Part shown: in pieces, positions 1-41,906 of the stretch
Position numbering within the stretch: the first letter of the stretch is position 1
Layout: every line of letters begins with the position of its first letter
From: a virus
Direction: 5' to 3' (one strand)
DNA: 41,906 nt
Virus record (IMG/VR): IMGVR_UViG_3300020162_001586
Span: 1-41,906 of that record
Translations under genes and position numbers: made by a program
Notes under the pieces: generated by a model
What the model was told of the DNA's origin: nothing
The model's database searches: none
What the model saw: the letters and a program-made list of their open reading frames with translations, nothing else

Positions 1-25
1 CAGCTGAAGAAGGGGCAACACGCGG
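1..25. repeat. Terminal 25-bp direct repeat (contig overlap), left copy
   Basis: The first 25 bases are identical to the last 25 (41882-41906). Joining the ends over this repeat gives one uninterrupted reading frame (41723 through to 78) and restores the T7 gene order portal-scaffold. This suggests a circularly closed assembly graph rather than physical phage ends, which in T7-like phages lie between the terminase and early genes. Confidence 0.8.
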
Positions 26-78
26 AGCTCCTTCCCAGCGGTGGCTACATGATCATTACCAATGGCTTTGAATACTGA
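1..78 (+). CDS. C-terminal part of a small protein spanning the contig junction
   Basis: The first base starts an open frame of 25 codons ending at TGA 76-78, with C-terminus GGYMIITNGFEY. When the contig is closed over its 25-bp overlap, this frame continues upstream to an ATG at 41723 inside the 3' end of the portal gene, giving a 78-residue protein. Its stop overlaps the scaffold start (TGATG), a layout typical of translationally coupled genes. The first half is Gln-, Arg- and Pro-rich and is read out of frame from the portal's low-complexity tail. The last 25 residues have more ordinary composition. Function unknown; the position between portal and scaffold suggests a head-assembly role, which is only inference. 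Confidence 0.5.
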   Translation, partial: QLKKGQHAELLPSGGYMIITNGFEY

Positions 79-782
79 TGCCTGAAGTCATTACTGGTCA
101 AGACGCTGTTGCTTCATACGAAGCTAGTGGCGGGGCGGAGGAGGCTGCTCGTGTTGACGCGGCGAGAGCCGAGCTGGTCGATGAGGCGACTGGGCAAGGC
201 TCAGACCCTGAGCTGATTCTGGGGAAGTACCAGTCAACTGAAGACCTCGCCACCGCCTACCAGAATCTGCAGCGGGAGTACACCCGACTGAAGAATGGAC
301 AGCCTGCAGCAGACCAAGCTGATCCAGCACCCGAGCAGCAAGCCGACTTTGGTGAACCAGAGGAGGCAGAGACTGGTGCTGATCCAGGGCCTATTGACCC
401 CGCCAAGGCCGCGTCCATCCAACAGTCAATCTTTGAGCAGGTGGGTGGAGAGGCGGAGTACCAGCGCCTAGCGACCTGGGCTGCGAAGAACCTGCCGGCC
501 GAGCGGACCAACGCATACAACCAAGCGCTGGCTGCTGCTGATGAAGGCGCAATCATGAATGCGCTGAAGGGCCTGCAGTATGACTTCATGATGAAGAACG
601 GCTATGAGCCACGGCTGACTGGCGGGCGTGCACCAAGCAATGAGGTGCGCGGCTATGAGTCAGAGGCTCAGGTTGTAGCTGCCATGAAGGACCCCCGTTA
701 TTCAGGGGACAATCCCGATCCGGCCTACATCAAAGAGGTGGAGAAGCGCATTGCCGTGAGCAACGTGTTCCAACCTCGTTGA
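78..782 (+). CDS. Capsid assembly scaffolding protein (T7 gp9-like)
   Basis: This 234-residue acidic protein lies between portal and major capsid, the position of T7 gene 9. Scaffolding proteins direct procapsid assembly inside the cell and leave before DNA packaging. The N-terminal half is rich in Glu, Asp and Ala and looks disordered. A motif around residues 49-70 (KYQSTEDLATAYQNLQREY) matches the segment commonly seen in T7-like cyanophage scaffolds. The C-terminal part is helical and ends with a more basic stretch, the usual capsid-binding end. The ATG overlaps the upstream stop (TGATG), so translation is probably coupled. Identification rests on composition, motif and synteny. Confidence 0.88.
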   Translation: MPEVITGQDAVASYEASGGAEEAARVDAARAELVDEATGQGSDPELILGKYQSTEDLATAYQNLQREYTRLKNGQPAADQADPAPEQQADFGEPEEAETGADPGPIDPAKAASIQQSIFEQVGGEAEYQRLATWAAKNLPAERTNAYNQALAAADEGAIMNALKGLQYDFMMKNGYEPRLTGGRAPSNEVRGYESEAQVVAAMKDPRYSGDNPDPAYIKEVEKRIAVSNVFQPR

Positions 783-798
783 CACTGGGTTATAAGTA

Positions 799-829
799 GA
801 GGCAGATCAACCAACCAGTGATCTGCCTC
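799..829 (+). promoter_or_regulatory. Perfect 11-bp stem-loop between scaffold and capsid genes
   Basis: GAGGCAGATCA (799-809) pairs perfectly with TGATCTGCCTC (819-829) around a 9-nt loop. No T-run follows, so it does not look like an intrinsic terminator. It may be an RNase III-type processing site or mRNA-stabilising hairpin ahead of the highly expressed capsid gene. The rest of the 146-nt gap shows nothing further I can name apart from the capsid ribosome binding site. Confidence 0.6.
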
Positions 830-928
830 AGGGCCCGGTGCGCCGACACCCCTGTGAAGCGACGTTGGTGAAGGCGTAAGCCTCGGTGGTTATCAGCAAC
901 AAACCATCCATCAACTAGGAGACAGACG

Positions 929-1969
929 GTGGCTGCACCCGACGCAACCCTGTCCAGAGCTGGCGCGATTAACAACGCGACTGGCACCTGGGCCCAAGAC
1001 AACGCCCTCTTCCTGAAGGTTTTCAGCGGAGAGGTGATCACTGCCTTCGAGCGCTCCTGCATCTTCAAGGGGCTGGCTCAAGAGCGCACCATCCAAAACG
1101 GCAAGAGCGCACAGTTCCCAGTGACGGGGCGCTTCACAGGGCGCTTCCATACCCCTGGGAAGATGATCGAAGGCCAGGGCAACATGGCCCAGAACGAGGT
1201 CGTGATCAAGATCGACGATCTGCTGATTGCAGACGCCGCTCTGTACGACCTCGACGAGGCCAAGAACTTCTACGACATTCGCAGCATCTACTCGAAGGAA
1301 CTGGGCAACGCCCTGGCCCGTGAGTACGACAAGCGCATTGCTCGTGTGCTGACCATGGGCGCCCGTGTCTCCACTGGAGACCTGACTGCCAACCTGCCCA
1401 CCGGCCTGTCTCCCGACGATCCCTTCCGGACCGGCACTCGGGTGGACATCAACAAAGCCGCTCCTACTCCCGACGACTTCGTGGCTGCAGTGTTTGCTGC
1501 TGCCCGTGCTCTGGACGAGAAGGATGTGCCTTCTGACGGTCGTGTTCTGGTCTGCTCGCCTGAGGTGTACTACACCCTGATCCAGTCGAGCCGTGCTGTG
1601 AACTTCGACTTCAACCAGCAAGGCGAGAATGGTTCTTACAGCAAGGGCCAGATCGCACAGCTGGCTGGATTCAGCATCTACAGCTCCAACCACATCAAGC
1701 AGGGCAACGTCACTGCTAAGACTGGCGAGCAGGGCTTCACGTTCGCAGGCACAGACACTGCTCTGTCTTCTGTGAACATGACCCAGACCCGGATGCTGGC
1801 CTTCCAGAAAGGCGCGGTTGGTGTGCTGAAGCTGCGTGATCTGTCAATGCAGATGACCGGCAACGACTACAACGTGATGTACCAGTCTACGTTGATGGTT
1901 GCTAAGTACGCCTGTGGCTTCGGCTACCTGCGTCCCGAGGCCATCTGCGAGATCTACAACAGCCTCTGA
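929..1969 (+). CDS. Major capsid protein (T7 gp10-like)
   Basis: The 346-residue protein has the size of T7 gp10A (345 residues) and follows the scaffold gene. It contains stretches typical of T7-like HK97-fold capsids, for example VFSGEVITAFE near the N-terminus, FPVTGRF around residue 65, and SKELGNALAREYDKRIARVL at about 120-140. The start is GTG, supported by a strong Shine-Dalgarno (AGGAGA, 917-922) seven bases upstream. An intrinsic terminator follows at 2000-2024, as with T7 T-phi after gene 10. There is no sign of the gp10B-type frameshift: the next small gene is separate and starts after the terminator stem. Confidence 0.96.
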   Translation: MAAPDATLSRAGAINNATGTWAQDNALFLKVFSGEVITAFERSCIFKGLAQERTIQNGKSAQFPVTGRFTGRFHTPGKMIEGQGNMAQNEVVIKIDDLLIADAALYDLDEAKNFYDIRSIYSKELGNALAREYDKRIARVLTMGARVSTGDLTANLPTGLSPDDPFRTGTRVDINKAAPTPDDFVAAVFAAARALDEKDVPSDGRVLVCSPEVYYTLIQSSRAVNFDFNQQGENGSYSKGQIAQLAGFSIYSSNHIKQGNVTAKTGEQGFTFAGTDTALSSVNMTQTRMLAFQKGAVGVLKLRDLSMQMTGNDYNVMYQSTLMVAKYACGFGYLRPEAICEIYNSL

Positions 1970-1999
1970 TTCGCTCATCGCGATTCTCACTGGCAAACT

Positions 2000-2024
2000 G
2001 AGGGGCAGAGATGCCCCTCTTTTT
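2000..2024 (+). terminator. Intrinsic terminator after the capsid gene
   Basis: GAGGGGC (2000-2006) pairs with GCCCCTC (2013-2019) around a 6-nt loop, followed by five T residues. The position just after the capsid matches the late T-phi terminator of T7. The next gene starts two bases beyond the T-run, so read-through is probably partial. Confidence 0.85.
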
Positions 2025-2025
2025 C

Positions 2026-2226
2026 ATGGCCATCACACTGAACCTGTACGGCGACAGCAGCGAACCCTCTGATCTGGTTGAGCTGAAGGACTGGGATCCT
2101 GCTGTTGTGATCACTGATCCTGGCGCCATCCAACCCCAGGTCGTTTTTGCCAGCACCGACGAAGCAGCCGTTGCTGTAGAGCCTGCCGCTGAGCCTGCCC
2201 CCGTCACCACCAAGACCCGCAAATGA
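2026..2226 (+). CDS. Small acidic protein between capsid and tail tubular A
   Basis: This 66-residue protein starts at ATG 2026, directly after the capsid terminator, and its TGA overlaps the ATG of the tail tubular protein A gene (ATGA), suggesting translational coupling. An alternative in-frame ATG at 2011 lies inside the terminator stem and is less likely. The protein begins MAITLNLYGDSSEPSDLVEL, and its C-terminal third is rich in Ala, Val, Pro and Thr and likely disordered. I do not recognise a family. Its place in the head-tail cluster suggests a virion or assembly accessory role, but the sequence alone does not show one. Confidence 0.7.
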   Translation: MAITLNLYGDSSEPSDLVELKDWDPAVVITDPGAIQPQVVFASTDEAAVAVEPAAEPAPVTTKTRK

Positions 2227-2849
2227 CAGAGCTAGAAGCCGTCAACATTCTGCTCAGCATCATTGGTGAGTCACCAATTGACAGGCTGAGCGATACAACG
2301 GTGAATGAGATCACGGATTCCACCTTGGCCAGGCGCACCCTGACCGAGGTGAGTCGTGACGTTCAGGCGGAAGGCTGGAACTGGAACACCGATCACGATG
2401 TCCCTGTCGTGAAGGACAACCAGAACCAGTACCTGCTTGAGTCGAACACGCTTGCCGCGATCTTCTCGCCCAGCCGCTACCCCAACGGGCAGTACGTGCA
2501 ACGTGGCAACAAGGTGTACGACCGCGTGAAGCGCACGTTTGCCTTTGGTGCCAACGCCACACAGGCACTGGTCATTGACCGCGTTGTGTACCAGCTGGGC
2601 TGGGAAGAGCTGCCTCACGTGGCCCAGCAGTACATCGTGATTCGGGCTGGTCGCATCTTCAGCGACCGTTACCTGAACAGCAACGCGATCTACGTGTACA
2701 CCGCTCAGGACGAGGAGTACGCCCGCGCCATGCTGATTCGTGGCGAGGAGCGTGGGATGCAAAACAACCTGCTGTGGGGCAACGACCGCGGCATGGGTCA
2801 AGGGACAGGTTTCATCCCTGCTGAGGGGATGCGTTTCAGGAGCGTCTAA
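2223..2849 (+). CDS. Tail tubular protein A (T7 gp11-like)
   Basis: The 208-residue protein matches T7 gp11 (196 residues) in size and place, between capsid and tail tubular B. It starts with the typical ELEAVNILLSIIGESPI segment of phage tail-tube/adaptor proteins and contains GWNWNTD at about residues 51-57. A conserved-looking YIVIRAGRIFSDRYL stretch follows near residues 137-151. Such proteins form the dodecameric ring joining portal and nozzle. Stop and start overlap with both neighbours, so the structural genes form one tightly packed unit. Confidence 0.93.
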   Translation: MTELEAVNILLSIIGESPIDRLSDTTVNEITDSTLARRTLTEVSRDVQAEGWNWNTDHDVPVVKDNQNQYLLESNTLAAIFSPSRYPNGQYVQRGNKVYDRVKRTFAFGANATQALVIDRVVYQLGWEELPHVAQQYIVIRAGRIFSDRYLNSNAIYVYTAQDEEYARAMLIRGEERGMQNNLLWGNDRGMGQGTGFIPAEGMRFRSV

Positions 2850-5443
2850 TGCGTCGGAAGTCTCGCCTCAATGCCCCGAAGAACCCTCCTGCATCGCTGG
2901 TGCAGGGGAGCATCGACACGTTGACCCAAGGCGTCAGCCAGCAGCCTCCTCACCTGCGACAGGTGGGGCAAGGCCAGCGGCAGGTCAACGGCTGGAGTTC
3001 GCCTGTCAGCGGACTTAGCAAGAGGCGACCGACTCAGTACGTGGGCAGGATCAGCGCAACGCCGGTCACTGACTTCTTCCTGGAGACGATGCCGATCACG
3101 ACAGGTGAGAGGTACAACGTCTTCCTGTACAACACTGGCGGCAATGCCAGGGTCCAGGTCCTGCGTGACGGGATCAGCTGCGATGTGGATGTCCACGGCT
3201 CTGGGCTGACTGCTGTGACGGGGACTGGCGGCGCAAAGGAGGTGAATGGCACCAGCGGCAGCTACCTGTACAACGCGTCAGGGCTTGAGGGCAAGTATGT
3301 CTTCATCAACAACGGCCCGTTCGGCCTGCTGCTGAATCGCGAGAAGGTCACCGCAATGGATGCGGCGACAACTCCGGCACAGAAGTACGAAGCGCTGCTC
3401 TTCGTGCAAGGCGTCAACTACGAGGTGACGTACACCGTCAAGCTGAACGGGACAGACCTCACTCCTTTCACCACGCCCAAGGCAACGGATACGGTCAACA
3501 CGCTGAGCACTGACACTGTTGCATCTGAGCTGACCACGCGGATTAACGCAGCGTCTGGCTTTACTGCGACCCGTGTCGGCAGCGTTGTCCATGTCAGGAA
3601 GACAGACAACACCGACTTCACCATCAACCTTTCCGACTCCCGCAGTAATTCACTCGCCAGATCATTTAAGGGAGTGACATCCAGCTTTATCGGCCTGCCG
3701 ACTGTTGCTACCAACGGCTTCGCCATCCGTGTCGATGGCAGCCCCAACACAACCAACGATGACTACTGGGTGAAGTTTGTCACCCGTGACTCATCGACCT
3801 TTGGCGACGGTGTATGGCAGGAGGCCCCCTCGCCTGGGATCAAGTACAAGCTCAACGCTGACACCCTGCCGTTGGTCTTCTACAGGAAGGCGCCGAGCGT
3901 TTTCTTTGTTGGCCCTGCGGACGGAGCGACGCGCTCCATCACGGTCGGTGGCACCACCCACAGCTTCACCTTCCCCCTCTGGGGTGAGCGGACTGCAGGC
4001 GATGAGATCTCTGTCCCCACGCCCAGCTTCATTGGCAAGGCCATTAAGGACCACGGCCTGTTCAGAAGCCGGTACGTGGTTGCGGCTGGTGAATCGGTTG
4101 TCCTGAGCGAGGTGGACCAGATCTTCAACTTCTTCGGAGACACGTCCAGCCAGGTGCTGGACACCGATCCGATTGACGTGCGGGCCGTCTCGGAGACGAG
4201 CACTGACCTGAACTGGATCTTGCCAATTGACGAGAGTCTGTTGGTCTTCAGCGGGAAGTCTCAGTTCCAGGTGCGGCCTGCTGATGCAGACGTGCTGACG
4301 CCCAAGACAGCTGTGTGCCTGCGGCTCAGCAACATTGAGATGAACCCAAGCCTGCGACCAAAGATCGCGGGCCCGAACGTTGTATTCGCCACGAATGAGT
4401 ATGGGTACACAGGGTTCAGGGAGTACCAGTTCTTCGACACGCAACAGCGCAGGCTGGGCCTGAACCTTGGGGGCAGCCTCAACATTACGTTGAATGCGCC
4501 CAAGTACATCACTGGCCTGGCTACATCGTGGGATGTGGGAGAGAGCCTCGACTACTTCGTGTGCCTTGCACCTGACAACCGCAAGAAGCTCTACGTCTAC
4601 AAGTACCTGTGGCAGTCAGGGCAGGGGAGCCTGTACAAGCAGCAGGCCAGCTGGAGCACCTGGGAGTTTGACGGAGACATCCGCTGGGCCCGGTTCTTCG
4701 ACAACAAGCTTTGGCTTGTCATGACGTATGCCGATGGCACATACACCACTTACATTGAGTCAGAAGAGCTTGACGACACCGTAGATCCACAGATTTATCT
4801 CGACAGGCTGGTGCTGTTCCCCGAGTGCAATGCAGACGTTGAAGTCAACAACAACGTAGTGGCTGCGTATAACTCAGAAACCAACGTCACCACCTTCACC
4901 CTGCCTTATCAAATGCAGGGCACGACGGACGCCGTTGTTCGTTATGACAATGCCCGCAGCCGTTCCCTTGTCGTTGGGACGGCCAGCACTGGCAACCAGA
5001 TCGTTTGCTCAATTCGAGGCGACTGGCGCACGGACAAGCTGGCCATCGGTCGTCGCTACAAGTTTGAGTATGAGTTCACGCCGGCCTACAAGCCAAGCCG
5101 AGACCAGGCCCGTCAGCGCGTGATCGGTGACCTCAACGGTCGGCTGCAAGTCGCGACATGGACGGTCCATCACAGCGAAAGCGGCAGGTACGACGTGATT
5201 GTTCGCCGTCAAAACCGCAGTGTTGACAGCCGCCACCAGTTCTGGGCACGTGTGCTCAACGTAGAGAACAACAAATTAGATACGGCAGCGACTGTGCTTG
5301 ATACAGGTAGCTTCCGAGTCCCAGTACATTCGCGGAACACGGAGTGCACTGTGAGCATCGAGAGTGACTCATGGCTGCCACTCACGATCTCTGGTGCATC
5401 GTGGGAAGGAAACTACAGTGATCGTGCGCGGAGCTTGGGCTGA
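2849..5443 (+). CDS. Tail tubular protein B / nozzle (T7 gp12-like)
   Basis: The 864-residue protein corresponds to T7 gp12 (794 residues), the nozzle that ends the stubby tail. Early in the protein there is SIDTLTQGVSQQPPHLRQVG, the characteristic N-terminal motif of this family, then KRRPTQYVGRI. The remainder is beta-rich, as expected for the nozzle's propeller domain. An AGGAG Shine-Dalgarno precedes the ATG, and the stop overlaps the next gene (TGATG). In T7-like phages gp12 contacts the fibres and the internal ejection proteins. Confidence 0.95.
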   Translation: MRRKSRLNAPKNPPASLVQGSIDTLTQGVSQQPPHLRQVGQGQRQVNGWSSPVSGLSKRRPTQYVGRISATPVTDFFLETMPITTGERYNVFLYNTGGNARVQVLRDGISCDVDVHGSGLTAVTGTGGAKEVNGTSGSYLYNASGLEGKYVFINNGPFGLLLNREKVTAMDAATTPAQKYEALLFVQGVNYEVTYTVKLNGTDLTPFTTPKATDTVNTLSTDTVASELTTRINAASGFTATRVGSVVHVRKTDNTDFTINLSDSRSNSLARSFKGVTSSFIGLPTVATNGFAIRVDGSPNTTNDDYWVKFVTRDSSTFGDGVWQEAPSPGIKYKLNADTLPLVFYRKAPSVFFVGPADGATRSITVGGTTHSFTFPLWGERTAGDEISVPTPSFIGKAIKDHGLFRSRYVVAAGESVVLSEVDQIFNFFGDTSSQVLDTDPIDVRAVSETSTDLNWILPIDESLLVFSGKSQFQVRPADADVLTPKTAVCLRLSNIEMNPSLRPKIAGPNVVFATNEYGYTGFREYQFFDTQQRRLGLNLGGSLNITLNAPKYITGLATSWDVGESLDYFVCLAPDNRKKLYVYKYLWQSGQGSLYKQQASWSTWEFDGDIRWARFFDNKLWLVMTYADGTYTTYIESEELDDTVDPQIYLDRLVLFPECNADVEVNNNVVAAYNSETNVTTFTLPYQMQGTTDAVVRYDNARSRSLVVGTASTGNQIVCSIRGDWRTDKLAIGRRYKFEYEFTPAYKPSRDQARQRVIGDLNGRLQVATWTVHHSESGRYDVIVRRQNRSVDSRHQFWARVLNVENNKLDTAATVLDTGSFRVPVHSRNTECTVSIESDSWLPLTISGASWEGNYSDRARSLG

Positions 5444-6588
5444 TGGCTTGGGGAGCAATTATTGGTGGCGTCCTTGGCATCGGCAGCTCCGTGCTTGGTG
5501 GCGCCTCGCAGCGGGCTGCTGCTGCGGCTCAGAACGAGGCGGCAGAGAAGCAGGCGAAGGCTCAGTTCAAGCGTGCAAAAGAAGAGTGGCAAATCAAGAA
5601 CGCCACAGACCTGGCCCAGTGGCAATGGGACAAAGCGCGCATTGAGCAGCTGCGCTTCAACGAACGTCAGGCCAAGTCTGATTACGAGGCCTACAACGCC
5701 AAGCTGATCGCAGCAGCGCAGCGGAACCTAGAGATCAACAGTGGCGCCCTGTACGACAAGTTCGTAACTGAGGAAGCCCTGCGGGGTACGCAGGTTGGGA
5801 TGGAATACATGTATGCCACCAACAAGCTTGGGGCAGAGAGCACTGAGACGTTGCGGCAATACCTGGGGAACATCAACCAGTCCGTGCTGCAGAGCAGTGC
5901 AATCGTTTCCCGTATGACCGGGGAAAGCCAGGAGCTGCTTGGGAGCATGGCGCTTGAGGAACAGCGTGACCAGCTGGGCTGGCAAATCAACCAGCTCGCC
6001 GCCATGGCCAGAGACGCTGAGGCCAAGGGCGGGAGCATCGTCAGGCAGGGCGGAGGTGCCACCGCCCAACGCCTCGCGATGGATGCAGGCAAGCAGTTGG
6101 GTCGCGCCTATGGGGAGCTGGTGGTGAAGAGCCAGGACCGCAGCCTGCGCATGGACCTGATGAACCGCACGATGAACAGTGACGTTGCCAAGCAGCTGGG
6201 GCAGGTGTCACTGCAGATTCAGGATGAAGCCGAGAAGATGAAGTTTGCCAACCTGCGGTACCAGGCTGACTACAACCTGACGCAGCAGCAAATGGAGAAG
6301 CTGACGATCCCCAGCTTTGGCTTGGCCAACAAGCAATACCAGCGTGAACTGGATTCGTTGCAGCTACAGACCCAACAGGTGGTGGATCAGGCCAGCATCC
6401 CGTACCGGGAGCAGACCTACTTCACACCGCTGAAGCCGATCAAGGGCCTGAAACCAGAGATGATTTCACCAACAGCGGTGAGTGCACCCAGCTGGGGCAG
6501 CATCATTGGCAACAGCATCCTCAGTGGTGCACAAGGCGCAATGCAGTTCAGCTATCAAAAGCCAGGTGGTGGGCTTGGCTTCTATTGA
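5443..6588 (+). CDS. Internal virion protein (T7 gp14-like)
   Basis: This 381-residue protein follows tail tubular B, the position of gp14-type core proteins in cyanopodoviruses. It opens with a glycine-zipper hydrophobic segment (AIIGGVLGIGSSVLGGA, residues 4-20) suited to membrane insertion, followed by a long Ala/Gln/Glu-rich coiled-coil region to about residue 270. The C-terminus is Gly-rich (GGGLGFY). T7 gp14 is ejected into the outer membrane as part of the DNA-delivery channel. It is longer than T7 gp14 (196 residues), as is usual in cyanophages. Its larger partners (gp15- and gp16-like) are on the opposite strand here. Confidence 0.82.
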   Translation: MAWGAIIGGVLGIGSSVLGGASQRAAAAAQNEAAEKQAKAQFKRAKEEWQIKNATDLAQWQWDKARIEQLRFNERQAKSDYEAYNAKLIAAAQRNLEINSGALYDKFVTEEALRGTQVGMEYMYATNKLGAESTETLRQYLGNINQSVLQSSAIVSRMTGESQELLGSMALEEQRDQLGWQINQLAAMARDAEAKGGSIVRQGGGATAQRLAMDAGKQLGRAYGELVVKSQDRSLRMDLMNRTMNSDVAKQLGQVSLQIQDEAEKMKFANLRYQADYNLTQQQMEKLTIPSFGLANKQYQRELDSLQLQTQQVVDQASIPYREQTYFTPLKPIKGLKPEMISPTAVSAPSWGSIIGNSILSGAQGAMQFSYQKPGGGLGFY

Positions 6589-6599
6589 GCTATTGTTGA

Positions 6600-6614
6600 C
6601 ACTGTTCAACAGTG
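6600..6614. promoter_or_regulatory. Palindrome in front of the cyAbrB gene
   Basis: CACTGTTCAACAGTG is a perfect palindrome around a central C, directly after a TTGACA hexamer (6596-6601) and just upstream of the cyAbrB start. Related sites occur at 28122-28133 (ACTGTTGACAGT) and 34051-34060 (ACTGTTGACT). It has the form of an operator and could serve autoregulation or temporal control. No good -10 is visible at the right distance. Confidence 0.45.
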
Positions 6615-6620
6615 CTACCG

Positions 6621-7025
6621 ATGGCTCCACTCAAAGGCAAAGCGTTGCTTGAGTACCTTGCAGACCGCCAAGGCGATGATCGCGACAAGGTGATCGAGGG
6701 TGCTGGCTACGTCACCAAGCGCTCCGGCAAGCTCAGCCTGCAGCGCACAAAGTTCTTTGAGGCATTGGCTGCTGCCAATGGTCATGAGCTTGGCCCTGTC
6801 ATCAACGAGCGCCCTGAAGGCTTTGGCAAGGAGGCCACCTACAAGCTGAAGGTGGGGCCCAAGGGTCTGGTGCCTGTGTCCCGTGCATACACAGACCAAT
6901 GCAACATGAAGCCTGGCAGCTACGTGAAGGTTGTCATTGAGGACGGCGCAATCATCCTTGAACCGGAAGAGCAGGCTGCTCCTGCGTGCACTCCGCCCCT
7001 TGCTCAGCTGGCAAGCATTGCCTAG
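6621..7025 (+). CDS. cyAbrB-type transcriptional regulator encoded by the phage
   Basis: The 134-residue protein starts MAPLKGKALLEYL, matching the start of the cyanobacterial cyAbrB domain (consensus PLTGKALL). GYVTKRSGKLSLQRTKFFEAL follows the pattern of that domain. From about residue 75, LKVGPKGLVPVSRAYTDQ then KPGSYVKVVIEDGAIILEP resembles a swapped-hairpin AbrB DNA-binding module. Host cyAbrB proteins control nitrogen and carbon metabolism genes, so a phage copy could reset host transcription or regulate the phage. A GTG at 6612 would add three residues; I prefer the ATG at 6621. A palindrome overlaps the start region and an intrinsic terminator follows, so the gene may be its own unit. 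Family assignment is from motif memory. Confidence 0.85.
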   Translation: MAPLKGKALLEYLADRQGDDRDKVIEGAGYVTKRSGKLSLQRTKFFEALAAANGHELGPVINERPEGFGKEATYKLKVGPKGLVPVSRAYTDQCNMKPGSYVKVVIEDGAIILEPEEQAAPACTPPLAQLASIA

Positions 7026-7054
7026 CGTTCACGGGTGAGACCAAGGGTGATGGG

Positions 7055-7079
7055 GGGGGCACTGCCCCCTTTTTCTTTT
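7055..7079 (+). terminator. Intrinsic terminator after the cyAbrB gene
   Basis: GGGGGC (7055-7060), loop ACT, GCCCCC (7064-7069), then TTTTT C TTTT. This is a textbook Rho-independent terminator between the cyAbrB and endolysin genes. Confidence 0.9.
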
Positions 7080-7088
7080 GAGAGTCTG

Positions 7089-8213
7089 ATGACAGTGAAG
7101 GAAGTCCAGTTCACGCCAGAACGCTGGCTCCAGTTCTGGGACAACTACAAAGGCCTGGAGCACCAGATCAAGGCCATCTGCCTGCTGGGCGACCACATCA
7201 ATCAATCCGATCCCTGTCTGCTGACGGAAGGAGCGGAGTGGGTGGAGCGTTGGCGCGCTGAGGTCAAGGATGTACCCAACACCTGGGCCGGCGTTGAGCA
7301 AGCTGCCACGACGGCAGGCGCCAAGTTCCCTGAGCTGGTGGCTGCCCAGTGGTGCCTGGAGTCGGGGAGTGGCCAGCACACCAGTGGCCGCAACAACTAC
7401 TTCGGGCTGAAGGGGCCAGGCACCCAGTCACGGACGCAGGAGGTGGTGAACGGGAAGACCATCACCATCACCGATGAGTTCCTCGATTTCCGCAGCCTGC
7501 AGGAGTGCGTCCAGTACCTCGTTGATCGCTGGTACAGGGATTGGCACGGCCACAAGGGCGTCAACAATTCCTCCAGCAGGGAGGCCGCAGCCAGGGAGCT
7601 GCAGCGGCAGGGGTACGCCACCAACCCGGCCTACGCAGACCGGCTGATTGCCCTGATGAAGCAGCACCGCCCAATCCAGGGCGAAGCCGTCTCGCGCAAC
7701 CCGCTGAACGTGCGGTGGCAGAGCCAGAACGACAACAAGAGCGGCACTGGCTACCGCGAGTGCTTCTCCAGCTCAGCCGCCATGTTGGCAATGTTCTGGG
7801 GGAAGGTTGACAATGACGACCAGTACAACGCCATTCGTGCGAAGTACGGCGACAGCACTTCCGCCGAGGCCCAGCTGGCAGCGCTGCGGTCCCTGGGCCT
7901 GAAGGCTGACTTCTTCACCAATGGCACCCCTGCGGCCCTGGAGCGGGAGATTGATGCCGGTCGGCCAGTGGCGGTCGGGTGGCTGCACAAGGGCCCCGTC
8001 TCGGCCCCCACAGGCGGCGGTCATTGGTCGGTCGTTATCGGCTACACCGCCGCGGCCTGGATCCAGAACGATCCCAACGGTGAGGCCTCTCTCGTCAACG
8101 GCGGGTACGCCAACAACACCAAGGGCGCTGGCGTGGTCTACAGCCGCAAGAATTGGAATCCGCGCTGGATGCCCGGTGGCTCCGGTGGCTGGTATCTGAC
8201 CTGCCGACCATGA
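7089..8213 (+). CDS. Two-domain endolysin: glucosaminidase plus C39-like peptidase
   Basis: The start used is ATG 7089 just after the terminator (374 residues); a GTG 54 bases upstream would lie before the hairpin. After an N-terminal region of about 85 residues comes a GH73/FlgJ-like glucosaminidase domain: FPELVAAQWCLESGSG with the likely catalytic Glu, NNYFGLKG, a beta-hairpin insertion, then YATNPAYADRLIALMKQ. The C-terminal domain looks like a C39-family papain-fold peptidase, with candidate nucleophile Cys in YRECFSSSAAML, His in GGGHWSVVIGY, and Asp/Asn in QNDPNG. It probably cuts both glycan and peptide bonds of host peptidoglycan at lysis. T7 uses an amidase instead. The stop overlaps the next gene (ATGA). 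Confidence 0.88.
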   Translation: MTVKEVQFTPERWLQFWDNYKGLEHQIKAICLLGDHINQSDPCLLTEGAEWVERWRAEVKDVPNTWAGVEQAATTAGAKFPELVAAQWCLESGSGQHTSGRNNYFGLKGPGTQSRTQEVVNGKTITITDEFLDFRSLQECVQYLVDRWYRDWHGHKGVNNSSSREAAARELQRQGYATNPAYADRLIALMKQHRPIQGEAVSRNPLNVRWQSQNDNKSGTGYRECFSSSAAMLAMFWGKVDNDDQYNAIRAKYGDSTSAEAQLAALRSLGLKADFFTNGTPAALEREIDAGRPVAVGWLHKGPVSAPTGGGHWSVVIGYTAAAWIQNDPNGEASLVNGGYANNTKGAGVVYSRKNWNPRWMPGGSGGWYLTCRP

Positions 8214-8548
8214 AGCGCGAACGCTTTGAAGCACGTGGCCTGTGGATCGAAACCAGCCGCGACTGGAACGGCCGCTACTGGATCGCCTGGAAGCCGGATG
8301 TCTCGCTCTTCTTCCGCGAGCGCTCGGCAATGATCAAGTGGCTGGCCTGGCCCAAGGGAACGCCCACCAGGGCCAGCCTCGACAGCTGGCTGGACTCCCT
8401 GGCAGCCGCTGATGCCGAGCGTGAAAGCCGCTCCCGTGATCCACAACCGGATCCGCCGCTAACCGATGAGCTGCTAGCCACCGGCTTTGGGCCTGAATGT
8501 CATCTGGACGAGGCGGATCCCAACTACCAGACCAAGACGATCATTTAG
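8210..8548 (+). CDS. Hypothetical protein after the endolysin
   Basis: The ATG at 8210 overlaps the endolysin stop (ATGA), giving 112 residues. The first half is Trp- and Arg-rich (GLWIETSRDWNGRYWIAW) and the second half is charged and probably disordered, ending acidic. No signal peptide, membrane segment or known catalytic motif is visible. Coupling to the endolysin hints at an accessory lysis role, but this is a guess. It is the last gene of the plus-strand arm; the convergent minus-strand gene ends 20 bp away, and I see no terminator in the gap. Confidence 0.7.
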   Translation: MKRERFEARGLWIETSRDWNGRYWIAWKPDVSLFFRERSAMIKWLAWPKGTPTRASLDSWLDSLAAADAERESRSRDPQPDPPLTDELLATGFGPECHLDEADPNYQTKTII

Positions 8549-8567
8549 CCCTGCCGGCCTGCGCGAC

Positions 8568-8753
8568 TCACCTCTTCACCAACGGGCTGACGATCCCAGC
8601 CAACACCTCAATGGCGCGATACAGCTTGACGGCCAGCCTCCTGTAGTTGCTCAGTGCTTCGTCATCTTTCGGTGTTGGGGTCATGTTCACAATGACCAGG
8701 GCCACACCATGAATTGCTACTGCAAGAGCAACGTAGTCTGCAATACGGTCCAC
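8568..8753 (-). CDS. Putative small holin
   Basis: The 61-residue protein has one hydrophobic segment (YVALAVAIHGVALVIVNM, residues 7-24), a TPTPKDDE motif, and then an amphipathic helix with YRRLAVKLYRAIEVLAGI. The order membrane segment, TPTP-DDE, tyrosine/arginine helix is familiar from small phage holins. It is the last gene of the minus-strand late unit, opposite the endolysin gene, so the two lysis functions are encoded on converging strands. Alternatively it is a small membrane protein of another kind. Confidence 0.6.
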   Translation of the reverse strand: MDRIADYVALAVAIHGVALVIVNMTPTPKDDEALSNYRRLAVKLYRAIEVLAGIVSPLVKR

Positions 8754-8782
8754 CTGTTGATTGGCATCTTGGCCAACCCTAC

Positions 8783-9010
8783 TTAATCCTTGACTTCCGG
8801 CAAGCGACCGCTCTCCAGTCTGCGGATGCGTGCCTCATGGTCGCGCAGATCACCCTCCAACAGGTGAATATCCTTTTGCAATTCAGACCGCAACAGACGC
8901 ACCTCATTGAGGATTGCGTCCATACCCCTCTTCATGGAGCCGTGCTCTACGGCCATCTTCCAGAGGGCGCCTGTTGCAGCTACCCCAACAACAGACGCGA
9001 CTTCAAGCAT
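8783..9010 (-). CDS. Small membrane-anchored coiled-coil protein
   Basis: The 75-residue protein has a short hydrophobic N-terminus (VASVVGVAATGALWKMAV) followed by a heptad-like helix (ILNEVRLLRSELQKDIHLLEGDLRDHEARIRRLE). It lies between the reverse transcriptase and the putative holin genes. This architecture suits a holin partner, pinholin regulator or spanin-like component. No lipobox is visible. The call is structural, not homology-based. Confidence 0.6.
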   Translation of the reverse strand: MLEVASVVGVAATGALWKMAVEHGSMKRGMDAILNEVRLLRSELQKDIHLLEGDLRDHEARIRRLESGRLPEVKD

Positions 9011-9023
9011 TTAACCGAAGAAT

Positions 9024-10052
9024 CTACGTGCAGATTACCGAGCGTAGGCCACCCTTCCAGCACCGAAGCCAGGCATAAATCTCCGGCCGGTGTTCAGGGT
9101 TCACCCTCCAGAGCAGCCCCGCGACGCGCTTCAGGCTGGCCGTGTCCTTGGCGTGGCTGAGATAGGCCATGGCCGTCTCCAGGCTGCAGCCTGTGGCCTT
9201 GCGCTTCAGGCGCTTCAGCGAGCGCTTGCGGATCAGCTTGTAGCTGCGCCAGTGCCGGTAGCCCACCCAGTCCACCCCGTCATCGACCCAACCCACACCA
9301 CTCTTGTTATTGAGCGCCATGCCCAGCTCCTGCACTCTGGCGTCCATCGCCTGGTGGGCGGCGTGGGCCTCGGCTGCCGTCTCGAACAGGGCGATCATGT
9401 CGTCGCAGTAGCGCAGGTAGGTGGTGAGCCCCAGGTCGCGGCGAGCGAAGTGATCGAGGGGGTTGAGCGCCATGTTGGCCATGATCTGGCTGGTGCTTGC
9501 GCCAATCGGAATGCCGCAGTCGCCGCCGTTCACCGTGATGTAGCGCCACAACAACTCCAGGGTGGGCTTGCATTTGATGTGGCGGCACATCTCCAAATAC
9601 AGCGCCTGGTGATTGATGCTGTAGAAGAACTTGCGGATATCCAGGCTGAGGTAATACTTCCATCGCCTGTTGCGCATGTAGCTCTGTAGTTGCTGACTGC
9701 AGCGGTGTGTGCCGCGGCCAATCAGGCAGCTGTAGGTGTGGCCAATCAACCGTTGCTGCAGTGGCATTCGCAGCGCATTACAGACCGAATGCTGGACGAT
9801 TCGATCTTCCAGGAACGGCGCCTGGATCAGCCGGGGCTTGGGGTCCTTGATCCAGAACTCATAGTGCGGCCGCGGTTTGTACCTCCCGCTCAGCAGCCGC
9901 TCCTCAAGGCGTGACAGGTTGACTGCCAGGTTGCTCTCGTACTGGAGGATCAACCGCTTGGTGCCCTTGCCACTGCGCACCTCCCTCCAGGCGTCGAGCA
10001 GGGCGTCGTAATTGGCGATCTGAGGCCAGAGATTGCCGAGTTTGTGGGGCAT
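9024..10052 (-). CDS. DGR reverse transcriptase
   Basis: The 342-residue protein has the usual length of diversity-generating retroelement RTs. In order: FWIKDPKPRLIQAPFLEDR and GRGTHRCSQQL (N-terminal RT motifs), YLSLDIRKFFYSI (motif A, catalytic Asp), IPIGASTSQIMAN (the (I/L/V)GxxxSQ signature that separates DGR RTs from most others), and YLRYCDDMIAL (motif C, catalytic Asp pair; Cys at the variable position). WVGYRHW and a basic thumb region follow. Maturase and endonuclease domains are absent, which argues against a group II intron. It copies the template RNA with errors opposite adenines, and the cDNA replaces the variable repeat. The template repeat lies 133 bp upstream on the same strand. 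Confidence 0.97.
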   Translation of the reverse strand: MPHKLGNLWPQIANYDALLDAWREVRSGKGTKRLILQYESNLAVNLSRLEERLLSGRYKPRPHYEFWIKDPKPRLIQAPFLEDRIVQHSVCNALRMPLQQRLIGHTYSCLIGRGTHRCSQQLQSYMRNRRWKYYLSLDIRKFFYSINHQALYLEMCRHIKCKPTLELLWRYITVNGGDCGIPIGASTSQIMANMALNPLDHFARRDLGLTTYLRYCDDMIALFETAAEAHAAHQAMDARVQELGMALNNKSGVGWVDDGVDWVGYRHWRSYKLIRKRSLKRLKRKATGCSLETAMAYLSHAKDTASLKRVAGLLWRVNPEHRPEIYAWLRCWKGGLRSVICT

Positions 10053-10310
10053 GGTGAGACGGTCGCAGAGCTACTGGAATCACCTTCCCCGGCTATTGAG
10101 AGCCCGAAGACTCAAGGACAGACTCCCTCCCTTCAACACGGCACGGAAGGTTCCCGTGAGAACCAACGCTGGGCGTGATTGTGTCGAAGTCGGACGGCAC
10201 GAGCGCCATTGTTGTTGTTCGCGTTGCCAGAATCGTTGTTGAGATTCACGTTGAACACCCCCGCATTGGCGGTGTTGTTCCAGTTGCCCCCAACAATCGG
10301 CAGCATGTCA
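10053..10310 (-). ncRNA. DGR template RNA region (template repeat plus spacer)
   Basis: This non-coding stretch between avd and the RT gene holds the template repeat (10186-10310) and a 133-nt spacer up to the RT start. In the characterised Bordetella phage DGR, the RNA just downstream of the template is needed for cDNA priming, and the spacer here has a comparable length. On the transcribed strand I see CACGG/CCGTG and a GAGTC-TTCG-GGCTC hairpin with a UUCG loop (10100-10113). The RNA boundaries are inferred. Confidence 0.8.
10186..10310 (-). repeat. DGR template repeat (TR)
   Basis: This aligns without gaps to 10726-10850 at an exact 540-bp offset. There are 23 mismatches in 125 bp and every one is at a T on the plus strand, that is an A in the sense strand of the template. 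23 of its 32 adenines are changed and no G, C or T position differs. In the reading frame of the variable protein it encodes 13 Asn (AAC/AAT) codons, the classic diversifiable codon, and all 13 differ in the variable repeat. The 5' end overlaps the avd stop codon. Confidence 0.98.
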
Positions 10311-10718
10311 GGAGTCCGCCCTGAGTTCAGAGCGTAGCCAGCCTCCCAGGAGCCTGCCCACCTCATCGAGCTTTTCACAGGCAACGCGATGACGCCTGGG
10401 TTCAATGTGCTTGGCCTCCACAGCCAGGTTGAGCAGCTGCCGGAGGAACTCATGCTGCACGTTGAAGCGGGTGAGATCGGTCTTCTTGTGCTGCTTCTTG
10501 TTGGCCGCAATGGCCAACTCCAAGCAGAGGTAGCCGATCTCACGCATCTTGGCGCTGAGGACGTACTTTTCGTACCGCGGCATGTTCCGGGTGAGAACGT
10601 CGAGGTAGAGGCAGAGGTCCTTGCAGCGCCGCTCAATGAGCCAGTAGCGCTCCTGCCTGGCATCCAGTCCTTCTGGAGGAGAAGGGGAGGCTGCCGCCTC
10701 CCCCACATGGCTGCTCAC
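10308..10718 (-). CDS. avd: Avd-like accessory variability determinant
   Basis: The protein (136 residues from GTG 10718) is basic and all-helical, as expected of the pentameric four-helix-bundle Avd that binds the RT and template RNA. Recognisable features are RYWLIERRCKDLCLYL near residue 24, a basic middle (NKKQHKKTDLTRF), LRQLLNLAVEAKHI, and the family-like ending KLDEVGRLLGGWLRSE. The GTG overlaps the TGA of the variable protein gene (GTGA), so translation is probably coupled, and this overlap sits in the loop of the hairpin after the variable repeat. The first 20 residues are Pro/Ser/Ala-rich and contain a second hairpin at DNA level. Confidence 0.93.
   Translation of the reverse strand: MSSHVGEAAASPSPPEGLDARQERYWLIERRCKDLCLYLDVLTRNMPRYEKYVLSAKMREIGYLCLELAIAANKKQHKKTDLTRFNVQHEFLRQLLNLAVEAKHIEPRRHRVACEKLDEVGRLLGGWLRSELRADS
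10684..10703 (-). promoter_or_regulatory. Second perfect hairpin downstream of the variable repeat
   Basis: GGGGAGGC and GCCTCCCC form a perfect 8-bp stem with a 4-nt loop, 22 bp beyond the end of the variable repeat and inside the avd coding sequence. It has no counterpart beside the template repeat. Confidence 0.7.
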
Positions 10719-10725
10719 GCAGCCA
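10708..10725 (-). promoter_or_regulatory. DGR retrohoming hairpin/cruciform next to the variable repeat
   Basis: On the minus strand TGGCTGC-GTGA-GCAGCCA forms a perfect 7-bp GC-rich stem with a 4-nt GNRA-type loop. It starts immediately where homology between the repeats ends (10726). In the Bordetella phage DGR a hairpin/cruciform of this kind just downstream of VR stimulates target recognition. The template repeat lacks it. The loop contains the TGA of the variable protein and the GTG of avd. Confidence 0.85.
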
Positions 10726-12253
10726 GAAGGCGGACGGCACGAGCGCCAATGTAGAGGCTCGCGCCGCCAGAAACGTCGCCGAGAATCACGCCGAACACCC
10801 CCGCAGCGGCGGTGTAGCCCCAGTCGCCCCCAACAAACGGCAGCAGGTCATTCGGGCTTGAGCGATACACGCCGTCACCACCAAAGATGTTGGTGCTGGT
10901 CTGGCTCGCGCTGGTGCCCAGCTCCCGCGGGATCAGGCACTCGGTCATCGCCCGCCGGGTGGCGTTGCTGAAGTTGGCCGAGGGGTGGAAGGTCCCTCCG
11001 CTGTGGGGCACCAGGTAGCTCCAGCCGGCGCTGCCGAACCAGATGCCGTTATCAGCCCCAGCCGCGCTCTCTGCCGCCAGGGACAGCACACCAGCGGCGC
11101 CTGTGATTGAGGCGTTGCCCGTGGTGTTGGTCCACTCAGCGCTGCTCGGGAACAGACGGAAGCCGCTGTTGCCGCCACCGCTGTTGGTCAGACCAGGGGA
11201 GCACTCCCACTGGTTGCCGTTCACGTCCACGATCCCGCTCAGCTGGCCGTTGTGGGTGGTGTGTTCCACCGCCGAGGCCCCGCTGATGCGAGCCGCACCG
11301 GTGAAGGCGCGGTTGCTGCGGCCGGCATAGCCGCTGCCGTTGTGACCGGTCAGGTCGGTGCGGGCGAACTGCAGGCTGGACTTGTTCACGTCCGAGCCGT
11401 AGTTGTTGTTCCCCTTGGGGGCGTAGGGCGCCACGTCCATCCAGGCCGCCTTGGTGGTGGCACCGGCAATCGGAGCACCGCCACCATCGAGCAGGGCCTG
11501 GGCGTGAGCCAGCGACAGGAAGGCGATCTGGCTGCGGATCCACAGCGGGCAGGGAGCAAAGTCCGCACCGCGGGTCTTCACCAGGGCCCACACGCCGCCG
11601 AGGTTGTTGGCAGGGGTGCCGGCAGCGCTGTTCAACGCAGTGCTGTTGCACAGGCTGAAGGGGCTGTTCCAGTCGGTGCCGCCGTCGTCCTTGGTGGTGG
11701 GGCTGACGGGCCAATGCAGCGGGCGGGAGACCGCGATGCCGCCGGTGAGCGGAGTGCCACCGGGGCCATTGGTGTGGTTCGGGGAGCCAGAGCCATCGGG
11801 CTTGCCGTTGGAGATCTGGTACTTGTCCACGAACACGCCCAGCAGGCTGCCGCCGGCGTCAGTGAAGGCCTTGGGCAGCACAGCGTTGCCCGACTGGGTG
11901 TCGCTGATCACGATCTTGGTGCCGTAGGACGGCGCATTCGTGTTGCCAGGTGCTTGCACGTCGATGTAGTGCGCTGGGATGAAGCACACAATCGAAGCGC
12001 TCGGCAGGTGGATGTAGTTGCCGAAGTGCGGGTGCTCCCGCAGCGGGTCATAGGTGCCCGAACTCAGCGGGGCGATGTCTGCTGGCAGGTACTCAATCGG
12101 GCAGCAACCGATGCCAAAGCCAGACATGCCGGCCAGGCCCACGGTATAGCGCCACTGATCGCGGTAGCCATACCACTCGTTCTCGATGTTGAAGATCCCC
12201 GAGGGACCAACAATGCGCTCCTTAACGCGGAGCAGCGGGGTGATGACAGTCAT
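10715..12253 (-). CDS. DGR variable protein, C-type-lectin/FGE-like fold, probable tail adhesin
   Basis: The protein has 512 residues. The C-terminal half looks like the C-type-lectin fold of formylglycine-enzyme-like DGR targets: VDVNGNQWECSPG resembles the NxWEW strand, and the end is GARAVRL, a typical terminus for such domains. The variable repeat encodes about residues 468-510, leaving only two fixed residues. Sixteen of 41 aligned residues differ from the template, all explained by adenine changes. The N-terminal half (with SGFGIGCCPIEYLP) does not match a family I know and may attach to the fibre or tail. It follows the fibre gene cluster on the same strand, so it most likely carries the receptor-binding tip. 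No membrane segment is seen. Confidence 0.94.
   Translation of the reverse strand: MTVITPLLRVKERIVGPSGIFNIENEWYGYRDQWRYTVGLAGMSGFGIGCCPIEYLPADIAPLSSGTYDPLREHPHFGNYIHLPSASIVCFIPAHYIDVQAPGNTNAPSYGTKIVISDTQSGNAVLPKAFTDAGGSLLGVFVDKYQISNGKPDGSGSPNHTNGPGGTPLTGGIAVSRPLHWPVSPTTKDDGGTDWNSPFSLCNSTALNSAAGTPANNLGGVWALVKTRGADFAPCPLWIRSQIAFLSLAHAQALLDGGGAPIAGATTKAAWMDVAPYAPKGNNNYGSDVNKSSLQFARTDLTGHNGSGYAGRSNRAFTGAARISGASAVEHTTHNGQLSGIVDVNGNQWECSPGLTNSGGGNSGFRLFPSSAEWTNTTGNASITGAAGVLSLAAESAAGADNGIWFGSAGWSYLVPHSGGTFHPSANFSNATRRAMTECLIPRELGTSASQTSTNIFGGDGVYRSSPNDLLPFVGGDWGYTAAAGVFGVILGDVSGGASLYIGARAVRLLAA
10726..10850 (-). repeat. DGR variable repeat (VR)
   Basis: This is the 3' end of the variable protein gene and is homologous to the template repeat at 10186-10310. 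The 3' end (sense strand) keeps a GC-rich, unchanged run of 18 bases (GGCGCTCGTGCCGTCCG and its preceding base), the expected initiation-of-mutagenic-homology segment. Changed codons include AAC to GGC, TAC, GCC, ATC, CTC and AGC. Confidence 0.98.
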
Positions 12254-12256
12254 GGA

Positions 12257-12538
12257 TCAGGCCTCGTTGAAGGGGGCGGGGTAGAAGGTCACAGGGCTGG
12301 GCAGGCCGTCTTTGCTGATGGCCGTCACCGGCTGGTCGTCAGCCCAGATGTCGATGTCATCGCCATCGCCGTAGGCGCCGAAGTAATCGAAGCCGTCATG
12401 GGTGTTGGCGTCAGGATCTGCATTCCGTTGCAGGGCCACCAGGGTGAAGGTGGGCTCAACACCGGGTTCTTGCGCAGGCCACTGCACGTTGGTGCCGGGC
12501 TCTGGTTCAGCCTTGAAAAAGCGAAAGTCCATGGTCAT
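12257..12538 (-). CDS. Hypothetical protein upstream of the DGR variable protein
   Basis: The start at ATG 12538 overlaps the preceding stop (TGATG) and gives 93 residues; ATG 12532 is a second possibility. The protein is acidic, with FTLVALQRN in the middle and a DGFDYFGAYGDGDDIDIWADD stretch that could bind metal ions. It ends three bases before the variable protein ATG, so the two are probably co-translated. I do not recognise a family. It may be a chaperone or structural partner of the adhesin, by position only. Confidence 0.7.
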   Translation of the reverse strand: MTMDFRFFKAEPEPGTNVQWPAQEPGVEPTFTLVALQRNADPDANTHDGFDYFGAYGDGDDIDIWADDQPVTAISKDGLPSPVTFYPAPFNEA

Positions 12539-12705
12539 CACATGTGAGAGGCGGAGGTGGGGTCGATCACAGAACGACCGCCATAGCTGCGATCACCTGG
12601 GCGACCGATGGGCAGTGTGTCGGGATCGAATTGCTGCAGTTTCTGCAGGCTGGGTTCGGCTACCGGCGCTGTGGCCGGAAACCCTGTGGACGGAAGTACG
12701 GCCAT
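12538..12705 (-). CDS. Small Pro/Ser-rich protein in the fibre cluster
   Basis: A 55-residue frame starts at ATG 12705 and overlaps the stop of the upstream gene and the start of the downstream gene by one base each (TGATG at both ends). It begins MAVLPSTGFPATAPVAEP and contains FDPDTLPIGRPGDRSYGG. The seamless spacing is the main evidence that it is real. It has no hydrophobic segment or known motif. Confidence 0.6.
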   Translation of the reverse strand: MAVLPSTGFPATAPVAEPSLQKLQQFDPDTLPIGRPGDRSYGGRSVIDPTSASHM

Positions 12706-12971
12706 CAGCAGAAGCTCCCTGACGGAAGGTGAATGGGGTTGTAGGCGTCTGCACTGATGTAGTGAAACGCTGTGCCTGGAGGTACCACCGGGCCAACGCC
12801 AAACGGCACCTGGCCTGGAGTGCCAACAGAGAACGAACCATTGCGATAGATCGCAGTCAGTTCATCCAGCAGCACCGAGCCAGTCGTGCCCTCTGGCCCG
12901 ACTGGTCCGATGGGGCCTGGGACAACAGGAGCAAACGTTCCTGTAAATGGGTTGAAGGCGTAGGTAGCCAT
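12705..12971 (-). CDS. Collagen-like fibre satellite sharing the fibre's C-terminal domain
   Basis: The protein has 88 residues. The N-terminus has a short collagen-like Gly-Pro stretch (GPIGPVGPEG). The C-terminal 45 residues are clearly related to the C-terminus of the tail fibre protein at 13177-13956: FSVGTPGxxPFGxGPVxxPGxAF and then YxPIHxPSGSFC, both ending in the same Cys. It probably arose by duplication and may provide an alternative tip or trimerisation piece. It lies two genes downstream of the fibre in a chain of overlapping minus-strand genes. Confidence 0.78.
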   Translation of the reverse strand: MATYAFNPFTGTFAPVVPGPIGPVGPEGTTGSVLLDELTAIYRNGSFSVGTPGQVPFGVGPVVPPGTAFHYISADAYNPIHLPSGSFC

Positions 12972-12973
12972 GA

Positions 12974-13177
12974 TCAGACCTTCGTGATGCTGGTGACGTT
13001 GTTATTGCCGTCATAGGTCATGGTCAGTGTTGCCACCGCCACGCCGGCTGCGCCGCCTTGTTTGTAAATGACGGTTGTTGGGTTGACGCCCGTGTAGGTC
13101 AGCGAAATGAAATCATGCTCCGGGATGGCAAGACCCGGAATCGCTGGTTCAATCCGTCGCAGTGTTTCAGTGGCCAT
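12974..13177 (-). CDS. Small fibre-associated protein
   Basis: From ATG 13177, which overlaps the fibre stop (TAATG), the frame gives 67 residues. The N-terminus has IPGLAIPEHDFISLTYTG, then VIYKQGG, ending in VATLTMTYDGNNNVTSITKV. Small proteins of this pattern commonly follow tail fibre genes in marine phages and appear as short beta-rich virion proteins, but I cannot name a function. Confidence 0.72.
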   Translation of the reverse strand: MATETLRRIEPAIPGLAIPEHDFISLTYTGVNPTTVIYKQGGAAGVAVATLTMTYDGNNNVTSITKV

Positions 13178-13956
13178 TAGCAAAAGCTCCCAGAAGGAAC
13201 GTGAATTGGGTAGTAATCGCTTTGGGCAATGCCTGTGAAGGCTTTCCCAGGTGAAAGCACTGGCCCAATGCCAAATGGGATTGAACCAGGAGTGCCAACA
13301 CTGAAAGCTGCATTGACCAGTACACCCAGGGGTTCAAGTACCTGGATGGGGCTTTGGGGAACGGCAGCAGCTGTTGCGATTTGAACGGCTGCATTGGCGG
13401 CAGAAGCCGCCGCGTTTGCCGTAGTTGTAACTGCTGTTGCGGCAGCTGTTGCTGCATCTGCTGCAGCAATTGCCGCAGTGGCTTCTGCATCGGCTGAAGC
13501 GGCTGAAGCCGCCGCGGCCGAAGCCGAAGCAGAGGCAGCTGCGGCGCTTGCGCCAATTTGAGTGATAGCAGCATTGCTGACATCCTCTTGCTCCTGCACC
13601 ACGTACAGGTTGTAGAGAGTGGCGTCATTCAGCTGATCTGCAGTCAGCAGGGTGCCCTGGCCAAATGTCGTATAAGGGCCGTCACCTTGAGTGATGCGCC
13701 TCAGGATGACTCCAGCCCCAGCAGCAATGCCGCTGGTCAATACAACTGCAGTTCCTGCTCCATTGAATCCCCACTGGGAGGGCCTTGTCAGCTCAACAAG
13801 CGTTGTTCCATTATCAACAGTGCTATAGACATGGATATGGGAAGGGAGCAGATAGCTGATCGCCTTCCCGCCGCTTGTCGTCAGAGCAAAGGTCGTCGTG
13901 CCTGCAGGCTGACCCGCATAGCTGACCCCGGAGTATGTGAATGTGGGAAGCGCCAT
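13177..13956 (-). CDS. Short tail fibre with T7 gp17-type anchor
   Basis: The protein has 259 residues. Residues 1 to about 130 match the T7 tail-fibre N-terminal domain (YLLPSHIHVYSTVDNGTTLVEL, IAAGAGVILRRITQG, LTADQLNDATLYNLYVVQE), which attaches the fibre to the tail. About 70 residues of almost pure Ala/Ser/Thr follow, probably a trimeric coiled-coil shaft, then a 47-residue C-terminal domain repeated in the gene at 12705-12971. It is much shorter than T7 gp17 (553 residues) and has no large receptor-binding domain, so binding is probably supplied by partners such as the DGR variable protein. That division of labour is inference. Confidence 0.9.
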   Translation of the reverse strand: MALPTFTYSGVSYAGQPAGTTTFALTTSGGKAISYLLPSHIHVYSTVDNGTTLVELTRPSQWGFNGAGTAVVLTSGIAAGAGVILRRITQGDGPYTTFGQGTLLTADQLNDATLYNLYVVQEQEDVSNAAITQIGASAAAASASASAAAASAASADAEATAAIAAADAATAAATAVTTTANAAASAANAAVQIATAAAVPQSPIQVLEPLGVLVNAAFSVGTPGSIPFGIGPVLSPGKAFTGIAQSDYYPIHVPSGSFC

Positions 13957-14004
13957 CTGCGACGGGTCCTGGCGTTTAGCACAACCTTACCGCCGCGAGA
14001 AGGA

Positions 14005-16863
14005 TTAGAAAACGCCTCGCAAACGCGCCTCGTCAAATAGCGACTCGATCTGCGTTTGGATTTGCTGAGCGCCTCCCGCATCGTTAATTGATGCTGCTTG
14101 ATTGGCAGCCTCTCTCAGCAATGAGCGCTGCCTGACGCTTCGGTTGCTGCTCGCCAAGTCTGTCATTGCAGATTGGTAGTAGCTATCGACAATGCGATCA
14201 AGGCCCTGCTCGATCTTGGTGCGCACGTCCATGAATGCAGCGCCACGCTTGCTGACGTATTGCTGCACCTCCGCGCTGCGGTAGTAGTCCATCACCGCCT
14301 GCCGCACTGTCTTGCCGTCAATGACGATGCTCGCCATTCGACGGTTCAAGTCCTGCTGCTCGCCATTCGTCAGCTTGAGGTTGGTAGGACGCTTCTCTGT
14401 GTAGCTGCCTTTGATGCTGTAAATCGCGGACCACACATCATCGGCACCCTTCACGCCACGCGGCATAAACGGCACGGCCATCTGCAGCGGATTCAGTCCT
14501 CCAGGCCCGCCCCCAGGAACCGCAGGAACCGGCAGGCCCGTGATCTGGTCAACCAACCCAGGCGTCCCGTTGAAGCCAGGGATCCTGTCGGCGATCTTCG
14601 AGAAGATGCCCGTTCCGAAAGTGTCCTCATGCACTTTCATCACCTCGCCCAAGGTCGCCCCGCCGTAGGCGTGCTTGAACGGGTCCACAACCTTGTCCAC
14701 GTAGTTCAGCAGCCCGCCGAATGGTGTCTGCGTTGCCATCCAGTTCTGAACCGCACGACCGCCCTTCACGCCAACAGTGGAGCTGGGGTCGCCAACAATG
14801 TCGATCACATCGTTGATCCCCCTCAAGAAGCTCGCCTGATACAGGCCGCTGGTCATGATCACAGCCATCCCTGCCAGCCACTCTTCCTGCGCGGCCTGTG
14901 GCACGTAGCTGCTGTACATCCCCATGTCCGCTGCCATCCGCAGCACAATCGACATCGGTTCCCCAAAGCGGTCAAAAGCGATGGAAGTGCCGCCAATATT
15001 GATTGAGTAGGGGGACTTCCCTTGCTCACGCATCATTGCTTCCCAAGCCTTCTGCTCGTTGCTCCCCTTGCCGCCGCTGCTCCAGCGGCCGGGCCCGCCA
15101 CCAACAATCACGCCAGTCATGGCCATGCCGTAGAAGCTCGCCGCAAGGCTCGTCGTCAAGGCGATCTGGCCACCAATCCGGAAGCTTTCGCCGGGGTCTT
15201 CCAGCAGCTGCTGGGCAATAGCGATCTTCGTTGCCGTGGGGTTGAAGCCTGCACCAGCTGCCGCCTTGTAGGCATTCATCACCGAGCCCAACCCCGTTGA
15301 CTCGACAAAGCCCTGCTTGAGGATGTTGAGCGGCGTCCGCACGAATGGGATGAAGGGCCGCAGCACAGGGAAGTCGGCCAACACGCCCTGTACCCGCTGA
15401 GCGAAGCCATTGACCTCCTGGAAGGTCGCACGGTCGGCTTCGGCCATGACCCCGGTCTGCAGGTCATAGATGCTGCTCACCTTGTACTTCTCCCACAGCT
15501 CAGGCCGCTGCAGGTTGAACGCTGCTGCCATCTCGCGCTGCATGAATGGGTCAAGGACTGCCGGATCTGTCACGTCCACCCCCTCCTTCGCAGCCTTCTT
15601 CACAGCCTGAGCCGCGACCTCACCCCGGATGGTCAGGTGCTTGGCCATCTCGTCCGTACCCAGCAACGCCCGAGACGGGATGCGGAGGATCTCGCCCATC
15701 CGCGTGATCGTGTCCAAGAAGCCATCCTCTGGACGGTCCAGGCCGCGACGCTCAAACAAAGTCGCCAGGTTCTCTCCGTGGATCCCAACCCGATCCTTCA
15801 GCTCCTGGCCCGCGCCTGCTTGGTAGATCGAGGTTTCAGACTTCGCTGCGTGCCAGCCAAGCTGAGCAGCGTCCTGGATCGACGAATAGATCGCGTTCAA
15901 TGATGCCGCGGCCTCTGCTGCCGCCTGTTCCGCCACCTTGGCCCCACGCAGGCCAGTCGCTGCATAGGCCTTTGCTGCACCCAGTTGCATCAACGGCCGT
16001 GCCACTGTCCATGCCAAGCCGCTGGCGTTCGCAGCAAAGGTTGCCGGTGCTGATAACAAGCCGTTGATGAACACCTCATTCCAGGCGTTGCCGGCGATCT
16101 CCATGCTCATGGAGGTCTTGGCGATCTTCATCGGATCCCCAAGGAACTGAACCCGCTTTGCCAGGTTAATCAGCTCATTCACGCCATCAGCTGACTGGGT
16201 TGGATCCTGCAGCTTTGCTGCGATCTCCTGGAACTTGTCTTTGTACTGACCCATGTTCCCCAGCTGGTCAGTCGTCTCCTGCATGAACCTGTCACTTTCA
16301 CGCAAAGCACGACCACCTTTTCGCAATGCCTGCACACGCATGGCGCGGCCGTAGCCCTGGTCCCAACCAAGGACATACCCACCAAAGCGAGCTGCACCCT
16401 GCATTTGCTTGGCGAACTCCATCCCCTCAACGGTTGCGTCATCGCCTGCGTTGACCTTGCGCAGGAAGTTGTCAGCCAACTGGTTGATGCCACCAGCGAT
16501 TGACTCCAGGTACGTCTTGGTTACCGCCGCGGCCGTGCCGATTGAATCAATGTTCTTGCTTGCCTTGTAGATCGGGTCGGCCGCGCCTTGAGCAGCCGCT
16601 TCCTTCGTGGCCTTCCTGTCAAGGCTGATCCAGTTGTTCTTCAGGAAATACTGGTTCAGCTCGGCAAAATCCATCGGCAGCATCTGCTGCAAGTGGCGGA
16701 TCTGGAGTTCATTCCACTCAGCGTCGTGGCCCTTCCTGACCCTGGTGTACTCGCCGCTGGCTTCCGCGTTCTTCAGGGCGGCGCCTAGGTAACCGCCCTG
16801 ATCGGCTTCTTCCGACCGCTGGATGAAACGCGGCGGAGCGTAGGGAGAACAAGCTTTGGCCAT
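14005..16863 (-). CDS. Large internal virion / ejection protein (third of three)
   Basis: This 952-residue protein follows two other giant proteins on the same strand, in the place of the T7 gp15-gp16 ejection proteins. Several hydrophobic Ala/Gly-rich segments occur in the middle (for example IALTTSLAASFYGMAMTGVIVGGG, about residues 575-600), consistent with membrane crossing during DNA ejection. The C-terminal part is helical and charged. I see no lysozyme motif here. The ATG region abuts the stop of the preceding gene. Assignment to gp16 specifically is uncertain; size, synteny and composition support an internal core protein. Confidence 0.75.
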   Translation of the reverse strand: MAKACSPYAPPRFIQRSEEADQGGYLGAALKNAEASGEYTRVRKGHDAEWNELQIRHLQQMLPMDFAELNQYFLKNNWISLDRKATKEAAAQGAADPIYKASKNIDSIGTAAAVTKTYLESIAGGINQLADNFLRKVNAGDDATVEGMEFAKQMQGAARFGGYVLGWDQGYGRAMRVQALRKGGRALRESDRFMQETTDQLGNMGQYKDKFQEIAAKLQDPTQSADGVNELINLAKRVQFLGDPMKIAKTSMSMEIAGNAWNEVFINGLLSAPATFAANASGLAWTVARPLMQLGAAKAYAATGLRGAKVAEQAAAEAAASLNAIYSSIQDAAQLGWHAAKSETSIYQAGAGQELKDRVGIHGENLATLFERRGLDRPEDGFLDTITRMGEILRIPSRALLGTDEMAKHLTIRGEVAAQAVKKAAKEGVDVTDPAVLDPFMQREMAAAFNLQRPELWEKYKVSSIYDLQTGVMAEADRATFQEVNGFAQRVQGVLADFPVLRPFIPFVRTPLNILKQGFVESTGLGSVMNAYKAAAGAGFNPTATKIAIAQQLLEDPGESFRIGGQIALTTSLAASFYGMAMTGVIVGGGPGRWSSGGKGSNEQKAWEAMMREQGKSPYSINIGGTSIAFDRFGEPMSIVLRMAADMGMYSSYVPQAAQEEWLAGMAVIMTSGLYQASFLRGINDVIDIVGDPSSTVGVKGGRAVQNWMATQTPFGGLLNYVDKVVDPFKHAYGGATLGEVMKVHEDTFGTGIFSKIADRIPGFNGTPGLVDQITGLPVPAVPGGGPGGLNPLQMAVPFMPRGVKGADDVWSAIYSIKGSYTEKRPTNLKLTNGEQQDLNRRMASIVIDGKTVRQAVMDYYRSAEVQQYVSKRGAAFMDVRTKIEQGLDRIVDSYYQSAMTDLASSNRSVRQRSLLREAANQAASINDAGGAQQIQTQIESLFDEARLRGVF

Positions 16864-19838
16864 CAGATCAGATCGCAGAACTCACCGTGGTCGATGTACT
16901 TGCCAGTGTCAGCAACCACATCATCAACAAAGCGCTGGGCACGGGCTTGAGGCTCGATGAGCTTCATCTCCGTATCCAGCTTGTCGGCCAAGTTCCGCAA
17001 GGCACGGAGCTTGGGGCTTCCCTTCAGGTTGCCAGCCTCATCAATGGCGGAACGGATGCCATCTTGCAAGGCCTGCATGTCGCCCTGCGTCAACTCAAAG
17101 GTCCGCTTCTGAGGGCTCAGCTCGTTGATGTTGAAGAACGCAGACTCCCCACGGCGTGCCTTCCACGCGTCATCCAGCAACGTATCGAGCTGAGGCAGGA
17201 TGCCCTGCACGGCGCTGATCTGCGCGTCGGTCAGCTTGACCTTGCCAACAATGTCGCTGTCGTAGATGGGTGCCCCGATGGCCGTGTCAATCACGTCATC
17301 GGCTGCATCCGCTTCCATCTGACGAGCACGGCTCAACAAAGCATCGCGATCACGCTTTGCTTGCTGGTCTGCAATCTTCTCTGCCGCACCCCGCGTGCGG
17401 GCTGTGCCCAACAGCTCGCCATTCCTGTCGTAGACCTCCCATCCGCGGCTGGCCTCAGCCTTCTGCACTGTCGCCGGCTCAACTGAATCCAACGTGGTGC
17501 CGAGCATTTCGCGGACCACTTCTTCATCGCTCAGCTGCCCTTGCAGCTTTGCTGCCTCAGCTCCGGTCAGCCTCAGCTCCTCGAAGTTGTCGATCCCGTC
17601 AACTTCCATCCCTGCCTTAACGGCATCACCCTCTGCATTGCGGATTGCGCGGTTCGCCTCCCATTCGTCATACGCATCGCGAGCTTCCATCTTCCCAAGG
17701 CTGTCTTGGACCTCAGGTCGCATCTGCGGGCTGCCGTTGACGAACTCCTTGTTCCACAGCCATTCCTCATACCTCACCTGATCCGAGGCTTCATCCAGCG
17801 CAGCAGCTTGTTTCAGCACCGCTTGGCCGCGGTCCATCTCCGCTGCTGCTTTGCGGTTGAACTTCACCGAGAACGTTGCCGGATCAATCGTGGCCCACCC
17901 TTCGGCGAGGCCACGCTCGTACATGAAATTGATCCACACCGAATCAGCCGCTGGCACAACGCCGTACTGATTCGCCGCTGGCCGGAATGTCTGCAGGTAC
18001 TCCAGCGCATCAACGCGGGTACGTGGCATCAACTCCTTGACCTTGGTGGCCAGACTGCGCATCACACCGTCTGGGCCCTCCTCAAAGGTCAGTTCCTGGG
18101 ACTCGGCAAACGCACGAAACGCGTCCCGCTCAAAGGCACTACGGATGGTGTCAGGTGTCACGGTCGCCTCCGGCGGCCGGATCTCCATCACCTGAACCGG
18201 CTGGATGGGGTCCACCGTGGCCGGCGGGCCACCTGCACCAAGCAATCCAGCAGGCTCAGCGCCAGGAGGCCTTGCCTCAGGACCGCCAGGCAGCATCCCT
18301 GCTGTTTGCCCTGGGGGCAGCATCCCCGCGGCTTCCGCGCCAGCTGGTAGAGCCTCTTGGCTCTGGCCCACCATCTGCTGGTTGGCCATCAACTGGCCCA
18401 TGTCCAGCCCTTGGCCCTCCACCTGCGGTACGCCAGGAGTGCTGAATACCTGTGGGCCTTGCTCGAACGGCACCAGCTGGCTGTTCATGGCCTGCACGGC
18501 CCGCTGCTGTACCTGCTCAGCCCGGAACGATGCCTTCAGCTCTTCCGCCTTCCTGGCGTTGTCTACCTCAAACTGCAGGGCATCCATCTGCCCAGGCAGG
18601 CGCTCGCCTTGCGCACGACCGTTGGCCACCAACGTCTTGCCAAGGCTGTCCCCGATCTCCTGTGCGTTGAGGTTCAGAGCCTCAACGATCTTTGCTCGAT
18701 CAGCCGGGGACGCCTTCTTGAAATTGCTGGCGTACTTGTAGACACGAGCCATGTCCAGCGCTGCACTCATCGCCGCGCCTGAAGCCAGGCCTTCCAGCAG
18801 CTGCTTGCCCTTGCGCACCAGGCCGTTGTCTTCGGCATATGTCGCGCTCAGCGAGCCGATGCTTTGCAGCCAAGGGATCCCGCTGGACATCGCAAGGTCG
18901 CCCAGCGTCTCGTCAAACTGCGAGTCGCCTTCGCCGTACACGTTCAGCGCAACGAACGCGTCCCAGGCGAGCGCCTCGCCGAGAGTGCGAATCTTTGCCC
19001 CTGGCGTCCCCTTGCTGAGCTGGGTCAACGCTTTCGAGCTGGTCTTCACCGTGTCGAACCAATCAGCCGCACCCTTCAGCTCAGGGGCCTTGGCAATGCC
19101 CTGGCTGATCTCCGCGTAGGTCAGGCCAAGCCAGTCATTACGCAATGCACGACTTGCCGCCTTCTGCCCCGCCGTTCCCTTCTGCAGGCCTTTCTCAACT
19201 GCTTCTAGGCCCGCAGCAGCGAGTGGGTTCCGCTTGGCCTTGGCCAAGTCGTCCAGCTTGTTGAACAGGTTGCCAATCCCGTCTGCGGCCTTGGCAACAT
19301 CTCCCAGCTTGTCAACGCCACCAATGGCCTTGAACGGCAAGGCAATGCCCTTGGCTGCAACCTTCGGCAAGGCCACCAAGCTGGTGCCAATCCGAAGCAG
19401 GTTGCTGACCGCCTGGCCAGCTTGCGTCTCGGTCCTAAAGGTGTTCCGCCGCCACTGCGTCCATGGATTGTCGCTGTCATCCATGACCTTGTTCCAGTCC
19501 CAGCCGTTGCCAGTGGCCAGGCTCCCGGCCTGCATCACCACGTCGCCAACGCCAGCCGCTAGGTCCAGGTAGTCAGTGCCGAGTGCAATGCCCGCGTTCG
19601 CCAGGATCTTCCCCGTGTCACTGGCCGCCATGCCAATGTCCGTTGCCCAGAAGGGCCGGTTGTCACCGCCAGCTGCCGCGAGCTGTTCGCCCTGCTGGAT
19701 CGTCTGATTCGCAGCCTGCTCTTGCTCCCATCGAGCCTGCTGGGTCACGCTCATCCCAACAGGTGCAATCAGAGCCTGACTCTGCTGCTCCTCTTCCTGG
19801 TCGAAGACCCATTTACCGTTGCGAAGTACAGCTGGCAT
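16863..19838 (-). CDS. Large internal virion / ejection protein (second of three)
   Basis: The protein has 991 residues. The N-terminus is hydrophilic, followed by Ala/Gly-rich amphipathic stretches (ALGTDYLDLAAGVGDVVMQAG) and mildly hydrophobic helices to about residue 390. A low-complexity Pro/Gly/Gln linker lies near residues 480-560 (AGMLPPGQTAGMLPGG). The second half is Glu/Lys-rich and helical. Stop and start overlap with both neighbours. The lineup of three proteins of 950-990 residues, where T7 has gp15 (747) and gp16 (1318), suggests the core-protein genes have been split or reshuffled. Confidence 0.74.
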   Translation of the reverse strand: MPAVLRNGKWVFDQEEEQQSQALIAPVGMSVTQQARWEQEQAANQTIQQGEQLAAAGGDNRPFWATDIGMAASDTGKILANAGIALGTDYLDLAAGVGDVVMQAGSLATGNGWDWNKVMDDSDNPWTQWRRNTFRTETQAGQAVSNLLRIGTSLVALPKVAAKGIALPFKAIGGVDKLGDVAKAADGIGNLFNKLDDLAKAKRNPLAAAGLEAVEKGLQKGTAGQKAASRALRNDWLGLTYAEISQGIAKAPELKGAADWFDTVKTSSKALTQLSKGTPGAKIRTLGEALAWDAFVALNVYGEGDSQFDETLGDLAMSSGIPWLQSIGSLSATYAEDNGLVRKGKQLLEGLASGAAMSAALDMARVYKYASNFKKASPADRAKIVEALNLNAQEIGDSLGKTLVANGRAQGERLPGQMDALQFEVDNARKAEELKASFRAEQVQQRAVQAMNSQLVPFEQGPQVFSTPGVPQVEGQGLDMGQLMANQQMVGQSQEALPAGAEAAGMLPPGQTAGMLPGGPEARPPGAEPAGLLGAGGPPATVDPIQPVQVMEIRPPEATVTPDTIRSAFERDAFRAFAESQELTFEEGPDGVMRSLATKVKELMPRTRVDALEYLQTFRPAANQYGVVPAADSVWINFMYERGLAEGWATIDPATFSVKFNRKAAAEMDRGQAVLKQAAALDEASDQVRYEEWLWNKEFVNGSPQMRPEVQDSLGKMEARDAYDEWEANRAIRNAEGDAVKAGMEVDGIDNFEELRLTGAEAAKLQGQLSDEEVVREMLGTTLDSVEPATVQKAEASRGWEVYDRNGELLGTARTRGAAEKIADQQAKRDRDALLSRARQMEADAADDVIDTAIGAPIYDSDIVGKVKLTDAQISAVQGILPQLDTLLDDAWKARRGESAFFNINELSPQKRTFELTQGDMQALQDGIRSAIDEAGNLKGSPKLRALRNLADKLDTEMKLIEPQARAQRFVDDVVADTGKYIDHGEFCDLI

Positions 19839-22789
19839 CAGAGCCTCCTCTTGTAATCAAAAGCGCCGGCACGCGAACGCTGGTCGGCCAGCAATCGCGA
19901 GTAGTTATTCCCAAAGCCACTGGCCTGCAGGCGACCAGTGACCGGAGAGAAGTAACTGTCTGCACGCGCCTTGGCAATCGCTTCAATCGTGATGCCTTGT
20001 TGCACGACCTGCCGTAAACGTCCGACAAATCCCCCTTGGCCAGTCGTTGCCTCAGGAGACTGAACGAAAGAGTCCAACACGTTGAACATCAGCCGGTTGT
20101 ACCCAGTCGTCCCTGGCCTCACACCCAAGGATTGCAGCATTGGTGCAACACGCATTTGCAGCTGTGTCAGCTTGCCCATCCACTGACGATCAACGCTTTG
20201 GGGGCTGGATCCGTTTTGGCCGCTGACTGTTCCAACGTTGCGAGCCCCACTGCCAGGGTCCCTGTGCCCGTAATACGCGCTTGTGAATGCACCTGAGGGT
20301 GTACGAGTCCCCTCTGCAATGCCAATGGCAACAAAGAAAGGATGCATCACGTTGTTGATTGCCATCCCCACAGGCGTAGCCATCGCCGTGGCTGCAACCT
20401 GAGGAAGGGGTGGCGTCTTGGCCGACAGCTTGCTGAAGCCGCTCCAGATCTTGGCCATATCGGGGAGGTTGATCCCGTTCACCACGGTCTCAGGCGCTTT
20501 CTTTGTGACACCGCCAGGGCCCTCTGACGCCATGGCCGGAGGCGCTACGACGTTCATCAACGCCTCCAGCCCACGCGTCAGCAGCTGCTGCGTCTGCTGC
20601 GGAACGACGGCCACCTGCTGTGGCTTGACAGGGCCACCGGAAGACTGGTCGCCTTGGCCTTTGCTCTGGGGCTTGGGCGCTTCGCCGCCAAGGTCCAGGC
20701 CGATCTTCCGGCCAAGGTCAATGAGGCCATCCAAGGCCCGAGCGCCCTCCTTGCCCAACATCCGCTCAGGCATCGACAGGGACTGATACGCGGCTCCTGG
20801 CTTCTGGCCTTGACCTGAACTGCCCGGCTTCGGCTGGGTGCTGCGCACCATCTGCTGATACGCCTTCTGCGGATCCGGGAATGCCGGCTCCCCCTGCGGA
20901 CCCTTCGCCGTGCTCAGGCGATTCAGGAAGTAGCGCTGCACATTCCGGTAGTCCTGCGGGATTCCGGCAGCCTTTGACGCTGCGATCACGGAAGGCGGGA
21001 ACAACGCGATGGTGCCCTTGCCGCCAGTCCTCGCAAGCTGCTCCTGGACGTAGTTCGCCTCGCCCATCACCCGCTGGTTCCAGTCAGTGCCAGCCGGTGC
21101 TTCGGTCTTGGCTTCCTTCATGCGGGTATTGCGGATCGCTTCCTGCTCGTTGCGGAAGATCTCTGCCGCACGCATCGGCGTCACTGTCTCGCCAGCACTG
21201 ATCAAATCCTTGATCCGCTTCTCACTCGCCCTTGTCGCTGCAATCTGCAGGTCTTGGAAGTTGCGACGCAGAAGGTCTTCGTCTTTCATCCCAGCAGGCA
21301 CAAGGCCTGAGGCACGCTGTGCCTGTGTGATCTTCGCAGCATTGGCCAGCAGTTCATCCTTCCCGTACTCAGCACCCTGGCTCACCAGCGCCATCGTTGG
21401 ATCTTGCGGCTGAGTGTTGCGGTTCAGCAGGCTGATCTTCTGTTCGGCTGTGAGATTCGATCCCAGAACTTGCTGGTTGAATTGCTTCTGGTCGCGATTT
21501 GGATTATTCAGTCCAATCTCAAGCAGCTGTTGCGCCCGGTACTGCGCGTCTGTTGGTGTACGGGAGAAGCTCTGCATTTGCCCCATCATCCCCACCACTG
21601 ACTGCAGCGCTTCAGGGTCTTTGGCCAAACCCGGCAGCATCCCCTCCAGCCTCGTCCTGGCTGCTTCATCGCCCTGCGCCATGGCGGCCAGGTCGGGCCC
21701 TGCTTGCTTGATTAGCTGCTTCCTCTCCCAAGCTTCCAGCCGGGGCAGCATCTCGGCATTCAACCGATTAAGGCCATCTTTGATGGTGACTGCCCCATCG
21801 CCCAGCTTGATGTCCCAAAGACTCACGCCGCCAGGAGTCTTTAGCTCTTGGTCAGACATCACGACCATCGTGTTGATCAGAGACGATGCCCCTGGCAGGT
21901 CATCATTCCCGACCCGTTTCTGGTACTCCTTCGTGATTGCTGACCACCAGCGCTCTGCATATTGCTTTGACGTATAGATGCCACCCTGCACGTACTTGTC
22001 GTGATCGGCTTGGATTGCCTCAACGGAGCCTTTTTTGTAATTCGACCAACCCTCTGTCGATCCTTCAGCCCCTTCGCCGTAATCCCGCACACGCTTTCGG
22101 GTCTCATCAATTGAGATCAGCGTCGTGGAAAGGCCTCTCTCTACTTGCAAGTCATAGTCAGCGCTCTTTGTAGCCAGTTGCTGCTTGTATGAATCCCCCT
22201 TGTAGCTGCCTTCTGCTTCAGCAACGCTGCCCACATAAGGCGCCAGTGCAGCAGATGGGATCCGGTCCAGGCCACTGCGCTCCAACGCAGCAGAACGCAC
22301 CTGTGCCTCAGCTGTTGCAATCTCCTCTTGCTTGGCATACGGGTTCTGCAGCGTTGTGTTCTTGGCTCGCTCTGCTCCCAGAACCTCGATGTAAGTCCGC
22401 GCTGTCGCCTTGGCCGCTGCGTCTGCAACCTGCTGCTGCGCAAACGGGTTCAGGTCGCGGAGCAGGTTCCGTTGGTCTTCGTCTCCGTTCCGATAAAGCG
22501 TGGAGACATCAACAGTCTTGAGGAACTCACCAGCCTGCTGGTTCCCTTGCGCCTGCAGGTACTGCTTGTAGATCGGCGCACCGGCCTCGACCGCCTTGCT
22601 CAGGAAGTCGCTGACTTCTTTCAGCCCGCGGCCTGCATTGATCCCAGCCTGCTGAGGGCTGGAGAAGTCCATGTAGGCCCCGTTGGCCCCAACATTGATG
22701 ACACGCCGATCCGCTGCAGGCATTGCCTGCGGCTTGGAGGGCAGGTACAGCGCACTGACCGTGCTGGTGCTGGGCCGGCTGTAGGTCAT
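19838..22789 (-). CDS. Large internal virion protein with transglycosylase-like C-terminal domain
   Basis: The protein has 983 residues. Residues 1 to about 650 are helical and charged, like T7 gp15-type core proteins. A Gln/Pro/Gly-rich linker (about 655-730) is followed by a domain with FFVAIGIAEGTRTPSGAFTSAYYGHRDPGSG near residues 820-850. IAEGTRT with its Glu, then YYGHRDPG, resembles muramidase/lytic-transglycosylase-like modules of cyanophage virion proteins that locally open peptidoglycan during DNA entry. In T7 this activity lies at the N-terminus of gp16, so the placement differs. The domain call is from motif memory. Confidence 0.74.
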   Translation of the reverse strand: MTYSRPSTSTVSALYLPSKPQAMPAADRRVINVGANGAYMDFSSPQQAGINAGRGLKEVSDFLSKAVEAGAPIYKQYLQAQGNQQAGEFLKTVDVSTLYRNGDEDQRNLLRDLNPFAQQQVADAAAKATARTYIEVLGAERAKNTTLQNPYAKQEEIATAEAQVRSAALERSGLDRIPSAALAPYVGSVAEAEGSYKGDSYKQQLATKSADYDLQVERGLSTTLISIDETRKRVRDYGEGAEGSTEGWSNYKKGSVEAIQADHDKYVQGGIYTSKQYAERWWSAITKEYQKRVGNDDLPGASSLINTMVVMSDQELKTPGGVSLWDIKLGDGAVTIKDGLNRLNAEMLPRLEAWERKQLIKQAGPDLAAMAQGDEAARTRLEGMLPGLAKDPEALQSVVGMMGQMQSFSRTPTDAQYRAQQLLEIGLNNPNRDQKQFNQQVLGSNLTAEQKISLLNRNTQPQDPTMALVSQGAEYGKDELLANAAKITQAQRASGLVPAGMKDEDLLRRNFQDLQIAATRASEKRIKDLISAGETVTPMRAAEIFRNEQEAIRNTRMKEAKTEAPAGTDWNQRVMGEANYVQEQLARTGGKGTIALFPPSVIAASKAAGIPQDYRNVQRYFLNRLSTAKGPQGEPAFPDPQKAYQQMVRSTQPKPGSSGQGQKPGAAYQSLSMPERMLGKEGARALDGLIDLGRKIGLDLGGEAPKPQSKGQGDQSSGGPVKPQQVAVVPQQTQQLLTRGLEALMNVVAPPAMASEGPGGVTKKAPETVVNGINLPDMAKIWSGFSKLSAKTPPLPQVAATAMATPVGMAINNVMHPFFVAIGIAEGTRTPSGAFTSAYYGHRDPGSGARNVGTVSGQNGSSPQSVDRQWMGKLTQLQMRVAPMLQSLGVRPGTTGYNRLMFNVLDSFVQSPEATTGQGGFVGRLRQVVQQGITIEAIAKARADSYFSPVTGRLQASGFGNNYSRLLADQRSRAGAFDYKRRL

Positions 22790-22792
22790 GGA

Positions 22793-22846
22793 TCAGCGCC
22801 CTTTCTTGCCGCCGCCCTTGCCGCCTTTACATCCCTTGCCTGCCAT
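22793..22846 (-). CDS. Possible 17-residue basic glycine-lysine microprotein
   Basis: On the minus strand an ATG opens a 17-codon frame, MAGKGCKGGKGGGKKGR, ending three bases before the start of the 983-residue virion protein. Only the position in a tightly packed operon and the very biased Gly/Lys composition support it. It could be a nucleic-acid-binding micropeptide, a leader peptide, or chance. Confidence 0.35.
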   Translation of the reverse strand: MAGKGCKGGKGGGKKGR

Positions 22847-22853
22847 AGCTTGA

Positions 22854-23126
22854 ATGCTGTCAAGTACACCCAAGGGTACTGCTGTGTCCCGATCTACGGA
22901 AGACTTGCTCGCCCAATTGCATGGGATGGTTGGTCGAGAGCTGCTTGATCAATTACATGCAGAAGATCCACGCGAACGGCTAGCCGCCATTGATCGTGCA
23001 ATGAAGTTCCTGCGCGATAACAACATAACCAGCACTGTCGAAGCATCAGTCCCGCTGCAGGACATCAGGTCCTCCATGCCAACAGCAGATGAGCTGGAAA
23101 AGCTGATGCAACTCACTCCTGACTGA
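22854..23126 (+). CDS. Terminase small subunit (T7 gp18-like)
   Basis: The 90-residue protein is the size of T7 gp18 (89). The middle has RLAAIDRAMKFLRDNNITST, matching the (A/K)FL(R/K)DNNI pattern shared by small terminases of many T7-like podoviruses, and the C-terminus is acidic and short. The small subunit recognises concatemer DNA and loads the large subunit. An alternative GTG at 22884 has a better Shine-Dalgarno (AAGGG, eight bases away) and would give 80 residues. It lies on the plus strand, facing the large terminase gene on the minus strand, so the pair is split and convergent, unlike T7. Confidence 0.75.
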   Translation: MLSSTPKGTAVSRSTEDLLAQLHGMVGRELLDQLHAEDPRERLAAIDRAMKFLRDNNITSTVEASVPLQDIRSSMPTADELEKLMQLTPD

Positions 23127-23128
23127 TC

Positions 23129-23263
23129 ATGGCCGTTAAATCCAAGACCGGCACCGCGTCAATCCAACGCAAGGAGCCCATCTGCAAGCGCACTCGCCAG
23201 GGCGCTGGCCGTGGCAGCCGCCCCAAGTGCGGGAAGAAGGCGTACCGCGGCCAAGGCCGTTGA
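23129..23263 (+). CDS. Small basic protein between small terminase and YkgJ-type gene
   Basis: A 44-residue frame starts two bases after the small terminase stop. It is strongly basic (Lys/Arg about 30 percent) with Cys at positions 19 and 34 and ends GRGSRPKCGKKAYRGQGR. It may bind nucleic acid. The composition resembles the microprotein proposed at 22793-22846. It is short, but spacing on both sides supports a real gene. Confidence 0.55.
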   Translation: MAVKSKTGTASIQRKEPICKRTRQGAGRGSRPKCGKKAYRGQGR

Positions 23264-23583
23264 GGTTCCCTTGCACCGGTTGCGGCCAATGCTGCCGCCA
23301 ACTGGATCAGATCCTGGCTGGTCTTTCGCAGGTACAGAACGAAGCCCTCCAGTTCCTGCTGGAGAAGTTCCCCTACGTTCCGAACCCTGACGGCAGCTGT
23401 CCGATGCTGCGTGAAAACGGCTGCGCCATTTACGACGACCGGCCGATGCTCTGCAACTTGGAGACCATCCAACGGGTCATGGGCGTCCCCGATGAGGTCT
23501 GGTTTCAACTCAATGCAGCCAGCTGCAACCACCTCATTCGCCAGGCCGAGCTGGATGAAGCCTGGCTCGTTCGCTCGGCCTAG
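23260..23583 (+). CDS. YkgJ-type cysteine-cluster protein
   Basis: The N-terminus FPCTGCGQCCRQ, followed by GSCPMLRENGCAIYDDRPMLCN, is the cysteine pattern of the YkgJ/UPF0153 family (CxxCxxCC, then C, C-x-IY-xx-RP-xx-C). Members are thought to bind zinc or an iron-sulfur cluster, and their reaction is not established. The start is ambiguous: TTG 23260 overlaps the previous stop and gives 107 residues, while GTG 23227 would add 11 residues read across the upstream gene. It ends overlapping the convergent large terminase stop. Inside a phage packaging cassette its role is unknown. Confidence 0.8.
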   Translation: MRFPCTGCGQCCRQLDQILAGLSQVQNEALQFLLEKFPYVPNPDGSCPMLRENGCAIYDDRPMLCNLETIQRVMGVPDEVWFQLNAASCNHLIRQAELDEAWLVRSA

Positions 23584-25298
23584 AGCCAGCTGCAGCCACC
23601 ACCCGCTTCAGCCGCTCTGGCCTGTTCCAGGCTCATGCCCAATGCTGCGCGGTCAGCCGTCATCAGGACGTTCCCCCGCCAGTCAGCCACCTCGGCCTCC
23701 AGCAGCTCCTGATGGCGTGCGTCGCGTCGCACCTTCTGGTCCTGTGCGGCCTGCTCCTGGAACCACTGGACCGCCATGGCCCAGGCGTCGATCCGGTCAT
23801 CGTGCAGGAGGCTGCCACGGTCCATCGTCAACCGTGTCATTTGGTAGAAGAGGCTGTAGCTGGAGTCCCGGTCCTCCACCGCCGCCTTCAGCAGCTCAGC
23901 GTCAGCCTCAACAACACGGCGATCCACCACCATCCGATGGGTCTGCATCACTGGGGCCAGGGTGTCGATGATCCGCAGCTCCTTCCGCTGATTGGAGCGG
24001 ATCGGCTCCACCCGACACATCGCACCAGCCTTCACGAGGAAGGGTTTTAGCAACTGGGAGTAGACCTCCAGGCCACCAAAGTTCGTCTCCACCAAGATCT
24101 CGTTGACCTTGTGCTTCTTGGCGAGCTGGGCGATCTTCTCCCACAAGTTCTCGCCAACGCCCCCCAGGCGTCCACCTGACTCCATCAGGAAGTAGTTGCC
24201 ACCCCATGCCTTGACCACAGCCCACGCGAACTCGTCACTGCCCCCGCCGCTGGGGTCCAAGGCCATGACCGTGGGCACCTCCCCAACAGGCACTGTGCCC
24301 TCTACCTGGGCTGGGCGGTAGAAGCGCGGATCGTGGGCCATGCCAACGCAGGGCAGGTCATCCAACGCCAGGTACTTGGCCCGCTCGTAGGTCACGACCT
24401 CAGGCAGGTGGCCGTCCAGGGTCATCACCATCAGATCGCTGCACCGCAACGGATACCGTTCGATGTCGCTGAGAGTGGCATCGAGCAGGAACTGCAGCTT
24501 CCACTGCATCGGGCTCATGCTCAACTCACGTTGCATCAGCTCGTCATTGCTGAAGCGCGTGTCAGTGGGCTTGCCGACCGCACTCCCAACGCGACGCTCA
24601 ATCAGCGGTGCCAACGCCCCCTTGTATGGCGTGGTGTCGGATGGCACCCGAGCAGGCCACATCCGCATGTCGTAATGGAGATCTCGCTGCAACGCGAAGT
24701 AGATGCTGTCCGTGCTGCTGTGGGGGGTGCCCAGATACACAATCTCGGGGCCCTCCCCTGGCTTCAGGATGGCCTCCAACTCGTTGAGGCTGTTCCGCAG
24801 CTTCTCCCGCTGCACCTGCGTCAGACAGGTCTGCGGCGTTTCGCAATCGTCGACAAGGATGGTGCTGGCTCGGCTACCTGTGATCTGGCCCGTGATGCCA
24901 GCGGCTCGAACACTGGGGCTCTGCTCAATGTGCCGGCATGTCCCAACGTCAAAGTTGATCCGGCTGTAGCGGCCGTCATGACTGTTGGGGAGCATGTGCT
25001 TCAACCACGGCACGCGGCCGATGGTCTGCAACATCCACGCTGACATTGCCTCCGAGCGGGACATTGATGCACTGATCACTAAGATCTTCTCGTCTGGATC
25101 GTGATACAGCTTCCACAACAGGTACATCGCACTCAGCGTGCTCTTGCCGCACCCCCGAAACGCTGCAATCACCCGTCGCTTCGGCCCATTCTCGAGATAG
25201 TCACTGATCTGCAGCTGTACTGGCGTCGGCGCATCCGCCATGTTCAGCTCGCGCATCAGCAACGTGATGAACTGCGGCAGGGGGATGGCGTTGGTCAT
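23580..25298 (-). CDS. Terminase large subunit (T7 gp19-like)
   Basis: The 572-residue protein is close to T7 gp19 (586). The Walker A-like loop is FRGCGKST with Lys52, and Walker B is STILVDDCE near residue 130. The C-terminal nuclease domain shows MALDPSGGGSDEFAW, EILVETNFGG and DDRIDAWAMA with the expected acidic metal ligands. It drives ATP-dependent packaging and cuts concatemers. It heads the minus-strand virion block, and its ATG overlaps the upstream gene's stop (ATGA). The small subunit is encoded convergently next door. Confidence 0.96.
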   Translation of the reverse strand: MTNAIPLPQFITLLMRELNMADAPTPVQLQISDYLENGPKRRVIAAFRGCGKSTLSAMYLLWKLYHDPDEKILVISASMSRSEAMSAWMLQTIGRVPWLKHMLPNSHDGRYSRINFDVGTCRHIEQSPSVRAAGITGQITGSRASTILVDDCETPQTCLTQVQREKLRNSLNELEAILKPGEGPEIVYLGTPHSSTDSIYFALQRDLHYDMRMWPARVPSDTTPYKGALAPLIERRVGSAVGKPTDTRFSNDELMQRELSMSPMQWKLQFLLDATLSDIERYPLRCSDLMVMTLDGHLPEVVTYERAKYLALDDLPCVGMAHDPRFYRPAQVEGTVPVGEVPTVMALDPSGGGSDEFAWAVVKAWGGNYFLMESGGRLGGVGENLWEKIAQLAKKHKVNEILVETNFGGLEVYSQLLKPFLVKAGAMCRVEPIRSNQRKELRIIDTLAPVMQTHRMVVDRRVVEADAELLKAAVEDRDSSYSLFYQMTRLTMDRGSLLHDDRIDAWAMAVQWFQEQAAQDQKVRRDARHQELLEAEVADWRGNVLMTADRAALGMSLEQARAAEAGGGCSWL

Positions 25299-25609
25299 TG
25301 CCTCTCCAGCTCGGCGGCGATGGCGAGAAGCGCGTCACGCGACCAGTTGATGCCAAGCATGTGGGTTGTATCGGGCTGTATTCGCCCTTTCCACTCGGCA
25401 GCCAATACTTGATCCGCAGCAGCGCGAAGGGCGGCGGCCAGCATCTCGTTATCACTGACCTCGCGGTCAAGACGATCGGCTTCAGTGGAGTACGCATCCA
25501 GCACCGCTTGAGCGGCAAGTGAAAGCGGCGCCGCAATGCCGTGCTCGCTCATCAGCAGCAGAGCCTCGTGCTCCTCGTTGGTGAGGTCGTCCATCAGTTG
25601 TTCAGTCAT
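25295..25609 (-). CDS. Hypothetical protein upstream of the large terminase
   Basis: From ATG 25609, which overlaps the previous stop (ATGA), the frame gives 104 residues. The composition is helical and acidic: NEEHEALLLMSEHGIAAPLS, then LDREVSDNEMLAAALRAAAD, ending with an amphipathic helix. It overlaps the terminase start. Function is not recognised. Four small genes precede the terminase in the same arrangement, so they are probably co-expressed with it. Confidence 0.68.
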   Translation of the reverse strand: MTEQLMDDLTNEEHEALLLMSEHGIAAPLSLAAQAVLDAYSTEADRLDREVSDNEMLAAALRAAADQVLAAEWKGRIQPDTTHMLGINWSRDALLAIAAELERQ

Positions 25610-25968
25610 TCGGGCAGTGCCTCCATCCGAGTGGTCGTCTGCTCCGCCCACGTCATCAGGTCGCGGACGCGGACGATCTGCTCGCCGGTATCCGTCACAC
25701 GCCAGTGAACTGAGGCGGTGTCGCGCAGGGCTTGGTCAATTACCTGGCGGACCAGATCGGCGGTGGCTTTGCGATGCAGCTGGTGTTTAAGCTGATCAAC
25801 GACAGAGGCCGGCTCCCTGTCGTCGGACACAGCCGGTCCATCTGACTCAGCCAGAGCAGCGTGAGCAATGTTGATCCACTGCTGAAACACGTCCTTGTGG
25901 CTGTGCGGCCAGTCGGCCTTCTCAAGGCAGTCAGTCAGCTCAACGCATAGGGCGCGGTAGTCAGTCAT
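25606..25968 (-). CDS. Hypothetical protein, helical, Trp-containing
   Basis: ATG 25968 gives 120 residues beginning MTDYRALCVELTDCLEKADW. The C-terminal half (VRQVIDQALRDTASVHWRVTDTGEQIVRVRDLMTWAEQ) has a mixed helix-strand pattern. The start overlaps the end of the AP2-domain gene by 8 bases and the stop overlaps the next start. The N-terminal pattern resembles small phage proteins annotated only as hypothetical. No function is assigned. Confidence 0.68.
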   Translation of the reverse strand: MTDYRALCVELTDCLEKADWPHSHKDVFQQWINIAHAALAESDGPAVSDDREPASVVDQLKHQLHRKATADLVRQVIDQALRDTASVHWRVTDTGEQIVRVRDLMTWAEQTTTRMEALPE

Positions 25969-26266
25969 CGAGTTGCTCCAAATTGGGAATAAGGGAGGGC
26001 CATTCCGGCACCTCATTGATCACCGCGTGGTCGCCGATGATCCGCAACGCAGCGCGGTTGTAGGCCAACGCCGCCTCCCGCTCAGTGGCGTAGATGCCGA
26101 GGTAGTAACGGCGGCCGCGGTAGCCCAGCGCTGCCCGCCAGGGCATGTTCGGCCTACCGCTCCGCGACACTCCGCGATAAGGGCTGGACGCTCCTTCCGG
26201 CCGTGGCCTGTTGGCCATGGAGAGGTAGTACGCCTCCGGCGTGGAGGTGCAGTTGAAGTAGCCCAT
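25961..26266 (-). CDS. Stand-alone AP2-domain DNA-binding protein
   Basis: The protein has 101 residues. After a short leader, residues about 29-85 match an AP2/ERF domain: SPYRGVSRSGRP, MPWRAALGYRGRRYYLGIY, then ATEREAALAYNRAALRIIGDHAVIN, including the YRGV start, the W-x-A strand, LG-x-(F/Y) and the AA-x-AY-(D/N)-x-AA helix. In phages and cyanobacteria AP2 usually accompanies an HNH nuclease; no HNH motif is present here, so this is a bare DNA-binding module. It may regulate transcription or target DNA in partnership with another protein. It sits between small minus-strand genes upstream of the terminase. Confidence 0.88.
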   Translation of the reverse strand: MGYFNCTSTPEAYYLSMANRPRPEGASSPYRGVSRSGRPNMPWRAALGYRGRRYYLGIYATEREAALAYNRAALRIIGDHAVINEVPEWPSLIPNLEQLDD

Positions 26267-26272
26267 CGGCAG

Positions 26273-26434
26273 TCAACCCTTGCCACGACGACGCTTGCGC
26301 TTGCGTTGCGGCAACACTCTACCGTCGTCAACAACAGCACGCAGTGCTTGCTCTTCCTTGATCTGAGCCAGCAGCTCCTGATACCCAGGGCTGTCGGGGA
26401 CCCCGCCCTTCTCCAGGATCACGGTCCAGTTCAC
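26273..26434 (-). CDS. Small basic-tailed hypothetical protein
   Basis: A GTG start at 26434 overlaps the stop of the preceding gene (GTGA) and gives 53 residues. The N-terminus is VNWTVILEKGGVPDSPGYQELL, and the C-terminus is a polybasic run (QRKRKRRRGKG) suited to nucleic-acid binding. It is read within the chain of overlapping genes ahead of the terminase. No family recognised. Confidence 0.6.
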   Translation of the reverse strand: MNWTVILEKGGVPDSPGYQELLAQIKEEQALRAVVDDGRVLPQRKRKRRRGKG

Positions 26435-26865
26435 CAGTGACGCCTCCCTTCCCGCTGGGCCCGCTGCTGCCGAGCCCACTCCTGTCGCTCGGCTAATTCA
26501 CCGGCCCACGCTGGACGGCCTCCTAAGGCCCCTTTGCGCTCTTCCGGGTATGGAACACGCGGACTGACCTCAGACAGGGCAAGGATCCGCTTCTCGGCCG
26601 CTCTGGCGTCGTTCTCCTGCCCGTCTTCGTAGGCCTTCCTCAACACCACCCCACGCTGCTCCTTGAACCAGCGGATTCGGTTCCTCAACATCCCGTACAC
26701 ACAACGTGTGTTGACGTTCCAACCGCCAGGCGCCTTCTCACGCATTCGCTTGATCAACAACACGCAGCCCATCTCTGTCATGCCTGCGATCTTCAGCTCC
26801 CATTGCGCAATGACCTTGGGATCTGGCTTCAGCTTCGACGCCACACCCCCCACCTTCACTCGCAT
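26431..26865 (-). CDS. Hypothetical basic protein, first gene of the minus-strand block
   Basis: From ATG 26865 the frame gives 144 residues; a TTG at 26901 would add 12. It is highly basic and helical, with GCVLLIKRMREKAPGGWNV, RNRIRWFKEQRGVVLRKAYEDGQ and a charged tail (ERQEWARQQRAQREGRRHW). It is the first gene leftward from the 1.3 kb non-coding region. It is a nucleic-acid-binding candidate by composition. A small-terminase role was considered, but the protein at 22854 fits better. Confidence 0.65.
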   Translation of the reverse strand: MRVKVGGVASKLKPDPKVIAQWELKIAGMTEMGCVLLIKRMREKAPGGWNVNTRCVYGMLRNRIRWFKEQRGVVLRKAYEDGQENDARAAEKRILALSEVSPRVPYPEERKGALGGRPAWAGELAERQEWARQQRAQREGRRHW

Positions 26866-27061
26866 GGCCGCTTCACTCAGCACTGCCTCTAACCCTATCA
26901 ACCGTCGTCAACCGTTGACACCCCTTGACAAATTACGCGGTTCACCCCACGATTACGATCACGCCCCCACAGTGCCTATCTGTTGAGGCTACGGGAGCCG
27001 AGGGGTCCTGGCACGGGGGCCAGTCCGCTGTTCGCCAGTTTTGAACAGTGGTTAAAGACAA

Positions 27062-27136
27062 GCTCAGCTTGGCTGAGCGCGTCAGCTCCTAGCGGAGCGA
27101 GAGAGGTTTCCGGAGGAAACCGATTTATCCTCTCTC
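27062..27136. other. Cluster of four perfect stem-loops
   Basis: Consecutive hairpins: GCTCAGC/GCTGAGC (27062-27078, loop TTG), GCTCC/GGAGC (27085-27098), and GAGAGAGG/CCTCTCTC (27099-27136) enclosing GGTTTCC/GGAAACC (27105-27121). A pyrimidine-rich tract follows on the plus strand. The cluster could be a structured RNA, a strong terminator complex or part of an origin. Confidence 0.6.
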
Positions 27137-27190
27137 TCCATTAACAGTTCTCTCTTCCCTCTAACTCTTCTTCTTCTGGATTAAAGATCT

Positions 27191-27220
27191 ACAGTATTGA
27201 TACTGTTACTGATCCAGTAA
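27191..27220. other. Two adjacent AT-rich hairpins
   Basis: ACAGTA-TTGA-TACTGT (27191-27206) and TTACTG-ATC-CAGTAA (27206-27220) are perfect 6-bp inverted repeats sharing one base, just upstream of the 11-bp array. They could be operator sites or an unwinding element. Confidence 0.55.
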
Positions 27221-27255
27221 GTGATTCTGTTCTAAGTGTCGTTGAAAGACTTGTA

Positions 27256-27398
27256 GTTGTTGCGTTGCTGTTGCGGTGTTGTTGAGTTGCTGTGGCGTTG
27301 GTGTTTCGTTGATGCTCCGTTGTCGTTGAGTTGTTGTTGAGTTGCATCTCGGTTGGTGTTTCGCTGTCGTTGAGTTGTCGTTGAGTTGTCGTTGCTAA
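27256..27398 (+). repeat. Array of 13 tandem 11-bp units (GTYGTTGMGTT)
   Basis: Reading every 11 bases from 27256, twelve units begin with G and eleven of them end in GTT, CT or GGT variants: exact GTCGTTGAGTT at 27322, 27366 and 27377, GTTGTTGAGTT at 27278 and 27333, GTTGTTGCGTT at 27256. The GTTGGTGTTTCG block recurs 55 bp (five units) apart at 27297 and 27352. The last unit (27388) is degenerate. Regular spacing near one helical turn suggests protein binding, as in iteron origins. Confidence 0.8.
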
Positions 27399-27432
27399 TT
27401 CCTGAGTGGGTGTACGTATGTACGTTGCTGCG

Positions 27433-27458
27433 CACGCTCCCCCATAGGGGGGAGTGTG
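27433..27458. other. GC-rich hairpin
   Basis: CTCCCCC and GGGGGAG pair around a short loop, extended by CAC/GTG. No T-run follows on either strand, so it is not an obvious terminator. Confidence 0.5.
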
Positions 27459-27489
27459 CTTGGGCCTGGTGCACCTGCATTCCTTACGT

Positions 27490-27547
27490 TGCAACCAGCC
27501 AGTCCACGACTGGGGTCCAAGGAGATTGCAGATCCTCTCTGGTTGCA
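27490..27547. other. Nested inverted repeat with GCAACCA arms
   Basis: TGCAACCAG (27490-27498) is perfectly inverted at 27539-27547 and encloses the hairpin CCAGTC-CAC-GACTGG (27499-27513). The arms contain the same GCAACCA heptamer seen repeatedly around the integrase/RNA polymerase boundary. Confidence 0.5.
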
Positions 27548-27859
27548 GCAACAGTTCAACCACGGTGTGAGTTACAGTTAGGGACGGCTAAGTTCCGTCT
27601 CTCATACACTCATTAACGTCTCATACTGCAGCCGACCCGATGAGAGCGAGACGGGGTCGAAACAACGGGGCGCTGGTGAGTGCGAGAGGGAGGGCTGAGT
27701 GAGGACGAGACTGAGGAGTGAGGAGTGAGGAAGAGGGAAGAGATAGAGGGTGGATAGTGTTAATGAGGAGAGGTGATAAAGCGCTGTGCTGATGCACAGC
27801 TTCCACGCTCCGCTAGGAGCTGACGCGTGCAGCAGGGCTGCACTTGTCAATAGGAGAGT

Positions 27860-27949
27860 GTTGATGAGTGGTTTCTGGGAGTGTTGATCAGTGGTTGATG
27901 AGTGGTTGCTGGGAGTGTTGATGAGGTGTTGATGGGCCGTTGCGTTGAG
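27860..27949 (+). repeat. Second GT-rich array of about 11-bp units (GTTGATGAGTG)
   Basis: Units start at 27860, 27871, 27883, 27894, 27905, 27917, 27928 and 27939 (spacing 11 or 12). Within it a 29-bp segment at 27860-27888 recurs at 27894-27922 with one mismatch. The unit resembles that of the array at 27256-27398. Confidence 0.7.
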
Positions 27950-28121
27950 GGATGGGGCGGTCTTGGTGGGTATGGCTGGCGGTTGCTGCAGGCGTGGTTG
28001 TGGCTGCATTGAGGAACGCAACCACAACGGATTTATGGGGTGAGAGGGCAGGCGTGGGCTGGGGTTGAGGGCTGCTGGCGTTCGGGGTGATACAGGGCGA
28101 GAGGGCCTGCGTTGTCGGTTG

Positions 28122-28154
28122 ACTGTTGACAGTGCGTAAGGGGTGTGATCTCAT
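28122..28154 (+). promoter_or_regulatory. Candidate early promoter with palindromic operator
   Basis: ACTGTTGACAGT (28122-28133) is a palindrome containing a perfect -35 hexamer TTGACA (28126-28131). Seventeen bases on, TCTCAT is only a weak -10. It lies about 50 bp before the first early gene and may be used by host RNA polymerase. Confidence 0.35.
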
Positions 28155-28158
28155 TAGG

Positions 28159-28182
28159 TCATCAGGCAGCGCTGCCTGATGA
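28159..28182. promoter_or_regulatory. 24-bp perfect palindrome ahead of the first early gene
   Basis: TCATCAGGCAGC is followed at once by its exact reverse complement. It ends seven bases before the conserved leader motif and 23 bases before the start codon. It could be a regulator's operator or a 5' mRNA hairpin; it lacks a T-run. Confidence 0.6.
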
Positions 28183-28188
28183 GTGAGC

Positions 28189-28208
28189 ACCTTGTATCCG
28201 AGACCATG
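28189..28208 (+). promoter_or_regulatory. Conserved leader/start motif, copy 1
   Basis: ACCTTGTATCCGAGACCATG ends in the start codon of the gene at 28206. Near-identical motifs end in the start codons at 28624 (ACCTTGCATCCGAGACCATG, 28607-28626) and 28875 (ACCTTGCAATCACAGACCATG less one base of spacing, 28857-28877). A short form, ACCTTGCAATG, is at 30123-30133 before the MarR-like gene. None has a classic Shine-Dalgarno, so this may be a phage-specific initiation element. It also fixes the starts chosen for these genes. Confidence 0.7.
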
Positions 28209-28499
28209 AGCCGCATCACCCGCAAGCAAGTCGACGAGATGGCCCGCATCCTGAACCGGAGCCTGGCCCTGCCTGTTGAGCCCTATCTGCAGAACCCTGT
28301 TACCGCCCAGTACGTGGCGCAGATCGGCTGCATCCACATTTGCGGCCAAAACGGGGCGAACACCGTTTGCCAGATGGACAACCTCTCTGGCGGGGTTCGC
28401 GGAATGGCCTACGGGCTGACGTTGCGCGAGGCCTATGACTGGCTCTCAGCAGCGATTGAGGGAGTCCGCTTGGCCAACAAACACGGCCTGCATTCCTAA
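28206..28499 (+). CDS. First early gene, small hypothetical protein
   Basis: ATG 28206 is chosen because it completes the conserved leader motif; an upstream in-frame ATG (28179) lies in the palindrome. The 97-residue product begins MSRITRKQVDEMARILNRSL, contains CIHICGQNGANTVCQM with two Cys, and ends with a helix (REAYDWLSAAIEGVRLANKHG). Early T7-type genes at this position often encode host-takeover proteins, but no family is recognised. Confidence 0.75.
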   Translation: MSRITRKQVDEMARILNRSLALPVEPYLQNPVTAQYVAQIGCIHICGQNGANTVCQMDNLSGGVRGMAYGLTLREAYDWLSAAIEGVRLANKHGLHS

Positions 28500-28550
28500 C
28501 GCCTTGCCCTTGCCGACGTTCGACTGTTGAGCGTCGGCACTGCGCTGAAT

Positions 28551-28587
28551 CTCCTACTGAGGCCTTCCTGGCCTCTCTAGGGGCCTC
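28551..28587 (+). promoter_or_regulatory. Repeated intergenic hairpin element, copy A
   Basis: CTCCTACTGAGGCC starts an element that folds as GAGGCC-TTCCT-GGCCTC, followed by TCTAGGGGCCTC. The same element with a different loop occurs at 29135-29172. A processing site or attenuator is likely; no long T-run follows. Confidence 0.65.
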
Positions 28588-28623
28588 TCGCGAGCCCCAA
28601 CGTGAAACCTTGCATCCGAGACC

Positions 28624-28839
28624 ATGAAGAGCACCGTCCTTACCTCGCCGGCACACACCACCCTCCTGAAGTTCCTGGTGTGTGATTCCGACAGTGTTGA
28701 GATCATCCGTACCAGCTGGAACGGCGGCCACCCGCTCACCAATACAGAGCGCTGGTTGCCAGTGGCTGAGGCCGCAAACTATCGGGCTCGCTTGATTCAC
28801 CAGGGCTGGAATGAGGCCCACGGCAACTGTGGCCGCTGA
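28624..28839 (+). CDS. Small early hypothetical protein
   Basis: The 71-residue product follows the conserved leader motif. It begins MKSTVLTSPAHTTLLKFLVC and contains EIIRTSWNGGHPLTNTERWLPVAEAANYRARLIHQGW, where the last part looks like a helix that binds a partner. Two Cys are not in a motif I know. No function is assigned. Confidence 0.75.
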   Translation: MKSTVLTSPAHTTLLKFLVCDSDSVEIIRTSWNGGHPLTNTERWLPVAEAANYRARLIHQGWNEAHGNCGR

Positions 28840-28874
28840 CTCAACGACAACATCACACCTTGCAATCACAGACC

Positions 28875-29132
28875 ATGCCCAAGCTCTCCACCGTTCCTAA
28901 GCCCGAGCCTGTTGCGCTCTGGACTGTTGACCACAAGCCCAGCGCCCAACTGGCAGCCGACATCCGTTCGACACTCCGCCAGCTGGATGCAGCAGGGGCT
29001 CAGCACGTCACCGATTTTTGGGTTCAGGAGCTGCATCTGATCAACGGCCACCCGAACCTGAAGCGCTGGACTGATGGCGCGTTGTATTTGATGCAGCGAG
29101 ACCTGATGCAGGCAGAACTGGAAGGCCGTTGA
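28875..29132 (+). CDS. Small early hypothetical protein
   Basis: ATG 28875 ends a variant of the leader motif and gives 85 residues. The product begins MPKLSTVPKPEPVALWTVDH, then a helical region (LAADIRSTLRQLDAAGAQHVTDFW) and a C-terminal helix (LYLMQRDLMQAELEGR). The second copy of the repeated hairpin element starts two bases after its stop. Function unknown. Confidence 0.75.
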   Translation: MPKLSTVPKPEPVALWTVDHKPSAQLAADIRSTLRQLDAAGAQHVTDFWVQELHLINGHPNLKRWTDGALYLMQRDLMQAELEGR

Positions 29133-29134
29133 CG

Positions 29135-29172
29135 CTCCTACTGAGGCCCTACGGGGCCTCTCTAGGGGCCTC
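29135..29172 (+). promoter_or_regulatory. Repeated intergenic hairpin element, copy B
   Basis: Same flanks as 28551-28587, with the stem GAGGCCC-TACG-GGGCCTC (7 bp, tetraloop) followed by TCTAGGGGCCTC. The loop and closing pair differ from copy A while the outer stem is kept. Confidence 0.65.
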
Positions 29173-29215
29173 AGCGGCTCCTGTCTTCACCCTGAACACC
29201 CATCAATGCACTGCT

Positions 29216-29404
29216 ATGGAATCATTCACAGAGCGCGTAATGCAGGCGAAGCGCCGCCCTCGCCGCTTGTCTGTAACCATCAACAATCAAACCTACGAAA
29301 GAGTGATGCACTTTGCCTTTCTACAGGGCCGATCTGCTTCTAATTTGGGGGCTTACCTCATCGAGAAAGGCGTTCAGCAGCTGGTGGATACAATGCAGCC
29401 ATGA
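29216..29404 (+). CDS. Ribbon-helix-helix (CopG-like) DNA-binding protein
   Basis: ATG 29216 gives 62 residues. RLSVTINNQTYERVMHFAFLQGRSASNLGAYLIEKGVQQL fits the ribbon-helix-helix pattern: a short beta strand with alternating residues (RLSVTI), helix A, a turn with GRS, and helix B (SNLGAYLIEKGV), as in cyanobacterial CopG-like proteins. It may repress early phage or host promoters, and the palindromes nearby are candidate operators. Its stop overlaps the next start (ATGA). Confidence 0.72.
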   Translation: MESFTERVMQAKRRPRRLSVTINNQTYERVMHFAFLQGRSASNLGAYLIEKGVQQLVDTMQP

Positions 29405-29628
29405 AAAGCACCGTTACGGCTCTTTGCGTGGTGTTTTATGCATTCCCTGCATTAAGCCAGCCCACTTCAGGCTGTGTTGCAGGGATTTGCATCCCGCCAC
29501 GTGGCAGCGAGCCTCCCGTCAGAACCTATTGGCCCTATCCGTTGCAGCCCACACGTTGCGACATCAGGAGCGGTGCCTGCGGCCCGGTTTATGTGCCCTC
29601 TCGTAACGGTTTTGACTATGAGCGCTGA
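29401..29628 (+). CDS. Small exported Cys/Pro-rich protein
   Basis: The 75-residue product has a signal-peptide-like N-terminus (MKSTVTALCVVFYAFPALSQ) with a likely cleavage after about residue 19. The mature part is Pro- and Cys-rich (four Cys: GCVAGICIPP, RCDIRSGACG), which suggests a disulfide-bonded periplasmic protein. It could act in envelope modification or superinfection exclusion; this is inference. The start overlaps the upstream stop (ATGA). Confidence 0.68.
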   Translation: MKSTVTALCVVFYAFPALSQPTSGCVAGICIPPRGSEPPVRTYWPYPLQPTRCDIRSGACGPVYVPSRNGFDYER

Positions 29629-29797
29629 AGAGATCGCAGCCATGCACGTCGAGGCTCTGGTGAGCCTCGGCTGGCGATGGGAGGGCCGTGGCTTGACCCC
29701 TAGTTGGAATGTTCAAAAGTTGCCGACAGTCACTGATCAACGGCTGGCAACAGAGCTAATTAACCATCCTGCAATGGAAAACCATGTGCCGCTTTAA
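29618..29797 (+). CDS. Small hypothetical protein
   Basis: ATG 29618 lies inside the end of the exported-protein gene and gives 59 residues beginning MSAEEIAAMHVEALVSLGWRWEGRG. It is mostly helical at the start and has a loop-rich centre. The overlap with the next gene (14 bases) supports a packed early operon. No family recognised. Confidence 0.6.
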   Translation: MSAEEIAAMHVEALVSLGWRWEGRGLTPSWNVQKLPTVTDQRLATELINHPAMENHVPL

Positions 29798-29915
29798 CCT
29801 TTTGGGCATAGTTCTCGGATTCTCAGTTGGCTGTATCGCCATTGGCATCGGGTGCCCTTCCTTCTACACCGTCAACCACGCCAATGCGCTGCATGAGACT
29901 CTGGCTTCCCGTTGA
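29784..29915 (+). CDS. 43-residue single-pass membrane protein
   Basis: The frame ATG 29784 to TGA 29913-29915 encodes MCRFNLLGIVLGFSVGCIAI and continues GIGCPSFYTVNHAN. Residues 5-24 form one clear hydrophobic helix, followed by a short soluble tail. It ends 27 bp before the intrinsic terminator, so it is probably the last gene of the first early unit. A toxin-like or inner-membrane host-takeover peptide is possible. Confidence 0.55.
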   Translation: MCRFNLLGIVLGFSVGCIAIGIGCPSFYTVNHANALHETLASR

Positions 29916-29941
29916 CGGCTATCTAGGCCTGAGCGTTACTC

Positions 29942-29970
29942 GTCGGCGCCTCCTGGAGGTGCCGACTTTT
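29942..29970 (+). terminator. Intrinsic terminator after the first early gene cluster
   Basis: GTCGGCGCCTC (29942-29952) pairs with GAGGTGCCGAC (29956-29966) with one G-T pair, loop CTG, then TTTT. This is a strong Rho-independent terminator that separates the small early genes from the MarR/integrase unit. The following 160 nt to the MarR start contain nothing else I recognise. Confidence 0.9.
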
Positions 29971-30130
29971 ATGGCAGCGCGAGTTGGGCCAGCGCATAGG
30001 GCCATTCGTATAGAAGCGTGTCTAGTGCTGCATTTGTGCATCATCATCGACCTAAAGCTGATGTACTTGCGCAGTGGCAAGCTTCACCGTCAATAGTTGA
30101 ACTATCGTGCATTGGTGAGTGCACCTTGCA

Positions 30131-30475
30131 ATGCAAAAACTGTCCACCCTGCGGGACGGCCTGCGGCTATGCCGCAAGGTCAGCCCCCAAATGCGGGCCT
30201 CTCAGATTGACCTCCTCCTGACTATCGCCCTATCCCCTGGCAAAACCCAGACAGAGCTGGCCGCTCAGTGTGATCTCACACTTGCGGCCGTCTCTCGTGC
30301 GGTTGATGTCCTCGGCAAAGACGGCAGGCGGGACGGCGTTTCTGGGAAGCTTGGACTAATCGAAACCCGCAGAAACCCTTCTGACGACAGGATTCTGCAA
30401 GTCTTCCTCACGCCAAGTGGCGAACAGTTTGTATCACTTATGGAGTCTCTGGTTTATGGCGGTTCGCTTTCGTAA
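30131..30475 (+). CDS. MarR-like winged-helix regulator
   Basis: ATG 30131 completes the short ACCTTGCAATG leader and gives 114 residues. MRASQIDLLLTIALSPGKTQTELAAQCDLTLAAVSRAVDVL is a typical winged helix-turn-helix, followed by a wing (GLIETRRNPSDDRILQVFLTPSGEQFV) with the DxR pattern of MarR proteins. The dimerisation helices are short, so it is a minimal member. It overlaps the integrase start by 20 bases and is therefore likely coupled to it, suggesting control of integration or of a lysogeny-like state. Confidence 0.85.
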   Translation: MQKLSTLRDGLRLCRKVSPQMRASQIDLLLTIALSPGKTQTELAAQCDLTLAAVSRAVDVLGKDGRRDGVSGKLGLIETRRNPSDDRILQVFLTPSGEQFVSLMESLVYGGSLS

Positions 30476-31469
30476 AGACCGAAACAAATGGTTTGCCACT
30501 ATTGGCGAAGGTTCTGACAGAATCAGTCGCTCATTTGAAACTGAACCTGAAGCTGCTCAATGGGAAGCCGCGGCCAAACTTGGCGTCATCGAAAAACGTC
30601 AAGAGGAGCAACGCATCAAGGAGGCCCAGCCCAAGGGCACCATGGGCCACGTTTTTGTCATCTGCCGCGGCCTGGACTGGGCAGGGAAAGACCCAACACA
30701 GGTGAACAATGCACAGAGGTTGGTCAGGATGTTGGGCCCAACGTGTCTGCCAATTGAGGTAGATGCAGCCGCGATTGATGACCTAGTGGTGACTATGCGT
30801 CAGCTAGGGCTCAACAATGGCACCATCAAAAGGTATCTGAGTGCCCTACGTGTGATGCTCAAGCGTGCTCAGCGCCTGAAGATGATCAGCGTGATGCCTC
30901 TGTTCCCGGAGACTCGCCTGCTCAAGGAGCCCGAGCCCCGTGACCTGGTGCTGCCATCCGAGTGGCTGGCTGAACTGTTGGACGTGATGGAAAGGCGCGA
31001 GCAGCGCCTGTCTGCTGCCGTGACCCTGTTTCTATGGCATATGGGCTGCCGTGTTGGCGAAGCCGTCAAGCTCAACTGGGATCGGGTTGATTTGGCCCGC
31101 AACCGGATCAGTTTTGTCAAGACCAAGGGGAATCTGCCCCGCACGCTCCCGATCCCGAGGGAGGTTCAGCCGATCCTCAAGGCGATGAAGGCAAGGGGCT
31201 CAAAGCAAGTGTTCCCGATCAGCTACGGAGCGTTTTACGACCACTACAGGCGGGCCACCCACGAGGTGTGTGACCGCTTGGGATTGAGCAATGACGTGCG
31301 CAAGGAATGGGTCATCCATACGCTGCGCCATACATGCTTGACGGAGCTGGCTAAAAAGGGCTGGTCCGCTCCCGCTATTTCACAGTGGGCAGGCCACAAA
31401 ACCCTTGCTGTCACCCAGAGGTACGTCCATGGCTCCGCTATCAACCTGGAGGAGCTGATGGAATGTTGA
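30456..31469 (+). CDS. int: Tyrosine recombinase (phage integrase)
   Basis: ATG 30456 (337 residues) is preferred over GTG 30417, whose extra residues are read across the MarR frame. The N-terminal domain starts with an arm-binding-like segment (FRKDRNKWFATIGEG), then a SAM-like core-binding domain. The catalytic set is complete: Arg199 (GCRVGEA), Lys222 (KTKG), His288/Arg291 (HTLRHT), His314 (GHKT) and Tyr323 (QRYVH). Integrases occur in some T7-like cyanophages, where integration has been reported without clear stable lysogeny. A candidate attP follows directly. Confidence 0.95.
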   Translation: MAVRFRKDRNKWFATIGEGSDRISRSFETEPEAAQWEAAAKLGVIEKRQEEQRIKEAQPKGTMGHVFVICRGLDWAGKDPTQVNNAQRLVRMLGPTCLPIEVDAAAIDDLVVTMRQLGLNNGTIKRYLSALRVMLKRAQRLKMISVMPLFPETRLLKEPEPRDLVLPSEWLAELLDVMERREQRLSAAVTLFLWHMGCRVGEAVKLNWDRVDLARNRISFVKTKGNLPRTLPIPREVQPILKAMKARGSKQVFPISYGAFYDHYRRATHEVCDRLGLSNDVRKEWVIHTLRHTCLTELAKKGWSAPAISQWAGHKTLAVTQRYVHGSAINLEELMEC

Positions 31470-31490
31470 ACGCTGTCTAGCAGGTGAGAT

Positions 31491-31695
31491 TTGGTTGCGG
31501 CCAAAGCAACCAAGATCGCAACCAAGCGCTCCAAAACCCAGTGGTGGGCTAGCGAATTGGTGAATACAGAGGAACCGAAATACTCTGTAAGATTGACACC
31601 AGTCAAGAGCCAGGCCACCACTGGGATCCTCACTGAGATCCCTGAGAATGCCCGAAGATCAGTCAAACGCAGTCAAGCAACCAGACTCGCAACCA
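31491..31695. other. Candidate attP with repeated GCAACCA arm sites
   Basis: Heptamer GCAACCA occurs in pairs 12 bp apart on both sides: 31506 and 31518, then 31677 and 31689. The two 19-bp paired blocks agree at 16 of 19 positions. An inverted copy (31491-31498, TTGGTTGC) also faces the first. Between them lies an 89-nt imperfect inverted repeat (31537-31625). The arrangement resembles arm-type sites flanking an integrase core. No tRNA fragment is recognised in it. Confidence 0.5.
31537..31625 (+). other. Long imperfect stem-loop between integrase and RNA polymerase
   Basis: CCCAGTGGTGG (31537-31547) is perfectly inverted at 31615-31625. Inside it, GGCT pairs with AGCC, ATTGGTG with CACCAGT (one G-T), and TACAGAG with CTCTGTA around an 11-nt loop. 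The result is a single extended hairpin of 89 nt with internal loops. It could be an RNase III-type site or the core of attP. Confidence 0.6.
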
Positions 31696-34047
31696 CGTCA
31701 GCAGCAGATCGACCTCGAAAACTGGTGTCGGAACATCGGCGCTGACCGTGCACTTGCGCCTGGTTGGGAGAAAGGAGCAGCCAACTGCCTGGCTGACCGT
31801 GTGGTGGCGATCTACCTCAAGAAAGTGAGGGAGATCTACCGAAAATCTCGGCACTCACCAGGTAGACAGCAGCACATCTGGGATCTGATGCACAGCGAGC
31901 GGGCAGTGGACCACGTCGCTGTTGAAAGCCTGGTGTACGTGCTCAGCCGCATTGACGGGGACATGAGCGCCAACCAGCTCGGCCTCACCCTTGGGAAGCG
32001 GGCTGAGTACGTGTTGTGGCTGACTCACCCCAGCTGGGGCAGGAGCCAGCACCTGCGTGGCTTGAAGCTGGCCAGCAACAACGACTTGGGCATGGGCCTC
32101 ATGCTCAAGCGCTTGCGTGATCAGGGCTTCCGTAAGGCGGCCAGCTATCAGCCGCTCAAGCAGGTGGAGCGTGCTGCGTTGGGCAGGTTCTTCATCGAGT
32201 GCATCGCTGAGAGCACGAAGCTGATCGAGACCTTCATCCAGGTCAGGCAGATGCGCAAGAAGCGGATGGTCCGCCCCACTGCCCTGTACTGGGAGTTCCA
32301 AAGCCGGTGGAAGCAGGCCCTCAAGCTGTTCCGTCCGCTTCGGCTGCCGATGCTGGTGCCACCCAAGCCATGGACTGGGCACAGCGATGGTGGCTACCTC
32401 ACCATGGCCACGAGCGTCTCCACCGTGGACTGGGAGCGGTGGCCAGAGGTCAGCAAGCGGATGCTGCCGTGCGTGTTGGGCAGCATCAACCTGTTGCAGT
32501 CGGTGCCACACGTGTTGGACCACCAGCAGATGGCGGTGGCCCAAGCCCTTTGGAATCTGGGGCACCCAGTTGGGGGCCTGCCAAAGCGGGAGCGATTGGA
32601 GGAGCCCGTTGACCAGTGGTACAAGGAGCAGGGGCTGGGCCCCAGCGCCTACTGGAAAGCGGTGTGGCAGTGGAAGTCAGACCAACGCAAGGATCCAGCC
32701 CGATCCAGCTTCATCCATGCAGCTATTGCATACGAGAAGCTCAAAGGTGCAGAAGTGCTGCACTGGGTTTGGTCGATGGACCACCGCGGCAGGCTGTACG
32801 CCAAGGGAGCGCAGCTCAACCCGCAGAACGGTGACCACTTCCGCTCCATGGTCCAGTTCCAGGAGCAGAGCCCGATCAAGGGGCACGAGAAGCAGTTTGC
32901 TTGGTCCATCGGTGACGCCTATGGCATCCAGCAGGACTGGGCCAAGCGGCAGGAGTATCTGTCCCGGCTGAGCGTGGTGATCGGGCGCTGTGGCGAGGAC
33001 CCACTGGGGAACCTGGCCTACATCCAGTCAGCCAAGGAGCCGTTCAGGTTCTTGCAGCTCTGTCGGGATTGGCATGGCTATCTCAATGACCCTGGCTACA
33101 CCAGCGGGACGATCCACTGGTTGGACCAGACCTGCTCTGGCTGGGGGCACGTCGCTTGCCTGACGGGTGATGCAGTCCTTGCCCAGTACACCAACGTGAC
33201 CGGCCACGCTCCAGCTGACCTGTACATGGGGCTGGGACGGCTGGTTGAAAGCCGGATCAAGTGGCTGGCTGAGCAGGACGAGACCGATCCGAAGGTCACT
33301 CAGTGCTTGGTCTGGTGGCGTGAGCACGAGATCCCCCGGTCTCTGTGGAAGAAGGTGCTGATGCCCGTGATCTATGGCCGCAGCTACCAGTCGCTGGCGG
33401 AAACGATCAGCTTCTATCTGCGGGATGAGATCTCTGACTTCCTCAACGAGCAAGGCATCCGGGTTCTGGATTTGGCCAGGGTGCTGGCCAGCACGACCAA
33501 CAACGTGTTGAAGGAGGCTCTGCCCAACGTCCGTGACCTGAGCCGCTGGCTGGCGAAGCTGTCGTCCATGCAGATCGACGCTGGCCTGCGGCCCTACTGG
33601 TTCACGCCCAACGGGCTGGCCGTCGAGTGCTATTCGACCGACACGATGTACGACCGTATCGAGTTGAATCTTGCTGGTCGCAAGATCGCGATCAGCTTGC
33701 GTGAAGCCAAGGCTCAGCTGCCCAACAAGGCGAAGACAGCGAAGAAGCTTGTGCCTGACTACATTCACAGCCACGATGCCGCCTTTTTGCAGCGCTTCGT
33801 CAGCCATTGGGGCAGCTACAAGCACCCGATCAGTTGCGTGCATGACTGCTTCGGCACAACGCTGGAGCACGGAAGCACGATGCGCAAGGAACTCAACGAT
33901 CAGTGGCATCGCTTCTACTCAGTGGACTACCTGACGCGTCATCAGGGGATGGTGCAGGCGCTGCTGGGCAAGGAGGTGCCGGCGCCACCAATCGTCGGGA
34001 CCCTTGACCGGAACAAGGTCGGCGAAAATCCCCACCTTTTCTCTTGA
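31648..34047 (+). CDS. T7-type single-subunit RNA polymerase
   Basis: The protein has 799 residues (T7: 883). Active-site elements align with T7: Asp493 in WLDQTCSGWGH (T7 Asp537), Lys568 and Tyr576 in WKKVLMPVIYGRSY (T7 Lys631, Tyr639), and Asp733 in VHDCFGTTL (T7 Asp812). It transcribes middle and late phage genes from phage promoters. The sequence is divergent, and I could not derive its promoter consensus. The ATG at 31648 has only a weak ribosome binding site and its first codons overlap the right arm of the candidate attP; a later start (before DLENW) is possible. Integration at that attP would separate it from the upstream early genes. Confidence 0.97.
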   Translation: MPEDQSNAVKQPDSQPRQQQIDLENWCRNIGADRALAPGWEKGAANCLADRVVAIYLKKVREIYRKSRHSPGRQQHIWDLMHSERAVDHVAVESLVYVLSRIDGDMSANQLGLTLGKRAEYVLWLTHPSWGRSQHLRGLKLASNNDLGMGLMLKRLRDQGFRKAASYQPLKQVERAALGRFFIECIAESTKLIETFIQVRQMRKKRMVRPTALYWEFQSRWKQALKLFRPLRLPMLVPPKPWTGHSDGGYLTMATSVSTVDWERWPEVSKRMLPCVLGSINLLQSVPHVLDHQQMAVAQALWNLGHPVGGLPKRERLEEPVDQWYKEQGLGPSAYWKAVWQWKSDQRKDPARSSFIHAAIAYEKLKGAEVLHWVWSMDHRGRLYAKGAQLNPQNGDHFRSMVQFQEQSPIKGHEKQFAWSIGDAYGIQQDWAKRQEYLSRLSVVIGRCGEDPLGNLAYIQSAKEPFRFLQLCRDWHGYLNDPGYTSGTIHWLDQTCSGWGHVACLTGDAVLAQYTNVTGHAPADLYMGLGRLVESRIKWLAEQDETDPKVTQCLVWWREHEIPRSLWKKVLMPVIYGRSYQSLAETISFYLRDEISDFLNEQGIRVLDLARVLASTTNNVLKEALPNVRDLSRWLAKLSSMQIDAGLRPYWFTPNGLAVECYSTDTMYDRIELNLAGRKIAISLREAKAQLPNKAKTAKKLVPDYIHSHDAAFLQRFVSHWGSYKHPISCVHDCFGTTLEHGSTMRKELNDQWHRFYSVDYLTRHQGMVQALLGKEVPAPPIVGTLDRNKVGENPHLFS

Positions 34048-34054
34048 GACACTG

Positions 34055-34083
34055 TTGACTGCGTTTAACAACTGCAGTACCAT
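34055..34083 (+). promoter_or_regulatory. Sigma70-like promoter before the ssDNA-binding gene
   Basis: TTGACT (34055-34060), 17-bp spacer, TACCAT (34078-34083): five and four matches to the bacterial consensus at ideal spacing. The -35 overlaps ACTGTTGACT, related to the palindromes at 6600 and 28122. An 84-nt leader follows. Confidence 0.4.
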
Positions 34084-34167
34084 CACCTCAGCCGGCATTG
34101 CACTCGTCTCTGGAGTGTCAAGTGCATGTAAGACCGGCCACCAACTGTTCATCCTGTACCCAACCCA

Positions 34168-34764
34168 GTGCCCAAACACCTTTCCAACGTCGGACGTTTC
34201 GCCTTTGGCGCACTTCTCGAGCCACGCCCCAACTCATTCGGTGCAATGGAGTGGGCACTTGGCTTCGTCATTTCCGAAGACGCAGCCATGCCCATGTTTG
34301 ACGTGATCGAGTCAGCCCTGCAGCAGAAGCGTGCGGAGCAGCCCCGTTTCCCCAAGACCAATGACGGTCTGCGGATGCCTTTCCGCGTCAGCGAGAAGAA
34401 GATGGAGGACGGCACCAAGGAGGTTGTCCCCGGCGAGTACCTGTTCAAGTTCAGCCGCAAGCTGGAACGCAAGATGAAGACAGGGGAGACCTCGCGCAAC
34501 ACCCCGCCCGCCATCTACGACAGCCTTGGCCGTGTCATCAACGGCAAGATCAACCGCATTGGTGGTGGCACGACAGGCAAGGTCATCTACGACGTGTTCG
34601 TGTACGACAGCCCCGCAGCCAAGGGCGTGGCCTTCCAGCTTGTTGGCTTCCAGATCGCCGAGCTGAAGACCTCAGAGCTGGAGCTGCCTCCAATTGAGGG
34701 TGGCTTCGTCGCTGAGCAAACAGAGGACGACGACATCGCTGCAGTTCTGGCGGGCAATGCTTGA
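34168..34764 (+). CDS. Single-stranded DNA-binding protein (gp2.5-like)
   Basis: The 198-residue product starts at GTG 34168. The middle is beta-rich with basic and aromatic residues (YLFKFSRKLERKMKTGE; PPAIYDSLGRVINGKINRIGGG; GVAFQLVGFQIAEL), consistent with an OB fold. The tail is acidic (EQTEDDDIAAVLAGNA), as in T7 gp2.5, where it contacts other replication proteins. Gene order (before endonuclease I and primase-helicase) agrees. It overlaps the next gene by 8 bases. Confidence 0.85.
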   Translation: MPKHLSNVGRFAFGALLEPRPNSFGAMEWALGFVISEDAAMPMFDVIESALQQKRAEQPRFPKTNDGLRMPFRVSEKKMEDGTKEVVPGEYLFKFSRKLERKMKTGETSRNTPPAIYDSLGRVINGKINRIGGGTTGKVIYDVFVYDSPAAKGVAFQLVGFQIAELKTSELELPPIEGGFVAEQTEDDDIAAVLAGNA

Positions 34765-35296
34765 TCGGTACAACCGGCGCATCCGCAGCCAGAAAGACCG
34801 AGAGCATCGCTCGAACCTAGAGACACAGGTGGAACAGGCCCTGCTTGAGCAGGGCTACGCCCCTGAGTACGAGACCGAGAAGTTCGGTTACGTCCTGCAT
34901 CGGAAGTACACCCCTGACTTCAAGGTGGGGAACATCTATGTGGAGGTCAAGGGTTGGTGGCCATCGCCAGAGCGGACCAAGTTCTTGGCGGTGATCATGA
35001 ACAACCCTGGGCTGCCTATCTTTGTTGCGCTTCAGCGTCCACAGCTGACGTTGAGCAAGCAAAGCAAGACCACATACGCACAGTGGTGCACCCGGCATGG
35101 CATTGCTTGGTGTCCAATCCCAATCCCACCTGACTTCATGAAGCAATGGATGGAAGGAGCCAGACCCACATTCCATGCCCCGGCCCGGAATGCGAAAGCA
35201 CAGACGGAGCGACCATCTACCCAGACGGTTCTGTTTACTGCTTCGTCTGCGAACAGCGGTACACCGAATCAGGAGAACCTTGGAAACAGCGCATGA
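34757..35296 (+). CDS. Endonuclease I, Holliday-junction resolvase (T7 gp3-like)
   Basis: ATG 34757 gives 179 residues; T7 gp3 has 149. The catalytic pattern is seen: Glu near residue 20 (TQVEQALLEQ), Asp in RKYTPDFKV and Glu-x-Lys in VEVKGWW. It resolves branched DNA and helps degrade host DNA. The conserved core ends near residue 135 (PPDFMKQWMEG); the last 45 residues are read through the zinc-finger coding part of the primase gene in another frame, so this tail may have arisen by overprinting. Confidence 0.9.
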   Translation: MLDRYNRRIRSQKDREHRSNLETQVEQALLEQGYAPEYETEKFGYVLHRKYTPDFKVGNIYVEVKGWWPSPERTKFLAVIMNNPGLPIFVALQRPQLTLSKQSKTTYAQWCTRHGIAWCPIPIPPDFMKQWMEGARPTFHAPARNAKAQTERPSTQTVLFTASSANSGTPNQENLGNSA

Positions 35297-36807
35297 ACGA
35301 CACTGCCAAACGACTGCTCGGCACGCTCCCGCGCAACGACAGCATCACAGCCAAGGTCAGCCTCCTGAAGGGCACGCCTGGCGGGCTGCCTGCTCGCAAG
35401 ATCAGCGAGAGGACCTGTCGCCTCTACGACTACGAGATGGCTGGCTACAAGGGAAGCCAGGCCCAGGTCGCCAACTACAGGGATGAGAACGGGCTGACCG
35501 TTGCCCAGCACATTCGCTACGGCGAGAAGCAATTCGCGTGGCTAGGCCGTGAGAAGGGCCTGAAGATCCAGCTATGGGGCCAGCACCTAGGCAGCGACGG
35601 CACTCTCATCCTGACTGAGGGCGAGATCGATGCAATGTCTGTATATGAGTGCTTGCACAAGCATCGCAACAACACCAAGTTCGTCGTCGCTTCAATCCCA
35701 GATGGTGCCGCATCCGCCAAGAAATCCTGCACTGATCAACTCAGCTGGGTCCTCGGATTCAAACGGGTCGTCATCTTCATGGACACCGATGAGCCCGGCA
35801 GAAAGGCTGCTGCTGATCTGGCCGCACTTATTGGTCCTTCTGCTGCTGTCGCTGGAGGCTTCCCTTACAAGGACGCCAACGAAGCCTGGATGGCAGACGA
35901 CTTCAACTCCATCATCGAGGCCATCAACAACGCCAAGCGCCAAAGGCCAGAGGCCATCGTCCACGCTCCTGACCTACTCGCCAAGGTTCTGAAGCCTGAG
36001 CATCGCTTCGGCCTGCCCTACCCATGGGAAGGGTGGAACAGCATGACGGAAGGCATGAAGCCAGGCCAGCTGGTGATGGTGTCTGGTGGCACCGGGATCG
36101 GCAAGTCTTTGTTCACCCGCAGCATCGCCCTCAACCTGTGCAAGGAAGGGGTGAAGGTGGCGTACATCGGACTAGAGGAAAGCTGCGAGACCAGCCTGGA
36201 GCGGATGCTGTCGGAGGAGCTGGGCTACAACCCTGGCTTCCACCTGGACACGGCCGAACAGCGGGAGCGCCGTAACCCAGACGAAATCAAGCGGGCGCTG
36301 GACGCCTTCGCTGACAACCTCTACCTGTTGGACAAGTTCGGCAGCGATGACTTTGACTCTTTTGTTGCCACCGTTAAACATTATGTGTTGGGTGAGCAAT
36401 GCAAGGTTGTCATCCTGGATCACTTCTCATTGCTGGCTGATGGCATTGCCCTTAATACTGATCAGCGGCGGGCTATTGATCGCTGCATCAAGGATCTCAA
36501 AACGCTCTGCGTCGAACTCAACTTCACGATGGTCGTTGTCTGCCACCTTTCCAGGGGTGGCGGCATTGGTCCTTCGCATGAGGAGGGCGGAGAGCCCACG
36601 CTCTCCGAACTACGAGGATCTCATTCCCTAGCCCAGATCCCGGACTTCGTGATCATGTTGCAAAGGAACCCAAGGGCCGAGGACAAGGTGGAAGCCAACA
36701 CCACCAACGCCTGGCTGAAGAAGAACAGGGTCAAGGGTGAGCTTGGCCTGATGTCCAAGTTGCACTACCTACCTAGCTGCAGGTTCCATGAGATCCAGAC
36801 GCATTGA
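35146..36807 (+). CDS. Primase-helicase (T7 gp4-like)
   Basis: The protein has 553 residues (T7: 566). The N-terminal zinc ribbon is CPGPEC...YCFVCEQ, and a TOPRIM domain has TEGEIDAMSV and FMDTDEPGRKA. The C-terminal RecA-like helicase has Walker A GGTGIGKS (Lys320), Walker B VVILDHFSLL, VVVCHLSRGG, and ELRGSHSLAQIPD with the arginine-finger region. It primes and unwinds at the replication fork, in T7 together with gp5 polymerase, which I do not find here. The gene overlaps endonuclease I by 151 bases. Confidence 0.96.
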   Translation: MDGRSQTHIPCPGPECESTDGATIYPDGSVYCFVCEQRYTESGEPWKQRMNDTAKRLLGTLPRNDSITAKVSLLKGTPGGLPARKISERTCRLYDYEMAGYKGSQAQVANYRDENGLTVAQHIRYGEKQFAWLGREKGLKIQLWGQHLGSDGTLILTEGEIDAMSVYECLHKHRNNTKFVVASIPDGAASAKKSCTDQLSWVLGFKRVVIFMDTDEPGRKAAADLAALIGPSAAVAGGFPYKDANEAWMADDFNSIIEAINNAKRQRPEAIVHAPDLLAKVLKPEHRFGLPYPWEGWNSMTEGMKPGQLVMVSGGTGIGKSLFTRSIALNLCKEGVKVAYIGLEESCETSLERMLSEELGYNPGFHLDTAEQRERRNPDEIKRALDAFADNLYLLDKFGSDDFDSFVATVKHYVLGEQCKVVILDHFSLLADGIALNTDQRRAIDRCIKDLKTLCVELNFTMVVVCHLSRGGGIGPSHEEGGEPTLSELRGSHSLAQIPDFVIMLQRNPRAEDKVEANTTNAWLKKNRVKGELGLMSKLHYLPSCRFHEIQTH

Positions 36808-37033
36808 TGAAATCCACGGCAAGGGGTACAACCCTGCCAACCGTGGCCGCACTTACTCAGACAATCCGAGGCACCCACTATGGAAGATCAACGTCAAGTT
36901 CCCAACGGCGAAGCCGATGGTGGAAACGATCAAGGCCCCGACCAAGCGAGCAGCAATGCTGTATGCAGCGACGAAGTACGGGGAGGAAGCAGCTATCGAG
37001 TTCCTTGGAAAGGTGGTTACGGGGGTCCGCTAG
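36788..37033 (+). CDS. Small basic hypothetical protein after primase-helicase
   Basis: The 81-residue product overlaps the end of the helicase gene by 20 bases. It is basic, with HPLWKINVKFPTAKPMVETI followed by a helix APTKRAAMLYAATKYGEEAAIEFLGKV. The pattern of strand plus Ala-rich helix resembles small phage proteins that decorate replication complexes, but no family is named. The next ATG follows the stop immediately. Confidence 0.72.
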   Translation: MRSRRIDEIHGKGYNPANRGRTYSDNPRHPLWKINVKFPTAKPMVETIKAPTKRAAMLYAATKYGEEAAIEFLGKVVTGVR

Positions 37034-37411
37034 ATGACGACACCGAATACCGCGTCACAGGACGATTCCTCAACACCCTGTTCGAAAGCTCAGTCCGAAA
37101 CTTCAACGAAACAACCGGCGATGAGTCAACACCCTTCAGCTACAGCCAAGCCTTCTGGAACGGATACGGATCGGCAGTCACTGGTCTCCGCGATTCGGTC
37201 AGGCTCTACCCCGTTGATTGAACGGTGCAGCGATGCTTACTGGTTTCCTGATTCTCGTTTTAGCATCGCTGACCATGTGCGTATGTCAGCAGTGCTTCAT
37301 GCTATTGCGGATGAGATCGAGACATGGGCGCCTGATAAGGCAACAGCTCGAATCTGCCATCTCCAAATCATGGAGGTGGCAGCCAGGCTGCGAGAGCTTG
37401 GACGTGTCTGA
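37034..37411 (+). CDS. Hypothetical protein with disordered N-terminus
   Basis: ATG 37034 directly follows the previous stop. In the 125 residues, the first 48 are Ser/Thr/Gln-rich and unstructured, and the rest is more ordinary: CSDAYWFPDSRFSIADHVRMSAVLHAIADEIE and RICHLQIMEVAARLRELG. A competing frame (36880-37221) is also open and looks protein-like in its last 60 residues, so the first part of this gene may be doubly coding. Function unknown. Confidence 0.6.
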   Translation: MTTPNTASQDDSSTPCSKAQSETSTKQPAMSQHPSATAKPSGTDTDRQSLVSAIRSGSTPLIERCSDAYWFPDSRFSIADHVRMSAVLHAIADEIETWAPDKATARICHLQIMEVAARLRELGRV

Positions 37412-37622
37412 GCATCACTGGATCAGTGACACCGTCGCAGCACAGCGCATCGTCCGCACCGGCATGAACAACCTGTACGTCGGCTCATTTGCTGGCACTA
37501 GCTCCACTTTCTACAGCCTGCACGACATGAGCCAGTGGTTCATTGAGTCAGGCGTTGACCCAGATGACCCCGTGTGGGACTACCTGGATGCACTCGCCCT
37601 TGAAGAAGTAGCAAACGACTGA
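37404..37622 (+). CDS. Small acidic hypothetical protein
   Basis: GTG 37404 overlaps the upstream stop and gives 72 residues beginning VSEHHWISDTVAAQRIVRTG. NNLYVGSFAGTSSTFYSLHDMSQWFIESG is followed by an acidic tail (DPDDPVWDYLDALALEEVAND). A longer frame from 37218 runs across the preceding gene and has an implausible hydrophobic N-terminus. The stop overlaps the next start (TGATG). Confidence 0.65.
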   Translation: MSEHHWISDTVAAQRIVRTGMNNLYVGSFAGTSSTFYSLHDMSQWFIESGVDPDDPVWDYLDALALEEVAND

Positions 37623-37840
37623 TGTTGAATCGACTTGGACCCAGCTGCCCCAACTGTGGGGCTTGGTTTACTTCTGTTGTGCTTACCAAGAACGCCATTG
37701 GTGGCGAGAGGATTCGGCGCCGTCATTGCAAGCACTGTGATCATCGCTTCTACACCGAGCAGAACCAGGAGCGGGTGCTGGAGCCATGGCAAATTGCTTG
37801 GTCTGGCGTTGAGCCTGAGGTGTTGAGGAGGACGGCCTGA
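37622..37840 (+). CDS. Zinc-ribbon protein
   Basis: The 72-residue product has two CxxC pairs, CPNCGAWF near residue 9 and RRHCKHCDHRFYT near residue 35, a zinc ribbon like that of NrdR or Ogr-type regulators. Basic residues beside the second pair favour nucleic-acid binding. Both ends overlap neighbouring genes. It may regulate transcription or assist replication. Confidence 0.75.
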   Translation: MLNRLGPSCPNCGAWFTSVVLTKNAIGGERIRRRHCKHCDHRFYTEQNQERVLEPWQIAWSGVEPEVLRRTA

Positions 37841-38169
37841 TGCACATTCGCCGCAAAGGCAATGACACCCGCAACAGCAAAGCTGTGCAAGAGATCAAGA
37901 GCCAGATGCCCTGTCGCTCTGTCGCTCCTGACCATCCCGCATGGGGCCTTACTAGGAGCACCATCGGCCAAGCAGCGGTAACCGTGGAGGGCCGGCTGCG
38001 AGTGATGGCTGAGACCAGCTTCTGGAATTGGTGCCACATTCCAAGCCAGACCTGTCACAGCTGCGTGCACTGGGAGGACTCTCGTTGCACCTTGGGCATT
38101 CCTGAGGCTGTCTTTGACGGCCCCAAGTGCGCCCGCCTTTGTCCCACCTTTAACCCAGGAGAACAATGA
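37840..38169 (+). CDS. Cysteine-rich hypothetical protein
   Basis: The 109-residue product starts with a basic segment (MHIRRKGNDTRNSKAVQEIK). The second half has CHIPSQTCHSCVHWEDSRC and GPKCARLCPTF, a Cys cluster with a C-x6-C-x2-C arrangement that may bind zinc or an Fe-S centre. It overlaps the next gene by four bases. I do not recognise a family. Confidence 0.7.
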   Translation: MHIRRKGNDTRNSKAVQEIKSQMPCRSVAPDHPAWGLTRSTIGQAAVTVEGRLRVMAETSFWNWCHIPSQTCHSCVHWEDSRCTLGIPEAVFDGPKCARLCPTFNPGEQ

Positions 38170-38312
38170 CCAGCATCAACGAAGACCAGGACCGTCAGGC
38201 CAGGCTCGAGGAGCTTTACGAAGAGGACGGCAGGCAGGATCCCGGCCATCCCATGCACTGCCTGTACACCGGGCTGTGGCAGCAGCACCTCACGCAGCAG
38301 GAGGCGGCATGA
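38166..38312 (+). CDS. 48-residue acidic protein
   Basis: ATG 38166 to TGA 38310-38312 encodes a 48-residue acidic protein beginning MTSINEDQDRQARLEELYEE with a central CLYTGLW. The start overlaps the previous stop (ATGA) and the stop overlaps the exonuclease ATG (ATGA). The double overlap is good evidence for a real gene. Function unknown. Confidence 0.68.
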   Translation: MTSINEDQDRQARLEELYEEDGRQDPGHPMHCLYTGLWQQHLTQQEAA

Positions 38313-39133
38313 GGATCCTGCTTGACGGCGACATGCTGCTCTTCTGGGCAACGACCGCCACTGAGGTGGAGGTCCATCTTGGCGATGACATCTGGACCAG
38401 GCACAGCGAGCTGCCAGCTGCACGGGAGAAGTATTGGGGGCAGGTCAACAGCTGGTGTGATCTGTTTGGCGTCAGCCAGGAGGACGTGTGGCACTGCTTC
38501 ACGGATGCCAGCGCCTTCAGGCGCGAGCTGTACCCGGACTACAAGTACAACCGGAAGGGGAAGCCCAAGCCGATTGGCTTCAAGCAGCTGCGGAACGAGC
38601 TGTTGACAGAGGAGACGGCGTTCATGTTCCACCGGATTGAGGCGGACGACGCGATTGGGATCTTCGCGACCATGCCGGAGGCGAAGGACGACCCGGTGAT
38701 CATTGCGTCAGGCGACAAAGACCTGATGCAGATACCTGGCACCCATGTATGGATTCACAACGGCAGGGAGCCAGAAGCAGAGCAGGGCGTATCCATTGGC
38801 TATATCGGGGAAGATAGCATTGTCAAAACAAACACCAGTGAGCACTCAGAGCGATTCACCTATGTGCAATACCTTACGGGTGACTCAACCGATGGAGTGC
38901 CAGGGTGCCCAGGGATTGGAGCTGTATCAGCAAAGCGGATCGTCGAAGCATTCGACCTCAGTAAGCCTGTGGATTGTTGGGAAGAGATTGTTCGGACGTA
39001 TGAAAAGAAAGGGAAAATGGTCGAGCCATCCGACTTCGCCACGCAACAGGCACGACTAGTGCGCATCCTGCGTCATGGTGAATACGACTTCTCATCCCAC
39101 ACTGTTGAGCTATGGAATCCCCCGACACGCTGA
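38309..39133 (+). CDS. 5'-3' exonuclease (T7 gp6-like, FEN family)
   Basis: ATG 38309 gives 274 residues; T7 gp6 has 300. MRILLDGDMLLFWA supplies the first metal-binding Asp, FRRELYPDYKYNRKGKPKP is the arch/helical clamp, EADDAIGIFA and IIASGDKDLMQI give further acidic ligands, and YLTGDSTDGVPGCPGIGAVSAKRI is the helix-hairpin-helix region. In T7 it removes RNA primers and degrades host DNA. A longer open frame begins upstream but crosses two small genes. Confidence 0.94.
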   Translation: MRILLDGDMLLFWATTATEVEVHLGDDIWTRHSELPAAREKYWGQVNSWCDLFGVSQEDVWHCFTDASAFRRELYPDYKYNRKGKPKPIGFKQLRNELLTEETAFMFHRIEADDAIGIFATMPEAKDDPVIIASGDKDLMQIPGTHVWIHNGREPEAEQGVSIGYIGEDSIVKTNTSEHSERFTYVQYLTGDSTDGVPGCPGIGAVSAKRIVEAFDLSKPVDCWEEIVRTYEKKGKMVEPSDFATQQARLVRILRHGEYDFSSHTVELWNPPTR

Positions 39134-39294
39134 AGCGCATCATTGCGCAGCGGCTTGACGATGAAGTGCTTGACGCGCTTGATCAGTTGTTCCCTGAGCG
39201 CACACCAGAGTTGGGTGATTCGATTGATCAGATTAGGTACGCTTCAGGTCAGAGATCTGTCATTCGTTTCCTGAGAGGTCTGACCATCGGCTGA
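39112..39294 (+). CDS. Small acidic helical protein
   Basis: The 60-residue product overlaps the exonuclease end by 22 bases. It is helical throughout: LKRIIAQRLDDEVLDALDQLF and GQRSVIRFLRGLTIG. It sits where T7 has genes 6.3-6.7. The function is not recognised. Confidence 0.6.
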   Translation: MESPDTLKRIIAQRLDDEVLDALDQLFPERTPELGDSIDQIRYASGQRSVIRFLRGLTIG

Positions 39295-39334
39295 CCCAGG
39301 CAGATTGACCCAACACCCCGCTGACACCTAGGCC

Positions 39335-40237
39335 ATGGCAGGACAAAAGAAAGTCAACAACGTCGCCACGCAAGCGGCGAAGGACGGGAAGATCAGCGGA
39401 ACAGAGGCCAAGGCGATTCAGGCTGCTGCCGCCAAGAGCGGTGGCAGTGCTGCAGTCGCTGTTTCCAACCAGGCTGCCAAGGGCGTCACGATCAGCAGTA
39501 ACGCCCAGAAGAACACCGGGGTCACGGTCAAGCCCAGTGGGCAGATCACCTACAACCCGGCAGCTGTTACCTCACAGCTGCCTTACATCGACCAGGCTCG
39601 GATCAATTACGGGGTGATTCCCAACCCGGCCCCGGCCCCCGTCAATGACAAGTTCGTTCAGAACACAGCCGGGACTTTCTCGTACACCAAGCCAGCTGGC
39701 ACAGCGACCACCACCAACGCGAACAGCAACACCAACAACAACGCCAACAACAACGCGACTACGCCCAACAACGGCGAGTACAACAACATCCTTGACCTGA
39801 TCAACCAGCAGCGAGAGGACGCCAAGGCGCAGATCGACTTCTGGCAAAACAAGGCGACCGAGGACGCCAACGCCAATGCTCAGCAGGTGGCTGCCATCCA
39901 GGCTGGCGCTGAGCAGCAGGCAGCCTCGCTGCAGCAGATGATGATCGGCCAGCAGCAGGCCTTCCAGCAGCAGCAGGCCCTGCAGCAACAACAGGTCGCC
40001 GCTGCGCAAGCGGCCTACGAGGAGCAGAGGCGTCAAGCCGATGCGCTGGGCCGCGCCTTTGTCCCCAACCTTCAGCCCTCTGCTGACGCCCCTGCTGTTG
40101 GCGACAGCCGTAGCAGTGGCGGATCCAGCAGCAGCAACAGCAACACCCTCTCCTCTCTCTCAATCCTGAGTGGCATTGGCTCTGAGCTGACCGCCAACAC
40201 CATGACTCCCGTCCTTGCCGGCCTGCAAATCGCCTGA
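39335..40237 (+). CDS. Low-complexity virion protein before portal (gp6.7/7.3 position)
   Basis: The 300-residue product precedes the portal, the place of T7 gp6.7/gp7.3, which are minor virion proteins. The N-terminus has an EF-hand-like or repeat-like KDGKISGTEAKAIQAAAAKSG, then an Asn/Thr-rich linker (residues about 125-147) and a Gln-rich coiled-coil (about 150-240, IDFWQNKATEDANANAQQVA, then long Gln runs). The C-terminus is hydrophobic and Ser-rich. The start-stop overlap with portal (TGATG) supports co-expression. Confidence 0.72.
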   Translation: MAGQKKVNNVATQAAKDGKISGTEAKAIQAAAAKSGGSAAVAVSNQAAKGVTISSNAQKNTGVTVKPSGQITYNPAAVTSQLPYIDQARINYGVIPNPAPAPVNDKFVQNTAGTFSYTKPAGTATTTNANSNTNNNANNNATTPNNGEYNNILDLINQQREDAKAQIDFWQNKATEDANANAQQVAAIQAGAEQQAASLQQMMIGQQQAFQQQQALQQQQVAAAQAAYEEQRRQADALGRAFVPNLQPSADAPAVGDSRSSGGSSSSNSNTLSSLSILSGIGSELTANTMTPVLAGLQIA

Positions 40238-41868
40238 TGGAAACCACCGCCCAATCCCGCTGGAAAGACCTGGAGCTGTACCGCTCCCTCTACCTGCGAC
40301 GTGCCATTGACGGCAGCAACCTGACCATCCCCACGCTGATCCCTGAATCAGATCAGAACTACGGCTGGGGTGGTGAACAGTTCAACTCCATCCCAAGCCT
40401 GTACCAAGGGGCAGGCGCACGTGGTGTCTCCAGCCTCAGCGCCAAGCTGCTGCTTGCCCTGATGCCCCCGAGCCAGCCGTTCTTCCGGCTGACCATTGAT
40501 GCCGGCAAGATCCGTGACTGGCTGGAGCAGCAGGGCGGCGAGCAGGACAGCGCCCTGACCAAGCTGGACCAGATGCTCAGCTCAATGGAGCGTCAGGTGG
40601 TCCGCCGCTTGGACCAGCTGCAGGCACGCAACGCTGTGTTTGAAGCGATCAAGCACCTACTGGTTGGCGGCAACGCCCTCCTGTACGTGGGCAAAGAGAA
40701 CATCCGCATGTACAGCCTGCGGAGCTTTGTTGTTGACCGTGACCCAGAGGGCAACGTCACCGAGATCGTGGTGCGTGAGCAGGTCTCTGAGAAGTACATG
40801 CCGGCCAAGGAGCCAGGCGAAGCGGAGGCAGGAGACCGGGGCAGCGATGACCGGGAGGACGTGTACACCCACATCACCCTTGACCCCAGGGAAGATCGGG
40901 TGGAGTGGTACCAGGAGTACGACGGCAAAAAGCTTCGCGGCACTGCAGGCTTCAGCCGTTTCGATACCAACCCCTGGATCCCACTTCGCCTACACCGGGT
41001 GGCCGGCGAGAGCTACGGGCGTGGCCTCGTGGAGCAGGTGATTGGTGACCTGCAAAGCCTTGAGAGCCTGACCAAGGCAATCGTGCAGGGCAGCCTGATC
41101 GCGGCCAAGGCCATTGGCCTCGTCAACCCCAACGGCACCACCAGGGCTGACGTGTTGGCTCGCGCTGAGAACGGCGCCATCGTTGCCGGCAACGCTGCTG
41201 ACGTTGAGTTCCTGCAGGTGCAGAAGAACAACGACTTCAGCACTGCCCTGTCCACCATGCAGTTGATCGAGCGGCGGCTGCAGTTCACGTTCCTCACCAA
41301 CGAGGCCGTGCAGCGGGATGCTGAACGGGTGACGGCAGAGGAGATCCGCCTGATGGCGGAACAGCTGGAGCAAGGGTTGGGCGGTGTGTACTCGGTGTTG
41401 TCTGCCGAGCTGCAGCTGCCCTTGATCCGTCGTGTGATGCACCTGATGGAGGTGACAGGCGAATTGCCTGAGATCCCGAAGGGGTTGGTTGAGCCTCAGA
41501 TCACGACAGGTCTCGAGGCAATTGGACGGGGCAATGACAAGCAACGCCTTACCACGTTCCTGCAGACCGTTGCAGCCAGCATTGGGCCTGAGCAGTTTCT
41601 GCAGTACATCAACCCAAGCGAGTTGATTCGTCGCTTTGCTGCGGCTGACGGCATTGATACTGCTGGTCTAGTGAAGGACGAGCAGCAACTACAAGCTGAG
41701 CAAGCGCAGATGCAACAGGCTAATGTTGCACAACAACTCGCACAAGGAGCGATCCAGAGTGGAGCAACGGCGCCGCCGCAACCCAGCGGAGCAACAGCTG
41801 GCGGAGGTAATCAAGGAGCAGCAGCTGCACTCGCAGCCAGCGGAGTCCCAGCAGCCGGAGCAGTCTGA
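40237..41868 (+). CDS. Portal / head-tail connector (T7 gp8-like)
   Basis: The 543-residue protein is close to T7 gp8 (536). It shows the family's N-terminal pattern (YRSLYLRRAIDGSNLTIPTLIPES), SLSAKLLLALMPPSQPFFRL, RVAGESYGRGLVEQVIGDLQSLESL, and the central FTFLTNEAVQRDAERVTAEEIRLMAEQLEQGLGG. It forms the dodecameric DNA channel at one capsid vertex. The C-terminal 50 residues are Gln/Ala-rich and overlap another frame that continues over the contig junction. Confidence 0.97.
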   Translation: METTAQSRWKDLELYRSLYLRRAIDGSNLTIPTLIPESDQNYGWGGEQFNSIPSLYQGAGARGVSSLSAKLLLALMPPSQPFFRLTIDAGKIRDWLEQQGGEQDSALTKLDQMLSSMERQVVRRLDQLQARNAVFEAIKHLLVGGNALLYVGKENIRMYSLRSFVVDRDPEGNVTEIVVREQVSEKYMPAKEPGEAEAGDRGSDDREDVYTHITLDPREDRVEWYQEYDGKKLRGTAGFSRFDTNPWIPLRLHRVAGESYGRGLVEQVIGDLQSLESLTKAIVQGSLIAAKAIGLVNPNGTTRADVLARAENGAIVAGNAADVEFLQVQKNNDFSTALSTMQLIERRLQFTFLTNEAVQRDAERVTAEEIRLMAEQLEQGLGGVYSVLSAELQLPLIRRVMHLMEVTGELPEIPKGLVEPQITTGLEAIGRGNDKQRLTTFLQTVAASIGPEQFLQYINPSELIRRFAAADGIDTAGLVKDEQQLQAEQAQMQQANVAQQLAQGAIQSGATAPPQPSGATAGGGNQGAAAALAASGVPAAGAV

Positions 41869-41906
41869 TCCAGCAGCACCACAGCTGAAGAAGGGGCAAC
41901 ACGCGG
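41723..41906 (+). CDS. N-terminal part of the junction-spanning small protein
   Basis: ATG 41723 starts in the +1 frame inside the portal's 3' end, runs past the portal stop and off the window. It continues in frame at position 1 (after removing the 25-bp overlap) to TGA 76-78. The first 53 residues (MLHNNSHKERSRVEQRRRRN, then Gln-rich) are read over the portal's Gln/Ala tail, so composition alone gives little support. The actual start could be further downstream, for example GTG 41759. Confidence 0.45.
   Translation, partial: MLHNNSHKERSRVEQRRRRNPAEQQLAEVIKEQQLHSQPAESQQPEQSDPAAPQLKKGQHA
41882..41906. repeat. Terminal 25-bp direct repeat (contig overlap), right copy
   Basis: Identical to positions 1-25; see that entry. 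With one copy removed the closed genome would be 41,881 bp. Confidence 0.8.

Follow-up and report, generated by a model that had tools for sequence, protein, structure and literature searches.

The window, by which we mean the whole stretch of 41,906 nt formed by the IMG/VR virus record IMGVR_UViG_3300020162_001586, carries between positions 9,024 and 12,253 a variable target gene, an avd gene, a template repeat (TR) and a reverse transcriptase (RT) gene. All four lie on the minus strand in the canonical order that a preliminary description of this DNA had reported. The RT (9024..10052, minus strand, 342 aa) contains the YCDD catalytic motif and a GIPIGASTSQ motif, and it matches RVT_1 (1.6e-17) and phrog_1423 (1.1e-95). 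Group II, Drt and retron models of NCBIfam match the protein as well, all of them far below their cut-offs, and the reading to which these scores could point, a group II intron, retron or defence RT beside an unrelated repeat, is barely credible. Among solved structures the best match is the RT of 8ub7 with 168 bits, which leads the next one, a group II type RT with 62 bits, by 106 bits; the IGxxxSQ motif is present, and both the avd gene and the TR adjoin the RT. In the phylogeny that had been suggested as a check, the window RT and 14 viral relatives group with seven known RTs of diversity-generating retroelements (DGRs) and apart from three group II RTs (support 100/99), although the tree does not fix their place within the DGR RTs. 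Another RT class was rejected on the sub-cut-off NCBIfam scores, the 8ub7 match and the tree, while phrog_1423, the 8ub7 match, the tree and the IGASTSQ and YCDD motifs agree on an RT of the DGR type.

The Avd accessory protein (10308..10718, minus strand, 136 aa) has a GTG start that overlaps the target stop codon. It matches PF22296 (bAvd, 9.3e-23) and NF033474, exceeding the curated cut-offs of both as would be expected for a DGR of the Avd type, and also phrog_3206 (1e-26). The TR (10310-10186, minus strand, 125 bp) starts at the avd stop codon, with the RT 133 bp further on, and the variable repeat (VR; 10850-10726, minus strand, 125 bp) forms the 3' end of the target gene; a repeat search found no third copy in the whole record. 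TR and VR align over 125 bp without gaps, with 82% identity and 23 differences, every one of which faces a template adenine: 23 of the 32 TR adenines are changed in the VR, but none of the 93 other bases (G replaces A at 12 sites, T at 7 and C at 4). Our recount reproduced the coordinates and all of these counts as first described. For differences scattered randomly among all bases, such a confinement to adenines would have a hypergeometric P of 3.7e-18, and this one-sided pattern rules out a chance repeat as the source of the pair. None of the 13 Asn codons (AAY) of the template is preserved in the VR, as had been claimed, and the target frame has gained no new stop.

The preliminary description had taken all 23 adenine changes as mutagenic. 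Their positions hold, but the number is nearer to 21-22. TR A121 (window 10190) faces a C in the VR (10730) in every TR/VR pair that was read, including those of relatives whose RT identity is as low as 54-56%, and since this is a fixed difference between TR and VR it should not be counted as mutagenesis. Likewise, A5 of the TR is a C in the VR of most close relatives whose TR/VR pairs were compared. A121 and A5 are thus probably fixed boundary differences. The stretch at 10730..10747 (minus strand) is a probable IMH: it is adenine-free, common to TR positions 10191-10207, and includes the fixed C 10730 opposite A121 (10190), so that the VR 3' end has the fixed TR/VR difference typical of an IMH in sequence. 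A121 would then probably be the IMH/IMH* mark that gives homing its direction.

Two hairpins follow the VR on the minus strand. Hairpin 1 (10708..10725) lies directly after it and has a 7-bp stem and a GTGA loop containing the target stop codon; hairpin 2 (10684..10703), 22 nt after the VR, has an 8-bp G+C-rich stem and a GGCA loop. Across nine distinct sequences 15 of 15 pairs are kept in the two hairpins, and five pairs, three in hairpin 2 and two in hairpin 1, show compensated changes on both sides. The loop of hairpin 2 reads GGCA, GACA or GAGA among the relatives, which all fit GRNA, the published consensus for the hairpins of phage DGRs, located 4-34 bp from the VR (PMC3240598). With its G+C-rich stem and GRNA loop behind the VR, hairpin 2 is a probable homing hairpin or cruciform. 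Enzymes of the T7 endonuclease I class cut the cruciform of the BPP-1 DGR in vitro. A homologue of this enzyme (PF05367) is encoded in the window at 34694-35296 and is also present in Krakvirus S39C11. That the phage might cut its homing hairpin with this endonuclease of its own is kept only as a thought, because the homologue is absent from the other DGR-bearing T7-like contigs that were checked.

As the preliminary description had proposed, related phages were searched for the same cassette, and a scan of IMG/VR yielded 21 RT relatives with 76-94% identity, at least one pair of which represents one phage in two samples; a separate adhesin scan added further relatives. In about 17 TR/VR pairs among the relatives the differences lie almost only at adenines. 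Over 12 aligned TR/VR loci, 264 of 406 template-A sites differ compared to 23 of 1094 other sites, several of which sit at the repeat edge. In three relatives with target bodies of 96-98% identity (L004, L006 and L019) the VRs differ at 21-24 of 33 A sites, compared to 1-4 of about 91 others. The preliminary description had named variation away from adenines in the VRs of relatives as the finding that would refute its reading; the variation observed is almost entirely limited to adenines, so that the reading withstands this test. One locus (L092:5544-6225) is of interest in its own right: about 10 of the sites at which its VR departs from the TR of the same locus are not adenines, and it looks like a recombinant whose VR is still to be rewritten by the present TR.

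The mismatch between the non-A bases of this VR and its own TR demonstrates that recombination does occur, and module exchange between phages is seen as well. The VR differences of the window could accordingly be ascribed to recombination with the adhesins of other phages instead of retrohoming. Such recombination would bring in differences at all bases, but in the window the non-A sites are unchanged (0 of 93) and the AAY codons are changed without exception (13 of 13). As the main cause it is refuted by the one-sided pattern in many TR/VR pairs, and we consider it very improbable for this VR.

It had further been claimed that the element is active or was so recently. This is sustained for the recent past of the family by the adenine-limited turnover of the VRs, but not as evidence on this very genome: since the VRs of close relatives differ at adenines beside conserved gene bodies, the sequences support a DGR family that worked recently, and they do so through the relatives rather than through the window. 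A cassette that is intact in sequence yet inactive, with the VR as the frozen product of past homing, is unlikely. Frozen states do occur, as illustrated by relatives in which the VR persists although the cassette has decayed, but RT, Avd, TR, IMH and hairpins of the window are all intact, and VR change at A sites is very fast in the close relatives.

The DGR target (10715..12253, minus strand, 512 aa; phrog_2889) is probably a receptor-binding protein. A Pfam scan of the target found no domain, and two structure predictions reached a mean pLDDT of 30 and 37, too low for use. Profiles were more informative. A profile of the C-terminal 243 aa, built from 32 relatives, matches 5vf4 with an E-value of 1.3e-5 over a region that spans the VR; 5vf4 is the DGR variable protein of Thermus aquaticus, which has a lectin fold (PMC6328139). 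In addition, a target profile from 11 full-length relatives matches the DGR target of Pseudomonas phage Bise (hhalign 97.6%). These sequence profiles point to a possible lectin-type fold at the target C-terminus. A short T7-type tail-fibre protein is encoded close by (13177..13956, minus strand; phrog_2710 tail fiber, 6e-16) and is likely the partner by which the target is attached. Together with this adjacent tail-fibre gene, the similarity to a DGR variable protein makes the proposed function as a hypervariable adhesin likely. A 94-aa gene (12257..12541, minus strand) lies upstream of the target in most relatives and travels with it.

RT motifs and tree, Avd, TR and VR, IMH, hairpin and target homology together bear out the initial identification as a DGR. 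Judged from its sequence, we put the probability that the window holds a complete and probably functional Avd-containing DGR of the BPP-1 type, in a T7-like and integrase-bearing phage, at about 95%. In such an element the TR RNA would be copied by the RT together with Avd, whereby random bases are inserted opposite template adenines. The cDNA would be primed at the IMH of the VR with the aid of the hairpin behind it, and would then replace the VR, while the TR and the protein scaffold stay unchanged. The expected outcome is a diversified lectin-type tip of a tail-associated binding protein.

The closest parallel in organization is the DGR of Bordetella phage BPP-1 (mtd, VR, avd, TR, brt), which shares with the window the gene order, the Avd protein, the position of the TR directly at the avd end, the adenine rule, the GRNA hairpin after the VR (PMC3240598) and the variable C-terminus of a tail-associated protein. 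The RTs of both are about 36% identical over 63% of their length. In contrast, Mtd and the window target are unrelated except for a weak direct similarity that is confined to the VR end. Unlike BPP-1, the window adds the 7-bp hairpin abutting the VR, and its phage has a T7-like backbone with its own RNA polymerase. The variable protein of the Thermus aquaticus DGR (5VF4, PMC6328139) shares the C-terminal domain including the VR and offers a solved structure, but its likeness to the window target is remote. Bise, whose RT (34%) is related to that of the window as is the target C-terminal domain, differs in being a Mu-like phage with contractile tail and transposase.

Assignment of the phage to the T7-like podoviruses, as originally made, is upheld. 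Besides a single-subunit RNA polymerase (31648..34047, plus strand; PF00940 7e-36, phrog_414), the window encodes SSB, endonuclease I, primase/helicase, exonuclease, portal, scaffold, capsid, tail tubular A and B and terminase, so that a phage-encoded RNAP is combined with T7-type tail tubular proteins, portal, terminase and the genes of a short-tailed virion. The genome is collinear with Krakvirus S39C11 (AP013549, Autographiviridae) in integrase, RNAP, SSB, endonuclease, primase, exonuclease, portal, capsid, tail tubular A and B and terminase. Family A DNA polymerase (PF00476), a usual T7-like trait that we did not use for membership, has no match in the window and is missing too from Krakvirus S39C11 and from related contigs, some of which are fragments. 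The record ends share an exact overlap of 25 bp (window 1-25 and 41882-41906), and a relative with up to 99% protein identity to the window (L024) runs across the end junction. Both observations make a closed genome of about 41.88 kb probable, with record ends that probably mark where the assembly opened a closed map.

The label of a lytic-type phage, on the other hand, is unsupported, because the window encodes a tyrosine integrase (30417..31469, plus strand, 350 aa; phrog_1 2.8e-43) with the catalytic R, HxxR, GH and Y residues, so that the phage does not qualify as strictly lytic. The integrase stands beside the T7-like RNAP and directly downstream of a gene for a MarR-like regulator (30119-30475), an arrangement also found in Krakvirus S39C11, where the regulator is annotated as well. 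Nearly all of the DGR-bearing T7-like relatives that were checked likewise have an integrase match. An integrase need not mean stable lysogeny, however: T7-like cyanophages that carry one integrate but do not establish stable lysogens (PMC8776855). Inspection by eye of the non-coding DNA flanking the integrase revealed no definite att site. As to the bacterial host, the window has no tRNA genes, and scans of 84,980 genomes with the RT and the adhesin returned no relative.

The DGR machinery of the window is of a known kind; what is new is its exchange between backbones and its repeated loss with the adhesin kept. Compared to four relatives (G003, G004, G005 and G009), Avd is 90-97% and the RT 86-88% identical, but the backbone proteins only 40-42% (TerL), 29-32% (tail tubular B) and 25-26% (RNAP). 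One relative with the backbone type of the window (L018; tail tubular B 60%) has RT DNA that is 98% identical to that of a phage with the other backbone (L003), and the RT tree unites the two at 100/99. The cassette is also found, with an RT identity of 77%, in a phage of 69 kb that encodes a lambda-O-like replication protein but no T7 RNAP (G012). That DGRs pass from one genome to another, unrelated one is known in general (PMC8144416), and the window family, as the sequence comparison supports, would be a sharp case. The same study surveyed over 30,000 DGRs worldwide and might already include such contigs; a literature search limited to open-licence papers found no published DGR in Autographiviridae.

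In many adhesin relatives the RT is missing from the whole record, some of these records being short fragments. A 1.4-kb deletion in one relative (L089:2091-3913) fuses avd codons 1-40 in frame to the last residues of the RT; TR and RT active site were removed, whereas adhesin, VR and hairpins are retained. Stubs of avd are left in L091, L099 and L105, and a T7-like phage of 42.4 kb (L117) has lost everything between the hairpins and the RT end. Both hairpins are present without a DGR in L107/L108, and the DGR is likewise absent from the adhesin relatives L097, L109/L111 and L113. Because L107/L108 and L109/L111 each recur in separate records, an assembly error is unlikely for them; for loss cases known from single records misassembly is possible. 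For relatives free of remnants, never having had a DGR is as possible as its loss. Altogether, the sequences support that the cassette was lost repeatedly while the adhesin stayed.

Tentatively, adhesin and DGR could act as a single tropism module that is exchanged among unrelated phages, here two T7-like backbones and the 69-kb non-T7 phage. Once a useful variant had been found, the DGR would be deleted again and again, leaving behind the adhesin in its fixed form and, in many cases, the homing hairpins, so that phages diversify and then lock in. We consider this model possible but doubtful as a whole: exchange and losses are supported, and selection for locking in is the part that we infer. 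The family places DGRs firmly in T7-like phages that encode an RNA polymerase of their own and an integrase. It also provides a comparative set around one adhesin, with active DGR, decayed remnants or none among close phages, which could show under what conditions targeted hypervariation is worth keeping and under what conditions it is given up. Krakvirus S39C11 differs from the window in being without an RT, and the place taken in the window by the DGR and the adhesin, between the plus-strand tail genes and the minus-strand virion genes, is occupied there by a 5.7-kb gene for a 'putative lectin'.
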